A DNA stretch of 64,000 nt from Calditrichota bacterium (lineage in GTDB: Bacteria; Calditrichota; Calditrichia; RBG-13-44-9; J042). The position numbers and the translations under genes are program-made. Shown here one piece after another: positions 1-64,000 of this stretch. The notes under the pieces were generated by a model. That model was not told where the DNA came from. It saw only the letters and a list, made by a program, of their open reading frames with translations, and made no database searches. Numbering within the stretch: position 1 is the first letter of the stretch; each line of letters opens with the position of its first letter. The stretch covers positions 96,661-160,660 of the forward strand of contig JAADJD010000055.1 of NCBI GenBank assembly GCA_013150955.1. Reading direction: 5' to 3'.

Positions 1-545
1 CACGCATCGCGTGGGGTGGGGAATGGAACATCCCGATAATCCCATCCGCTGCCTGTAGGGCAGCAATATTTATTTTGCCCCTTCAGGGCGGAATGAATTA
101 ATGTTGGGTTTTCTCAATCCCGGGGCGATGCCCCGGGCTGATGTATTTTGCCCTTTCAGGGCGGAATAATATATGAATGGAGCATCTTTTTCCAGGGGTG
201 TTACCCCTGGTTACCGCATTGCGCTCCTACGGGGCGAAGGTTTTTTAATGTTCCCATCCACGGAGTGTTACCCCGAGCCACCGTATTTTGCCCCTACGAG
301 GCAATTTGCCCGAAGGGCAAAAGGGCAAACATATGTTAGCCCCACGCAACGCGTGGGGGGACATGAAATGCCCCAATATTTAAACCCCGCTGCCTGTAGG
401 GCAGCGATATCTATTTTGCCCCTTCAGGGCGGGATGGATTAACGTTGGATATCCCCAATCCCGGGGCGGTGCCCCGGGCTAACGTATTTTGCCCCTTCGG
501 GGCGAATTGCCCGAAGGGCAATGATAAATGTGCCCCACGCAAGGC
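1..545. repeat. Cluster of REP-like short palindromes in a ~342-bp tandem period
   Basis: CACGC(AT/AA)CGCGTGGGG at 1 and ~343; GCTGCCTGTAGGGCAGC at ~48 and ~389; CCCGGGGCG(A/G)TGCCCCGGG twice; CCCCTTC(A/G)GGGCG several times; TTGCCCGAAGGGCAA. Confidence 0.8.
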
Positions 546-660
546 AAGCCAGGCATCCCGGCGGAATTCAACCCACTGTGCTGGCGAAACCGATTCCTTC
601 TTTAACCAATCAATCGAACTAAAACCTGCACAACCCGAACAATCACTCGCACCCATTTTT

Positions 661-1702
661 CTAAAATTTGAAAAAGAAGGTCAGACGAAGGAAAACATCC
701 GGTGGCAATCCCGCACCCCCAAGAAATTCACTGTACAAAATGGATTCCACATTGGGAATCAAATGAATTCCCTTGACCGGTTGATAATCCATTCCCGCCA
801 GCACCAACAACGCGGGATTATCTGGATTAAAAGGCAAGTATTCAAATGGTATAACCCGCCACACTGGAATCAAACAGACGATCGAACCGCAAAAATAGTT
901 TTTTCTTCGGAGATATCTCCCAGGCACTAAATGCCGATACCATCTCCAGCGTAACGTCCGGGCCAGAAGGATTCTGTCGCACCTGACGTGCCAGCTGCAA
1001 TCCAATCCACGAACGGCTCTGTCGGTACCCCAGCACCAGCTGAACGGTGTACCAATCCGCATTTCTCCCCCGCAAATCATTGTAATCCCCATACACTTCC
1101 ACAACCCAGCCCGTTTCCGGATAATGCCCCACCGCCAGCATGTACTTTTTCCCCAGATTGTCATCGCTGGCAACGCCTTTTCCATTTCCAATCATCGCAT
1201 GAAATTTTAAAGGAACTCCGGGTACGGAACCCTGCACGGCAATGCCCAGGTCACGGGTACTCCCCCACCTCTGCAAATCTAACGGAGTTTTCTCCACCGG
1301 ACGATATGCCCAGAGTTGCTCTATGAATGCAAAGGTCGGGGTGGGAGCGATGCCCAGATACAGGCGGGCAAACGGCAACGTCCATTTCAGATAGGCATCC
1401 TTTACAAAAGGAACGGCCTTTCCCGAAAGAAAACCATTGCGAGAGGGATTCAATTTACCCGGATGGGCCATTTCCAGTCGAAAACGGAGAGAAATTTGAG
1501 GTGCGGGAGTGTGATCAACCGTCAGGTAAATGCGGCGAATCCAGAAACCATTGAACCGTTTCAAATCATTTAAATGATGGTTGGCAATCCAGTAATAATC
1601 TCCAAACATCAAACCGCGGAACTGAAACGTACGTTGTTCCGCAGACACCAGGGTTCCCAAAAGCAGCAAACCAAGGAAGCCCCATCGAAACCCCTGTCTC
1701 AT
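661..1702 (-). pseudogene. Outer-membrane beta-barrel (porin-like) protein interrupted by a frameshift near 850-860
   Basis: Frame 842..1702 starts with a signal peptide and ends ...RLFDSSVAGYTI*; the neighbouring frame continues ...VIPFEYLPFNPDNPALLVLAGMDYQPVKGIHLIPNVESILYSEFLGGAGLPPDVFLRLTFFFKF*, a typical barrel C-terminus ending in Phe. Confidence 0.65.
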
Positions 1703-1717
1703 CTGCTGCCCCGTTAA

Positions 1718-1885
1718 CTATTCCTTTAACTGCTTATCGCCCGAATTTTCCGACTTAATTTCCTTTTGAAACTCCCGAATGCCGCGTCCCAGATTGCGAG
1801 CCAGTTCTGGCAGACGCTTGGCACCAAAAAACAGCACCAGCACAAAAAGAATGACCAGTAATTCAGGAAGTCCAATTCCACCCAT
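1718..1885 (-). CDS. tatA: Twin-arginine translocase TatA/TatE family subunit
   Basis: MGGIGLPELLVILFVLVLFFGAKRLPELARNLGRGIREFQKEI; start trimmed to the internal Met. Confidence 0.9.
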   Translation of the reverse strand: MGGIGLPELLVILFVLVLFFGAKRLPELARNLGRGIREFQKEIKSENSGDKQLKE

Positions 1886-1957
1886 GGCGCTCTCCTTTGC
1901 TTTCTTAAAAATTACGGGCTGGCAACCGAATTTCAAATGCGAAAACCAAAATCCCGG

Positions 1958-3184
1958 CTATTCATCCGCATCCGATTCCGGGTAATGGAATTTAACCACC
2001 TCCGTGCGCTGCAGGGCATCCCGGATGAGCCCTTCCACATCCAGGCGGGATTCGGCTTCCTCTACCACCTCCCGTTTTGCCCGGGTTACCGGATGCCGGG
2101 GGACAAACAGGGAGCAGCAGTCCTCATACGGTTCAATGGAAATTTCGTAAGTGCCCAGCTCGCGGGCCATGTCCACAATCTCCTCCTTATCATTTCCCGA
2201 TAGCGGGCGCAAAACCGGTAATCGTGTCACCTCATTAATCACCATCAAATTGCTGAGGGTTTGCGAGGCGACCTGGGCAATGCTTTCGCCGGTAATCAGT
2301 GCCCTGGCACGCTCCCGACGGGCAATTCGTTCCGCCAGCCGCAGCATAAAACGCCGATACAATACCACCCGATAATCCGTGGGGGCCTTCAGCATGATTT
2401 CCTGTTGCACTTCCAGCAGCGGCACCAAATATAATTTGGATGCGTATTGATACCGGGTTAACAACTGGACGATGCGCTGGGAATTCCGAATGGATGCGTC
2501 GCTGGTGAAGGGAACGCTATGGAAATGCACGAAGATGATCTTTACCCCGCGCTTCATAATTTTAAAGGAAGCCACCGGGGAATCGATACCGGCGGAAAGC
2601 AGGCTCACTGCCCGTTCACTGACCCCAACCGGGAGTCCCCGCGCACCCGGAATCCGTTCGGCATACAGAATGGCAAAGCGGTCAAAAATCTCGATATGGC
2701 AGGTCATCTCAGGATGACTTAAATCCACCTTAGCGCCACTCTGTGCCTGTATGGCCGCCCCCACCCGAACATTCACTTCCTGAGAATTTAACGCAAATGC
2801 CTTTTGCGAACGCCGGGTTTTTACCCGAAACGACTGGAAACGATACTGCGCCATCAGTTCACAGGCCACCCGCTCAATCACCCCAATGTCCTGTTCCACA
2901 ATGACGGCCGGAGCAAAGTAAGCGATTCCAAAAACCCTTTGCAAACGCTCCTGAACCCGCTCCCAATCGTAGTCCGGCGGTAACAACACGGCCATCCGGC
3001 CATGAAACCGCCTGACCTGTTGCACCCCGGTGTCCTTCAATGCCTGTTTAATATTTCGGATCAGCTGATTTTCAAACAGATGGCGATTTTCTCCCTTTAA
3101 CCCCACCTCGGCATAATGCACCACCACACATGGCTGAACCGATGAATCCACCCGGGACACGTTTTCCAGCAGCGCTTTTTTCAT
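1958..3184 (-). CDS. thiI: tRNA 4-thiouridine synthase ThiI
   Basis: THUMP + PP-loop (ERAVSLLSAGIDSPVASFKIMKRG) and YEDCCSLFVPRHPVTRA; start trimmed to MKKALLEN. Confidence 0.92.
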   Translation of the reverse strand: MKKALLENVSRVDSSVQPCVVVHYAEVGLKGENRHLFENQLIRNIKQALKDTGVQQVRRFHGRMAVLLPPDYDWERVQERLQRVFGIAYFAPAVIVEQDIGVIERVACELMAQYRFQSFRVKTRRSQKAFALNSQEVNVRVGAAIQAQSGAKVDLSHPEMTCHIEIFDRFAILYAERIPGARGLPVGVSERAVSLLSAGIDSPVASFKIMKRGVKIIFVHFHSVPFTSDASIRNSQRIVQLLTRYQYASKLYLVPLLEVQQEIMLKAPTDYRVVLYRRFMLRLAERIARRERARALITGESIAQVASQTLSNLMVINEVTRLPVLRPLSGNDKEEIVDMARELGTYEISIEPYEDCCSLFVPRHPVTRAKREVVEEAESRLDVEGLIRDALQRTEVVKFHYPESDADE

Positions 3185-3421
3185 AACGGGCAATACTACG
3201 AAATATCCACCCGTTAAGCAAGAAGAAAGGTCGGTTACCGCGGTTCGAATCCGTTCTGTTTTCCCAACCCGGAGTAATGGCACCACCTGGATTCAGGGGA
3301 TTTGTCTGTCCAGCCGGAACAACAGGTGGGTGCTTCCATTTGTCCATTTTTACGGAGCCCTTCCTGGCTCCTGCCCGGCACACGCCTGCATAACGCAACA
3401 ACACTCACAGTTTTGAACCTT

Positions 3422-3575
3422 GATTATGCATTAGAACCACGAATGAACGCAAATAAAACTAATAAAATACATTGGATTGTGTCTGGATGAAAATGTGTTC
3501 CGTGAATTATTCGCGATTTTGTGGATATTTTTGGGTTTCATTCGTGTGATTCGTGGTTTAATGCATTATTGGGTT
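3422..3575 (+). repeat. Dispersed foldback repeat, copy A
   Basis: GATTATGCATTAGAACCACGAATG...CTGGATGAAAATGTGTTCC...TTCATTCGTGTGATTCGTGGTTTAATGCATTATTGGGTT; ends are inverted repeats. Confidence 0.8.
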
Positions 3576-3615
3576 AAAACCTCAGGATCCCAATTTTTTA
3601 CAGATTTTCATGCGA

Positions 3616-3633
3616 TTGTAACAGAATTGTAAC
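3616..3633 (+). promoter_or_regulatory. Pho-box-like direct repeat upstream of pstS
   Basis: TTGTAAC-AGAA-TTGTAAC, two identical 7-mers at 11-bp period, 50 bp before the pstS start. Confidence 0.6.
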
Positions 3634-3683
3634 ATTGGCATGTTAAACTATGCATCTGCTAAAAGAAAAAGGAGCAATAGACA

Positions 3684-4667
3684 ATGACGAATGGAAAGTT
3701 TGGTAATATGCGACTGATCATCCTGACCCTTACACTGGGATTGCTATTTCAGGCGTTCGGGCAGACGATTCAGGTGGACGAACGCCTTCCACGGTACAAA
3801 AAGGTTCGCGGGATTCGGGGCAATGCGAACAGCATTGGCTCGGACACCATGAACAACCTGATGACCCTCTGGTTAGAAGGGTTCAAAAAATATTATCCCA
3901 TGGTGAACATTCAGGTGGAAGGGAAAGGATCCTCCACCGCTCCGCCCGCACTGATTGAGGGTGTGGCCCAGTTTGGCCCCATGTCTCGAAAGATGAAGGC
4001 CAAAGAAGTGGATGCGTTCGAAAAGAAATACGGTTTCAAGCCCACCGAAATTCGCGTAGCCCTGGATGCCCTGGCGGTTTTCGTCAACCGGGACAATCCC
4101 CTGGACTGCCTGAGTCTGCAAGAGCTGGATGCCATCTTCTCGTCCACCCGCAAACGGGGCTATCCCGAAGACATTACCCGCTGGGGACAGCTGGGATTAA
4201 CCGGCGCCTGGGCCAACAAACCCATCAGCATCTTTGGACGGAATTCCGCCAGCGGCACTTACGGATTCTTCAAAAAAGTGGTTCTGAAAAAAGGTGACTA
4301 CAAAAGCACTGTTAAAGAACAACCCGGATCCGCATCGGTAGTACAGGGCATTACCAAGGATCGTTATGCCATCGGTTACAGCGGGATCGGCTACATCACG
4401 TCCGGTGTAAAGGCACTGGCACTGGCAAAAAAGAAGGGCGGCCCCTGCTACAAGGGCACCTACGAAAACGTGATCTCCAAAAAATATCCGCTTTCCCGAT
4501 ACCTGTACATCTACATCGTGAAAGCCCCCAACAAACCGCTGGATCCGCTGGTGCGAGAATTCCTCAAATTCGTGCTCAGTTATGAGGGACAGAAGATCGT
4601 AGTAAAAGATGGCTATCTGCCGCTGCCCTACGACGTGGTGCAGGAAGAACTCAAGAAATTGCAATAA
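3684..4667 (+). CDS. pstS: Phosphate ABC transporter substrate-binding protein
   Basis: Signal peptide, SIGSDTMNNLM...GKGSSTAPPAL...GRNSASGTYGFF; followed by pstC/pstA/pstB. Confidence 0.93.
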   Translation: MTNGKFGNMRLIILTLTLGLLFQAFGQTIQVDERLPRYKKVRGIRGNANSIGSDTMNNLMTLWLEGFKKYYPMVNIQVEGKGSSTAPPALIEGVAQFGPMSRKMKAKEVDAFEKKYGFKPTEIRVALDALAVFVNRDNPLDCLSLQELDAIFSSTRKRGYPEDITRWGQLGLTGAWANKPISIFGRNSASGTYGFFKKVVLKKGDYKSTVKEQPGSASVVQGITKDRYAIGYSGIGYITSGVKALALAKKKGGPCYKGTYENVISKKYPLSRYLYIYIVKAPNKPLDPLVREFLKFVLSYEGQKIVVKDGYLPLPYDVVQEELKKLQ

Positions 4668-4701
4668 CATGAATTCAAGGGATTGAGATCCACTACGACT
4701 T

Positions 4702-6924
4702 ATGAGACAGCCAAGAGGACTTGAGGAAAAAACATCGGCATTTCGCCAAAAGACCTATCGTCGCGACCGTCGCGCCCGATGGGTCATCACCATCGCCGGT
4801 TATGGAATCATCGCCAGCATTGTGCTGATCTTTGTTTACCTGGTTCTGGAAAGCCTGCCGCTTTCTTTCGGTGCGTCTGTGAAACGCATGTTTGGCTGGG
4901 GACTTCCCAATACCGAACGCGTATTTCTGACCGGAGTGGATTCCTACCAGGAAGTGGTTTACTTCCTTACCGCAGACGGAAAAATCCGATTTTTTCGCCT
5001 TCAGGATCAACGGGAAATTCGACAGGACTCCATTCCTCTTCAGCCCGATGAATCCATCCTTGCCGCCTCCAAAGGCAGCCTGAACCGCGAATGGTTTGCT
5101 GTGGGCACTGATGCCGGGCGGGTGTTCACCGCACGCATCCGGTTTGTGCCCCACTATTCTGACACCGGTCGGGTTATTCTACCTGAATTTGAACTGGATG
5201 ATACCTTTTCCATTGCCGCGGATACTGTTCATCCCCACGTGGAACGCCTTGTCTTCCGCCAGAACGAAGATGACGCCCGTTTCTGGTTGTGGGAAAACCA
5301 CGACGGTCAGCTGGTTCTTCGGCACTACGATCCGGATTTTGAGGAAACGTACACCGTTCCCATTCCCGCAGAATGGGGCGAACAGAAAGTGACCGCCCTA
5401 ACCATGAGTTATAGCGGCGATCAGATCGCCGTGGGAGTTTCCGGGGGCGACGTCTACTGGTTTCGGTACAGCGATGGCGAGGTGGTGCTTCAGGATCGAT
5501 TCAGCGCCAGCCATCAGCCCATCAGCGCACTGGCCTACCTGATTGGGGACAATGCGCTGGTGGTTGGGGACACAGATGGGCAGGTGACAGTCTGGTTTCC
5601 GGTGCGCAGCCACAGCCAGATTTTCAAGATGCAGCCCATTCACCGTTTCCGTGCGCATCCCGCTGCGGTGGAGCAGATCTATCCCTCTCCCCGGAACCGA
5701 AACTTCCTGACTATCGATACCCGCGGAAATGCCCATTTGAATTACTCCACCACCAGTCGCACCCAGCTGGAATTTCAGCCCGCCCGCGATCGCATCCAGG
5801 CAGCCGCCATCGCTCCCAAGGCCAATGGCATCGTGGTTATCGACGCACAGCATCGCATCGGGCATTTCTGGCTGGATAATCCCCACCCGGAAATTACCCT
5901 GAAAACCCTGTTCGGAAAGGTCTGGTACGAAGGATATCCCAAACCGGCATTTGTCTGGCAATCTACCGGCGGATCCGACGCCTTCGAGCCGAAATTCAGC
6001 CTGGTTCCGCTGATCTTTGGGACGTTCAAAGGCACCCTTTATGCCATGTTCTTCTCCGTTCCGCTGGCCCTGCTGGCAGCCATCTACGTTTCTCAGTTTG
6101 CACCCCACTGGCTATCTCGAATCGTAAAGCCCACGGTCGAAATCATGGCGGCACTGCCCAGCGTGGTGATTGGTTTTCTGGGCGGCCTGTACTTTGCTCC
6201 GCTGTTCGAAAAACACCTGACGGCCATCCTGATTTTCCTGATCGCCCTGCCACTGGTGTTCATGATCTTCATTCTGGGATGGCGGCAGGTGCCAGAGCAC
6301 CACCGCCTGCGCATCCCCATCGGTTGGGAATTGTGGTTTACCGTTCCGGTAACCTTTCTGGCCATTGCCCTGTCCCTGACATTAGCCCCGCATGTGGAGC
6401 AGTGGTTTTTCGGCGGCGATCTAAAGCAGTGGATTTACACCGCACTGGGCATGACCTACGACACACGGAACAGCATTGTGGTGGGTTTTGCCCTGGGCTT
6501 TGCCGTTATCCCCATTATTTTTACGGTGGCAGAGGACGCGCTAAGTAACGTTCCCGAATCGTTAACCTCCGCTTCGCTGGCTTTGGGAGCCTCCCGCTGG
6601 CAAACGGTGCGACGGGTGGTGTTACCCGCCGCTGCAGGGGGAATATTTGCCGCCGTGATGCTGGGATTCGGTCGGGCTGTGGGAGAAACCATGATTGTGC
6701 TCATGGCCACCGGCAACACACCCATCATCGACCTGAGCCCGTTTAACGGTTTCCGCACCATGAGCGCCTGTATTGCCGTGGAAATTCCCGAAGCGCCGGT
6801 GGGCGGTACCCTTTATCGAGTGCTTTTCCTGACTGCCCTGTTGCTGTTCAGCTTTACCTTTATTATTAACACCCTCTCTTCGGTGGTTGGTGAACGGTTG
6901 CGAAAAAAATATGCGAGATTTTAA
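4702..6924 (+). CDS. pstC: Phosphate ABC transporter permease PstC, long form with extracytoplasmic beta-propeller-like domain
   Basis: C-terminal BPD permease motif (SLALGASRWQTVRRVVLPAAAGGIFAAVMLGFGRAVGETM); ~400-aa WD-like region after the first TM. Confidence 0.9.
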   Translation: MRQPRGLEEKTSAFRQKTYRRDRRARWVITIAGYGIIASIVLIFVYLVLESLPLSFGASVKRMFGWGLPNTERVFLTGVDSYQEVVYFLTADGKIRFFRLQDQREIRQDSIPLQPDESILAASKGSLNREWFAVGTDAGRVFTARIRFVPHYSDTGRVILPEFELDDTFSIAADTVHPHVERLVFRQNEDDARFWLWENHDGQLVLRHYDPDFEETYTVPIPAEWGEQKVTALTMSYSGDQIAVGVSGGDVYWFRYSDGEVVLQDRFSASHQPISALAYLIGDNALVVGDTDGQVTVWFPVRSHSQIFKMQPIHRFRAHPAAVEQIYPSPRNRNFLTIDTRGNAHLNYSTTSRTQLEFQPARDRIQAAAIAPKANGIVVIDAQHRIGHFWLDNPHPEITLKTLFGKVWYEGYPKPAFVWQSTGGSDAFEPKFSLVPLIFGTFKGTLYAMFFSVPLALLAAIYVSQFAPHWLSRIVKPTVEIMAALPSVVIGFLGGLYFAPLFEKHLTAILIFLIALPLVFMIFILGWRQVPEHHRLRIPIGWELWFTVPVTFLAIALSLTLAPHVEQWFFGGDLKQWIYTALGMTYDTRNSIVVGFALGFAVIPIIFTVAEDALSNVPESLTSASLALGASRWQTVRRVVLPAAAGGIFAAVMLGFGRAVGETMIVLMATGNTPIIDLSPFNGFRTMSACIAVEIPEAPVGGTLYRVLFLTALLLFSFTFIINTLSSVVGERLRKKYARF

Positions 6925-6927
6925 GCG

Positions 6928-8586
6928 ATGAAAGATCGACGCATCAGTTACTTTCGGCAAAAAGGCGATGCTTACATTATGGGCACCAGCATTGGTCTGG
7001 TGTTGTCCCTGCTCATGGTCGCTTTCATCATGGGGGTGATTCTGGTCAAAGGGCTGGGATTCTTCTGGCCGTCCAACTTGCTTTTTGTGAAATTGGAGGA
7101 TGGAAAAGCCTATCTGGGGGAAGTGACCGATCGGGAAGAAAAAACCGTCATCGACGCATCTGGAACCTCCCGGCGCCTGAAGGAAGTGCAGCTAAAAATC
7201 GGGAATCGGGATTTGTACGGACTGGATTTCATCTGGATCCCGCTGGATGCGGTCGTTAAACAAACCTATCCGCGTATGGCCATCACCATCGAGCGGCTTG
7301 AGTACGGAAATTTTTACGGTTTCCCACAGCGCTTGCATGCGATTACGGAGACGTGGCTGGCAGAAGAAAGCGGCTTCATCCGTCGGCTGCAGCAGTGGCA
7401 CGATCGGGCGGTGGAAAATCGCAAGCGAATTGCGAAACTGGAGAAGCGCCTGAACCGGCTACTGGAACCCCTGTCGCATCTGGAGCGAGAAATTTCGTTG
7501 CTGGAGATTTCCCCACAGGCTCAAACCCCCGAAGGGCAGGCCAGGCTGCAGGCGCTGGAGGAAGAAATTGCCCGCATGGAAGCCAGAATCAGCGATCGCT
7601 ACGAAGCGCTAAATCGCCAGCTGGAGAAACTCCATCAGGAAAACGCGCAATTAATACTGACCGTTCAAACCGCCGATGGGGCGGAAAAAGCTATTCCCCT
7701 GGAAAAGATTGTCCGCTTTTATTTTCCCAATCAGATGAATCTTTTCCAGAAGAGCGCCCTTTATGCCAGCAAATTGTGGGAATTTGTTTCGGCGAATCCA
7801 CGGGAATCCAATACTGAGGGCGGCATTTTCCCCGCCATCTTCGGAACGGTTCTCATGGTACTCATAATGTCCATTGCCGTGGTACCCTTCGGAGTGATGG
7901 CCGCCATTTACTTATCGGAATACGCCCGACAGGGCCCGGTCGTTCGCCTGATTCGGCTTTCCATTAATAATCTGGCCGGGGTGCCTTCCATCGTGTTCGG
8001 TATCTTCGGGCTCAGCTTTTTCATCTACATGATTGGGGGTACCATCGATCAGCTTTTCTTCAGCAGCAAGTTACCCGAACCCACATTTGGCACCGGGGGC
8101 ATTTTGTGGGCATCGCTTACACTGGCCCTGTTGACCCTTCCGGTTGTGGTGGTGGCCACAGAAGAGGGCATCCTGGCAGTTCCTCAGGCCAACAAAGAGG
8201 CGGCACTGGCACTGGGCGCAACCCGCTGGCAAATGATACGGAAAATTGTGCTCCCCAATGCCATGCCAGGCATTTTAACCGGGCTGATCCTGGCCATCAG
8301 TCGCGGTGCAGGGGAAGTCGCCCCGCTAATGATCACAGGCGTGGTCAAACTGGCTCCATCGCTTCCGCTGGATACGACCTTCCCCTTTCTGCATCTGGAT
8401 CGGAAATTCATGCACCTGGGCTTTCATATTTACGATGTGGGCTTTCAGTCGCCCAACGTGGAAGCGGCAAAACCCATGGTCTACACCACCGCACTGTTGC
8501 TCATCCTGCTGGTGGTAGTATTGAATATGATTGCCATTCGCATGAGGAACAATCTCCGCAAAAAATATAAAATGGCAGCGTTTTAA
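6928..8586 (+). CDS. pstA: Phosphate ABC transporter permease PstA, long form with coiled-coil insertion
   Basis: [43 protein letters not shown]; heptad-rich insertion. Confidence 0.9.
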
Positions 8587-9458
8587 TGGAACATGAACTG
8601 ATAATGGGTGAAACCATGGTCGAAGTCAAAAAAACCGAAAATGACGTTCAGCTCCAATTCGAATCGCCAAAGACTGATTTTGATTCCATATTGGAAGGCG
8701 AGCATATTGTCATCGAAACCATCGATTTAAATTTTTACTACTCGCCAGAGAGCCATGCGCTTAAAAACATCAATATAAAAATTCCGGAAAAGAAAGTTAC
8801 CGCATTCATCGGGCCTTCGGGATGCGGGAAATCCACCCTGCTGCGCACGTTCAACCGGATGAACGATCTGATCCCCGGCGCCTACCTCACCGGAAAGGTG
8901 ATTATCGAAGGGCAGGATATTTACCGGGACAACATCCGGCTGGAAGAACTGCGCAAGAAAGTGGGCATGGTGTTTCAAAAATCCAACCCATTCCCCATGT
9001 CCATCTGGGAAAACGTGGCCTTTGGCCCCAAGGTGAATGGTATTACTGATAAGACCCTGCTGGATGAGATAGTGGAATCCGCCCTGAAGCAAGCCGATTT
9101 GTGGAAAGAAGTTAAGGATCGGCTTCATCAGTCGGCACTGGATCTGTCCGGTGGTCAACAACAGCGCCTGTGTATTGCCCGTACCCTGGCAAACAAACCG
9201 GACATCATCTTGATGGACGAGCCGGCCTCGGCGCTGGATCCCATCTCCACAGGCAAAATCGAGGAAACCATCGAAGAACTGAAGCAAAATTATACTATCG
9301 TGATCGTCACCCACAACATGCAACAGGCGGCACGCATTTCCGATTACACCGCCTTTATGATGCTGGGCGAGCTCATCGAATTCGACAAAACAAAAGTCAT
9401 ATTCACCAATCCAAAGGTCAAATTAACGGAAGATTATATTACCGGTCGATTTGGATAA
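8586..9458 (+). CDS. pstB: Phosphate ABC transporter ATP-binding protein
   Basis: [48 protein letters not shown]. Confidence 0.96.
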
Positions 9459-9512
9459 TCGCCCAGAACAATGTAAACTACGGGTACTGAATTAAGCAGG
9501 AGAAACGGTTTC

Positions 9513-10172
9513 ATGAAAGAAAAAATGAAACAATTGCTGGAGAGCATAAAGAAGGACATCATTTATCTGGCCAACGAAGTGGAGCACGCCCTGCGGCAGT
9601 CCATGAAAGCGCTGGAGAAGCAGGACACCGATCTGGCACGAATGGTGATCGAAAACGATGAGGCCATCGATAAACTGGAAGTAAAAATTGAAGATCAAAT
9701 ACTCACCCTGATGGCCCTTCAGCAACCGGTGGCCATCGACCTGCGTTTTATTGTGGCTGGACTGAAAATGAACAATGATCTGGAGCGCATCGGGGATCAT
9801 GCAGTCAACATTGCACAAACGGCCATCCAACTGGCGGGTGAACCCTACATCAAACCGCTGGAAGATCTGCCGCGAATGAGCGAAATTGCCTGCGATATGC
9901 TGCACGAAGCGGTGAACTCTTTTATTTATCAGGATTCGGAACTGGCCCGACAGGTCTGTGCCCGCGACAGTGAGGTGGATGAACTGTACGACAAGGTAGT
10001 CAAACATTTAATCGAAGTTGTGAAGGGTAAGGTCAATCAACTGGAGCAGGCGTTTGCCCTGGCACGGGTGGCACGGGATCTGGAGCGGGTGGCCGATCTG
10101 GCCACCAATCTCTGTGAAGATGTGGTCTTCATGAAAGAGGCAAAAATTATCCGGCACCATCTGGAAAAATGA
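9513..10172 (+). CDS. phoU: Phosphate signalling complex protein PhoU
   Basis: PhoU repeats (DLRFIVAGLKMNNDLERIGDHAVNIA; RVARDLERVADLATNLCEDVVFM); operon position. Confidence 0.94.
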   Translation: MKEKMKQLLESIKKDIIYLANEVEHALRQSMKALEKQDTDLARMVIENDEAIDKLEVKIEDQILTLMALQQPVAIDLRFIVAGLKMNNDLERIGDHAVNIAQTAIQLAGEPYIKPLEDLPRMSEIACDMLHEAVNSFIYQDSELARQVCARDSEVDELYDKVVKHLIEVVKGKVNQLEQAFALARVARDLERVADLATNLCEDVVFMKEAKIIRHHLEK

Positions 10173-10369
10173 ATCGAGCAACCTGTTTGAATGCATATTT
10201 GCATGAAAAATGAGTTTTAATTCATTATTTTTAAGAAATTATGAGAAAAAAATCTCGGCTATTGGAATTTTAGGGCAAATGAAATAAATTTAAGCTTATT
10301 TTTTGATTGGATTGGCGGTCGGTATTTCAAGGAGGCATTGTGGGCAGGCATTACCAAGGTGTTCTGTGT

Positions 10370-10405
10370 AAGGGTAAATGGACCCCATTCAGATGGCTTA
10401 CCCTT
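10370..10405 (+). other. RNA hairpin in the TonB-receptor leader
   Basis: AAGGGTAA ... TTACCCTT perfect 8-bp arms enclosing CCAT-TCAG-ATGG. Confidence 0.5.
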
Positions 10406-10519
10406 CATCCCCCTTCAGATGAGATTTGCTTCCGAAATGCCTTCAAAACGAGTCGACTTCGAAAGATGCTGGATCTAACAATCAACATTCGAATATTTGT
10501 GCATGCAAATTTGTTGTTT

Positions 10520-10552
10520 ACCCTCTTTTCCCGTCAAAAGAGGGTTTTTTAT
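10520..10552 (+). terminator. Rho-independent terminator / attenuator 34 nt before the TonB-receptor ATG
   Basis: CCCTCTTTTcccgtcAAAAGAGGGTTTTTT. Confidence 0.8.
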
Positions 10553-10585
10553 TTCCCATAACTAAATAAAATCACAGGAGGAGCT

Positions 10586-13294
10586 ATGAGGCTTTTTAAG
10601 GTAATGTTACTGGTGTTACTGGCCACATCGGTGGCATTTGGTGGCACCATTAAGGGAGTGGTGAAGGATGCCACCACTGATGAGCCACTCATTGGGGCCA
10701 ATGTGGTTCTGGTGGGATCGGCCCTGGGTACCATCACCGATGAGGACGGATTCTTCATTCTGGAGAATGTGCCGGAGGGGAAATGGCGCATTCAGATTAG
10801 CTATCTGGGCTACATGGATTTTTCCAGAATGATCACCGTAGGTTCTGGAGAGGTAAGCATCGAGGCGAAACTGAAACCGACCGTCTTCGAAGGGCAGGAA
10901 ATCGTGGTTGAGGTAAACCGGGCAAAGGAACGTCAAACCCCGGTCACGTTTTCGGAGGTAGACCAGGACGAAATCCTGCGCCGATACGCCACTCAGGACG
11001 TTCCCGATCTTCTGCGTGCCATTCCAGGCGTATTCACCACCACATCCGGTCTGGGTGAAGCCGAAATTCGAATTCGCGGCTTCGATCCGGAGCACATTCA
11101 GATCATGATCAACGGCGTGCCGGTAAACGATCCTGAATCCCAGTGGGTCTACTGGTCTAACTGGACGGGTCTTTCCGGTAACGCGGCTTCCATTCAGGTG
11201 CAGCGCGGTGTGGGTGCCTCCCTGGTGGGCTCCGGAGCATTTGGTGGTTCGGTGAACATTGTAACCGGGCGTTACTCTGCTACACCCAGCCTGACCCTGC
11301 GCAGCTCTGTCGCTGGATACGTGACCAAAGGCGGCTATCTGGGTACCAACCGCATTGCCGATGGTCTTGGGGGTTCCCAAACCTACAATCCTTTCAACCA
11401 GGCGTTTTCTATTGATTACGTCTCCGGATTGTTGGCGGACGGCAAATTAAATCTCTACCTGCGCTACGAGCGGAAGTCCGGTGATTATTACATTAGCAAC
11501 ACTTATTATAACGGACACGCTTTTTATCTGGGACTGCAAAGCATTCTGGGTAATCACGTGATTACCTTTAACGCCCACGGAGCCCCTCAACGGCACAATC
11601 AGGCCCGCAGCATGCAGGACATGAACCTGCTCAAAAAACTGGGCCGCGAATACAATCGGTACAACCATCCGTATCAGGAAAACTATTATTTCAAACCGCA
11701 ATTCGAATTGCATCACGACTGGGCAATTAATGATCGTTCCTTCCTGAAAACCAACGCCTTCCTGACCTTTGGTCGGGGCGGTGGACGCTACCTGCGAAAC
11801 GACTATTTTGACGTCAACACCGGTCTGGTAACATTCAAACAGGTTTCTGCAGCCACAGACGCGAAATATTTTGGTCGCCACGCTCGTTTTATTTACGAAA
11901 TGACTGGAAAGGCACTGACCGGCTACATCCCTGAAACCAATGAATTTGTCTATAATGGAGATACCACCACGGTGTCCAAAGCACGGAACCTGATCAGCAG
12001 CACTTATGCCCATTCCTGGCGGAACGATTCGCAGAACCATCACATTCAATACGGATTCAACACGGCCTATCAGAACAAGTTGAGCGACATGATTACGATT
12101 ACGCTGGGTGGTGAAGCGCGCTACTGGAAAGCCCGTCACTTTGCCCAATCTTTTGATTTCCGGATGTTCGATTTGAATACCGGATCCGTTAAACGGATCG
12201 ATGAAGTTCAGCTGCGTTACGATTACGACGGTATCGTGATTAATACCTCCGCCTTTGGACGTTTGTTGATCAGCCCGATCAAAGACCTGACGGTTATGCT
12301 GGATGGTCAATATGCGCGCTACTCCTCCCGCGTGGAAGAGCGGCCCATTCGGGTTTACGATTTTGCAGCTCAGAAGTGGACCGACATTTACTACTACCAG
12401 ACCCGGGACCTGAAAGACGAAAACGGAAACCCAAAATACAAGGACAGCGACTACCAGCGGGTGTTTACCTTCTTTATGCCTAAGGCCGGTTTTAATTACA
12501 ACATTACCCCGGAATTCAATTTCTTTGGAAATGTCAGCGTTTCCAAAAAAGAACCCAAAACAGCCGACTGGTATAGCCGTTCCAGTGGTCCTGGTGCTAA
12601 CCAGCCAAAAGATGAAAACGGAAACCCGATCGAGCTGAAACCGGAAAGCCTGACAAACTTTGAAGCTGGAATGGGATACTATGGCCGCTATGTTATTTTA
12701 AAAGCCAATGCCTACCTGATGAACTTCGAAGACAAGATCGAGCGCGTGGTGAATCAGGCGGGTGAACTGGTAACCATCAATGCAGGGAAAGCCCGGCATA
12801 TGGGTCTGGAACTGGAAGCCCGCTTCCGTTATCATCGCTGGGATGGACTGCTTTCTGCAACCTACTCCCGCAACCGCTGGCAGGAAATGAATGTGCAGAA
12901 GATTTTTGGCATTGACAAAGAAGATGTGGTCAACAAAGTGGTGCCTTTTGCTCCCGAACGCATTTTCAATGCGGAACTGGGGTACAACATCAAAGGTTTC
13001 CGTTTCGGTTTGTCCACCAGTTACTGGGATGAATATTATGGTAACTACGACAATACCGCAAAGTTGCCCGCTTTCTTCGAGCTGAACGCGGTGATTGCCT
13101 ATCACTTCAAGCTGGCCGGTTCCGATGTGGATATTCGTCTCAACCTGAACAATATCACCAATCGTGAAAACTACACCCGGGCTGCCTGGACACGTGACTT
13201 CAACCGGAATGATGACCTGGCCGGGAAATATTACATGTATGTTGTGCAGGCACCGCTGTTCCACACATTTCTGACCACGCAAATTACGCTGTAA
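10586..13294 (+). CDS. TonB-dependent outer-membrane receptor with N-terminal carboxypeptidase-regulatory-like domain
   Basis: GTIKGVVKDATTDEPLIGANVVLVGSALGTITDEDGFF..., plug domain (VPDLLRAIPGVFTTTSGLGEAEIRIRGFD), barrel. Confidence 0.9.
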   Translation: MRLFKVMLLVLLATSVAFGGTIKGVVKDATTDEPLIGANVVLVGSALGTITDEDGFFILENVPEGKWRIQISYLGYMDFSRMITVGSGEVSIEAKLKPTVFEGQEIVVEVNRAKERQTPVTFSEVDQDEILRRYATQDVPDLLRAIPGVFTTTSGLGEAEIRIRGFDPEHIQIMINGVPVNDPESQWVYWSNWTGLSGNAASIQVQRGVGASLVGSGAFGGSVNIVTGRYSATPSLTLRSSVAGYVTKGGYLGTNRIADGLGGSQTYNPFNQAFSIDYVSGLLADGKLNLYLRYERKSGDYYISNTYYNGHAFYLGLQSILGNHVITFNAHGAPQRHNQARSMQDMNLLKKLGREYNRYNHPYQENYYFKPQFELHHDWAINDRSFLKTNAFLTFGRGGGRYLRNDYFDVNTGLVTFKQVSAATDAKYFGRHARFIYEMTGKALTGYIPETNEFVYNGDTTTVSKARNLISSTYAHSWRNDSQNHHIQYGFNTAYQNKLSDMITITLGGEARYWKARHFAQSFDFRMFDLNTGSVKRIDEVQLRYDYDGIVINTSAFGRLLISPIKDLTVMLDGQYARYSSRVEERPIRVYDFAAQKWTDIYYYQTRDLKDENGNPKYKDSDYQRVFTFFMPKAGFNYNITPEFNFFGNVSVSKKEPKTADWYSRSSGPGANQPKDENGNPIELKPESLTNFEAGMGYYGRYVILKANAYLMNFEDKIERVVNQAGELVTINAGKARHMGLELEARFRYHRWDGLLSATYSRNRWQEMNVQKIFGIDKEDVVNKVVPFAPERIFNAELGYNIKGFRFGLSTSYWDEYYGNYDNTAKLPAFFELNAVIAYHFKLAGSDVDIRLNLNNITNRENYTRAAWTRDFNRNDDLAGKYYMYVVQAPLFHTFLTTQITL

Positions 13295-13314
13295 ATCAAC
13301 TTCTGGTACCGGAT

Positions 13315-13349
13315 AAAAGCGGGTTTCCACCAGGAAACCCGCTTTTTTA
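13315..13349 (+). terminator. Rho-independent terminator
   Basis: AAAAGCGGGTTTCCaccaGGAAACCCGCTTTTTTATT. Confidence 0.9.
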
Positions 13350-13440
13350 TTGCTTTCAAAAAACATTCCATTTGCTTTCCTGTGGAAAAAGGATTGCTTA
13401 ATTTTAATAGATTGGATCAGAAACATGGAACTCACAAAAA

Positions 13441-14298
13441 ATGGACTACCGGGTTTCGGTCATCGTGCCCACCTTCAATCGATCATCCACACTTCCGCGA
13501 GCTCTTCAATCCATTATGAACCAAACTCTGCCACCCCACGAAATCATCGTCATCGATGACGGTTCTTCTGACGAAACGGAAACGATCGTCACCAGGGATT
13601 TCCCGGAGGTCATCTATTTCCGGCAGGACCATCGGGGGGTTAGTGCGGCACGTAACCGGGGGATTCAAATGGCCACCGGAAACTGGATCGCCTTTCTGGA
13701 TTCCGACGATGAATGGCTGCCCACCAAATTGGAGAAACAGGTTGGCGCCCTGAAAGCCAATCCAGACTACCGCATCTGTCACACCAACGAAATCTGGATT
13801 CGCCGGGGAAGACGGGTTAATCCCAAAAAGAAACACCAGAAATATGGAGGACACATTTTTGTGCATTGCCTGCCTCTCTGCATCATCTCCCCTTCTTCGG
13901 TTTTACTGCATCGCCACCTGTTCACCGAACTGGGTATGTTCGATGAGCAACTCCCTGCCTGTGAGGATTACGACCTCTGGCTACGCATCTGCGCGGTTTA
14001 CCCGGTCCTGTACCTGGAAGAACCGCTTATTGTAAAACACGGAGGCCATGAGGATCAACTCTCCCGCCAGTTTTGGGGGATGGATCGCTTCCGGATTTAC
14101 GCGCTGGAAAAAATCCTGCGCACCGGGGAATTGCCAAAGGCGTATCAAATTGCTGCCCTGAAAGAAATTCTCCGTAAAATCTCCATTTATTTACAGGGAG
14201 CCCGAAAGCGCCAGCGGTGGGAAGAAGTCCAGCGATACCAACAGAAATATGATCAATACCAAGAATGGTTACAGCGAATTGATAAAACCCCGTTCTGA
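13441..14298 (+). CDS. Family 2 glycosyltransferase
   Basis: VSVIVPTFNRSSTLPRALQSIMNQTLPPHEIIVIDDGSSDET. Confidence 0.9.
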   Translation: MDYRVSVIVPTFNRSSTLPRALQSIMNQTLPPHEIIVIDDGSSDETETIVTRDFPEVIYFRQDHRGVSAARNRGIQMATGNWIAFLDSDDEWLPTKLEKQVGALKANPDYRICHTNEIWIRRGRRVNPKKKHQKYGGHIFVHCLPLCIISPSSVLLHRHLFTELGMFDEQLPACEDYDLWLRICAVYPVLYLEEPLIVKHGGHEDQLSRQFWGMDRFRIYALEKILRTGELPKAYQIAALKEILRKISIYLQGARKRQRWEEVQRYQQKYDQYQEWLQRIDKTPF

Positions 14299-14315
14299 GT
14301 TCACATCAAATTCAA

Positions 14316-14750
14316 TCACTGTCCGGGGTGTGGGAAGGACAGCTGCGTTAATACAGCCAGTTGCCGGGAGTTTAATCCCCACAATCCATTTTGAAGATAA
14401 AACACCATGTGGCCAATTTCGGCAAATTGAGTGGCAATCAGTCGCGCCCGATTCCCATCGGAGCAAACCAGCAAATAATCCCGCTCTGGATCCAGTGGAA
14501 AACTTTCCACTTCATCGACCAGGGATAAAAAAGGGCGATGAATCAGGTGGGGATAGGTCAACGGCAGGCGCGATCGTTCATTGTCTTCGCGCAGATCGAC
14601 CACCACAGGCTGGTGGTCTTGCACAAAGGACAGGAAATCGTTGCTCTTTACCGCCCGGATTTTAAAGTGTTCGCCAGCAGCAATCCAGTAAACAACACTG
14701 GTGGTGGTCAGGAAAAATAACAGCACCCAGAAATCTCGATGAGGTCGCAT
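14316..14750 (-). CDS. Membrane-anchored rhodanese-like domain protein
   Basis: N-terminal TM, VVVDLREDNER..., CSDGNR active-site loop. Confidence 0.8.
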   Translation of the reverse strand: MRPHRDFWVLLFFLTTTSVVYWIAAGEHFKIRAVKSNDFLSFVQDHQPVVVDLREDNERSRLPLTYPHLIHRPFLSLVDEVESFPLDPERDYLLVCSDGNRARLIATQFAEIGHMVFYLQNGLWGLNSRQLAVLTQLSFPHPGQ

Positions 14751-14906
14751 CACCTTGTTGCCCCCACACATTTTGGATTTCCCCTTCCCCAACAGGCGGC
14801 ACTCAACCCATCCGCCCCCAGGAATAACCGGACGTCACTCCCGCGGATTAAAATATACCACAGGCGTCAAAAATGAAACAAAATTTTGCAGGAATAAACT
14901 GGTGGG

Positions 14907-15008
14907 TCACCCCCGTGGCAAGAAACGAAGCAAGAAAATCTTAAAATACACCACGCGGAAACTCACGTTGCGTAGCATGAATGCACGAAAACGATCCCTC
15001 AAACCCAT
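14907..15008 (-). CDS. Candidate 33-aa cationic/hydrophobic small protein
   Basis: MGLRDRFRAFMLRNVSFRVVYFKIFLLRFLPRG* with upstream GGGAG; not in the ORF track (too short). Confidence 0.3.
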   Translation of the reverse strand: MGLRDRFRAFMLRNVSFRVVYFKIFLLRFLPRG

Positions 15009-15151
15009 GGCAATCTCCCTATGTTTTTCCATACACCTTTACTCTACCATCGGTGCAAGGCGCTTCGGGGTTTAGGAAAAAGAGGGGCTAATTTCAATAT
15101 TCGGGATGGGAACGTTCCGTTGAGCAGTTTTTTGTAGATCAGGCCATTGAT

Positions 15152-15368
15152 CCAAATAATGCATCAAACTACGAATTACGTGAATGAAGTAAAAAAATAT
15201 CTGCAAAACAGCGAATAAATCCTGGAACACATTTTCATCCAGCTATCATCAAATGGATTTTATTATTCGTTTTAATTCATGTAATTCGTAGGCTATTGCA
15301 TAATCCGGGATCAAATGGATTTTATTGTTTTTGTTCGTGTTCATTCGCGTCATTCGCGGTCTAACGTA
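15152..15368 (-). repeat. Dispersed foldback repeat, copy B (reverse orientation, with extra duplicated arm)
   Basis: GGAACACATTTTCATCCAGCTATCATCAAATGGATTTTATTATTCG...GTAATTCGTAGGCTATTGCATAATCCGGG. Confidence 0.75.
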
Positions 15369-15377
15369 TCCTTTGGA

Positions 15378-16343
15378 TTAATTCTTTAACTCCGTTTTTG
15401 CCCGCTTTGCCAGGGGATGTTTTGGAAAATGGTCTAAAATAAACTGGAACGTTTTCCGGGCTTCCTCCACATCACCCTTTCGTTTCAGGCACATGCCCAG
15501 GTGATAACGCGCCTGAACATAATACGGATGGATGTCCAGCGCTTTTCGGAAATGATAACAGGCCGCGGCGTAGTCTTCCCTTTGAAGATAAATCTCTCCC
15601 AGCTCATCCAGCGCGTGAATGTTTTGAGGATCCAATGCCAGTAACTGAGTAAGCAATTTTTCGGCTTCATCCAGCTTTTCCTTTTGGATCCAGATGTAGG
15701 CCAGGGTTAAATACGCCGGTTTAAATTCAGGGTATGTTTGAATGGATCGCTGCAACATTTCCACAGCACGCTCATCATTTTTTTCCCGATGGTACTGAGT
15801 GGCGAGCAGATAGTATTCATATTCGGGTGCCAGCTGCCGAATCCGGGTTAGCAGCTCCGCCGCTTTTTCTTTATCCCCACCCGCAATGGAAGGCGCCATC
15901 TGATAATAGTTGTATAAAGCCACCATGGCATCCACGTAGTTGGGATCTTTCTCCAGCGCCTTTTCCCAGTATTCTTTCATCTTTCGCGCACTTTTCATCT
16001 TGCTAAAAAATCCACCCTGATTAATCTTAATGCTGTAAGCATTTCCCAAACGGAAATACACCTCGGCATTCTGAGGATCTTGTTTCATTGCTTTTTCCAG
16101 GTAGGCAATGGCCGGATCGGGTTGAAAGCGGGATAATTCCAGAATAGCCGCCTGAATCAAAACGCGAGGATGCTCCGGATGGCTCCGAAGAAGAGAATCG
16201 ACAATGACCTGCGCAGCTGAATAGCGATAGGTTTTAAATAATGAATCGACCCGTGCCACGGCTCGCTCAAATTCTATTGACTGCGCATATCCAATCGCCC
16301 ACAAAATCCCCAGAAGAAGAAAAATCCGCTTACCTGATTGCAT
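15378..16343 (-). CDS. Secreted TPR-repeat protein
   Basis: Signal peptide; successive TPR units (PQNAEVYFRLGNAYSIK, PEFKPAYLTLAYIWIQKEKLDEAEKLL). Confidence 0.85.
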   Translation of the reverse strand: MQSGKRIFLLLGILWAIGYAQSIEFERAVARVDSLFKTYRYSAAQVIVDSLLRSHPEHPRVLIQAAILELSRFQPDPAIAYLEKAMKQDPQNAEVYFRLGNAYSIKINQGGFFSKMKSARKMKEYWEKALEKDPNYVDAMVALYNYYQMAPSIAGGDKEKAAELLTRIRQLAPEYEYYLLATQYHREKNDERAVEMLQRSIQTYPEFKPAYLTLAYIWIQKEKLDEAEKLLTQLLALDPQNIHALDELGEIYLQREDYAAACYHFRKALDIHPYYVQARYHLGMCLKRKGDVEEARKTFQFILDHFPKHPLAKRAKTELKN

Positions 16344-16450
16344 TCGATTCCCCGCGTTTTTTAATTATCATAAAAAGAAGCGAAAATAAAGGCAATGAAA
16401 GTTTTATTTTCTCATGGCCAGATCAACAGGCGCTAAAATAAAAGGCAACT

Positions 16451-17293
16451 ATGGACAATTTGCCCCAGCAGCGGATAAAGAATGATCCCCTCGCCGGCCA
16501 TCCCGTGGATTCCCTGATCCGGGCACGGGGATTTCAACTATCCCGCGGCAATAACATTGCGGATCTGCCCCAGTACCTGCCATTATCCCGGCAGCAATTG
16601 GATGATTTTTTCACATTCATGCACCGATACTCCCATCGATTGGTCTTGCACGATCTCTTTCGACTCCAACCCGAATGCAAGGCGGAAGACCTCACCCATT
16701 ACGTTTCTTCTAACAGTTTAATCCGGATACTTGCACAACTGGAGAACTTTGGAATGATTTCCCGGAAATCCGATGGGAGAATTGTTATCCACTTACCCGC
16801 TGATCTGACAGTCGGATGGATTCTGGAATGGTACATCGCAACCCTCATGGAAAACGTGTTTGCCTCCCCGGCTCTCTTTAACGTGGGCATACTGGGTACA
16901 GATACCGGAGGCGATTACGACGTTCTGGCCAGCTGGTTAAACCGTCTGGTATATTTCGAAGCCAAATCGGCGCCGCCTAAGGGTATCCACAATCCAGAAA
17001 TTGCCGCCTTTCTCAAACGCATTCAACAGCTGAAACCCGATCTGGCCATCTTTTTTAACGACACCCACCTGCGGGTTAAAGATAAAATTGTCCTGATGTT
17101 CGAGGAGGAACTCATCCAGTTAAAAGGCATCGAAAGCCTGAAGCAATATCCGGTATTACGCGTACAGGAGCAAATCTTCCATATTCAACACTCCATTTAC
17201 ATCCTGAACAGCAAACGCGACGTTCGCCAGAACCTCAAAGTGGTTTTCCATGACTATCTTCAGCACCAGGGGGTTTTCAATTGGTTATTCTAA
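16451..17293 (+). CDS. Winged-helix + PD-(D/E)XK nuclease-like protein
   Basis: GWILEWYIATLMEN...GGDYDVLASWLNRLVYFEAKS, matching the G-x-W-x-E / D-x-L / E-x-K layout of Card1/DUF1887-type nucleases. Confidence 0.55.
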   Translation: MDNLPQQRIKNDPLAGHPVDSLIRARGFQLSRGNNIADLPQYLPLSRQQLDDFFTFMHRYSHRLVLHDLFRLQPECKAEDLTHYVSSNSLIRILAQLENFGMISRKSDGRIVIHLPADLTVGWILEWYIATLMENVFASPALFNVGILGTDTGGDYDVLASWLNRLVYFEAKSAPPKGIHNPEIAAFLKRIQQLKPDLAIFFNDTHLRVKDKIVLMFEEELIQLKGIESLKQYPVLRVQEQIFHIQHSIYILNSKRDVRQNLKVVFHDYLQHQGVFNWLF

Positions 17294-17549
17294 CAATGGA
17301 GAAAAGAGAAAACGAAAGAAATGCATCATAAAAATAAAATGTTCAGATTACCCGAAATTGGGCGTGCTTAAAGGCCATCAATTCCTGTTGACTGAATCGT
17401 GCCATCGACCGGACTTTTCAGGCAAACCAACAATTCAATGCTAATCAGGAAATGCCTGGGCTTTCACTGGCCACGGCCAAAATGATTTTTCACTTTCGAT
17501 TTATTCCAGGCCTGATTAAAATAGGATGACATCAAAGAAAGGAGGACTT

Positions 17550-17777
17550 ATGGTTCGTAAGGTTTCCATTGAATATTGCTATGAATGAAACTACTATCCC
17601 CAGGCCGCCAGTTTGGCGGAGGCTATAAAAGATGCTCTGGGCATTGAAGTTGAGCTCATCAAATCTCGCGGCGGAGTGTTCGAGGTGGAAGCTGACGGGA
17701 AGTTAATTTTTTCTAAACGAAAAGAACACCGCTTTCCAGAGCATCAGGAAATTCTGGATGCATTGCGTCAACTTTAA
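17550..17777 (+). CDS. SelW-like (Rdx family) selenoprotein, UGA = Sec at codon 13
   Basis: AAAGGAGG SD; MVRKVSIEYCYEUNYYPQAASLAEAIKDALGIEVELIKSRGGVFEVEADGKLIFSKRKEHRFPEHQEILDALRQL*; CxxU, GGVFEV, SK..RFP motifs on both sides of the TGA in one frame. Confidence 0.88.
17586..17624 (+). promoter_or_regulatory. Candidate bacterial SECIS element
   Basis: UGA (17586-17588), 16 nt, then CCGCC-AGUUU-GGCGG (17605-17619); apical loop 21 nt after UGA and containing GU. Confidence 0.6.
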
Positions 17778-17791
17778 TCATTCCTTCCGCT

Positions 17792-17824
17792 TTTCCCTCT
17801 GGTTCGATCGTAGCCAGAGGGAAA
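17792..17824 (+). terminator. Strong hairpin just after the selenoprotein stop; possible terminator without a good U-tract
   Basis: TTTCCCTCTGG ttcgatcgtag CCAGAGGGAAA, perfect 11-bp arms. Confidence 0.45.
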
Positions 17825-17910
17825 GCATTTCTACAGCCTGAATTTCCCTTTCGATTTTGCCATCCAGCCATTTATATTGTTCCGTTAAAACAACAAGCGA
17901 AAAGACAGGG

Positions 17911-19269
17911 ATGGGCATGTCTACCCAGCTGCGACGCATGTACTTTCTGCTAAGATTTATGCGTATTACACTGCCCTCGCTGACGCTGTTGGGTATGCTG
18001 GCCATGATACTCATTGATCAACCCTGGGCGGACTGGCTTTACGCCGTGGCACTTGCCGGGTCGGTCGGGATGTTTACCAACACCATTGCCATTAAGATGC
18101 TATTCCACCCTCTGCATCCGACCCCACTCAACCGCCAGGGGGTAATCCCCCGCAACAAAGAACGCATCGCCTACGGACTGAGCCGCGCCATTGAAAATAA
18201 TGTACTCAATCCAGATCAAATATTGGATTACATCGAACACCATCAACTCATCGATCAGGGATTGATTAAAGCCGATAAATATCTGGAAGATTACCTGAGA
18301 GATCCCCAGAACCGCGAACGCATCATCGGCAAAATCATTGAACTTTCCGAAAGATTATTGCCAGAGCTTATGGACAAATCGCTGACCTGGGTGGCCTCGC
18401 GGGCGCGCGAATTCGCCTCGCAGCAGGAAATCCGGGATCAACTGCACAAAGCTATTGTGGAAGGGCTCACCCGCTACCTGGACAAAGAAGAAAATCGCCA
18501 GCAAATTTACCATACCGTTCATCTTTTTTTAAGGAATAACCTCCCCACATTTGCCGAACTGCTGTACCAATTTCTGGAAAAATATCAGGAAAATCTTTCG
18601 GGTATTCGAAAATATCTGACGCGAATTGCGGCCTTGGCAATGGAGGTGAATCCAGAACGGATTCGGGAAGTGATGGAAGAAATGCTGGAGAATCCCGAGA
18701 CCCGTCAACAACTCATTGATTTTATTGATCAGGGAATTAACCGGTTTTACAAATACCTGGAGGAACCGGAAGTTCGCGATCGCCTCTCCGAATATCTGAA
18801 TCGATTCCTGATCTGGTTCGAAGAACAGGGAGTTCCCGCAGTCATGCCTCATATGATCACCTTTCTAAATGATTATCTAAAACGACCTCAGAGCTGGGAT
18901 ACTATAAATACCGTGCTGGATCACCTCACCCGTTTTTTAAGAGAACGCGCCCGGATTTTTTTCCAGCAGCCTGAGCAAAAGGAAAACATTAAGAAATTTC
19001 TTCGTCGCTTAATCGTTGAATTAAACATTCGGCAAATCATTCAGCGGAATCTGGAAAGTCTTCCCATGGACAAGTTCGAAAGTGTCATTATGCAGGCTAC
19101 CGGGGAACACCTGGCCTGGCTGGAGATCCTTGGGGGTATCCTGGGTGCCATTGCAGGATTAAGTTTCATCCACTGGGAATTTATTTTTGTCCTGCCAGCC
19201 TTGATCCTGTCGGTGTTGATCATAGAGAAAGGGCTGGAGATGTTGCAAAGATCAAAGCGGGCTGACTGA
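17911..19269 (+). CDS. DUF445 family membrane protein
   Basis: GSVGMFTNTIAIKMLFHPL...GVIPRNKERIAYGLSRAIENNVL and C-terminal TM. Confidence 0.85.
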   Translation: MGMSTQLRRMYFLLRFMRITLPSLTLLGMLAMILIDQPWADWLYAVALAGSVGMFTNTIAIKMLFHPLHPTPLNRQGVIPRNKERIAYGLSRAIENNVLNPDQILDYIEHHQLIDQGLIKADKYLEDYLRDPQNRERIIGKIIELSERLLPELMDKSLTWVASRAREFASQQEIRDQLHKAIVEGLTRYLDKEENRQQIYHTVHLFLRNNLPTFAELLYQFLEKYQENLSGIRKYLTRIAALAMEVNPERIREVMEEMLENPETRQQLIDFIDQGINRFYKYLEEPEVRDRLSEYLNRFLIWFEEQGVPAVMPHMITFLNDYLKRPQSWDTINTVLDHLTRFLRERARIFFQQPEQKENIKKFLRRLIVELNIRQIIQRNLESLPMDKFESVIMQATGEHLAWLEILGGILGAIAGLSFIHWEFIFVLPALILSVLIIEKGLEMLQRSKRAD

Positions 19270-19332
19270 GCAAACCTGATTTTTTTCTACACTAAGGCTC
19301 ACCGCAATGAAACTGTCTTACTTCCAATAGAC

Positions 19333-19506
19333 TCAAAAACCGCGAAAACAAATCATGCGTATGACCACAGTAAAAACGTCCCGTCTTCAAGCTCCGGAGA
19401 ATGTAGACCACATACTCCAACAGCTGCCTCCCCTTAACCAAAAAAGGCAGGGAACCATCCCTGCCTGCTATCTAAGTCGGGGCGGCCAGATTTGAACTGG
19501 CGACCT
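19333..19506 (-). repeat. Duplicated segment: truncated GIY-YIG N-terminus + terminator + tRNA 3' half
   Basis: Near-identical to 19699..19872 (offset 365-366 bp). Confidence 0.85.
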
Positions 19507-19553
19507 TGGCGCACCGCGCCACGCTGCTAACCAGGCTGCGCTACAACACCCCC
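19477..19553 (-). pseudogene. Degenerate tRNA-Pro-like unit (copy 2)
   Basis: GTAGCGCAGCCTGGTTAGCAGCGTGGCGCGGTGCGCCAAGGTCGCCAGTTCAAATCTGGCCGCCCCGA; D-arm and T-arm kept, anticodon arm is TGGCG-CGGTG-CGCCA, 5' acceptor strand altered. Confidence 0.7.
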
Positions 19554-19786
19554 TGCTCCTTCAAAAATCGACCAATCCCTCGTCCCTTAATCCAGCGTTC
19601 CCGACGCACCGCCGACGAACGCGTCGCATGATACTCCCACCACACCAACACCCACGGAATCCCACTCCGCGTGGAAACCGTATCCCCACGATTGTGCCTC
19701 AAAAACCGCGAAAACAAATCATGCGTATGACCACAGTAAAAACGTCCCGTCTTCAAACTCCGGAGAATGTAGACCACGTACTCCAA
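19541..19786 (-). CDS. Single-domain GIY-YIG endonuclease
   Basis: MEYVVYILRSLKTGRFYCGHTHDLFSRFLRHNRGDTVSTRSGIPWVLVWWEYHATRSSAVRRERWIKG. Confidence 0.88.
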   Translation of the reverse strand: MEYVVYILRSLKTGRFYCGHTHDLFSRFLRHNRGDTVSTRSGIPWVLVWWEYHATRSSAVRRERWIKGRGIGRFLKEQGVL

Positions 19787-19803
19787 TAGCTGCCTCCCCT
19801 AAC

Positions 19804-19833
19804 TAAAAAAGGCAGGGAGTCTTCCCTGCCTGC
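19804..19833 (-). terminator. Terminator of tRNA-Pro(CGG)
   Basis: GGCAGGGAagactCCCTGCC followed by T-run on the minus strand. Confidence 0.75.
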
Positions 19834-19841
19834 TATCTAAG

Positions 19842-19916
19842 TCGGGGCGGCCAGATTTGAACTGGCGACCTCTTGGTCCCGAACCAAGCGCGCTAACCAG
19901 ACTGCGCTACGCCCCG
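19842..19916 (-). tRNA. tRNA-Pro(CGG)
   Basis: CGGGGCG TA GCGC..GCGC G CTTGG TTCGGGA CCAAG ... GCCAG TTCAAAT CTGGC CGCCCCG A; all four arms pair. Confidence 0.95.
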
Positions 19917-19946
19917 AATTTCCATCCTTTCAGCAACATTTACCAA

Positions 19947-20015
19947 AGAGCCAGATTTAAACTGGCGACCTTGGCGCCATGCGCCACGCAGCGAACCAGG
20001 CTGCGCTACGCCCCG
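19947..20015 (-). pseudogene. Degenerate tRNA-Pro-like unit (copy 3)
   Basis: CGGGGCGTAGCGCAGCCTGGTTCGCTGCGTGGCGCATGGCGCCAAGGTCGCCAGTTTAAATCTGGCTC; anticodon arm is TGGCGC-ATG-GCGCCA. Confidence 0.7.
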
Positions 20016-20075
20016 AATTCCTATCCTTTCAGCAACATTTACAAAAGATCCACATTTGAACGGGCATCCCTGGCT
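20016..20075 (-). repeat. Further tRNA-flank remnant (copy 4)
   Basis: GCCCCGAATTCCTATCCTTTCAGCAACATTTAC repeats the segment at 19911 with 99-bp period, then a decayed T-arm ATTTGAACGGGC. Confidence 0.6.
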
Positions 20076-20302
20076 TCTCGCTTCTACGCACCGCAAAAAC
20101 TTTCTGTCTTCCCACTTCAGAAATTTCGTCAAAGCTCCTCGGTCTTAACGGATGCCCTGACCTGACTATTCATTCTCCCAATTTTGGCGGCAAAATTTAG
20201 AAAGATTTTCGAATCAATTCAAGCCTTTTAAAAATATGAATGATTCAATGGGGGAAACGAATAAAGCTCAAAGAGGTTCCTGATTCGGGTGCATCCAATC
20301 CA

Positions 20303-21187
20303 TCAAGTAAATACAATGGTCTTATTCTCGTAAACCAATGTTTTGTGCTGTAAATGCCACCAGACGGCTCGTGCCAGAACAATCTTCTCCAGGTCTCGCC
20401 CTTTCCGAATGAAATCAGCAACCGTATCGGTGTGGCTAACCCGCACCACATCCTGCTCGATGATGGGCCCTTCATCCAGATCGGCCGTCACATAGTGACT
20501 GGTGGCTCCAATGACCTTAACCCCTCGCTCATATGCCGAATGATACGGTCGCGCCCCCGGAAAAGCAGGCAAAAACGAATGATGAATGTTGATAATGCGA
20601 TTGGGATACTGCTGGACAAACTCCGGGGTCAAAATCTGCATGTACCGAGCCAGCACAATAAAGTCAATGCGATATTCCTTCAATAGCGCCAGCTCTTTAG
20701 CTTCCTGTTCCCTTTTATTTTCCGGGGTGATGGGAAAGTGGTAAAAATCAATCCCGAACTGCTCAGCCACCGGCTTCAAATCCAGATGGTTGCTAATAAT
20801 CAAAGGGATGTCCACAACAAACTCTCCGGTTTGCCAGCGGGATAGAATATCATACAAACAGTGGGGAAGTTTCGACACGAAAATAGCCATTCGGGATACT
20901 TCCCGGGAGAAATGAAGCGTCCATTTCATCTCAAACCTTCGGGCCAACAGGGTATCGAAATATTCACCGATCTTTTCCCGGGGAATCAAAAAATTTTCCA
21001 GTTCCCACTCGATGCGCATAAAGAAAATTTGCTTGATGGGATCCACATACTGGTCCAGATAAATAATGTTCCCCTGATTTTTTGTGATAAATTCGGTAAC
21101 CGCAGCAATCAATCCCCTGCGGTCCGGGCAATGGATCAACAAAATAACGGAATCCCCATGCTGATTGCGTTGCTGTTCTCCAGCCAT
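20303..21187 (-). CDS. purU: Formyltetrahydrofolate deformylase
   Basis: ACT domain (LLIHCPDRRGLIAAVTEFI) + formyltransferase domain (INIHHSFLPAFPGARPYHSAYERGVKVIGATSHYVT). Confidence 0.94.
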   Translation of the reverse strand: MAGEQQRNQHGDSVILLIHCPDRRGLIAAVTEFITKNQGNIIYLDQYVDPIKQIFFMRIEWELENFLIPREKIGEYFDTLLARRFEMKWTLHFSREVSRMAIFVSKLPHCLYDILSRWQTGEFVVDIPLIISNHLDLKPVAEQFGIDFYHFPITPENKREQEAKELALLKEYRIDFIVLARYMQILTPEFVQQYPNRIINIHHSFLPAFPGARPYHSAYERGVKVIGATSHYVTADLDEGPIIEQDVVRVSHTDTVADFIRKGRDLEKIVLARAVWWHLQHKTLVYENKTIVFT

Positions 21188-21382
21188 CTTTTCCGTTTCA
21201 TTATTTGAATGCAGGTTAAAATGTCGGTAAAAATGGGGAATCCTTTATGCCGAAAATTGGGAGGTATGAAAATGAAATCATCATTCCAAAAGAGTCAGGC
21301 TTATTAACATCCCAACACTGTGTATTTTCTGACGATCCAGAACCGGAGCGGAATCAGATTCCAGGAAGAATTCGATTTGCCT

Positions 21383-22261
21383 TTACTCCGGGATGGCCAT
21401 ACGGGTTAAAATCAGGGTTGAGGCGCTATCAAATGTTCCAATCTCATTCCCCTGATAATCCATCATAACCAATCCTTTGAGCAGAACATATCGCTTAACC
21501 AGCCCCAATTCTGTGTAATATTCAAAATAAACCACATCGGGATCCCATTGCCCATTCCGGTCATAATCCGTTAAAACCTGAACTTTAATTGCCTCTATTT
21601 GATAATCTTCCAGAATGGTGACGCTTTCCTTCCCCACGATTTTCTTGTGAACTGGAAATGCATTGCCGTTTTTTGAACGATACACCCACTCCACATCGAT
21701 GAAAAGAGGATACATTAAAACGCGCAACGGTGGTTTCAGAACGACAATGCTATCGGCAGAGAAAGAGGTAAATGGTATTCCCCGACCGGCCATCTCGATA
21801 TAAAATAACGCTTCTTTTGCATCCGAAAACAACCGATGGTTAAATCGCACCATGGGACCGGGTTTGAGTTTGGGTAAACCGACACCGACAAAACCTTCTA
21901 CATAAGCATATTGATAAAAACCATCATCCGCATTATTGTAATAACTCCGAATGATAACCTGATCATCCCGGATTGTTCGAAATTCCTGAAATTCAAAAGC
22001 TTTCGCCTGATTGGGTAATGTTTTCGTTTTATGAATCACAACCCGCAATGTTTCCTCCATTGTAGCCGGCGTCAGCAAGGTATCCGGCTGGACGTTGAAA
22101 AAGGCAGTTTCATACCGGTACTCCCAGAACATCCCAGAAAACAAGGGATACCGAAAAGTGGCAACTTCATAAGCCAGAGGGTCCTTTTGCCGCTCACAGC
22201 TTATAAAGATTACCGAAACAAAAAATAGAATGCCCAGGTAATACATCTTTTTTCCTTTCAT
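21383..22261 (-). CDS. Hypothetical lipoprotein
   Basis: N-terminal lipobox FISCERQKD. Confidence 0.55.
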   Translation of the reverse strand: MKGKKMYYLGILFFVSVIFISCERQKDPLAYEVATFRYPLFSGMFWEYRYETAFFNVQPDTLLTPATMEETLRVVIHKTKTLPNQAKAFEFQEFRTIRDDQVIIRSYYNNADDGFYQYAYVEGFVGVGLPKLKPGPMVRFNHRLFSDAKEALFYIEMAGRGIPFTSFSADSIVVLKPPLRVLMYPLFIDVEWVYRSKNGNAFPVHKKIVGKESVTILEDYQIEAIKVQVLTDYDRNGQWDPDVVYFEYYTELGLVKRYVLLKGLVMMDYQGNEIGTFDSASTLILTRMAIPE

Positions 22262-22499
22262 ATCGCCTCCCGAAATTGAGGTTCAAACCGGAATGTTCGA
22301 TATGTCTTTTCAATAAATCTTATCGGACGAATTTGAACACCAGCGCCTTTTCCGTTTTTCTCAAATTCGCACTCGTTTTCGAGTGTGAATTTATTGAAGG
22401 CACCAACAAAATAAAGAAAAAGAAAATGATTTCAAATTCTGAACAATTTTTTTGCATTTCCAACCAAATCCCGACTAAATTCATTTAGAAAAAAATTAC

Positions 22500-23993
22500 T
22501 TGATGCAAATGAAAAAATTAAGAGCATTATGTATAAACCCCTGGATTTACGATTTCAGTGCTTACGACTATTTCAGTAAACCCATCGGATTATTATACGT
22601 GGCCGCGTACTTACGACAGCGCGGGGTGGAAATCGATTTTATTGATTGCCTGGACAAACATCACCCAGAATTACTGGCCAGGCAGGGACGCACCAGGCCC
22701 AAGCTTCGAAAATTTGGAACCGGTCCATTTCACCGGGAGATTATCCCCACCCCACCCATGCTGGCATTCATTCCTCGACGATATGCCCGCTATGGCCTTC
22801 CAGAAGATATCTTCCGGAAAGAACTAAAACGCCGTGCCCGTCCAGATGTGGTGCTGGTCACGTCGTTCATGACCTACTGGTATCCCGGCCCTCAGCGTGT
22901 GGTCCAGCTGGTTCGGGAAGTCTTTCCAGGTGTTCCCGTTATTCTGGGCGGTATTTACGCCACCCTGATGCCCGACCACGCCCGTGAGGTGGTTCAACCG
23001 GACTACATAATCCAGGGGCCAGGAGAGATTCAGGTGGCTCAGCTGCTGGCCGATTGGTTTCATCTTCCCGAACTCAAAGAAAACATTCCCCGGCACATCG
23101 ATGAGTATCCCTACCCGGCGTTTGATCTGTATCGCAAGCTGGACTATCTTATCGTGATGACGTCCCGGGGATGCCCCTTCCGCTGTACATTCTGCGCCAC
23201 CTACAAAATCGATGCGCAATTCTCCCAACGGCATCCAGAAAACGTTGTCGAGGAGATTTTGACACAGACCCGGCGTTTGCGGGTACGGGATGTGGCCTTT
23301 TATGACGACGCCCTGCTGATGCAACCCGAAAAACGCATCAAACCGATTCTGTGGGAATTGCTGCGCCAGCGACATCAATTGCGATTCCACACGCCAAATG
23401 GATTGCACGGCCGGTTTATTGATGAAGAAATGGCCTACCTGCTTTACGCCAATAATTTTCGCACCATCCGCATCAGTCTGGAATCGGTTGCAAAGGAACG
23501 ACGCCGGGATATTCACAACAAGATCACTCCCGGGGAAATGACCCGCGCCGTCTACAATCTGGTCAAAGCGGGTTATCAGCCCAAAGATATCGAAACCTAC
23601 ATTATCATGGGCCTGCCCACCCAATCGATCGATGAAGTGGTAGAAACCATGCTGTATGCCCATAGCCTGGGGGTCATTATTCGACTGGCGTCCTTTTCAC
23701 CCATTCCGGGAACGGTGGATTATCAGCGCGCAATTGAACAGGGCTATTTTCCCGCCGATGCCGATCCGCTATTGACCAACAAGACCATCCTGCCCCTGTT
23801 TCGCACCCGGGAGGCTTACGAACGTTTTCACCGAATCAGTCAGCTAGCGCACATGCTGAACGAGGGGGCCAAGCGAGGCGTATCCCTCTTTCATCCCTCA
23901 GATTTCCGAAAGGCGCTGAAACAAGCACTGGAAGATTTTGCCCGGGAACTGGAAGAAAATCCGGTCATGGAAGCAACCGGTGCCCGGGAATGA
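22500..23993 (+). CDS. B12-binding-domain radical SAM protein
   Basis: MTSRGCPFRCTFCATYKI (CxxxCxxC); N-terminal cobalamin-binding-like region (GLLYVAAYLRQRGVEIDFIDC). Confidence 0.9.
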   Translation: MMQMKKLRALCINPWIYDFSAYDYFSKPIGLLYVAAYLRQRGVEIDFIDCLDKHHPELLARQGRTRPKLRKFGTGPFHREIIPTPPMLAFIPRRYARYGLPEDIFRKELKRRARPDVVLVTSFMTYWYPGPQRVVQLVREVFPGVPVILGGIYATLMPDHAREVVQPDYIIQGPGEIQVAQLLADWFHLPELKENIPRHIDEYPYPAFDLYRKLDYLIVMTSRGCPFRCTFCATYKIDAQFSQRHPENVVEEILTQTRRLRVRDVAFYDDALLMQPEKRIKPILWELLRQRHQLRFHTPNGLHGRFIDEEMAYLLYANNFRTIRISLESVAKERRRDIHNKITPGEMTRAVYNLVKAGYQPKDIETYIIMGLPTQSIDEVVETMLYAHSLGVIIRLASFSPIPGTVDYQRAIEQGYFPADADPLLTNKTILPLFRTREAYERFHRISQLAHMLNEGAKRGVSLFHPSDFRKALKQALEDFARELEENPVMEATGARE

Positions 23994-24051
23994 CTCATCC
24001 CGGATGAGGCACTCACCGACGAATGAAGGGTAACCCCGGATTTTTCATTAT

Positions 24052-24246
24052 CTTACGAATTACACGAATTCCAAAAAACCCAGATTATGCATTAGAACCA
24101 CGAATGGCACGAATTAACACAAATAAAAACAATAAAATCCATTGGATTAGATCTGGATGAAAATATGTTTCGGAGTTTATTCGCGATTTTGTAGATATGG
24201 TTTGGTTTCATTCGTGTGATTCGCGGATCAATGCATCATTCGGGTT
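24052..24246 (+). repeat. Dispersed foldback repeat, copy C
   Basis: CAGATTATGCATTAGAACCACGAATGGCACGAATTAACAC...TCTGGATGAAAATATGTTTCGG...CATTCGTGTGATTCGCGGATCAATGCATC. Confidence 0.8.
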
Positions 24247-24340
24247 TATTATCCCAGAAAATGAAATTCCAGAAAACCTTTTCCTGTTCTACAAAACTTC
24301 CAATTGCTTGAATGAAATTGTGGGCTACCATCGGTCAGGA

Positions 24341-25174
24341 TCAATCACTCAGGCGCAGAGACAACCATCCTCCCAGAGCCACCACTGCCAGACTGATGGC
24401 CCAATCCACCCAGCCAATGGGAAAACCCGGGAAAATGGCGTAGAGGGATGCGACAACCAGACCCAGAATAAAGTAGAATGTCTCCCGGGGGTAGGTTTTC
24501 AGCAATATTTCGATCATCCGGGCAAACGACCAGATTCCCGCCAGAATTCCCGTACCCAGAATGGCCAGCGGAAGAAATTCCAGATGTTTCACGGCACGGA
24601 TCACCACCTCGTATTGTCCCAGCAGCACCAGCATAAACGAACCACTGATTCCCGGCACAATCATGGATCCGCCCGAAAGCACCCCGGCAATCAGGAGCAA
24701 AATTACCGCTCCCGTAGATAACTGAAAAACAGCTCCAGTAACATTTCCCGATTGATGTTCCGCCGAATAGAGTGAAAATCCCACAATGATACACATGCCC
24801 AGGAAAAAACTAACCCCCGATACCAGCGTCAGACGCATGTCGGTATGAGAACGGTAAATCGAAGGAATCGACCCTGCAATAAGGCCAATAAAAAACAGAT
24901 AGGTATAATTCGGATAATGCGTCAATAAATAGTCCATGATCCAGGAAAAAATTAAAATGGCCAGAACGGCACCGGCTCCCACTTTCGCCAGAAATTTCAG
25001 ATATTCCATTCGGCGTTCGCGGTTGGTTACAATTTCTCCGATGGCCTCAATCAGGGGTTCGTAGATTCCCAGAACGACCGCCATGGTACCGCCAGAAACA
25101 CCGGGAATGATATTCGCAATTCCGATCAATCCGCCTTTAAACATCAATTTTAAATGATCTTTCATAGCTGCCAC
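24341..25174 (-). CDS. DUF368 family membrane protein
   Basis: FKGGLIGIANIIPGVSGGTMAVVLGIYEPLIEAI; SGGSMIVPGISGSFMLVLLGQYE. Confidence 0.9.
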   Translation of the reverse strand: MAAMKDHLKLMFKGGLIGIANIIPGVSGGTMAVVLGIYEPLIEAIGEIVTNRERRMEYLKFLAKVGAGAVLAILIFSWIMDYLLTHYPNYTYLFFIGLIAGSIPSIYRSHTDMRLTLVSGVSFFLGMCIIVGFSLYSAEHQSGNVTGAVFQLSTGAVILLLIAGVLSGGSMIVPGISGSFMLVLLGQYEVVIRAVKHLEFLPLAILGTGILAGIWSFARMIEILLKTYPRETFYFILGLVVASLYAIFPGFPIGWVDWAISLAVVALGGWLSLRLSD

Positions 25175-25806
25175 CCTTTCCTGCCAATTAATGGTACAAA
25201 TTTAAATGCCTCTAATTCAACTTCGGTAAATCCGCTGTCTGTTTTTTCGATGACCTTCAGGATTTGATGGTTTTCATCCCCCACGGGAATAATCAGCCGC
25301 CCGCCCCTGTTCAGCTGCTGGATTAACGCGGGCGGTACGGCCGGAGAGCCCGCAGTGACCAGAATCCGATCATAGGGCGCATGAGCAGCCCATCCCAGGC
25401 TGCCATCCCCAACGGTAATGGCCACCCGGTAGTATCCCAGACCCTCCAGAATGTGTCGGGCTTTGACGGCCAGTGCCTGGATCCGTTCCACGGAAAAAAC
25501 CCGATCGGCCAGTTCCGCCAGAATGGCCGTCTGGTACCCGCTACCCGTCCCCACTTCCAGCACCTTTTCATCGCCCTGCAGTTCCAGCATCTCGGTCATG
25601 ATGGCCACCGTGGTGGGATGGGATATGGTCTGGCCATAACCAATCGGCAACGATTTTCCCGAATACGCCTGGCTGCGGATGGCGGGATCGACAAAAAGGT
25701 GTCGCGGAACTTTCCGAAACGCATCGATGACCCGCGGATCGCGGATGCCCGCACCAATGACCAGCTCTTTGACCATCTGTTCTCGCCAGCGTTCAAACAT
25801 GCCCAA
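25162..25806 (-). CDS. pcm: Protein-L-isoaspartate O-methyltransferase
   Basis: VLEVGTGSGYQTAILAELADRVFSVERI; IGYGQTISHPTTVA. Confidence 0.93.
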   Translation of the reverse strand: MGMFERWREQMVKELVIGAGIRDPRVIDAFRKVPRHLFVDPAIRSQAYSGKSLPIGYGQTISHPTTVAIMTEMLELQGDEKVLEVGTGSGYQTAILAELADRVFSVERIQALAVKARHILEGLGYYRVAITVGDGSLGWAAHAPYDRILVTAGSPAVPPALIQQLNRGGRLIIPVGDENHQILKVIEKTDSGFTEVELEAFKFVPLIGRKGWQL

Positions 25807-26611
25807 ACCAACGTTGAAAACTTAACTTCGCAATTAAAAAAATAAAGTCCAGGGTGTCGGCAACATTGCGAATGGCGCTGGGTTGCCCCTGGTATACGGT
25901 GGGAATTTCCACAAACGCCATGGACACCTTTCGCCAGCCCAGGCGCAACGCCAGTTCGCTTTCCAGATGAAATCCATTCCGCTCCATTGGCAGTTGGTAC
26001 AACACCTGTTTGCGGTACAGGCGAAAACCGCATTGGCTATCGCGGATCAACCGTCCCACCAGCAGAGAAATAATTAATGAAGTTAGCAAATTCGAAAGGA
26101 TGCGATGAAACGGCATCACTCCCGGAATTCGTTTTCGATAGCCCAGAACCACATCGGCCCCACTCGATCGCAGCGCCCTGACCATGGCCGGAATGTATTC
26201 CGGCGGATGTTGCAAATCGGCGTCCATGGTAATGATGGCCTCCACCTCCGGGCGACCGCTGAAGAAATGAAATCCCGTCTTTAACGCCCGCCCTTTGCCC
26301 AGATTTCGGGAATGGCGCAATTGATGGATCAGGAGTCCCGGAAACAAAATCGGTTGAACGGGTGGATTCGACCCGTCATCAACAATTAAAATCTCCATTT
26401 TCCAGGGGTGAATGGTTTTCTGGATATGCTGCAATTTTTGTAACAGGACGGAGAAAAACCGGGTGGTATTAAATACCGGAATAATCACGCCCAGCACCGG
26501 CTCCTGTTTCTGAAATGCCCCCTGTTGTTGATCGTTCATCCGATTGTCCGTCCGTGCCTGCTTTTGTCCGTGGAACCCCACATTTTCCGATGCACAGTCC
26601 CTCCCGCCCAT
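25793..26611 (-). CDS. Family 2 glycosyltransferase (polyprenyl-phosphate mannosyl/glucosyltransferase-like)
   Basis: LGVIIPVFNTTRFFSVLLQKL; ILIVDDGSN; ITMDADLQHPPEYIPAMV. Confidence 0.85.
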   Translation of the reverse strand: MGGRDCASENVGFHGQKQARTDNRMNDQQQGAFQKQEPVLGVIIPVFNTTRFFSVLLQKLQHIQKTIHPWKMEILIVDDGSNPPVQPILFPGLLIHQLRHSRNLGKGRALKTGFHFFSGRPEVEAIITMDADLQHPPEYIPAMVRALRSSGADVVLGYRKRIPGVMPFHRILSNLLTSLIISLLVGRLIRDSQCGFRLYRKQVLYQLPMERNGFHLESELALRLGWRKVSMAFVEIPTVYQGQPSAIRNVADTLDFIFLIAKLSFQRWFGHV

Positions 26612-26621
26612 CTAAAAATAA

Positions 26622-26651
26622 GAAAAAGGGGAATCTTTCGATTCCCCTTTG
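26622..26651 (-). terminator. Terminator downstream of tRNA-Pro(GGG)
   Basis: AAAGGGGAATcgaaagATTCCCCTTTTT on the minus strand. Confidence 0.85.
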
Positions 26652-26655
26652 CTTG

Positions 26656-26730
26656 TCGGAGCGACTGGATTCGAACCAGCGACCCCCACCACCCCAAGGT
26701 GGTGCGCTATCCAGGCTGCGCCACGCTCCG
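26656..26730 (-). tRNA. tRNA-Pro(GGG)
   Basis: CGGAGCG TG GCGC..GCGC A CCACC TTGGGGT GGTGG ... TTCGAAT ... CGCTCCG A. Confidence 0.95.
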
Positions 26731-26891
26731 ACAAAATTCGCCTAAAATTTATAAAACCCAATTCCGAAAATCAAGACCTTTAACAACTCCATCCGCTCCC
26801 TTTTTCGATCTTAATCGTTTAATTTTCAATGAATTACCCATTCCGTGTTCTTTATACCCCATCAACCCCTGAAAAAGTTTCCGATTTACCA

Positions 26892-27263
26892 TTAATCTTT
26901 CGGGGAAACATCTTTTTGCAACAGATCAAGGATTTCCTGGATTTCCAGTCGAATCTCTGCCAGCAGCGTTTTCAAACGGACATCTTCTTTTCCGTCCTTT
27001 TGCTGCCGGAATTGCTGCAGCCGCTCGCGGATCTGTTCTTCGTTCAATTTTTCCTCCACGAAAAGTTTCTTGATGTAGAACAACATTTCCAGATCTTTTT
27101 CCACATAATAGCGGTTGCCCCCGCGGTTCCGGATTGGCTGGATCTGGGGGAATTTCTTTTCCCAATTTTTCAAGATGTGATCGCTGATGCCCACCATGTC
27201 GCACACCTGCCGGATGGAATAATACAATTTTTTTCGCGGTTTCTGAATGCGCATGGACACCAT
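26892..27263 (-). CDS. MerR-family transcriptional regulator
   Basis: LYYSIRQVCDMVGISDHILKNWEKKFPQIQPIRNRGGNRYYVEKDLEMLFYIKKLF. Confidence 0.85.
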   Translation of the reverse strand: MVSMRIQKPRKKLYYSIRQVCDMVGISDHILKNWEKKFPQIQPIRNRGGNRYYVEKDLEMLFYIKKLFVEEKLNEEQIRERLQQFRQQKDGKEDVRLKTLLAEIRLEIQEILDLLQKDVSPKD

Positions 27264-27300
27264 TCCTGTTTTAATTGAATGAATATAAATATCCCGCATC

Positions 27301-28137
27301 TTATTTATCAAGAAATAAATGCTGCCGGAATAACAATTGATAAATGGGGCTGAAAACGGCAGGCCATCGAAGCATTGCCCAGCGCATCCGGTACCACCCG
27401 TAGTTTCCATTTTCGATTCTGGACAGCAGTTTAGACATGGGCTCAAAGGGGAAGATAGGGATTCGCGTCAGTGCCATGGAATTTTCTGCAGTGGCTCTCC
27501 AGAAGGTGTTGCCCAGTCCAACCCGATAACCCGCATCCCGTGCTGCCCGCAAGACCCGGGCATTCACCAGTCCAAAAGGATAGGCCACGCTAACGACCGG
27601 CCCTCCCAGTGCGGCCTCCAGCCGGTTCCGGGAATCCCGCAGTTCCTTTTCCAGCACACGCGCGTTTAAAAAAGGCAATGCCCGATGGGTGAGCGTGTGA
27701 GAGGCCACCTCCCAGCCGGCCGCCTGCAATTCCCGTAACTGCTGCCAGTTTAAATGGGAAAACTGAATTCCTCCCAGATTCACATCCCAGGCATTTGGCT
27801 TTCCCACAAAGTTCACCACTACACACACCACGGCACGGAATCCGACCGATTGCAAAATGGGATACGCATGATGGTAAACCGATTCGAACGCATCATCGAA
27901 GGTTAAAATGAATGGCTTGGCGGGCAATGGGCGATTTTGCAACACATCCAGGAAAGTAATGCTGCGATATCCATGATCCTGGAAAAATTGCATCTGTTGG
28001 GCAAAGGTCTCCGGTCGAATGGTATTCACGCCCAGTTCGGCGCGGCGATCGATTTTATGGTATACCAGAATGGGAATCTGACGGATTCGATCCAGAACCT
28101 CAGGGCTCAGCGCCGGTATCCTCCTCTGCTTCCACAT
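27301..28137 (-). CDS. Polysaccharide deacetylase (NodB-like)
   Basis: PILVYHKI; KPFILTFDDAFESVYHHAYPIL; VASHTLTHRALPFL. Confidence 0.88.
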   Translation of the reverse strand: MWKQRRIPALSPEVLDRIRQIPILVYHKIDRRAELGVNTIRPETFAQQMQFFQDHGYRSITFLDVLQNRPLPAKPFILTFDDAFESVYHHAYPILQSVGFRAVVCVVVNFVGKPNAWDVNLGGIQFSHLNWQQLRELQAAGWEVASHTLTHRALPFLNARVLEKELRDSRNRLEAALGGPVVSVAYPFGLVNARVLRAARDAGYRVGLGNTFWRATAENSMALTRIPIFPFEPMSKLLSRIENGNYGWYRMRWAMLRWPAVFSPIYQLLFRQHLFLDK

Positions 28138-29236
28138 TCAAATCATACACTGGAACAGAGAGAGCCTCTGCCAGGAAGGGATTGGTGACGTGTCCCTCAT
28201 AGATGGCCAGTCCCGTGCGCAGTTCGGCATCCTGCCGCATGGCCTCTTCAAATCCCATTTCGGCGATTCGCTCCAGGTACGGCCAGAATGCACTGCTCAA
28301 AGCCTGAGAAGCCGTAATGGGCACCACGCCGGCCAGATTGGGGACGCAATAGTGAATTACCCCGTCCACTACAAACGTGGGATTGGCATGGGTGGTGGCT
28401 TTACTGGTTTCCACATTCCCACCTCTGTCCACCGCCACGTCGACCACCACACTGCCCGGGGGTAGCAAGCTGACCATTTTCTTCGTGATAAGCACGGGCG
28501 ACCGGGCATCCGGCTGATGCACGGCCGTAATCAACAGATCGGTCTGGGGCAACACCTGCAGCAGGTGTTCCTCGGTACTCAACAGCGTTTCCACATTGGG
28601 TGGCAGATTGTTGCGCACCTCTTCCAGGCGACGGAATTCTTTGTCCAGCAATACGACATGGGCACCCAGCTGGGCAGCCATCTGCGCGGCAAAATATCCC
28701 ACTGCACCGGCGCCGATGATCGTTACTCGAGTAGGCGGTACTCCTGTGATATGGGCCAGCAGTTTGCCCCGTCCACTATTCTGCTTTTCCAGATAAAACA
28801 TGCCCTGCTGAACGGCCATTTTGCCAGCAATTTCGCCATTGATGGCCATCATGGGACGCTTTCCGTCCCGGGTGGTGAACATTTCATAAGCAAAACAGCT
28901 GCACCCTTTTCCCAGCAGGTTCCGCGCCAGTTCCAGATTATTCACGAAATTAAAAAAGGCAAAAATTTTGTGTTCGGGACGAATCAGGTCGTACTCTACC
29001 GGCATGGGGCCCTGTATTTTCAGAATCGCTTCCGCCTGCGAATAGAGTTTTTCGGAAGAAGGGACAATCAGTGCCCCCACTTTTTCGTAGGCTTCATTCG
29101 ACACCAGGCTATCCTCACCGGCCCGGGCTTCCACCAGCACCTGATGTCCCCGTTTAACCAGCTCCTTAACCACAAACGGCATGGCCCCCACACGATATTC
29201 GTGGGGACGTATCTCCAGAGGTATGCCAAAGATCAT
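28100..29236 (-). CDS. ald: Alanine dehydrogenase family
   Basis: GIPLEIRPHEYRVGAMPFVVKELVKRGHQVLVEARAGEDS; VTIIGAGAVGYFAAQMAAQLGAHVVLLDK. Confidence 0.85.
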   Translation of the reverse strand: MIFGIPLEIRPHEYRVGAMPFVVKELVKRGHQVLVEARAGEDSLVSNEAYEKVGALIVPSSEKLYSQAEAILKIQGPMPVEYDLIRPEHKIFAFFNFVNNLELARNLLGKGCSCFAYEMFTTRDGKRPMMAINGEIAGKMAVQQGMFYLEKQNSGRGKLLAHITGVPPTRVTIIGAGAVGYFAAQMAAQLGAHVVLLDKEFRRLEEVRNNLPPNVETLLSTEEHLLQVLPQTDLLITAVHQPDARSPVLITKKMVSLLPPGSVVVDVAVDRGGNVETSKATTHANPTFVVDGVIHYCVPNLAGVVPITASQALSSAFWPYLERIAEMGFEEAMRQDAELRTGLAIYEGHVTNPFLAEALSVPVYDLNVEAEEDTGAEP

Positions 29237-29248
29237 AATAGTTGACTC

Positions 29249-30499
29249 CTAATTTGCTTTCCGGGGTACAAACATAACTTTCACTTCCCGGGAAGGATCG
29301 AGGATTTGCCGGGTCAGTTCCCAGACACTTTCCCGATCCACCCGATCAATCGCCTCTAAAACCGCATCAATGGTTTCCAGCCGATGGGTGTAAATTTCCA
29401 TCTTTCCCAGACGCGACATGCGCCGGGCGGTGCTTTCCAGTCCCAGCATCAGGCTACCTTTTAACTGGGACTTGGTCTGCTGCAATTCCTCCGGTTTCAG
29501 GGGAACCTTACGTAGGGCTTCCAGTTCCTGTTCCAGAAGCTGCTCTGCTCGATCCAGGTTCTTTAAATCCGTACCCAGGTAGATGCTGAGCAACCCGGTG
29601 TCGTAGTAAGTATCGATATAGGAATAAATCGAATACGCCACCCCATGTTTTTCCCGAATGTTCTGAAATAAACGGGAACTCATGCCACCGCCCAGAACGG
29701 TGTTCAGCACCAGCAATTCGTACTTGCGCGGATCATTGTACGGCAAAGCGGGGAATCCCACACAGATATGCGATTGATTGATGGGCCGGGGATAAACCCA
29801 TTTTCCGCGTCCATTCGTTTCCGGGGTATTGAGCGACCAGGGATGATTGGTATCCGGAAAATCGAAATAGCGAGCGCACCAGTCTACCAGCTGTTCGTGA
29901 TCCAGATTGCCCGCAGCAGAGATGACCACATTCCTGGCATAATAAAATTGATGGTAGAATTCCAGCAAGTCCGCCTGGGTCAACCGGGACACGGTACGGA
30001 CTTCCCCCAGAATCGGGTATCCCAATGCGTGTTCCGGAAACAACGCGCGGGACAGATAATCCTGAATCAATTCGTCGGGACTGTCTTCCAGGGACTGGAT
30101 TTCATCCAGAATCACCAGCCGTTCCTTTTCCATTTCTTCTTCGGGAAAGCGGGAGTGCAGCAGAATGTCTGACAGGACATCGATGGCCCGGGGAAGATGT
30201 TCATCCAGAACCTCCGCGTAATAGCAGGTTAAATCCTTGCTGGTGTAGGCATTAAGATGACCGCCCACAGATTCCAGGCTCCGGGCTATTTCCAGCGGGG
30301 AACGGCGTTCTGTTCCCTTAAACATCATGTGTTCCAGAAAATGCGCGATGCCGTTTTTCTCCGGCGTTTCAAATCGCGTTCCTGTCTTCACCCAGATCCC
30401 GATGGACACAGACCGCACTGAGGGAATCTGTTCCGAGATGATGGTTAATCCCGAGGGTAAAACCGTGCGATTTATTTTTACATCCACCATTGTTTCCAT
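29249..30499 (-). CDS. M16 family zinc peptidase
   Basis: GIAHFLEHMMFKGTERRS (HxxEH) and a processing-peptidase-like C-terminal half. Confidence 0.93.
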   Translation of the reverse strand: METMVDVKINRTVLPSGLTIISEQIPSVRSVSIGIWVKTGTRFETPEKNGIAHFLEHMMFKGTERRSPLEIARSLESVGGHLNAYTSKDLTCYYAEVLDEHLPRAIDVLSDILLHSRFPEEEMEKERLVILDEIQSLEDSPDELIQDYLSRALFPEHALGYPILGEVRTVSRLTQADLLEFYHQFYYARNVVISAAGNLDHEQLVDWCARYFDFPDTNHPWSLNTPETNGRGKWVYPRPINQSHICVGFPALPYNDPRKYELLVLNTVLGGGMSSRLFQNIREKHGVAYSIYSYIDTYYDTGLLSIYLGTDLKNLDRAEQLLEQELEALRKVPLKPEELQQTKSQLKGSLMLGLESTARRMSRLGKMEIYTHRLETIDAVLEAIDRVDRESVWELTRQILDPSREVKVMFVPRKAN

Positions 30500-30760
30500 A
30501 GCATTCCTTTCCGACGGCGCAATTTACAGCACAATCCCGTTTGGTGCAACGTCAGGTTCTTGCTCCAAATAAAAGCCTTTTCCCGTTTAGAACCATCGGG
30601 TTCTTCAAACAATACGCATCCGTACCCGATTTCGTCTGTAAAACCATTTGCTTTCACCCACTTTATACCCGACCATCGCGGTTACTCGACCTGTCATTTT
30701 TTATATTCGTCCAATTACCTGTCTTGCGCCAATTCACAAACCGCGGGTTCAGGATTTCAT

Positions 30761-30927
30761 CCCAGATTATGCATCACCACGAATCACACGAATGGAAACA
30801 AATAAAATCAAAAAAATGCATTGGATTAATTCTGGATGAAAATGTGTTCTGGAGTTTATTCATGGTTTTGTGGACATTTTTGGGTTCCATTCGCGTGATT
30901 CGCGGTCTCGTGCATGATTTGAGTTCA
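30761..30927 (+). repeat. Dispersed foldback repeat, copy D
   Basis: CAGATTATGCATCACCACGAATCACACGAATGGAAAC...TCTGGATGAAAATGTGTTCTGG...CATTCGCGTGATTCGCGGTCTCGTGCATG. Confidence 0.8.
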
Positions 30928-30994
30928 TTGCGGACCCATCAAATTCCCCATTCATTTTTTTCTGCACCGGTCGAGCACGCCAAATCTGGAGAAT

Positions 30995-31026
30995 AAAAAA
31001 CGGGAAACCCACCCCTGGGATTCCCG
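30995..31026 (-). terminator. Rho-independent terminator after pnp
   Basis: CGGGAATCCCaggggTGGGTTTCCCGTTTTTT on the minus strand. Confidence 0.85.
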
Positions 31027-31053
31027 CCCTTCGACGCCGTATGGGTCCGATGT

Positions 31054-33192
31054 TTATTTCTTAAATGGTTTACCGTCCTTGCGATCTTTTCGGTCGGGCT
31101 GTCTTTGCCCGTGCCGACGCAAATATTCCTTGCGGCTCAGGTTAAAACGCCCTTCCCGGTCGATGTTCTTCAAAATCACATGCACCTTATCGCCCACCTT
31201 CACGATGTCGGTGACCGTACCAATCCTGCGCGTATCCAGTTCCGAAATGTGGATCAATCCTTCCTTACCCGGTAGAAATTCCGCAAATGCACCGAAATTG
31301 GTAACCCGCTTAATGACCGCTTCGTATTCTTTACCCACTTCCGGTTCCTCAATGATCGCTTCGATCATCTTCTTTGCCTTCTCGGCCATGGCCACGTCCT
31401 GAGAGGAAATGATGGTAAATCCCGTACCGTCTTCAATATCGATCTTCACTCCCGTTTCTTCGATAATCTGGCGAATGGTGCGACCACCCGGTCCAATCAC
31501 CAGACCAATCTTATCCGCAGGAATGACCAGGGACAGGATACGTGGCGCATAGGGAGAAATCTCAGCCCGTGGCCGATCGATGGTCTGTTCCATGATGTCC
31601 AGAATTTTCAACCGGGCAACTCGGGCTTTCTCCAGCGCTTCCTGCAGGATCTCGTAAGAAAGTCCCGAAATTTTAATATCCATCTGGAAGGCGGTGATGC
31701 CTTCGCGGGTTCCGGCAACCTTGAAGTCCATATCGCCCAGATGATCCTCATCGCCCAGGATGTCGGTCAGGATGCGGACTTCGTCCCCTTCTTTGATCAA
31801 CCCCATGGCAATTCCGGCCACATGGCATTTCACCGGCACGCCGGCGTCCATCAGACTTAGCGAGCCAGCACACACGGTGGCCATGGAAGACGATCCGTTG
31901 GATTCCAGAATATCGGACACGATTCGGATGGTGTAGGGAAAGCTATCCTCATCCGGGAGAACATTTTTCAGGGCACGTTCGGCCAGGTTCCCATGCCCGA
32001 TTTCCCGTCGACTGGGTCCGCGGAAGGGCTTCACCTCGCCCACACTGAATCCCGGAAAGTTGTAGTGCAGCATGTAGCTTTTGCTGGATTCTCCTTCCAG
32101 GGACTCGATGATCTGTTCATCGATTTTGGTTCCCAGGGTGGTGGTGGCCAGGCTCTGGGTTTGTCCGCGGGTAAACAGGGCCGATCCATGAGCACGGGGG
32201 AGAATACCCACCTCGCAGGTCACCGGGCGAATGTCATCCGGTCCGCGCCCATCCAGCCGCCGATTTTCCTCGATGATCATGCGGCGGACTTCGCGTTTCT
32301 CAATCTCTTCCAGCATTTCTTTAATGGCGCTGCGGTACTCTTCGTAATCCTCGCCCAGGGCTTCCATGACCTCATCCCGAATCTCCGACAACCGATCGCG
32401 CCGTTCTTTTTTCTCTTCGATCAAAATTGCCTCTTTAATTTTAGGCAGCGCCAGTTCTTCCACTCGCCGGGGCAGATCCTCCGGAATTTCCGGTTCGGGA
32501 ATTTCCATCTTGGGTTTGGCCACTTCGGCAATCAGTTCCTGCTGCAGTTCAATGATTTCTCGAATATAGCGATGGCCAAATTTGATGGCCTCCAGCATCT
32601 CCTCTTCTGAAATCTCCTGAGATTCGCCTTCCACCATGGTGATGGAATCGTAAGACCCGGCGATGACCAGCTCCAGGGTGCTCTCTTCCAGCTGGGAGAA
32701 GGTGGGATTGATGACAAACTCGCCACCAATTTTTCCCACCCGCACCGACGCGATGGGTTTCTCGAAGGGAATGTCGGAAATGCACAGTGCCGCCGAGGCA
32801 CCAATACCACCCAGAATGTCAGCATCGTTCTCCTGATCGCTGGAGAGAACAAAGACCACCACCTGGGTGTCGTTCTTAAAATTTTTGGGGAAAAGGGGAC
32901 GAATGGGTCGGTCAATTAAACGGGCGCTGAGGATCTCCTTCTCGCTGGGGCGCCCTTCGCGTTTAAAAAAGCCACCAGGAATTCTCCCGGCGGCGTAAGC
33001 ACGTTCCTGATATTCCACAGTCAGGGGAAAAAAATCGATATCCTCACGCGGTTCCTTACTACAGGTTGCGGTTGCCAGAACCATGGTATCGGCATATCGG
33101 ACCAATACCGCGCCGTTGGCCTGCTTGGCAACTCGACCGGTCTCAATAGAAAGGATCCGGCCGCCAATTTCTCGTTCTTTCTTGACAATCAT
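31054..33192 (-). CDS. pnp: Polyribonucleotide nucleotidyltransferase
   Basis: RNase PH domains, KH ([24 protein letters not shown]) and S1 domain. Confidence 0.97.
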
Positions 33193-33208
33193 AATTCTCT
33201 TAACCTTT

Positions 33209-33478
33209 TTATCTTCTTAATCCCAATGCATTGATAATGGCTCGGTAGCGTTCGATGTCCTTCCGGGCCAAATAATTTAATAATCGCCGCCGCTGACCTA
33301 CCAGCTTCAGCAGTCCCCGACGCGAATGATGATCTTTACGATGCGTTTTTAAATGCTCCGTCAATTGAAGGATCCGATGCGTTAGCAGGGCAATCTGAAC
33401 TTCCGTCCGCCCGGAATCTTTCGGATTGGTACCAAATTTTTTGATGATTTCCAGCTTTTCCTCTTTGGTCAAAGCCAT
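33209..33478 (-). CDS. rpsO: 30S ribosomal protein S15
   Basis: [70 protein letters not shown]. Confidence 0.97.
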
Positions 33479-33494
33479 AAACGCGCCTCCAAAA

Positions 33495-34412
33495 TTATAT
33501 TTTCTCACAAATTTCTTTATCCTTTCTTAATTGAGTTTTCAATGCCTCGATGGTGCTGAACTTTTGTTCAGGACGAATGAATTTCTTAAACAAAATGACC
33601 ACTTCTTTTCCATATATTAAACTTTGAAAATTAAATATGTGAACTTCAGAAGTCAAGGACTCAATATTATTAAAGGTCGGACGATATCCGATATTCATCA
33701 TGCCTTTGTAACGCTGCTCTCCCAGAATCACGTCCACCGCATATACGCCCCGTGCCGGGATGATTTTGTGTGGATCAACGGGCTCGATATTGGCCGTGGG
33801 GAATCCGATATCCTTTCCCCGACCATCCCCTTCCACAATGCGCCCTTTTAAACGATACGGTCGCCCCAGAAAAGTAGCTGCTTTCTCCACCTGCCCTTCT
33901 TTTAACAATTGTCGAATCAGTGAGCTGCTAACCACTTCGCCTTCAATTTGAACCGGTCCCACCCGTTCCACCGAAAATCCGAAGCGCCTTCCCAAATCGA
34001 TTAAACGTTCAAAGGTGCCTTCCCGATTCCGTCCAAAATGATGATCATAACCGATGACCAGGTCGCGAACACGCAACCGATCCAGTAAAATGTCCCTGAC
34101 AAAGGTTTCGTAATCCAGGCGGGCAAATTCAGGGGTAAAAGGAATAACCAGCACCTGATCGATCTGAAATTGACGAAATTGCTCCAGTTTCTCTTCCAGA
34201 TCGGTGATTAACTGGACCGTTCCTTTGCCCAGTACAATTTTGGGATGCGGTTCGAAGGTAACGATGGTACTGAGGCGGCGGTGATGCCGCGCCAGCTCCT
34301 TCAGTCGGCGAATCAACTGCTGGTGCCCCAGATGCACTCCATCAAACGATCCCACCGTGGCACTGGTATCCTGCTCCAGCTTTAAATCCTTCCAATCGCG
34401 ATATATTTTCAT
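33495..34412 (-). CDS. ribF: Bifunctional riboflavin kinase/FAD synthetase
   Basis: [39 protein letters not shown]. Confidence 0.95.
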
Positions 34413-35104
34413 GACCCACCCGCATCCGTTCGTTTGTGCTGCGCTTCCACATCCTGAATGGATAGCGCATCCTCCAGGCGATAGGGACCAATCCGGGTCC
34501 GAATCAATGCCCGAAGATATCCCACCGTTCCCAACCTGTTGGCAATATCCCTGGCCAGGGTACGCACGTAGGTTCCCCGGCTACAGAGGATGCGAATTTT
34601 CAAATAATCCTTTCCCCAATCCAGCAACTCCAGTTCGTAAATACGAACCGTTTTGAACAACCTGGGCACCGCTTTGCCTTTACGGGCCAGCTTGTACAAC
34701 CGTTTTCCCTGAAACTTTGCCGCCGAATAGGCCGGGATCTCCTGCTCAATCTCCCCCACAAACTGCTGCAGGACGTCTTTCAGAAGGGCCTCGTTGAGTT
34801 CGGGCACCGGCGCTTCCTGAACCACCGTTCCTTCCGGATCCAGGGTGTCGGTTTGTTTTCCCAGCTGAATTTCGGCCACATATTCCTTGGGCAGATCCAT
34901 TAACCGATCCACCTGCTTGGTGGCCCGTCCCAGACAGATCAACAAAACGCCCTCGGCAAAAGGATCCAGCGTACCGGCATGCCCAACCTTCTTTATACGG
35001 GTAAGATTTCGGATTTTTTTCACCACATCAAAGGACGTCCAGTGGGCTGGTTTGCGGATTACCAGGATTTCACCCGATTCATTTGCTGCCGCTGTTGTCT
35101 TCAT
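34409..35104 (-). CDS. truB: tRNA pseudouridine(55) synthase
   Basis: KKVGHAGTLDPFAEGVLLICLGRATK. Confidence 0.95.
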   Translation of the reverse strand: MKTTAAANESGEILVIRKPAHWTSFDVVKKIRNLTRIKKVGHAGTLDPFAEGVLLICLGRATKQVDRLMDLPKEYVAEIQLGKQTDTLDPEGTVVQEAPVPELNEALLKDVLQQFVGEIEQEIPAYSAAKFQGKRLYKLARKGKAVPRLFKTVRIYELELLDWGKDYLKIRILCSRGTYVRTLARDIANRLGTVGYLRALIRTRIGPYRLEDALSIQDVEAQHKRTDAGGS

Positions 35105-35456
35105 CCTGATCTTTTTTGATCTGTTTCAACAGGTTTTCGATTCGCTGGGCGTACTCAAAAGTGTCGTCGATGAAAAACCGCAATTCGGGGATAAAGCGGA
35201 CTTTCAGATGGGGCGCCATTTCACTCCGGATAAAATTTTTGGCCCGATTGAGCACTTCCAGGGACTTCTCCGCGGCCTCGCGATCTCCCAGTGCGGTAAA
35301 ATAAACGGAGGCGATGCGCAGGTCTCCACTGATTTTTACGTGGGTGATGGTAATGAATCCCTTATTGGGATCTTTGATCTTCCGATCGACGATCACGCTG
35401 ATCAGTTTTTTAATCTGATCGGCCAGCTTCTTCTGGCGAATGGTTTCTACCGCCAT
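35079..35456 (-). CDS. rbfA: Ribosome-binding factor A
   Basis: FITITHVKISGDLRIASVYFTALGD; RSEMAPHLKVRFIPELRFFIDDTFEYAQRIENLL. Confidence 0.92.
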   Translation of the reverse strand: MAVETIRQKKLADQIKKLISVIVDRKIKDPNKGFITITHVKISGDLRIASVYFTALGDREAAEKSLEVLNRAKNFIRSEMAPHLKVRFIPELRFFIDDTFEYAQRIENLLKQIKKDQDEDNSGSK

Positions 35457-35567
35457 TTTCGCTCCTTACCTGTAATCTGGATGGGTTTCCGCACTTCCCT
35501 GTACCGCCATTCCGTCGACCCCTTCAGCAGCGGGCAAAATGCAACCCGAAGCCTTCTCCACAATGCT

Positions 35568-35849
35568 TTAAATAAATTCCAGGGAATGATCCACAATCTG
35601 GGCCATTCCGTTGTTGTCAATCAACTTAAAAATGGCGTTCATGTTCTTTTCCACGTACTTGAAATCGTTACCGATCTGCACAATCCCCAGTCGCGCGCGT
35701 TGCCACTTGTCCACAAAGTCCACTTCGGCAATGGAAACGTTATATTTGTGCCCAATGCGATCCTTTATGCCGCGGATGATCATGCGCTTTTCCTTTAAAG
35801 AACCCGCACCGGGCAAGTACAAATCAACCGTTAATACCCCGATTACCAT
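35568..35849 (-). CDS. DUF503 family protein
   Basis: VGVLTVDLYLPGAGSLKEKRMIIRGIKDRI; between infB and rbfA as is typical. Confidence 0.88.
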   Translation of the reverse strand: MVIGVLTVDLYLPGAGSLKEKRMIIRGIKDRIGHKYNVSIAEVDFVDKWQRARLGIVQIGNDFKYVEKNMNAIFKLIDNNGMAQIVDHSLEFI

Positions 35850-35856
35850 TATTCCA

Positions 35857-38769
35857 TCAATTGGTTTTGCTGACCTGATCCAGGGTTCGGGCTTCTTTTA
35901 CAATTTCGTAAGCTTCAATAATATCGCCAACTTTGATGTCGTTGAAATTCTCCAGCATCATCCCGCATTCGTATCCGGCCTGAACTTCGCGGACGTCCTC
36001 TTTAAACCGCTTCAGGGAAGCCAGCTTCCCGTCGTAAATTTCTACATCGTTTCGAATCAACCGGACATTGCTGTTCCGGGTAATCTTGCCATTCAATACG
36101 TAACACCCGGCCACCGTTCCCAGTCGGGAGATCTTGAAGGTCTCGCGAACCTCGGCGGTACCCAGCAGAATTTCTCGCTCTTCGGGTTCCAGCATTCCTT
36201 CCAGCGCCTTCTTGACATCCTCGATGGCATCGTAGATCACCTTGTAGAGGCGGATGTCCACATGCTCCTGTTCGGCAAGTTCTTTGGCCTTTGGGGTGGG
36301 ACGCACGTGGAAACCGATGATGATGGCATTCGACGCTGCAGCCAGCAGGACGTCCGATTCGGAAATGGGGCCAACCGCCCGACGAATCACTTCCACAGCC
36401 ACTTCGTCCTGGGACAGTTGCAACAGGGCATCGGCCAGTGCCTGTGCAGATCCATCCACATCGGCCTTCACCATGATGTTCAACTTCTTCACAGCTCCTT
36501 CGCGAATTTGCCGCGAGAATTCGTCCAGCGTCATGGTGCGGGTCTTGCGGAAGTCCTGCTCGCGCTTTAACTGCTGCCGCCGTTGGGCAATTTCCTTCAC
36601 CTTCTTCTCGTCCTCCATGACCACAAACCGGTCACCCGCTTCGGGCACGCCATCGATACCCAGCACCTGTACCGGCGTGGACGGCCCGGCCGACTCCACC
36701 CGTTGCCCGCGTTCATTCAACAGGCTGCGCACACGTCCCCAGTGCTGGCCCACCACAAAATAATCGCCGACCCGCAGCGTACCTTCCTGAATCAACACCG
36801 TGGCCACCGGGCCTTTGCCCTTGTCCAGTTTGGCCTCCAGCACCACACCGCGGGCTTTTTTGTTGGGATTGGCCTTCAGCTCCAGCAACTCGGCTTCCAG
36901 CAGAATCTTTTCCAGCAATTCATCGACCCCCTGCCCGGTTTTGGCAGAAACTTCCACCACCTGGTACGTTCCACCCCAATCTTCGACCAGAATATTCCGT
37001 TCTGCCAGTTGTTTGCGAATGGCCTGGGGATCGGCGTTGGGCTTGTCGATTTTATTAATGGCAATCACGATGGGCACACCGGCTGCGCGGGCATGGTCGA
37101 TGGCCTCTTCCGTTTGCGGCATGACCCGATCGTCTGCGGCAATCACCAGCACCACAATGTCCGTAACCTGCGCTCCCCGCGCCCGCATGGCGGTAAACGC
37201 TTCGTGACCCGGCGTGTCCAGAAAGGTAATCTTTCGGCCATCTTCCAGTTCCACTTCATAAGCCCCAATGTGCTGGGTAATGCCCCCCGCTTCTCCCGCT
37301 ACCACGTTGGTGTTCCGGATATAATCCAGCAAGGAGGTTTTCCCATGATCCACGTGTCCCATGATGGTGACCACCGGTGGACGCGGCTGGAGATCTTCCG
37401 GACGATCTTCTTCGGATTCTTCTTCCAGAATCTCCGCCGCAAACTCCTCTTCCTCTTCCACCTTGTAACCAAACTCTTCGGCCAGCAGCTTGATGGTATC
37501 CATATCCAGCCGCTGGTTGATGGTCACGATAAGTCCCAGTTCCAGACATTTGCGGATAATTTCCGAGGCCGGAACGTCCATCAGGTTGGCCAGATCCTGC
37601 GTGGTGATGAATTCGGTAACTTTAATAACGTTTTCTTCAATTTCCTCTTCGTCACGATCTTTGACTTTTTTCCGCTTTTTACGCCCGGTACCCGCATCGC
37701 GCATCTCTGCCAGGGTTTTCCGCAGGGTTTCTTCCACCTCTTTCTGATCCACTTCCTTTTTCTTCTTCCCGCGTTTCTTGCGCCCTTCTTTGGCGGGTTT
37801 CACCACCTCTTCGCCTTCTTCCTCTTCCTCAATGGCGCGCAGATCGCGTTTAAACTTTTTGCCTTCTTTGCGGATCATTTCAAACGCCTTGCGGCGGCGG
37901 GCTTCCCGTTCGTCTTCCAGTTCCTTCTTGGTCTTCTTCTTCCCTTTTTTCCGCTCTTTCTTGCGTTCTTCTTCCAGCGTTTTTTCTTCCAGTTGCTCGG
38001 GGGTCAATTTCGGTTCCGCCCGTTCTTCCGCGGCGGCCTTTTCAATCAGGTCAGCGGGACGGGCTTTTTTACCCTCCTCGCGAATGCGCTTCAGAATACG
38101 TCGCTGGCGCTCCCGCTTTTCACGCTCCTCTTCTTCCAGACGCTTCAGGTACTCCCTGGCCATGGGGTGATCCACAATATCGCCCACCTTGGGCTTGGGT
38201 TCTTCTCTGGCTTCTGCAGGTGTTTCCTCAGCCTTTTCTTCCGTTTCCGGTGTTTCCACAGCGGCTTCGGCTTCAGCGGCAGGTTCCTCCCCTTCCTCTG
38301 CCGTTTCTGCCGGGGGTGCTTCCGGGGTAACCTCTTCGGGCTGGGGTACGGCTTCAACCGTGGTTTCTACCGGTTCTTCCACAGGGGCTTCAGGGGATTC
38401 TGCCGGGGCAGTTTCCTCGGGTTTAATCTCTTCCACCGGTTCCGGCGATGCTTCCGTCGGTGCCGTGGGCGTCTCGGCCGTCTCCCTGGGGGTTACCTCC
38501 GCAGCGGCCTCAGCCGCCCGCTCCACACTGGCCGCCTTCTGTTCCTCTAACTTCTTCTCCATGCGGCGCTTCTGCAACTTCTCGGCCGCCTTCTTTTCGT
38601 GGGCAAACCGCTGCAAAATCTCATCATAAACCTCATCGGTGATGATCATGTTCAGGCCTTTAACGGTATAGCCCTTCTTCTCCAGAAATTCCTTAATCGT
38701 TCCCGAGGAAAGATTCAACTCCTTGGCGACCTGAAATAATTTTCGCTTTTTCTTTGTGGTCACTGCCAT
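35857..38769 (-). CDS. infB: Translation initiation factor IF-2
   Basis: IF2_N domain, long charged linker, [36 protein letters not shown]. Confidence 0.97.
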
Positions 38770-38777
38770 TGAAACCC

Positions 38778-39107
38778 CTAATTTAGATGTTTTAAAAACC
38801 CTCTTGCCATTTCCCCACGACGCATTCCGATGATCTTGAACCGATCGATTCCCAACCAGGTGCGCCAGGGAAGATCATCTTGCATGGCGAACACCGGCAC
38901 CCGATGCCGCTCGGCAATCCATCGGATGCGTTTCGCCGAATCCGCCGAAATTTCTTCGCTAAGCAACACAAATGCAATCTTATTTTTTTCAATATTGCGT
39001 TTCACCGCTTCAAATCCCAGTTCCACCAATCTGGCGCGAAGCGCCAATCCCATTAATCCCACCAATTTCTCGTTCAATCGAATCTTCCGTTCTGTTTCAC
39101 CGGTCAT
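38778..39107 (-). CDS. L7Ae-family ribosomal/RNA-binding protein (YlxQ-like)
   Basis: [47 protein letters not shown]; between infB and nusA. Confidence 0.8.
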
Positions 39108-39180
39108 TTCATCTCAAACGGCTCATTTTTCTGGGAAGAAACCGTTGTTGCCAACGATTGCCCCGGAGCCGCATACACCG

Positions 39181-40473
39181 TTAAATGTTCAGCTGCTGCA
39201 GAATCTTCTGCGCTGTTTTCTGGCCGATTCCCGGAATTTCCAGCAGTCCCTGCAGGCCCAGTCCTTTTACCTCTTCTGCGGTCTTGATACCGGCTTCCTT
39301 CAGTTTTTCCACAATTTTGGGACTCAGACCAGGTATTTCTTCAACCGCCATATCGGTATCGGCTTCGGCGGTCTTTTCGTAGTACTCGGATTCTTTAATC
39401 AACTCGATCTGGTAACCGGTCAGCTCTTCCGCCAGCTCCAGATTGACCTCCCCGCGTCCCATGGCAATGCCCATGTCCTTGTCTGGAATGATGGCCACTG
39501 CCATTTTCTGATCTTTTTCGACCAGCACCCGCAGGGGTTTGGCCGGGGTAAGAGCCCGCGCAATGTAGACTTCCGGTTCCGAGGAATAGGCAATTACATC
39601 GATCTTTTCGCCATTCAGTTCGCGCACCACGGACTGAATGCGCACGCCACGCATGCCCACACAGGCTCCCACGGGATCGATGCGCTTGTCCATGGATTCC
39701 ACCGCAATTTTGGTGCGTTCACCCGGACGCCGTGCCACGGCCTTGATTTCCACGATGCCATCAAAAATTTCCGGCACTTCGATTTCAAACAGACGAATCA
39801 GGAACCGCTTATCGGCACGGGAGACGATGATCTCCGGTCGACTCCCCTGCCGGCGGCGCCGGGGACGATCGAAATCTTCTTCCTCTTCCAGTAACACTTC
39901 CGGCTTAACCACTTCCTTAATCAAAGCTCGCACACTCTCGCCGCGACGCAACTTCTCGCCCGGTATGCACTCCTTTCGGGGCATAAACATCTCGGTTCGG
40001 TCTACATTAATAAAATAGCCCGCCCGCGTTTCCTGATGCACATCGCCAATGATGATTTCACCCACGCGGGAGCTGTACTCGTCATAAATTTTTCGTTTTT
40101 CGTATTCCCGAATGCGCTGCAACAGGGTTTGCTTGGCAATGTTGATCAGACGACGGCCAAAATCCTCCGGGTTGACCACTTCGGCCAGAATTTCCCCTTC
40201 TTCCACATCGGGATCAATCTTTTTCGCTTCTTCCAGGGAAATTTCCCGTCGGGGATCGGTCACTTCTTTTACCACTTCCTTTTCCACATACAGCTCCACG
40301 TCCCCCCGATCGATATTCACAATCACATCGAATTCGGCCTCTTCCCCGTATTTACGCTTCATCAGGGTGACAAATATATCTTCCAGAATGTCCCGCAAAT
40401 CCTCTTTGCTGATGCGTTTTTCTTTGGCGATTTCGCTTGCGGCAATAATAATTTGACTCTTCATAAATCCCAT
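39181..40473 (-). CDS. nusA: Transcription termination/antitermination factor NusA
   Basis: S1/KH domains (VDPVGACVGMRGVRIQSVVRELNGEKIDVI variant) and C-terminal HhH. Confidence 0.96.
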   Translation of the reverse strand: MGFMKSQIIIAASEIAKEKRISKEDLRDILEDIFVTLMKRKYGEEAEFDVIVNIDRGDVELYVEKEVVKEVTDPRREISLEEAKKIDPDVEEGEILAEVVNPEDFGRRLINIAKQTLLQRIREYEKRKIYDEYSSRVGEIIIGDVHQETRAGYFINVDRTEMFMPRKECIPGEKLRRGESVRALIKEVVKPEVLLEEEEDFDRPRRRRQGSRPEIIVSRADKRFLIRLFEIEVPEIFDGIVEIKAVARRPGERTKIAVESMDKRIDPVGACVGMRGVRIQSVVRELNGEKIDVIAYSSEPEVYIARALTPAKPLRVLVEKDQKMAVAIIPDKDMGIAMGRGEVNLELAEELTGYQIELIKESEYYEKTAEADTDMAVEEIPGLSPKIVEKLKEAGIKTAEEVKGLGLQGLLEIPGIGQKTAQKILQQLNI

Positions 40474-40491
40474 TCACCTCCAATAAACGGT

Positions 40492-40962
40492 TTACCATTT
40501 GATCTTTACCTTTGCCAGCTCGATGGCGGACAAAGGGATGGTAACATCTTGTTTTTTCACCCGGAGCACGATGGCGCCTTCCTGCACTTCCAATAGCTCT
40601 CCGGTCACTTCCCGACGGACATCCTGATCCTGATACTGTACCTTCAGCATCCGCCCGATGTTTTTCCGAAACTGCCAGGGCTGCGTCAGAGGACGATGCA
40701 CGCCCGGCGAAGAAACCTCCAGCCGATAGGAACCCGGAATGACATCGTGCATATCCAGAATATCGCTGATCTCCTGCGTCAAACGGGTGATTTCGGCCAG
40801 GGTAATGCCCCTTTCCGTATCGGCATAAATACTCAGCACTTGATTGTTCCCCGAACCGCGCATTTCCAGATCCACCAGATGATAGAATTGCTCGTCAAAC
40901 AATGGGCGGATGAGTTCCCGAACTTTTTTCAGAATTTCTTCTTTGTCTTCCATCGTGCTCAC
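40492..40962 (-). CDS. rimP: Ribosome maturation factor RimP
   Basis: YRLEVSSPGVHRPLTQPWQFRKNIGRMLKVQY; upstream of nusA. Confidence 0.93.
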   Translation of the reverse strand: MSTMEDKEEILKKVRELIRPLFDEQFYHLVDLEMRGSGNNQVLSIYADTERGITLAEITRLTQEISDILDMHDVIPGSYRLEVSSPGVHRPLTQPWQFRKNIGRMLKVQYQDQDVRREVTGELLEVQEGAIVLRVKKQDVTIPLSAIELAKVKIKW

Positions 40963-40978
40963 TTAACCTGCTGATAAC

Positions 40979-41004
40979 AAAAAAGTGGGTTTAAAACCCA
41001 CTTT
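40979..41004 (-). terminator. Rho-independent terminator after the DHS-like gene
   Basis: AAAGTGGGTTTTAAACCCACTTTTTTG on the minus strand. Confidence 0.8.
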
Positions 41005-41099
41005 CCAGTCCGCAAATTTAACGGTATGCACTCGTAAATGCAAGTGTTTTACTATAAATAAGCGGGGCAAGTTCCTTTTTAGCCGGGAATGGCTGCCGA

Positions 41100-42038
41100 T
41101 CAGTCCAGCAACAATCCAGCCAGCAGGGGAATCATGATCTCATGGTGTCCCACAAAATAGTATCCCTTGCCACCACCCAGCGTGGGACGCTCTTTCACGT
41201 TCACGGTGGGACGATAGTGACGAATCATGTCGAACACGGCGGTGAAAAAATCGTAAGCGGGATATTTTAAATTGCGCACGACGGTCAGAGCCTTCAGGAA
41301 AACTTCCGGCAGAATCACCGCCGATCCCACATTCAGAACGATGCTCCCTTTCCGCAATCGGGTAAGTGAGTGGGAAAACACCTGAAAATCCAGCAACGAT
41401 TTTTCCCCGAATGCCGCCCCATCCAGGTTGGGGTGCTGGTGAATGATCTCGGTGCCCAGGGCTGGATGGATGGATACCGGTACCTCGTGCTGCACACAGG
41501 CCGCCAGCAAACTCAAATGAAGATTGGGCGCCTTCTCCTGAATCAGGCGCTCCCCGATGACCTCGCCGTATCCTTTATCGTTTCCCCTGTTCCGGGAGAG
41601 GGCTTCGTTAATAAAAGCGGCAGTTTCTCTGGCCATCCCAAAACTGCCATCCTGTAAAGCAGTGGCCACATCCTCGCTGGTAATGCCCCACATGGCAATT
41701 TCCACGTCGTGGATCACCCCGGCGCCATTCATGGCCAGATGCCGAATGTATCGGCGCCGGATGAGCTCGACGATCACCGGATTCAATCCCACCTTGATCA
41801 CGTGAGCCCCCATCATCCAGAGAATCATCTGATCATCGGCAATGGCCTGTCGGTAATGTTGCACAAATTCCTTGAAATCCTTTGCAACCAGAATATCGGG
41901 AAGCATGGAGAGGAAGGCCTCCAGGGAGGTACTGCGATTGGGCACCCGGCTAAAATCGGAGATGGCCACCTTGCTAAAACGTTCCCGTATGCTGTAGGTC
42001 TTAATCCCTTCAAACGTGAGTTTGGGATACCGACTCAT
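41100..42038 (-). CDS. Deoxyhypusine synthase-like protein
   Basis: WMMGAHVIKVGLNPVIVELIRRRYIRHLAMNGAGVIHDVEIAMWG; HPALGTEIIHQHPNLDG. Confidence 0.65.
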   Translation of the reverse strand: MSRYPKLTFEGIKTYSIRERFSKVAISDFSRVPNRSTSLEAFLSMLPDILVAKDFKEFVQHYRQAIADDQMILWMMGAHVIKVGLNPVIVELIRRRYIRHLAMNGAGVIHDVEIAMWGITSEDVATALQDGSFGMARETAAFINEALSRNRGNDKGYGEVIGERLIQEKAPNLHLSLLAACVQHEVPVSIHPALGTEIIHQHPNLDGAAFGEKSLLDFQVFSHSLTRLRKGSIVLNVGSAVILPEVFLKALTVVRNLKYPAYDFFTAVFDMIRHYRPTVNVKERPTLGGGKGYYFVGHHEIMIPLLAGLLLD

Positions 42039-42050
42039 GACGATCCCTTT

Positions 42051-43007
42051 TTATTTAATCTGGGCTTCTAACGGAAGGGGAACCCCTTCAATCTTAATCA
42101 ATTCTGTGGTGATGGAACCAATCAACACCTTGGATTTCATCAACACCGGTAATTTGCGCTCATCATCGGTTAACCACACCCACAACTTTCCTTTTTGTTT
42201 AAAAATGGCTTCGCCCTTCAGCCGGGGTTGTACTTTAATGCAATCGAAGGTTCCGGCTTTGACTTTGATCCGCTCCTTTTTTTGGATGATCACCTGCAAA
42301 TCGTATACCTTGCGATTGTCGTGATTGCTCATGACTACCGGTACCCCCACTTCCAGATCCTGGGTGCGGACGTAATAAAATGCGGCCAGCACATCCAGCA
42401 CATATTTGGGGATGGGCACCACAAATTCTTCCTGCTTTTTTATTCGTAACGGCTCATCGCTGTGGTAACGAATCATCCGCACATATGCCTTGCCAAACAG
42501 TTGATCGTAATTCACGAACAGATCGAACTTATAGCCGCCCTCGCGCAACTTTTTGGTAAACCGCCAGGAAAAAATCCCCCGTGCATCCACAATGCTCTCC
42601 ACCTCATCGCGCACCTTAAAAATCAGATCAAACGTTTTCGTCGACCGTGCCGTGGAGACGATCCGATACGACGGGAAACTGTCGTTTACCACAATCTTTT
42701 CCCGAACCTCCATCGTGGCGTACCCGGCTTTGATGAATCCGTAGCGCACCACAAAGGTCAACTTCTCCCCCACATCAAAGGCACGATTGGGCACCACGCG
42801 ATCCAGCCTCCGCGGGAGCGGTTCCGCATCCACCAGCGAGTCCGGCACCTGCTGCAGGGTATCCACTGCAACCTGCGGTTCAGCGGGCGTTTCTGACCTC
42901 ACCCATTTCTGACCCAGCAAAAACGTGGCCACCCAGAGCAGCCCCAGCCCCAAAACAGTTCTACCGGTCTTCCGCATCAGGATTCCTGCCTTTTCCATTC
43001 TCCTCAA
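42051..43007 (-). CDS. DUF3108-type periplasmic protein
   Basis: VGEKLTFVVRYGFIKAGYATMEV; AFYYVRTQDLEVGVPVVMSNHDNRKVYDLQV. Confidence 0.75.
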   Translation of the reverse strand: MRRMEKAGILMRKTGRTVLGLGLLWVATFLLGQKWVRSETPAEPQVAVDTLQQVPDSLVDAEPLPRRLDRVVPNRAFDVGEKLTFVVRYGFIKAGYATMEVREKIVVNDSFPSYRIVSTARSTKTFDLIFKVRDEVESIVDARGIFSWRFTKKLREGGYKFDLFVNYDQLFGKAYVRMIRYHSDEPLRIKKQEEFVVPIPKYVLDVLAAFYYVRTQDLEVGVPVVMSNHDNRKVYDLQVIIQKKERIKVKAGTFDCIKVQPRLKGEAIFKQKGKLWVWLTDDERKLPVLMKSKVLIGSITTELIKIEGVPLPLEAQIK

Positions 43008-43229
43008 ACGTCACCATAGGATGATCGATTGGTGCCGTCATCCACTTGAACGTATAAAATAAGTCCCCGCTGCGGTAAACACACCCGTTTTTTTTATTTC
43101 CGGGAAGACCCACTCCGGGGAATCGGAGAAACCGGGGCCACGGATAAGAACGTGAAATGGAGGAAAGGAGGTACCCTGTTGCCAGTGCCTGACAGGTTTT
43201 CATCCAGCAATGGTGTCGAATGATGGTTC

Positions 43230-44663
43230 TCAGGTGTCCAGAATCTGGCTCTTCAGCTGCAGCACCGTGCTTTTCAGGATGGGATTGCGACCAATCTCTT
43301 TCTGGATTTTCTTGTGACTATGGAGAATGGTGGTGTGGTTACGGTTCCCAAACTGATAACCAATGCGAATGAGGGATTCGCCGGTGACTTCCCGCGAAAG
43401 GTAAATGGCAATCTGTCGGGCCAGCTGAATTTCCCGCTTGCGGGAGGTGCCGATGAGCACGTCCACCGGAAGGTTGAAATAATCGGCCACCACCTGCTGA
43501 ATGTGTTCGATGTCGATGCGCTTCTTTCGCATCCCCAGTCCATTGAGTCCCTGCCACTGAGGATAAATCTGGGCCACAATAAATTTGGCCTGATCCAGAT
43601 CCAGCGGCTTGCCGATGAGAGAAATTTGCGCAATAATGCGAATCATGGCGGCGTTAAGGAGATGCATGTCCGTGGTTAGATTTTCCACCAGGAAATCGAT
43701 GATTTCAGGATCCAGCTCCAGGCCATTTTGTTCCAGATGAAAGTGGATCAGTTTCCGGCGGGATTCCACCGACGGGTAGATCAGATCCACGATTAATCCT
43801 TTCTGAAAAAAGGAGATCAGGCGCGGATTGAAATGCACCAGGTTGGCCGGCGGCACGTTGACGGTCAGCACGATCTGACGGCGCTTCTTTTCCAGCTCCA
43901 TCAGGATGTACAAAAGCCCCTCCTGCGATTTGGGCTTGTTGGATAAAAACTGAATATCATCCATTAAAAATACATCTGCAGAGGTGAGCTTTTTCTTAAA
44001 ATTATTGATATCAGCATGTTGGAGAGCGTATACATATTCATTCAAGAATTTTTCGGAATTGATGTACAGGATGCGTGAACGCGGCCGTCGCTCCTGCACA
44101 TGATTGCCAATGGCATGCAGCAGGTGGCTTTTTCCCGTACCGACCTCGCCATAAATTACCAGGGGATTGAATTTGACTTTGGTGGTGTGGTTGGCAACGT
44201 ATTCAGCGGATTTTAAGGCCAGCTCGTTATCGTTACTGACAAAAAAATTGCTTAAACGACAATTGGCATCCAGTTCACAATCTTCGCTGGAATACCCTTC
44301 TGCCGGTGCCAGCAGGCGTTCCTCCGGTTCTTCTTCCACTTCCTCCAGCGGCTCCTTATCCTGGCGGGACGGGGCAATCAGGAACTCGATGCGCGCACGC
44401 AATCCAAACACCTGCCGGACTTTGGACTCCAGCAACTGGCCGTAATGGGTGTCGATCCATTCAAAGAAAAACCGCGAGGGAACCCGCAGGATGAGCGTTT
44501 CGTCCACGTAGGATACGGGGATGATCGGCAGAAACCAGGTTTGCAGCGTTTGCAGGGAGACTTCGTTTTTGATGGCTTCCAGGCATTGTTTCCATCGGCT
44601 TTGAACAGAGGCATCAGAAGGCTTAAACGAGTCAGAGATCGCATTAGCATTGTGTATACTCAT
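43230..44663 (-). CDS. dnaA: DnaA-family protein, divergent
   Basis: Domain I, Walker A GEVGTGKSHLL, Walker B VFLMDDIQFL, domain IV ARQIAIYLSREVTGESLIRIGYQFGNRNHTTILHSHKKIQ. Confidence 0.88.
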   Translation of the reverse strand: MSIHNANAISDSFKPSDASVQSRWKQCLEAIKNEVSLQTLQTWFLPIIPVSYVDETLILRVPSRFFFEWIDTHYGQLLESKVRQVFGLRARIEFLIAPSRQDKEPLEEVEEEPEERLLAPAEGYSSEDCELDANCRLSNFFVSNDNELALKSAEYVANHTTKVKFNPLVIYGEVGTGKSHLLHAIGNHVQERRPRSRILYINSEKFLNEYVYALQHADINNFKKKLTSADVFLMDDIQFLSNKPKSQEGLLYILMELEKKRRQIVLTVNVPPANLVHFNPRLISFFQKGLIVDLIYPSVESRRKLIHFHLEQNGLELDPEIIDFLVENLTTDMHLLNAAMIRIIAQISLIGKPLDLDQAKFIVAQIYPQWQGLNGLGMRKKRIDIEHIQQVVADYFNLPVDVLIGTSRKREIQLARQIAIYLSREVTGESLIRIGYQFGNRNHTTILHSHKKIQKEIGRNPILKSTVLQLKSQILDT

Positions 44664-44793
44664 AATACGTACGCCACCCAATAATTTTCTATACCATCGT
44701 CCTGTGTTATTTTCCTGGGTTAAATAAAATATTCAGTAAACAATCAGAGTCATCGCCTCGAGCTGACCAATTATATAAAAGTCCCCCCAAAAA

Positions 44794-44924
44794 AATCAAA
44801 CGAGTTGAGAAAAAATTTTTAAAAAAATTAGTTTCACGTTAAACAAATTTTCCAGACCAATATTTTACTGAGACTTAAGCGGGATGAAAAAATTTTTCCC
44901 ACATTTTTTTCAATTCGTTTGATT
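44794..44924. repeat. Inverted repeat flanking an A/T-rich segment between dnaA and rpmB
   Basis: AATCAAACGAGTTGA (44794-44808) vs TCAATTCGTTTGATT (44910-44924), 14/15 complementary. Confidence 0.75.
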
Positions 44925-44990
44925 TTAAGAGATGATTTTTTTAAACTTGTTAGCTTTAATGCATGGAATGAATCAGAAAAGGAGTGGGCT

Positions 44991-45185
44991 ATGGCAAAGG
45001 TGTGTGAAATCTGCGGAAAGAAGCCGATGTTCGGGAATAACGTCAGTCACGCCAACAATCGAACCCGACGACGGTTTAATCCCAACCTCCAGAAGGTTCG
45101 GGCCATTGTTAACGGCAAGACCCGCCGCATTACGGTGTGCACCCGATGCATCCAGGCCGGAAAGGTCGTTAAAGCGGTGCGCTAA
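44991..45185 (+). CDS. rpmB: 50S ribosomal protein L28
   Basis: [64 protein letters not shown]. Confidence 0.96.
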
Positions 45186-45210
45186 TTCCAAATTGACTGC
45201 GTCGATTTGC

Positions 45211-45245
45211 TCCCCAATGGCTCCCTGGCATTGGGGATTTTTTAT
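45211..45245 (+). terminator. Rho-independent terminator after rpmB
   Basis: TCCCCAATGgctccctggCATTGGGGATTTTTTATTT. Confidence 0.9.
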
Positions 45246-45340
45246 TTCCCTTACAAGCACCTTTTTTATCCATTTCGTAACACCGCTTCTCTCGAAAAAT
45301 TCCCCCATAGAAAAAACAGGGCCGCACCAAAGAGCGCATT

Positions 45341-45438
45341 ATCCCAGATAATGCATTAAACCCAGATTATGCAGTAGCCTACGAATGACACGAATGAACA
45401 CCAATAAAAAGAATAAACCCAGATTATGCATTTGGGTT
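45341..45438 (+). repeat. Dispersed foldback repeat, partial copy E
   Basis: CCCAGATTATGCAGTAGCCTACGAATGACACGAATGAACACCAATAAAAAG; three AGATTATGCA-type ends. Confidence 0.65.
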
Positions 45439-46714
45439 AATTAAACTCTTCGTTGTAAAACGAGGGGTGCAGGTAATAATCCCCAAACCCGGTTCGATCG
45501 ATAAATAAGAAGACCTTCCGCAGCTGATAGTAGCGCCAGATTTCGTAAGGATAACTATCGATTTCAAACGGATGGCGCTCAATGTCATCGGGCTCTCCAA
45601 ACTTGATGAAGATCCGCCCCCGATCGGTCAACCAGCCGGCCTGGGTCATGGTCGAAAAATTTTGATTGGCAAAATTCACCCGACGGTAGTATTCATCCAT
45701 TAACTCGTTTTTTTCCGTTTCCGGATTGGGATCCATTTCCTCCCAGAACCGTTCGAAAAAGGCTTTCTTTTCCCGGTACGACTTCTTCAGCACCCGACGA
45801 ATGGAATCCTCTTCAAAAATGTACACCAGCTGCTCAATGGCCATGTCCAGATCTTTGGGGGATTGCGGGGTAATCGTCCAGAAAAAGGAGAAGATCTGAT
45901 TCAGCTGGAACTTCTTGCCGTCCTTGATGGCCTCCAGATAAAGCGAATATTTGTTGCGATCAAACTGATAGCGGTTCAAGCGGATGAAATGTTCCTGAAA
46001 GGCCGGCTCCCCAAACACCAGGTACTGATTGCGCAAATCCAGTCGTCCCTCCTCATCGTATACCCGATAATCGATTCGCAGGGTGTCCCCGGGATTCCCC
46101 AGATACGTATTAAAATATATGTAGATATTTTCATCATCGCCGGAGTAGTTGCGGGTTAGATTGGGTTCGTAGGCAACAATGCGCCCGCTGCTGTCGCGCT
46201 CCACCCGACTGAGAAACAGAATATTGCTGATCATGAAGTTGTAGTGCTGGTAATCGGGCATCTTGAAATGGATTTTTCGATTCACCTGTTTGTTGGTATT
46301 TTTATCCAGCACCGTAATCACCGCCTCATACTCCCCGCTCTGGATGGGCACATCGATGGTAAAAGTGTTCATGGTGGTACGGGAGTTGGTTTCCTCGAAA
46401 TGTTTCACCCACAGGCGCTTTTGAATGGAACGATTAAAGAACACCTCCTTACTGGCATCCATGATATAAATCTCCAGCTGAATTTCGGCAGAGTAACCGG
46501 TATCCGCCTGCACAAAGGTAATGTCGTCATTAACCATCTGGATAAACACCCGCACCAGGGTTTGTTGACCATCGGGGGTGAAGGTGGGGAAAATTTCGGC
46601 GCTGAAATAGGGCAACCCGATTCCACTGAGTTGCGGCGTGGCCATATACTGAGCCCTGGCCGTGGAAAGCCCGAATCCCAACACGGCCAACAAAATGGCC
46701 CAACGGAGTTTCAT
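45437..46714 (-). CDS. GWxTD domain-containing protein
   Basis: TMTQAGWLTDRGRIFIKFGEPDDIERHPFEIDSYPYEIWRYYQL; signal peptide. Confidence 0.9.
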   Translation of the reverse strand: MKLRWAILLAVLGFGLSTARAQYMATPQLSGIGLPYFSAEIFPTFTPDGQQTLVRVFIQMVNDDITFVQADTGYSAEIQLEIYIMDASKEVFFNRSIQKRLWVKHFEETNSRTTMNTFTIDVPIQSGEYEAVITVLDKNTNKQVNRKIHFKMPDYQHYNFMISNILFLSRVERDSSGRIVAYEPNLTRNYSGDDENIYIYFNTYLGNPGDTLRIDYRVYDEEGRLDLRNQYLVFGEPAFQEHFIRLNRYQFDRNKYSLYLEAIKDGKKFQLNQIFSFFWTITPQSPKDLDMAIEQLVYIFEEDSIRRVLKKSYREKKAFFERFWEEMDPNPETEKNELMDEYYRRVNFANQNFSTMTQAGWLTDRGRIFIKFGEPDDIERHPFEIDSYPYEIWRYYQLRKVFLFIDRTGFGDYYLHPSFYNEEFN

Positions 46715-48051
46715 GATGAATTTAACCTCTCTACATGTCCATACAATTCATACTCGGAGGCATCCACAATGGTAACCTGACGAATTTGTCCACCTGCCAG
46801 GTCACCCGGAATGTCCTCCAGGATGACTTCGTTGTCAATTTCCGGGGAATCGCCACGGGTTCGCCCAAATGCCAGGCGGTTTTCGGGATCCACCTCGTCA
46901 ATCATGACCGCAACCGTTTGACCAATCCACTCTCTGTTTTTTCTAAATGAAATCTCCCGTTGAAGTTCCATGATTTCCTGGTAGCGCGCTTCTTTCAGCG
47001 CCTCCGGAAGGTCTTCCATGGCATAAGCGGCGGTATTTTCTTCGTGGGAATAGGTGAACACGCCCAGTCGGTCAAATTCCATTTCCTGCACAAAGGCTTT
47101 CAGCGCCTGAAAATCGGCGTCGGTTTCTCCGGGATGCCCGACAATCAGCGTCGTCCGCAGGGTGACGTCCGGAATCCGCTGACGCGCCAGCTCGAAAATT
47201 TCCCGGATACGCCGCGAGGAGCCACCGCGCTTCATAATTGCCAGCATCCTGTCCGTAATGTGCTGAATGGGCATATCCAGGTACGGCACCACCCGCGAGC
47301 TACGGGCCATAAAGGCAATCAGTTCATCCGGTACCGTGGTGGGATACAGGTAGTGAAGCCGGATCCACACAAGCCCTTCGATTTGCTCCAGCTCCTCCAG
47401 CAAATCCACAATGCGCGGTTTTTGATAAAGATCCACCCCGTAAAAGGTTGTATCCTGCGCCACCAGAATCAATTCCTTCACCCCGCGTTCAGCCAGCATC
47501 CGGGCCTCGGCAACAACCTGGGAAATCGGCCGACTGCGATGGCGTCCACGCATCAACGGAATGGCGCAAAAGGCACAGGTGTGGTTGCATCCTTCGGAAA
47601 TCTTCAGATACGCATAATGGGAACGGGTGGTTAAATAGCGCTGTTCAAACAGGTATTCCGGCGGAGTGTCATCCGGGAAGTTTAAAAATTTCAGAATATT
47701 CTGATAATCTTCGGTACCAAAAAAGGCATCCACGGCCGGCAATTCCCGTCGCAGTTCACGGGCATAACGCTGCGATAAACAGCCACAAACCACAATCTTT
47801 TTGGATGGATCCTGCTTCTTCAATTGTTCCGCTTCCAGAATCGCGTCCACAGATTCCTGTTTGGCCAGATGAATAAACCCACAGGTATTGATGATGACCA
47901 CGTCGGCCTCTTCGGGAGAGTCCACCAGCTCGGCTTTTCGGGCTTTCAATTGCCCCATCAAAATTTCAGAATCGTACACGTTCTTTGCACAGCCCAGCGT
48001 GGTGATATGGATACGAGGGGGTTTTCCGTTATGTTTATTGGATCCAGCCAT
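46711..48051 (-). CDS. rimO: Ribosomal protein S12 methylthiotransferase RimO
   Basis: ITTLGCAKNVYDSEILMGQL; ISEGCNHTCAFCAIPLMRGRHRSRP; TRAM domain. Confidence 0.93.
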   Translation of the reverse strand: MAGSNKHNGKPPRIHITTLGCAKNVYDSEILMGQLKARKAELVDSPEEADVVIINTCGFIHLAKQESVDAILEAEQLKKQDPSKKIVVCGCLSQRYARELRRELPAVDAFFGTEDYQNILKFLNFPDDTPPEYLFEQRYLTTRSHYAYLKISEGCNHTCAFCAIPLMRGRHRSRPISQVVAEARMLAERGVKELILVAQDTTFYGVDLYQKPRIVDLLEELEQIEGLVWIRLHYLYPTTVPDELIAFMARSSRVVPYLDMPIQHITDRMLAIMKRGGSSRRIREIFELARQRIPDVTLRTTLIVGHPGETDADFQALKAFVQEMEFDRLGVFTYSHEENTAAYAMEDLPEALKEARYQEIMELQREISFRKNREWIGQTVAVMIDEVDPENRLAFGRTRGDSPEIDNEVILEDIPGDLAGGQIRQVTIVDASEYELYGHVERLNSS

Positions 48052-48058
48052 GCGCATC

Positions 48059-48997
48059 CTAAGAATTTTCAGTAATCGATTCCGTCTCGAATAACCCATC
48101 CACAAACGTCTGGGGATCGAAGACTTCCAGGTCTTCCATCTGTTCCCCCAATCCCACATAGTGAATAGGTATGCCCAGCTGATGAGCAATGCCGATCACG
48201 CTTCCTCCTTTGGCGGTACCATCCAGCTTGGTTAAAATAATGCCCGTCACGCCAACGGCGTCCACGAAGTTGCGTGCCTGATTGAGGGCATTCTGCCCCA
48301 CCGTGCCATCCAGCACCAGTAATACCTGATGCGGCGCCTCTGGCAGCACTTTCTGGATCACCCGTTTTATTTTCTTCAATTCTTCCATTAGATTCACCTT
48401 GGTGTGCAGGCGGCCGGCGGTATCCAGGATGGCCACATCGGCGTTGCGGGCAATGGCAGCCTGCACCGTGTCGTAAGCCACCGCGCCGGGATCCGCCCCG
48501 CTCTGATGCTTCACAATATCCGCTCCCAGCCGCCGCGCCCAGACCTCCAGCTGCTCGATGGCAGCGGCCCGGAACGTATCAGCCGCACCCAGAACCACCC
48601 GCTTACCCCGCTGCTGAAAACGATGGGCCAGCTTGGCAATCGATGTCGTCTTGCCCGTTCCGTTCACCCCCACCACCAGAATAACAAACGGTTTTGCCGG
48701 CAGCGTCTCTTCCGGCACATTCACAGGCGGGAAAATGCGAATAATCTCTTCCTTTAAAATACGGAACAGCTCTCGTGGATCCTCGTATCGTTCCTTTTTC
48801 ACCCGTTGTTGCACGCGTTCCAGAATGGCCAGGGTGGTTTCCACCCCGACATCGCCCGAAATTAAGATTTCCTCAATCTCTTCCAGCAATTCGTCATCAA
48901 TGCGGGAACGGGCAACAATCACCCGCGAGATTCGATCGAACACCTGGCTTTTGGTGCGCGCCAGCCCCTTGCGCAGCTTATCCAGAAATGCCGCCAT
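48059..48997 (-). CDS. ftsY: Signal recognition particle receptor FtsY
   Basis: VVGVNGTGKTTSIAKLAHRF; ILDTAGRLHTKVNLMEELKKI; GIILTKLDGTAKGG. Confidence 0.95.
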   Translation of the reverse strand: MAAFLDKLRKGLARTKSQVFDRISRVIVARSRIDDELLEEIEEILISGDVGVETTLAILERVQQRVKKERYEDPRELFRILKEEIIRIFPPVNVPEETLPAKPFVILVVGVNGTGKTTSIAKLAHRFQQRGKRVVLGAADTFRAAAIEQLEVWARRLGADIVKHQSGADPGAVAYDTVQAAIARNADVAILDTAGRLHTKVNLMEELKKIKRVIQKVLPEAPHQVLLVLDGTVGQNALNQARNFVDAVGVTGIILTKLDGTAKGGSVIGIAHQLGIPIHYVGLGEQMEDLEVFDPQTFVDGLFETESITENS

Positions 48998-49072
48998 GGA
49001 TTATGCTTCCTTTCCTGTTGAACATTCGCTTTCATTTCATTTCAATTTGAAAATATAACCAAAAAGCGTGCA

Positions 49073-50263
49073 CTAATCCACCCCTGTGGAAGATCGTCGA
49101 AAAACCAGGTGCCCCACCAGAACGCTAATCATGACCACAAAAATGCCGGGAATGAATACCTCGGCCGGGAGAATCCGCTGCCGATAGGCCAGCCAGAAGA
49201 TGATCAAGGTGAGCTCACCCCGGGGGAAGGTTCCCAGCACCAGAAACAGCAGCGGCTGTTTTCGGTAACGAACGTAAAGGCCAAAAGCAATGGCCAGCAG
49301 GATCAGGGCGGCCATCAAAAAATTAAAATTCTTCCAGATGAGATAGGTATGCTGGAACGCCATGACCATGGCGCGACCCATGTCGGTAAAGGGGATCAGA
49401 AAAAAGAACGCTCCCACCTGCAACAATCGCTGCCGCTGAAACTTTTCCACCGACGGGATCATGCTTTTTAGAAACAGCCCGGCCCAGAACCCGATGAAAA
49501 CCAATGATAAGCCGGTATTGTAAGCCAGATTCAGGGAAATGAAAAAAATCCCCATGGCCAGAAACAGGATGCTATTGGTGGCTGGTGGCGATCGCCGCGC
49601 CAGATAAAAAGAAAACCGCTGACGCATGAGGATGGGCAGAGAGAAAAGCAAAAATAAAAGGAAGTACATCAAATCCAGCACCGTAAAATCCCGATGCAAA
49701 TTTTGTTTGATGGTATCAATGGCCGCGATGGCAATGATGGCCAGTAAATCCAGCGAAAGGGCCATCTGCAGCAGATTGGTGGTTTGCTTTTTCACCAATC
49801 CCGTTTCCGACAGGTAGCTTTGCGCCACCGCCCCGATGTTGATACTTAAAAACGCGGTGGTTAAAAACAGGGTCGCCCACCAGTCTTGACCGGTCACAAA
49901 GAAAAAAGAAATTATCCCCACGGAAAGGATCGTCAAACTGGCCAGCACGGTGCTGAACACCAGATTCTCACCATCCACCCAGCGGAAAAACTGGGGATCA
50001 AAGTTTAACCCGATGAGAATCAAAAACACCAGCACCCCGATGTGGTTGGCAAATAACAGGAAGACGTTATTGTCATTAAACACCCGGTTCAGGATCTGGG
50101 GATAGTCCGACAAAAGCAACAGAAACGCCCCGAACAGGGCGCCGGTCATCAGGTAGGCCAGAAAATCCGGCAATCGGAGCCGCCGGATGACCACCAGCGT
50201 TAAAGCGCTAATGATGTAGGCAAACGCCAGGTAGATAAAAAACTGCCCAACCAGTTCTTTCAT
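49073..50263 (-). CDS. Cation/proton antiporter-like membrane protein (CPA2-like)
   Basis: Multiple TM segments; LIGLNFDPQFFRWV and LFLTTAFLSINIGAVAQSYLSE. Confidence 0.65.
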   Translation of the reverse strand: MKELVGQFFIYLAFAYIISALTLVVIRRLRLPDFLAYLMTGALFGAFLLLLSDYPQILNRVFNDNNVFLLFANHIGVLVFLILIGLNFDPQFFRWVDGENLVFSTVLASLTILSVGIISFFFVTGQDWWATLFLTTAFLSINIGAVAQSYLSETGLVKKQTTNLLQMALSLDLLAIIAIAAIDTIKQNLHRDFTVLDLMYFLLFLLFSLPILMRQRFSFYLARRSPPATNSILFLAMGIFFISLNLAYNTGLSLVFIGFWAGLFLKSMIPSVEKFQRQRLLQVGAFFFLIPFTDMGRAMVMAFQHTYLIWKNFNFLMAALILLAIAFGLYVRYRKQPLLFLVLGTFPRGELTLIIFWLAYRQRILPAEVFIPGIFVVMISVLVGHLVFRRSSTGVD

Positions 50264-50272
50264 GGTGCCCTT

Positions 50273-51286
50273 TCATCGCCCTTTGAAATTTGGATAGTCG
50301 AAATTGAACCGCCGTTGATAATAAAATCGGGTGAAATAAAATCCGGCTAACGCAATTCCAAAAAAGAGGGGAAATTTCATGGAAATCCACAACACGAAAA
50401 AGAAGATGCCCATCTTCAGCGTGATGATTGCCCGTTCGGTAGTGGGTTGACGCAACATCCAGATCATGAACGGCAGGGTTCCCAGAGATATCAACAGGAT
50501 GAGATCGTCCTTCATTACCCCACCACCAACCAGTGCCGCCGCCATCAGCAATCCACTCCACCGAATGGTGGTGCGAAACCCATATTTCACTGGAAAGGTG
50601 ATCTTCCGGGCAGCGGCATCGCCATCGCGATCGGGAAGGGTAGTTAACAGGTACAAACCGGTGTTAAATGCCAGGTAATTCAACGAATTCAGCAAAAACG
50701 ATTTTCCCAGCGGTTGCGCCAGGCTCCAGCCCAGCGCAAAGGCCAGCCACCCCATGGCCATGTTGGCCCAGAGTCCCCAGAGGGGGCGGTTCTTTAATTC
50801 AAACGGGGCATAATTATACAAATATCCGGTAACCAGAATAAACGCCAGCAAAAGCAACGCAAACGTCCGGTTGATGGTGAGCGCCATTCCCATCGCCAGC
50901 AGACAGGTTAGAACCGCCTGAATGTAGCCATGGGAAAGGGGCACATGCCCATCGCCCAGCAGGAATAGTTTGCGATTCTGCCGATCGGAATCCACATCCC
51001 GCAGCTGATTGAAAATAAAACTGCCGCCCATGGCCAGGGCAAACGTCAGCATGGCCAGCCAGACCGGATAACCCAGCGAATGAAACGTGAGCTGAAAAGA
51101 CATTCCCGGAAGAAAGTACGGTGAGGGAAAAGAAGCCAGCAAGAAACCGGCCAGCAGGGTGGCCCACCCCGGAAAAAACAGCATGGGGCGCATCAGAAAA
51201 ACATAGTCCAGATACCGTAACCAGCGGCTGGACGGACTGGTCATCACCGCAGCTGTGGCCTGTTTGTCTGAAAACGTTTTCTTCAC
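50273..51286 (-). CDS. UbiA-family prenyltransferase-like membrane protein
   Basis: GGSFIFNQLRDVDSDRQNRKLFLLGDGHVP (NxxxDxxxD). Confidence 0.75.
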   Translation of the reverse strand: MKKTFSDKQATAAVMTSPSSRWLRYLDYVFLMRPMLFFPGWATLLAGFLLASFPSPYFLPGMSFQLTFHSLGYPVWLAMLTFALAMGGSFIFNQLRDVDSDRQNRKLFLLGDGHVPLSHGYIQAVLTCLLAMGMALTINRTFALLLLAFILVTGYLYNYAPFELKNRPLWGLWANMAMGWLAFALGWSLAQPLGKSFLLNSLNYLAFNTGLYLLTTLPDRDGDAAARKITFPVKYGFRTTIRWSGLLMAAALVGGGVMKDDLILLISLGTLPFMIWMLRQPTTERAIITLKMGIFFFVLWISMKFPLFFGIALAGFYFTRFYYQRRFNFDYPNFKGR

Positions 51287-51298
51287 CCGTTCCCCATG

Positions 51299-51754
51299 TT
51301 ATTGATGGAGTAAAATTAACGCCACCCCAACTCCCGCAAGGTCGGCCAGCAAATCCTTCCAGCAAAAATGATTCCCCGGCCGCCGGCGATCCCGAAATTC
51401 TTTGGCCAATCCCAGACTAAACGCGATGCTGGCCCCCACCCAGGGACTCCGTTCCGGTTCCATCTGGAACTGTCGCTGGAGCACCTGGGCGGAGAATACG
51501 GTCATCATCAGGCTGCCCATGAAATGATGGCCTTTGTCCGGGGCAAACCAGGGATCGCCCCCCTGGCCGGTGGGGGAAACGGCGGAGTCGGTCTCTACCA
51601 CCTTATGGATCGTAAAAAGGGAATGGGGCGACTCGTTCTGAGCCACTCCAGGTGCTGGCAGGAGGCACACCCCAACCATGATGATGGTCCACAACGAAAC
51701 CATTTGGCGAACCCATCCTTTCCGACCATTCGATTTAAAAACCAAACGCTTCAT
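51299..51754 (-). CDS. YfiM/DUF2279-like membrane protein
   Basis: DKGHHFMGSLMMTVFSAQVL...LGLAKEFRDRRRPGNHFCWKDLLADLAGVGVALIL. Confidence 0.6.
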   Translation of the reverse strand: MKRLVFKSNGRKGWVRQMVSLWTIIMVGVCLLPAPGVAQNESPHSLFTIHKVVETDSAVSPTGQGGDPWFAPDKGHHFMGSLMMTVFSAQVLQRQFQMEPERSPWVGASIAFSLGLAKEFRDRRRPGNHFCWKDLLADLAGVGVALILLHQ

Positions 51755-51824
51755 GCGGCCTCCTGCTCAATCCAAATCTCACATCGTGCTTCCGCCTTAC
51801 CACCATTCCCCGGTAATTGCTTTT

Positions 51825-52316
51825 TTAAAAATGGATGGAAATCCGCATGCCCACCCATCCTGTAGAGGACGGGACCGACTGCGGAATGAAGCCGGAAATA
51901 TCCATGGCTGTATCAAACTCGAACAAATACGCATCCACGTAAGCATCCACAATCGTCAACACATAGGCCAGCCCCAGGTACCAGGTGAACGTATTCCGTT
52001 TTTCCTGATAGGCCCGAATCCGGGTGCTCCGCCATTGTCGATGGTAGTACACCACCCGCTGCAGGAGCAGTGCGTTTACCCCGAAAACCAAAACGGCTTT
52101 GGCATATTGATGATTGTACACCTGTCCCCAGCCCGGTAAAACGGCGGATCGCAACATGGCCCCGGTAGGGGACTTCAGGGGCTGATCACTGAGTAGCTTC
52201 AGCGTGTCGATGACCGCTGTATCCCCCCTGGCTACCGAACGTTCCATTGCCCCCAGCAGGGAACTTCCCCCCAATCCCCATAGAATAACTAAAATTACAA
52301 TAATTTGCCGTTGCAT
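51825..52316 (-). CDS. DUF5683-type protein
   Basis: RSAVLPGWGQVYNHQYAKAVLVFGVNALLL. Confidence 0.7.
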   Translation of the reverse strand: MQRQIIVILVILWGLGGSSLLGAMERSVARGDTAVIDTLKLLSDQPLKSPTGAMLRSAVLPGWGQVYNHQYAKAVLVFGVNALLLQRVVYYHRQWRSTRIRAYQEKRNTFTWYLGLAYVLTIVDAYVDAYLFEFDTAMDISGFIPQSVPSSTGWVGMRISIHF

Positions 52317-52348
52317 TCAATCATCCACTGCACGGTTGCACAAAAACA

Positions 52349-52729
52349 TCACGATCGCCAGGCAATGCATTCAATCTCCACCAGCACGTCTTTTGGCAGC
52401 CGACTGACTTCCACGGCAGAACGCGCCGGTGGATTTTCCGGGAAAAATTCCGCGTACACTTCATTCATCAGCGGAAAATCGTCCATGCGTTTTAAAAAAA
52501 CCGTGGTTTTTACCACATGGGAAAGGTCGGTGCCCGCGGCCTCTAAAACTGCGGCCAGATTTTTTAACACCTGACGCGTCTGTACCTTCACGTCCCCCTC
52601 CACCAGCGCCCCGGTGGCGGGATCAATTGCAATTTGCCCGGCGGTAAAAACCAGCTGCCCAACAACGATCGCCTGACTGTAAGGGCCTACTGGCTCAGGG
52701 GCATTCCGGGTGTACACCACCTGTTTCAT
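52349..52729 (-). CDS. RidA-family enamine/imine deaminase
   Basis: [51 protein letters not shown]. Confidence 0.95.
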
Positions 52730-52799
52730 ATGTTGCCTCCCCTATTTTGACTGATTTGGTTAACGATCCGATAAATCCTATTGTTGAACAACACCCGAA

Positions 52800-53417
52800 T
52801 CACATCAGCACCCGCTCGATGCTCCCCTTTCCCTCTCGAATAATTTCTACCTCATCATGAATGATCTTGATGATGGTCGATTCTTCCGCATCGGGCAGGG
52901 GGCCCGCGTCCAGGAACACTTCCGCGTGATGGGCATAGCGCTGCATGATTTCTTCCGGATCGTTCAGCAGCTCCCCTTCTTCAATATTGACCGAGGTGTT
53001 GGCAAGCGGATGTCCCAGCGTATGCACCATGGCCATCACAATACGATTGTCCGGTATGCGGATGCCCACCTCTTTGCGGCGTGTCAACATCAACTTGGGA
53101 ATTTCGCGGGTGGCTTCCAGAATCACCGTATACGGGCCCGGAAAACAGCGTTTCAGGATTCGAAACGCAAAATTGGATATGCGGGCATATTGAGACGCCT
53201 GTTGAATGGACTCGCAAATTAAACTGATGGGTTCGAATTTGGTTTTGCCTTTCAGCCGGTAAATGGCCTCCAGCGCGTGCTTTTTGTACAGACTGCAGCC
53301 AATTCCGTAAACCGTATCCGTCGGGTAAATGATCAACTGGCCATTCTCAAGGGCCTCAACCGCTTTGTTGATCGACCGTTGATGTGGATTCTCCGGGTAC
53401 ACTTTGAACCGAATCAT
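52800..53417 (-). CDS. L-threonylcarbamoyladenylate synthase-type (Sua5/YciO/YrdC)
   Basis: LIIYPTDTVYGIGCSLYKKHALEAIYRLKGK. Confidence 0.9.
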   Translation of the reverse strand: MIRFKVYPENPHQRSINKAVEALENGQLIIYPTDTVYGIGCSLYKKHALEAIYRLKGKTKFEPISLICESIQQASQYARISNFAFRILKRCFPGPYTVILEATREIPKLMLTRRKEVGIRIPDNRIVMAMVHTLGHPLANTSVNIEEGELLNDPEEIMQRYAHHAEVFLDAGPLPDAEESTIIKIIHDEVEIIREGKGSIERVLM

Positions 53418-53734
53418 GCGGATTCATCGCCTCCAACCGTATCGTGTCGGGCCACCATCCAACAACACCAAAAGTAGAAGATAAAATAACGGCCTATGTT
53501 TTACAACAACTTATTCAGTCAATGCAGGAAGGGTATTACCTTCAAATGCAACATCGTCTCTCAAGATTCACCAACGGCTTTGCTGAGGGAATATTTACCC
53601 GATTCGCACATTGAACGGCGAGTGACACGAATGAAGCCGAAAAGCAGGAACCACTCGGAAGTTTTTTCATCCACAAACCGTTCCAACGGCGAACGAAACA
53701 AGCGCTGATTTGATTTTGTGGGGAATTTTCAATA

Positions 53735-53905
53735 AACCAAGATTATGCAATAGCCTACGAATGACATGAATGAACACCAATGAAAATAATAAAATGCACT
53801 TAATTCTATCTGGATGAAAATGTTTTCCCGGATATATTCGCTATTTTGGTGATATGATTCGAATTCATTCGTGTGATTCGTGGTTTAACGCTTTATTTGG
53901 GTTGA
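53735..53905 (+). repeat. Dispersed foldback repeat, copy F
   Basis: AAGATTATGCAATAGCCTACGAATGACATGAATGAACACC...TCTGGATGAAAATGTTTTCCCGG...CATTCGTGTGATTCGTGGTTTAACGC. Confidence 0.8.
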
Positions 53906-53956
53906 ATCATTTTTCAGTCCGTGCAATCATGATGGTTGAAAACAGCCCATCCGGCT

Positions 53957-55165
53957 TCAGGCTGTCACTCCCACACCGGGCAACACTCGTGACCACAAGC
54001 GATCCAGCCGCAAGTTGCGGCTCCCGGTCATCAACACGGTGGTACGGGGTTCCAGGAAGGGCTGCAGGGTTTCCGGCACCTCTTCGGGATCCCGACACAC
54101 TTTCACAATTTTGTTGGTGTGATTGATCTGGCGAATGCCCTCTGCAATATAGCGGGCCCCTTCCCCCACAGTGATGATCACGTCGATTGGCAGCGCGGAG
54201 ATGTAATACCCCGCCTTTAAATGGGTTTCCGACACCCGCGGGCCGGGATCGCGAATATCTCCAATGACCAGCACCAGCAGATTGGAATAGGGACGGAATT
54301 GCACCAGACTTTCACAGGCCTTGCTCACGGAGTTGGTGGTGGCATCGTAGGTGTAATCCAGGAAAAACATGTCCTGAGCGGTAATCAAATTCCCCCGATG
54401 CTCCAGCACATTAAATTTTTCTTCCAGCACGTCCCGAATGCTGGAGAATTCAATCCCCAGTACCCGCGCCGCCGAAATGGCCGCCAGCGCATTGTAAATA
54501 AACGCAGAGCTGTAAACATGGAGGTGGAATCGGTAAAAATCGTTTAACATGAATTCGATCCCCTCCGGCCCCAGATAACGAATGTTCGAGGCGTAAAAAT
54601 GCGCATTGGTGTTCAGACCAAACTTGATGATCCGCCGCGTATGGGAAAATTTATCCATCGCACTGACCAGATCGTCGTCCATGTTCAGGATGGCAAAGCC
54701 ATCTTCGGGTAAATTGCGCACCAGCTCCACCTTGGCGTCGGCAATCAGATACTTATCCCCCTGGGATGCCAGATGGGCCTCACCAATGTTCGTCACGATC
54801 CCGATGTTGGGTTCGGCCACGCTGACGGCCAACTCGAACTGCTGCGGATTGATGATGCCCAGCTCCAGAAGGGCGTACTGATGCGATTTGTTCAGCTTTA
54901 GCAGGGTAGCTGTCACCGCCGATGCCGTGGAACAATCCAGCGGCGTTTCCAGCACATTGCCAAATCGGGAAAGAATGGTGGCCAGCATGCGTTTGGTTGT
55001 GGATTTTCCTTCGGTGCCGGCAATGCCAATGATGGGAATGTCGAACTGTCTGCGGTGATCCAGAATCTTGCGCAGGTTCAGTAATATATAATCCGAAAGT
55101 TCCTCGTGGGTATCCAGAGAAATTTCGTCAAAATAGAGCTTTTCGGGTGACTTGCGATCTGACAA
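53957..55165 (-). CDS. Mur ligase-family protein
   Basis: IPIIGIAGTEGKSTTKRMLATIL; LDYTYDATTNSVSKACESL. Confidence 0.8.
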   Translation of the reverse strand: MSDRKSPEKLYFDEISLDTHEELSDYILLNLRKILDHRRQFDIPIIGIAGTEGKSTTKRMLATILSRFGNVLETPLDCSTASAVTATLLKLNKSHQYALLELGIINPQQFELAVSVAEPNIGIVTNIGEAHLASQGDKYLIADAKVELVRNLPEDGFAILNMDDDLVSAMDKFSHTRRIIKFGLNTNAHFYASNIRYLGPEGIEFMLNDFYRFHLHVYSSAFIYNALAAISAARVLGIEFSSIRDVLEEKFNVLEHRGNLITAQDMFFLDYTYDATTNSVSKACESLVQFRPYSNLLVLVIGDIRDPGPRVSETHLKAGYYISALPIDVIITVGEGARYIAEGIRQINHTNKIVKVCRDPEEVPETLQPFLEPRTTVLMTGSRNLRLDRLWSRVLPGVGVTA

Positions 55166-55494
55166 TTTGCCTCTCCAGGATTAATTTGGGTATTTCAATT
55201 GTTCAGAGACCAACGATGGTTCTACATTATACAAGCCGGGAACATTTTGATTATGCGTCAAATCAAAAAACCCAAACTGGTTTAGATAACGTTTACGGCG
55301 TAACAAAAATGGGGTTCCCCATTTCAGGATGTGAGAATGACTTGCCATTAACAATCCGTATCCAATTGGAATCTATAATTTAATTCCAAAAACTGGCAAA
55401 ACGTAATCGAAAAGGAAATCGTTACCTCACCCCCGGTGGCATTTCCGGGCCTCAAAGCCTTTTACCTAAATCGACCGTTCCCACAAAAATTTAA

Positions 55495-55886
55495 CCCGGA
55501 TTTTGCACAAGCCGCCGAATTCCACGAATTATCACGAATAGAAATAATCCAAATTATTTATTAGACCGCGAATGAACACAAATAAAAACAAATTCCTGGA
55601 AGCCGACATTTTACTAAGCAAAACTTACCGATACCTGAACAAATCATTTTGCTTGTAACGGTTGATTTGAACCCAAATGATGCTTTAAACCGTGAATCAC
55701 GCGAATGAATCCGAAAAATATTAACAAAATCGTTAATATCTCCCGGAACACATTTTCATCCAGATACAATCCAATGTATTTTATTTGTTTTATTTGTGTT
55801 AATTCGTGTAATTCGTAGGCTAATACATAATCTGGGTTTATTATTTGTGTTCGTGTCATTCGCGGTCGAATGCATCATCCGGGTTA
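55495..55886 (-). repeat. Dispersed foldback repeat, composite copy G (reverse orientation plus extra arms)
   Basis: CCCGGAACACATTTTCATCCAGATACAATCCAATGTATTTTATTTG...GTAATTCGTAGGCTAATACATAATCTGGG. Confidence 0.75.
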
Positions 55887-55927
55887 GTGCTCATTCATGC
55901 AACCGGGAGGGAGGGCATTTCTCCGGG

Positions 55928-56722
55928 TTAGATGAACTGAAGCTCGGGAATGTAATCCAGCTTTTTGTAATAAAAGAGGTAGTGAAAATACTCCCGTAAT
56001 TGCTGCCAGATGGCCTCATCGGGTTCATATCGGTAAAATTGTTCCAGCAGGTCAGCGTAATAATCCCAGTCATTCAAATGATCCCGTGCATACCACCTGG
56101 CAATGCGAGGAATGTTACGCAATCCCAATTCGCGCGCGTTTTGCAGATCTTCCAGTAACCGGGTTTCCCGAAAATCTTTGCGAACTGCCACCACCGCATG
56201 CACGAAGGCAAACCCCATTTTTTCCGACCAGCTTTCAATCAGATCCAGTCGAATATCGCTTTGCAGATCCACCTCCAGCGCGGCATTCCCGGTGTAGCAG
56301 CAGGCTTCGTGGGTGGCCAGGGCATCGTCCACCGAAAGAGGCAGCTGCACCGCCTGCCAGGCCGGCTCAATCTCATAAATTTCATTCAACACCAGCTGGG
56401 CCAGCACATGGTAAGGATCCTCCGGCGGCTGAAACGCAATAGTCTTCAGTTCTCGCATGGCCGCACGGAAAAACAGCAGACATACGCGCCCTTCCTGTTC
56501 GCTGAATACCGTTACATCCCTGACCAGGCGAAGTTCCGATGAATAGCGCGCATATTCCAGCGGCGAAATCAGCGCAATGTCCAGTTCCCCCTGAATCAAC
56601 TGCTGACAATTCCGCAGTAAATCGCCACGCACCACCCGAAACGGATGCTTGTAGTTAGGATCCTCCAGCAGGAAGGTCAGCGGCTGACAGATCAAATCAT
56701 TTGTAATCCCCAACCGGTTCAT
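55928..56722 (-). CDS. MqnA/MqnD-like solute-binding-fold protein
   Basis: GELDIALISPLEYARYSSELRLVRDVTVFSEQEGRVCLLFF; no obvious signal peptide. Confidence 0.7.
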   Translation of the reverse strand: MNRLGITNDLICQPLTFLLEDPNYKHPFRVVRGDLLRNCQQLIQGELDIALISPLEYARYSSELRLVRDVTVFSEQEGRVCLLFFRAAMRELKTIAFQPPEDPYHVLAQLVLNEIYEIEPAWQAVQLPLSVDDALATHEACCYTGNAALEVDLQSDIRLDLIESWSEKMGFAFVHAVVAVRKDFRETRLLEDLQNARELGLRNIPRIARWYARDHLNDWDYYADLLEQFYRYEPDEAIWQQLREYFHYLFYYKKLDYIPELQFI

Positions 56723-58799
56723 TCTGACGATGGCTCCATCGGCTTTCTCTGGATTCGTTTGGATTAAACGCGGGTAAAAACAGGTAACAATCGGTGCCCT
56801 TGTTCAATTCGCTTTCAAAATAAATAATCCCATCATTTTCCTTGACAATCTGATACACAATGGACAGTCCCAGACCCGTTCCAAATGTCTTGGTGGTAAA
56901 GAAGGGATTGAAAATTTGTTTCAAATTTTCTGGGGAAATGCCACACCCGTTATCCCGGATCAACACCAGCACGTAAGGTTGTTCAGTGATTCGGGAATGG
57001 AACGGCTTCCGGGAAAATCGTTCGGCAACCTTTTCCCCCGGCAAAATGCTAATCTGAATTTCCCCGTCCTTTTCAATCGCCTCGATGCTGTTTAAAATCA
57101 GGTTCATAAACACCTGCTGAATCTGGGAGCTATCCACGTAAATCTCCGGTAAATCCGGGTAGAGCGATTCGGTAACCCGGATGTTGTGCTCCCGAAATTT
57201 TTGCTTCAACAGACCAATCACATCCCGCAGAATGGTCTCGATCTGGCAAAACTGCCGATTGGGTTTCTGCGGCTTGGCGTAGGAGAAAAGCGAACGCAGC
57301 ATCTCATCCAGTCGGTTCACCTGGCGAATAATCCGACGCACGTACTCGTTTTTGGGATCGTCCGGACTCAGCTCCTCCTCAAAGGTCTGGGCAATGGCCT
57401 TGATCCCGGCCAGTGGATTCCGGATTTCATGGGCAATGCCCGAAGCCATCACCCCCAGAGAGGCCAGCCGTTCCATTCGCCGCATCTCCTCCTGAAGTTC
57501 CTTGCTATAGGTGATGTCCTTCAGAGAAATGATGTAGCCCGCGGTACCGCCCTCTTCATCCTTATATTCGTGCACGGTAAATCCCACCAGCAACCGCTCC
57601 CCGTGTTGATTGGTCAACACCAGCTCCGGACGTTCAAAGGTGGTTGATGAAGGATGCCGGGAATTTAATATGGTGCGAATATTCTGATCGCTCATCACAT
57701 CGGACAATCGCTTGTAGGTGACCACTTCCGGAGAAATGCCCAGCAGGTCGGACGCCATTTTGTTCAAATACAGAATGCGCAATTCCTCGCTAATGACCAG
57801 GATGCCAAAATTCAGCTGGTTAATGATGCGATCCAGAAACTGGTAGGAAAATTTCCACACCCGATTGTCCAGGCTCTCGCGTACCTGGGACTTCAACCCC
57901 TCCAGATAAAAGGCGTACTCAAAAAGTTTTCCAAAGAATTGAATCACCCGGTAATCGGCCTCCGAAAAAGGCTGCTCATCAGTGCGCAGGGTTAAGAGGA
58001 GTCCGCGGGTTTCGTTCTGGGACACGATGGGATAAATAATAAACGACCGCACATTGACATTCAGAATGGAACGCAGGTATAGCAGCAGGTTGTTTTCCAC
58101 CGTTACGCGATTCAGAATGGTGGGTTCTTTTAACCGAACCGCTTTTACCACGGTAGGCAGGTCATCAATGCGCAGCGTCCAGGGTTCGGTGATTACCGAT
58201 TCGGGATCCGCTGCCTGAAGAAACAATTCGTCCTCGGTAAGCCATTGAAAAAAAAACAGGTACCGCGAATGCAGAATCTGCCGCATGGCTTTAATCCATT
58301 GCTGCACCACATGGGAAAAATTGAACTGCAGGATATTCCCCGAAATCAGCTGAAAATTCTTTTGCAAAATGCGCAGCGTTTCGTTGATGTTCAATTCCCC
58401 GGATTCGCTGCGCACCCGATCTTTCAACCGTAAAAGATTGGTTATGCGTACCCGCAAATCCAGCGGCGTAAAGGGAACCACCACATAGTCGGTTGCCCCC
58501 AGATCCATCACCCGATGTCGCAACCGCACAGGACGATCCTTGACCAGTGCCAGAATGGGCAGGTCGGGATCGGGCAGCATTTGCCGCAGGGTATGAAGCA
58601 AAGAAAATTTCTTCTCGGTTAACCCGGTGGTATCCAGAATGATCAGATCGGCATCAAAAAAGCGAGGCGTCTCTTCATCTATCGATAGGTAGTGAATGAA
58701 ATCGTATTTACAATCCAGTCCTTTTAAACATTCATGAACAAATTGAACCAGCGATTCCTGTTTTCCGATGAGAATGATGTGGTTAGGCAACAGGAACAA
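56697..58799 (-). CDS. Sensor histidine kinase with N-terminal receiver-like, GAF-like and PAS domains
   Basis: [27 protein letters not shown]; HATPase motifs [37 protein letters not shown]. Confidence 0.93.
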   Translation of the reverse strand: [700 protein letters not shown]

Positions 58800-58807
58800 C
58801 TCCTCTG

Positions 58808-59488
58808 CTAACGAGAAAAAATCGATTTAAATTTTTCGTAATCCAGGATGATGATTTTTCCTTTTTCTTTTTTGAGATATCCCTGAAGCATCAGGGATTT
58901 AATGACTCGAGAAATGGTTTCGCGGCTGGTTCCGGCCATGTTGGCCAGATCCTGTTGCAGAGGCAATTCGCTGATTTCCACCTGGCCTTTCCGAAAGACT
59001 CCCGAATCTTCTGCAATGCGCAACAATGTGCTGGCGACCCGACCGGTTGCATCCTGCAGGGATAGCGATTTGATATGCTCGTCGCTTTTCCGAATCCGTT
59101 GGGCCAGTTCTTTCAGCAAATTTATGGCAATCTGCGGATAATCCTTTAACATCTGCAAAAAATCTTCCCGACGAATCACCATCAATTCGGAGTCCTCGAT
59201 GGCCGTCACATTGGCTGATCGCGTCTGCCCGTCTAACAAAGACATTTCCCCAAAGAAATCGCCATCGCTCAGAATGGACAGGATAACCTCCCGACCATCA
59301 TCACTGATGCGGGAAATCTTCACCCGTCCAGACAGAATGATAAACATGGTCGAACCCACTTCTTCCTCAATCAGGATTAGATTGTCCTTGTGGTATTTCT
59401 GTTTGGACGCCACCTGAGCAATTTTTTGCAAATCCTTTTCGCTCAATTCGGAGAACAGCGGTATGGTCTTTAATAATTCAACATCCAT
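58808..59488 (-). CDS. Crp/Fnr-family transcriptional regulator
   Basis: cNMP-binding domain (GDFFGEMSLLDGQTRSANVTAIEDSELMVI) + HTH (LPLQQDLANMAGTSRETISRVIKSLMLQGYL). Confidence 0.93.
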   Translation of the reverse strand: MDVELLKTIPLFSELSEKDLQKIAQVASKQKYHKDNLILIEEEVGSTMFIILSGRVKISRISDDGREVILSILSDGDFFGEMSLLDGQTRSANVTAIEDSELMVIRREDFLQMLKDYPQIAINLLKELAQRIRKSDEHIKSLSLQDATGRVASTLLRIAEDSGVFRKGQVEISELPLQQDLANMAGTSRETISRVIKSLMLQGYLKKEKGKIIILDYEKFKSIFSR

Positions 59489-59501
59489 AGAGCTACCCCT
59501 T

Positions 59502-60173
59502 TTAATATTGGACAATATACCCTTTTAACGAAAACTCAGAACGCAATTGTTCCTTTAACCGCTCCGCATCCTCTCGCTTTCGAAATCCCCCGGCTACCAC
59601 CACGTATAATCGGCTGCCATTGCGAATTTTGTTAATGACCTTCACGTCCCGTATCCGGTCTTCCCACTTCCGTTTAAATTTTAACGCATTTTCGTAATGA
59701 AGAAAAGCCCCAATTTGCACACCGTATCGGGTCTTCTTTTGCTGTCCTGCCAGTAACATGCGCACAAACGCTTCGTCCATCTGAATCCGACGGGCGGTTT
59801 CGTAATATCCGCGGGCGTAATAGTACTGACCAATCCGCTGGCGAATGACTTCCTTTAATCCGGCATCGGTGGTCTCGAAATAGATTCCGGCCATGCGAGC
59901 AATTGCCGAATCGGCCGCATCCATGAATAATGCCTCAATAAACGCCCGCCAGTGAGGATCGGTGATGGCGCCACTCTCGTTTAGCCGCTTCAATTCATAA
60001 ATTTGATGGGAACGATACAACTGGAGCCAGGAATCGGATTGTTGAGAAAGACCCGAATAAACAAACAAAAACAGGATCAGGTGCCAGCGGCTCACAGGTT
60101 GAAGGAGCCAATGCTTTTGCACTGTGGGCAAACCCATAACGGTTCTCGCGATTCGAAATGACAGACCTGACAT
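59502..60173 (-). CDS. SPOR-domain protein
   Basis: GVQIGAFLHYENALKFKRKWEDRIRDVKVINKIRNGSRLYVVVAGGFRKREDAERLKEQL. Confidence 0.8.
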   Translation of the reverse strand: MSGLSFRIARTVMGLPTVQKHWLLQPVSRWHLILFLFVYSGLSQQSDSWLQLYRSHQIYELKRLNESGAITDPHWRAFIEALFMDAADSAIARMAGIYFETTDAGLKEVIRQRIGQYYYARGYYETARRIQMDEAFVRMLLAGQQKKTRYGVQIGAFLHYENALKFKRKWEDRIRDVKVINKIRNGSRLYVVVAGGFRKREDAERLKEQLRSEFSLKGYIVQY

Positions 60174-61243
60174 TCAAACACCGGCGTGGTCAGATGAAAT
60201 TTTTTCTCAAAAAATTCCACGGCCTGGGTTGCCGCCTGCTTGTACTGTCCCCGGGAAAACAAAATGCGCACCCGATAGGCCTGAAGCAGATCCGGATCCA
60301 CCTCCGTATCCGACAACCGCTCCAGAATATCCAGCGCGGCATCAAAATCCCCCTTTTTAACATAAATCTCCGCCAGCGACAATCCGGCTTTGTAATTCCC
60401 GGAATTGACGTTCAACAGTTCCAGGTAAATCTTTTCTACCTCATTAAAAATCCCCTGCTCAAAACAGGCCTTTTCCAGATCGCCAAACACAATGTAGGCA
60501 CGGGAGGGTACCGTGTAACACAATTTCTTCCACTCTCGAATGGCATCCTCTAACCGATCCTCCTCCACATACGATTTTCCCAGGTAATAATAGGCCGCCG
60601 CACAATTGGGATCGACTTTCAGCGCCTCTTTAAATTTGACCCGGGCGTCTTTTCCCCTGTCCTGCTTCACCAGCTCTAATCCCTGAAACACATGATACAA
60701 CGCCATCCGGTGCTTCACTGCATCCGTTCCGGTGTCTAAATACTTTCGGGTCATCTCCAGTGCTTCGGCCCATTCGCCCTTGCGTTCCAGCAACCCCACC
60801 AGTTTCTGCACCACCCACTGGCTGTTCTTCTTATTCAATTGCAACAGCTTCCGCGCAACCTGGATGGCATGATCCACATCCTGTGCCGCCTCGTAATCCT
60901 GCAGCAAACTCTCGTAAACCTTCTGTTTCAATTCAGGGGTGAGATTCCCCCGAAAGGTGAGATCCTTGTGAATGCGAATGGCATGTTTGACCATGCCCTT
61001 CTTCCGCAGTACATCCCCCAGGCGCAGGTACGCCGGGACGTTTTCGCTATCCTCCCGAACGGCTTCCTTCAATTTTTGAATGGCCAGCGCCTCCTGCCCA
61101 TCCACCAGGCATTCCAGCGCTTCCAGGTACACATCCGATTTGGTTCGCCGTTGCTTAATACGAATGGAATACCAGACCACCAGACCAATGGCAGCCAGTA
61201 AAATCAAGAATAACCAGAACTCCAATGCCGGACTTTGGGTCAT
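60092..61243 (-). CDS. LapB/YciM-like TPR protein with C-terminal rubredoxin-type zinc ribbon
   Basis: N-terminal TM, TPRs, C-terminal CQVCHFESREPLWVCPQCKSIGSF. Confidence 0.85.
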   Translation of the reverse strand: MTQSPALEFWLFLILLAAIGLVVWYSIRIKQRRTKSDVYLEALECLVDGQEALAIQKLKEAVREDSENVPAYLRLGDVLRKKGMVKHAIRIHKDLTFRGNLTPELKQKVYESLLQDYEAAQDVDHAIQVARKLLQLNKKNSQWVVQKLVGLLERKGEWAEALEMTRKYLDTGTDAVKHRMALYHVFQGLELVKQDRGKDARVKFKEALKVDPNCAAAYYYLGKSYVEEDRLEDAIREWKKLCYTVPSRAYIVFGDLEKACFEQGIFNEVEKIYLELLNVNSGNYKAGLSLAEIYVKKGDFDAALDILERLSDTEVDPDLLQAYRVRILFSRGQYKQAATQAVEFFEKKFHLTTPVFECQVCHFESREPLWVCPQCKSIGSFNL

Positions 61244-61258
61244 TCACCATCTCCTCGC

Positions 61259-61591
61259 TTATTTCGCCACATCCGTTTCGGGACGAATATCCTCATCGGG
61301 AATTTCTTCGATGGATATATTGCGCAGGTTTTCCAGCTCTTTTAACAACTGACGATTTTTTCGCTTCAGTTCGCGCACTTCGCTGCTGGCCTGAATCACA
61401 TAAAACGCCATGAAAACCGCACCAAACATCGCTCCTACCGTTAAACTGACAATGATGACAATGTACAAATTGACCCCACTAAAATGATACGTGAACAAAT
61501 CAATATCCACGTATTGATCGGCATTCTGGGTGAGCACGAACAGCAAGAGGATGATCAGCAAGATCTTGGCCAGATTCAGAATGATTTTCAT
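61259..61591 (-). CDS. LapA-domain (DUF1049) membrane protein
   Basis: ILLIILLLFVLTQNADQYVDIDLFTYHFSGVNLYIVIIVSLTVGAMFGAV + coiled coil; next to the LapB-like gene. Confidence 0.8.
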   Translation of the reverse strand: MKIILNLAKILLIILLLFVLTQNADQYVDIDLFTYHFSGVNLYIVIIVSLTVGAMFGAVFMAFYVIQASSEVRELKRKNRQLLKELENLRNISIEEIPDEDIRPETDVAK

Positions 61592-61811
61592 AGCCTCTCC
61601 ATCTTTTGAATTTGTTGAAAATATAGCCACTGCATATAAAAATCAAATGGTTTTTCCTTCGCCCCTTGGCAAACCGAGAAGCCAGACCTCCCTACCATCC
61701 AGCGGGAAACTCAAAGCATTAAAATATAATGAATTTTCCTTGGCTCCATTAAGAAAATTATTAAATTCTTTCACATCGGTACCAGGAAGGAATGGGAAAG
61801 GACATGTTGCA

Positions 61812-62375
61812 ATGATCGACATTCAACAACTGCAGCAACGCATTCGGCGATTTGTCCGGCGGATCCGCAACACCTGGCAAATTTACTTCTTCCTGACGGT
61901 GATTCTTTACGGAACCGCTGCTGTTCATTATTTTCGGGTGCGCCCCGGTTTAAAATCGACCGCAGCAGCCACCTTCACCCTGCTGGAAAACGTGGCCATC
62001 TTTCTGGCGTTTGCATTGCTGATGGGCATCTTCCTCATCAAACGGCAATTTTTCTCCCGGCGCTACCAGCGGCAATTGCTGGAACAGGCGATGAAATCCT
62101 CCGCAGACGACGAAATCGATGCCCTCAATCAACTGCTCCAGATCATCGAACCCCGTTTTACCTGGATATGGACACTGGCCTTTCTGGTCGTTGCCGACGG
62201 CGTGCTGTTCTACTGGCTAACCTTTAGCCCCCAGTACCTGCACATGCTTTTCATTGTGGGATTGTTCTCCCTGTTTATCAATTATCCCCGGGAGGAACTC
62301 TTCACCGAACTGCCCTGGCAGGTGGAGCAAATCAAAATGGACCTGGCACATCAAAAACAAGATCGCGGCACCTGA
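61812..62375 (+). CDS. Hypothetical membrane protein
   Basis: Four hydrophobic segments; start trimmed to MIDIQQLQQ. Confidence 0.6.
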   Translation: MIDIQQLQQRIRRFVRRIRNTWQIYFFLTVILYGTAAVHYFRVRPGLKSTAAATFTLLENVAIFLAFALLMGIFLIKRQFFSRRYQRQLLEQAMKSSADDEIDALNQLLQIIEPRFTWIWTLAFLVVADGVLFYWLTFSPQYLHMLFIVGLFSLFINYPREELFTELPWQVEQIKMDLAHQKQDRGT

Positions 62376-62423
62376 CGCATCAGGCACCACGATCCACTCC
62401 GTACCCGAAAAAAGCGGCTGTGC

Positions 62424-63719
62424 TTATTTCACCAGCATCATTTTAATGGCTTTCTGAAAATAGGCGGATTGAAATACCGCCACGTACAGGCCTGAAGGCA
62501 GTGGACGCCCGTTCGCATCATCTCCCCGCCATTGAATCCGGTAGCGTCCCGGTGCCACCGTTCCCGAAAAAAGTACCTTCACCGGCTGTCCCTGCAAATT
62601 AAACACCGTCAACCTCACATCCACGGCATCTTCCTGCAACGCCGGTACGTCAAATTGCAACGTGGTGGCGGGATTGAAGGGGTTGGGAAAGTTGGGGTGT
62701 AAGGCAAAGGTGGCCGGCGCATCCATCGAGATGGTCATCACCGCATTGCCCAGCGCATGGGGCGTGGCACTGATTGGCCCATGGGCGGTGCGGATACCAT
62801 TCACATCCACATCCACCAGGCGGTACCAGTACGTCCGACCGTTGACGACCAACGCATCCACATACTCATAAGTTGTGGGCGCACTGGAATTAAACTGCCC
62901 CTGTAAATCGGGATTACTCACATAGGAGCTGAGCAACTGGTAGGGACCCTCCTTCGAATCGGATCGCCAGACCTCAAATCCCAGATTGTTCATTTCGCTC
63001 TGGGTTTCCCACCTCAGGGTAACGCGGGCATCGCCGGCAATGGCCACAAAAGCGGTCAGCACCACCGGTAAAGCGGCATCTCCCAGAATGTTGCCGGGAG
63101 AGCCCGTATCCACCGCATCCCATACGCCAAACGGGGTGGAATCGTAGGCACCATCCACACCGGCCTGGGAAAGAGACCAGTTGGCTCCATCGTTGTTTGA
63201 GGTGGCATTCATCTGATCTTTGGGGATGCTTAAATAAATGGATGAGCGATTGTTATCGGCAGGCCAGGGCGAGGCGTCATCGTAATCCACGGAATCAATC
63301 AACACCCCGTTGTTATCCCGAAGATAGATGATCTCATTCCCCGCAGAGGGCGAATTGGCCAGATTGAACATCGTCTGCCCCAGGTCTTTCAGGGAAATGA
63401 TGGTAAAACCCGTTCCCCAGGCCCCCTCAAAATCGGCCTGCGAACTGCCACAAATCACCGCAATGCCATAGGGCGGTAGCGTCACATCTGGCAACACGTT
63501 TGGCCCGTCGGAATCCTCATCATCAATCGTCCAGCCATTTAAATTGATGGAACTGGAAGTGGTGTTCGCAATCTCAATAAACTGGGTCTCATTGGTCGTT
63601 TCCGTAGAGGCCGGGTTGTACATGATCTCCGTAATAATCACGCTTCCCACCTCCTGCCCCTGCACCGAAATGAGGAAAAGCATGCTCAGAAATACCGCTC
63701 TGGTAAAACTGGACATCAC
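62424..63719 (-). CDS. Secreted lamin-tail-domain protein with type-A C-terminal sorting/FlgD-like domain
   Basis: SVIITEIMYNPASTETTNETQFIEIANTTSSSINLNGWTI; C-terminal LHPNFPNPFNPATTLQFDV...GLYVAVFQSAYFQKAIKMMLVK. Confidence 0.9.
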   Translation of the reverse strand: MMSSFTRAVFLSMLFLISVQGQEVGSVIITEIMYNPASTETTNETQFIEIANTTSSSINLNGWTIDDEDSDGPNVLPDVTLPPYGIAVICGSSQADFEGAWGTGFTIISLKDLGQTMFNLANSPSAGNEIIYLRDNNGVLIDSVDYDDASPWPADNNRSSIYLSIPKDQMNATSNNDGANWSLSQAGVDGAYDSTPFGVWDAVDTGSPGNILGDAALPVVLTAFVAIAGDARVTLRWETQSEMNNLGFEVWRSDSKEGPYQLLSSYVSNPDLQGQFNSSAPTTYEYVDALVVNGRTYWYRLVDVDVNGIRTAHGPISATPHALGNAVMTISMDAPATFALHPNFPNPFNPATTLQFDVPALQEDAVDVRLTVFNLQGQPVKVLFSGTVAPGRYRIQWRGDDANGRPLPSGLYVAVFQSAYFQKAIKMMLVK

Positions 63720-64000
63720 TTACCCTCCTAATTTTTTGTACAGATGATTTATTTGGGTGCAAAGAACCGGAATGGCCATATTCTTCCGGGAAACGGAAAT
63801 GCACCGTCAACGGGCCTGCTGAACGGAAATCTCCGCCAGCCCGTCAACTGCACCATTCGACATGAATGGAAATACCCGGAACTCTTCCTGAGGAATGGGA
63901 CCAACGCCCGACACGATTCCTGAAAAAACCGACGGGACCAGTGGTCAACGTCTGCCGGTTAAAAAATGTAAGTGAACCTAAAAAAAGCGGGCAAAACTTC

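Follow-up and report, generated by a model that had tools for sequence, protein, structure and literature searches.

A candidate tRNA-gene-resident repeat element with hairpin-tagged tRNA copies and an optional GIY-YIG nuclease in Calditrichota and other bacteria

The tRNA-Pro(CGG) array

The window analyzed here, 64,000 nucleotides of a contig from a Calditrichota bacterium, contains a tandem array of tRNA-Pro-derived units interleaved with a small nuclease gene. Read 5' to 3' on the minus strand, the array consists of a remnant, a tagged copy, the intact tRNA-Pro, a terminator, the GIY-YIG gene, a second tagged copy, a second terminator and a GIY-YIG fragment:

20046..20075, minus strand: third upstream tRNA-like unit, strongly decayed, a weak remnant (weak alignment; second 99-bp repeat unit)
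19950..20015, minus strand: upstream hairpin-tagged tRNA-Pro copy, 5' end intact, without the 3' acceptor strand
19972-19986, minus strand: hairpin of the upstream tagged copy
19841/19842-19916, minus strand: intact tRNA-Pro(CGG) (ARAGORN; Rfam RF00005, 68.2 bits)
19872-19888, minus strand: anticodon arm of the intact tRNA-Pro(CGG), CTTGG-TTCGGGA-CCAAG
19810..19831, minus strand: terminator-like hairpin 3' of the intact tRNA-Pro, arm AGGCAGGGAGTCTTCCCTGCCT, then TTTTTT
19541..19786, minus strand: GIY-YIG nuclease gene, 81 aa, TTG start (Pfam PF01541, E=5.7e-12)
about 19476..19550, minus strand: downstream hairpin-tagged tRNA-Pro copy, without the 5' acceptor strand, 3' end intact
19507-19521, minus strand: hairpin of the downstream tagged copy
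19445..19466, minus strand: second terminator copy (repeat comparison)
19332..19423, minus strand: truncated second copy of the 5' part of the GIY-YIG gene (93% over 30 aa)

An initial annotation of this DNA had placed an intact tRNA-Pro(CGG) at 19842-19916, where ARAGORN and Rfam agree on a minus-strand gene, and beside it a free-standing GIY-YIG gene, which corresponds to the 81-aa reading frame at 19786-19541 (minus strand; PF01541, E=5.7e-12). Both of the repeats that it described were recovered: the block duplicated at an offset of about 366 bp aligns at 94% identity (19332-19444 versus 19698-19810) and continues at 93% (19431-19506 versus 19796-19871), and the 99-bp period on the other side of the tRNA relates 19892-19975 to 19991-20074 at 86%. 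Its count of at least three decayed tRNA units holds for two clear copies (about 19476-19544 and 19950-20015), the third (20046-20075) being only a weak remnant. The best local tRNA-copy score at this locus (48.7, against a shuffled maximum of 16.9) is far above chance, and the TAG stop of the nuclease gene is formed by nucleotides 8-10 of the next tRNA-Pro copy.

Absent from that annotation, and added here, is the hairpin that replaces the anticodon arm in the window copies. The two clear copies have in common a 60-nt segment (90% identity) in which a TGGCGC..GCGCCA hairpin stands instead of the anticodon arm, and the predicted fold of the upstream one (19950..20015) comprises three hairpins and no acceptor stem (z -2.56). 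Rfam detected no intron in the window and the intact tRNA-Pro is uninterrupted, which argues against a group I intron. The tRNA copies also give rise to a spurious 79-aa reading frame (19893-20132, minus strand; GVAQPGS.. type) that is easily annotated as a protein.

Recurrence, tRNA linkage and the nuclease lineages

The initial annotation had suggested looking for the unit of tRNA and GIY-YIG gene elsewhere in the genome and in relatives, and both places yielded it. The host genome (G000) contains a second nuclease-bearing array, at tRNA-Glu(TTC) on contigs C24 and C50, with its parts in the same order: tandem tagged 5' copies, intact tRNA, terminator, GIY-YIG gene, tagged 3' copy, terminator and truncated GIY-YIG gene. 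The ends of these contigs overlap by 71 nt, and we infer that they join at the array. A relative of the nuclease occurs in 29 of 40 related genomes, and a scan of GTDB genomes, seeded with the Ser/Cys branch of the nuclease and hence over-representing tRNA-Ser, returned 553 relatives in Bacteroidota, Ignavibacteria, Chlorobiota, Balneolaceae, Verrucomicrobia, Omnitrophota, Patescibacteria and others, from which 80 loci were fetched.

These relatives are closely tied to tRNA genes. A tRNA lies within 500 bp of the nuclease at 67 of the 80 scan loci, never on the opposite strand. When both sets were pooled, 107 of 142 GIY-YIG genes had a same-strand tRNA within this distance and one had only an opposite-strand tRNA, compared with a chance expectation, by our own estimate from 45 tRNAs in 4 Mb, of about one linked gene in 142; among those with no nearby tRNA, 18 have a contig end within 300 bp. 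The ordinary UPF0213-like relatives that these genomes also encode form a separate branch of the tree and were tRNA-linked in none of 10 cases. Linkage is therefore the rule and not the exception, contrary to the possibility, entertained in the initial annotation, that this family had no other tRNA-linked copies. Its proposal of a small tRNA-targeting unit with a GIY-YIG gene gains from this result; duplication driven by the nuclease is unsupported in the form in which it was put forward.

The isotypes at nuclease loci include Ser, Glu, Pro, Cys, Leu, Asp, Asn, Val, Arg, Gln, Thr, Gly, His, Met and Lys. Of 105 testable nuclease genes, 85 have a second tRNA-like copy on their other flank, as a rule with one of the two copies intact and the other decayed. 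The parts occur in two mirror orders, either intact tRNA, nuclease and tagged copy, or tagged copy, nuclease and intact tRNA, and in the latter the median distance from stop codon to tRNA is 7 nt, overlaps included. The nuclease stop codon at one locus (L109) extends over the first two bases of the tRNA, and another locus (L148) carries three tandem units that end in a stop codon within the tRNA. As a rule, upstream copies retain the tRNA 5' end and lack the 3' acceptor strand, with the reverse in downstream copies. The end points of the copies vary, however, so that no single fixed insertion site is seen, which counts against reading the array as an element. At one locus (L057) the C-terminal tail of the nuclease (..EHPDFQSGGS) is encoded in frame by a hairpin-tagged tRNA-Val copy, and the tails at two others (L032 and L054) resemble it.

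The nuclease itself looks functional. The catalytic Y, Y-x-G, R, H and E residues are invariant in 36 relatives, and dN/dS is 0.06-0.12 in the three pairs with unsaturated dS, most other pairs being saturated. The AlphaFold2 model of the window protein (pLDDT 97) has as its closest solved structures the UPF0213 entry 1zg2, 1ywl and entries for SLX1, a branched-DNA nuclease; single-domain GIY-YIG proteins of the UPF0213/YhbQ type and SLX1 have both the fold and the catalytic residues in common with the present nucleases. Several members also match PHROG homing endonuclease families.

Across phyla, the nuclease lineages follow tRNA isotype. Isotype labels require 43 changes on the nuclease tree, versus 75.0 when shuffled (0 of 200 shuffles as low), on a short alignment with many open forks and with near-copies that add to the clustering; lineages at tRNA-Val, Asn and Thr are joined by starred branches. 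Members of the Ser/Cys branch had no match in 2.9 million viral contigs, leaving no known vehicle for transfer, which counts against an element, and a phage vehicle was rejected: Rhizobium phages gave weak matches, and the one examined had no annotated tRNA adjoining.

Hairpin-tagged copies with and without a nuclease

The hairpin occupies different parts of the tRNA in different arrays. Copies of tRNA-Glu(TTC), Val and Pro(CGG) have it in place of the anticodon arm, and those of tRNA-Asp in place of part of the T arm. In tRNA-Asn and Cys copies it replaces the region leading from the anticodon loop toward the T arm, and in one tRNA-Pro copy (L026) the D arm. In copies of tRNA-Ser and Glu(CTC), the usual insert is 22 nt long and made of two hairpins of 4 bp each with 3-nt loops. 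Across 34 distinct inserts this structure is formed in 92.6% of cells, but since the inserts were chosen by eye at the 22-nt length, which biases them toward structure, the compensatory counts outweigh the paired percentage: 37 compensatory cells versus 8.5 in shuffles. Their covariation score is 0.451 versus 0.174 shuffled (0 of 500 shuffles as high) and falls to 0.172 or less when the partner is slid by 1-3 columns. Among tRNA-Ser copies, 43 of 47 near-pure insertions fall within the D, anticodon or T loop.

These properties could indicate that the hairpin, rather than tRNA sequence, is what the nuclease recognizes. An enzyme of the UPF0213/SLX1 type may act on hairpins extruded from double-stranded DNA or formed in single-stranded DNA during replication, in which case the tagged copies would be the sites on which it works, comparable to attC or REP hairpins for their own enzymes, and cutting would amplify or move the cassette between them. 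Structural likeness to UPF0213 1zg2 and to the branched-DNA nuclease SLX1 fits this account, as does the preservation of the hairpins by structure rather than by sequence. Furthermore, the first hairpins mostly have purine-N-A loops and the second hairpins the complement, so that each strand would present one such mini-hairpin. TCCC..GGGA pairs are also six-fold denser around the nuclease than in the rest of these contigs (1.19 versus 0.20 per kb; 80 loci), and TCCCGAT..ATCGGGA occurs within the host genome only in the tRNA-Glu array. However, recognition of structure does not by itself account for nuclease lineages that follow isotype, and hairpin sequences differ widely within one genome; we consider this account unlikely, though with an appreciable chance of being correct. 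The same confinement and concentration at arrays led us to reject, for the sequences tested, a dispersed palindromic (REP-like) repeat as the source of the hairpins.

Compared with tRNAs of the same anticodon elsewhere, the local tRNA was the best match of the tagged copies at 69 of 73 loci (10.1 expected), indicating that the resident gene supplied their tRNA part, by copying or by conversion. The idea that the debris at the tRNA-Pro locus is what remains of a native tRNA after an imported one took its place was rejected: the clean tRNA-Pro of a congener (G001) corresponds to the intact copy and not to the tagged ones.

Alternatively, the tagged copies may serve at the RNA level: their transcripts would act as tRNA-like decoys or regulators, for instance in phage defence or against toxins that cut tRNA, and the GIY-YIG protein would act on RNA or on the decoy locus. 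Upstream copies do bear the tRNA 5' flank, probably with the promoter, and D and T arms are often kept, so that tRNA-like RNAs could form. The variation of the replaced arm by isotype (anticodon arm in Pro, Glu and Val; T arm in Asp; D arm in the L026 Pro copy) and the absence of one acceptor strand from the copies speak against it, as does the lack of any RNA family other than tRNA above gathering score. To our knowledge, moreover, GIY-YIG enzymes are cutters of DNA. A role in RNA seems very improbable to us, even though phage SegB loci are described as protective through higher tRNA dosage (PMC13096335).

Tagged copies are not restricted to loci with a nuclease. In the host genome, arrays without a nuclease are found after tRNA-Asn, Asp, Glu(CTC), Ser and Leu(CAA). 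Those at tRNA-Asn, Asp, Glu(CTC) and Ser(TGA) (L178, L183, L190 and L196) are tagged arrays with no GIY-YIG gene; in the tRNA-Ser(TGA) array, the tRNA copies are nearly full-length and carry the hairpin in the T loop. On contig C17, tRNA-Leu(CAA) is followed by seven units of 117 bp (L198 838-1600, L204 107-917), each combining the 3' part of the tRNA with a long T-loop hairpin and the terminator, again with no nuclease. Among six genomes scanned, tagged tRNAs numbered 9 of 44 in the host, 6 of 39 in G017, 5 of 35 in G024, 10 of 30 in G029, 1 of 31 in G030 and 0 of 44 in the congener G001. The contrast between host and congener hints at a strict correlation of arrays with nucleases, but G029 breaks it: a profile search of this draft genome (listed as 93% complete) found no GIY-YIG gene despite its 10 tagged tRNAs. 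Tagged copies therefore appear to be the broader phenomenon, with the nuclease present only in a subset, and the GIY-YIG protein is at most an optional or trans-acting partner. In G017, eight near-identical units of ~113 bp (tRNA-Ser 5' part and hairpin) stand between two tRNA-Ser genes (L012 1830-2737), with the insert at different positions in the upstream units and in the downstream copy.

The abundance of nuclease-free arrays favors a reading in which ordinary unequal recombination or slippage makes the copies, palindromic hairpin repeats arrive independently, and the GIY-YIG gene profits as a passenger from a tRNA promoter or a safe site. Tandem units are near-identical, as from recent slippage, and mitochondrial genomes offer a precedent in their double hairpin and repetitive hairpin-forming elements, which are short, single or doubled, carry complementary substitutions and can sit in RNA genes (PMC2800124); these are dispersed in organelle genomes, however, and are not known to us to be tied to partial tRNA copies or to a nuclease. 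The present hairpins are concentrated at arrays rather than dispersed, insertions cluster in tRNA loops, the nuclease lineages are isotype-specific, and tRNA copies flank the gene on both sides in 85 of 105 cases. A passenger nuclease strikes us as unlikely. Simple local slippage as a full account was rejected in view of the recurrence across phyla, the isotype-specific nuclease lineages and the structured hairpins with their compensatory changes.

The comparison of empty sites proposed in the initial annotation could be made with the congener. Its tRNA-Pro(CGG), 99% identical over 77 nt to that of the window, adjoins the same purU-like gene and has no copies and no nuclease, and its downstream flank bears no similarity to the nuclease unit of the window. 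The locus is thus filled in the host and empty in G001, but the empty state could have arisen by loss. At tRNA-Glu(TTC), G001 has no open nuclease gene, but the DNA retains similarity to one (177 versus a shuffled maximum of 138; 116 versus 102 without the terminator) as well as a TCCCGATGGGCATCGGGA hairpin (L170, 393-410). A decayed GIY-YIG remnant is therefore probable at this locus (L170 300-480), and, given that remnant, at least one loss of the nuclease within the genus is likely.

A candidate element and its known counterparts

The anatomy of these arrays, their recurrence, isotype specificity and hairpin structure, and the local origin of the tRNA copies are well supported. We tentatively explain them by a repeat element resident in tRNA genes, with an optional and probably mobilizing nuclease of the SLX1/UPF0213 type that works as SegB does, an explanation to which we give a little less than an even chance. 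Its unit would be a partial copy of the resident tRNA, with a hairpin in one arm or loop, together with the promoter-side or terminator-side flank of that tRNA; autonomous units would additionally carry a gene for a GIY-YIG protein of ~80 aa between two tRNA copies. Cutting, repair-driven spread and immunity of the tagged copy are steps that we infer. By analogy with the SegB-driven amplification of tRNA-segB segments, each nuclease lineage would recognize one isotype and cut the tRNA gene of that isotype, or one of its copies, and repair of the break by recombination with a neighboring copy would duplicate or move the unit. Selection would retain one intact tRNA, the hairpin would turn the other copy into a non-tRNA and perhaps into an uncut site, and nuclease-free copies would be non-autonomous or left-over members. 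The arrays with no GIY-YIG gene in cis, those of G029 among them, count against this element, as does the intact tRNA: it is uninterrupted while one copy carries the hairpin, which leaves the avoidance of self-cutting unexplained.

The closest known counterpart is SegB of phages T4 and T6, whose nuclease activity, along with recombination proteins, is required to amplify the tRNA-segB segment (PMC13096335). Like the nuclease in the window, SegB is a free-standing GIY-YIG protein, a homing endonuclease encoded in a tRNA cluster (in T4, AF158101, 5 bp from tRNA-Arg and 41 bp from tRNA-Ile), and the two systems have tRNA linkage across many isotypes in common, with SegB driving tandem amplification of tRNA-nuclease segments (PMC13096335). 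However, SegB is 221 aa long with an extra C-terminal part, compared with ~80 aa here, and its hhalign match to the present nucleases is weak (probability 44%) and covers the GIY-YIG part only, which does not support full-length homology or orthology. Furthermore, SegB is phage-borne, whereas Ser/Cys branch relatives were not found in viral contigs, and hairpin-tagged tRNA copies are not known to us from SegB loci. With its homing-family domain and target-specific lineages, the present nuclease may nevertheless work like a tRNA-linked free-standing homing nuclease.

Two other systems resemble the arrays in part. The tyrT repeats of E. coli and Salmonella (rtT RNA) are likewise tandem repeats located 3' of a tRNA gene, whose 3' end is present in every unit. 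They are known to us from one locus, and we know of no nuclease or hairpin-tagged arm associated with them. Integrases of prophages and genomic islands that target tRNA genes also insert at such genes and leave a partial tRNA copy behind; they belong to kilobase-scale elements with a recombinase, and their tRNA-end copies lack hairpins. rtT is listed as a 175-bp VNTR (PMC2658671), and an Rfam search of the arrays tested found no RtT match up to E = 0.1.

Our searches of the open-access literature found no bacterial description of such tRNA-hairpin-nuclease arrays. They may therefore represent an undescribed class of chromosomal element that copies its host tRNA gene, tags the copy with a hairpin, employs an isotype-specific 80-aa GIY-YIG protein in cis or in trans, always leaves one tRNA intact, and occurs in Calditrichota, Bacteroidota, Ignavibacteria, Verrucomicrobia, Omnitrophota, Patescibacteria and others; we hold this view tentatively, with confidence somewhat short of even. 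If it is correct, tRNA genes, which are essential and among the most conserved loci, are parasitized by means of a very small nuclease, and the arrays offer a compact model of how a selfish element targets an essential gene, with lineages matched to single isotypes across phyla. It would also account for assembly breaks and odd reading frames next to tRNA genes, and it makes testable whether GIY-YIG-driven tandem amplification operates in bacterial chromosomes as it does with SegB in phage.

Apart from the array, the plus strand of the window carries two Acido-Lenti-1 RNA matches (119-163 and 460-504), 341 bp apart.
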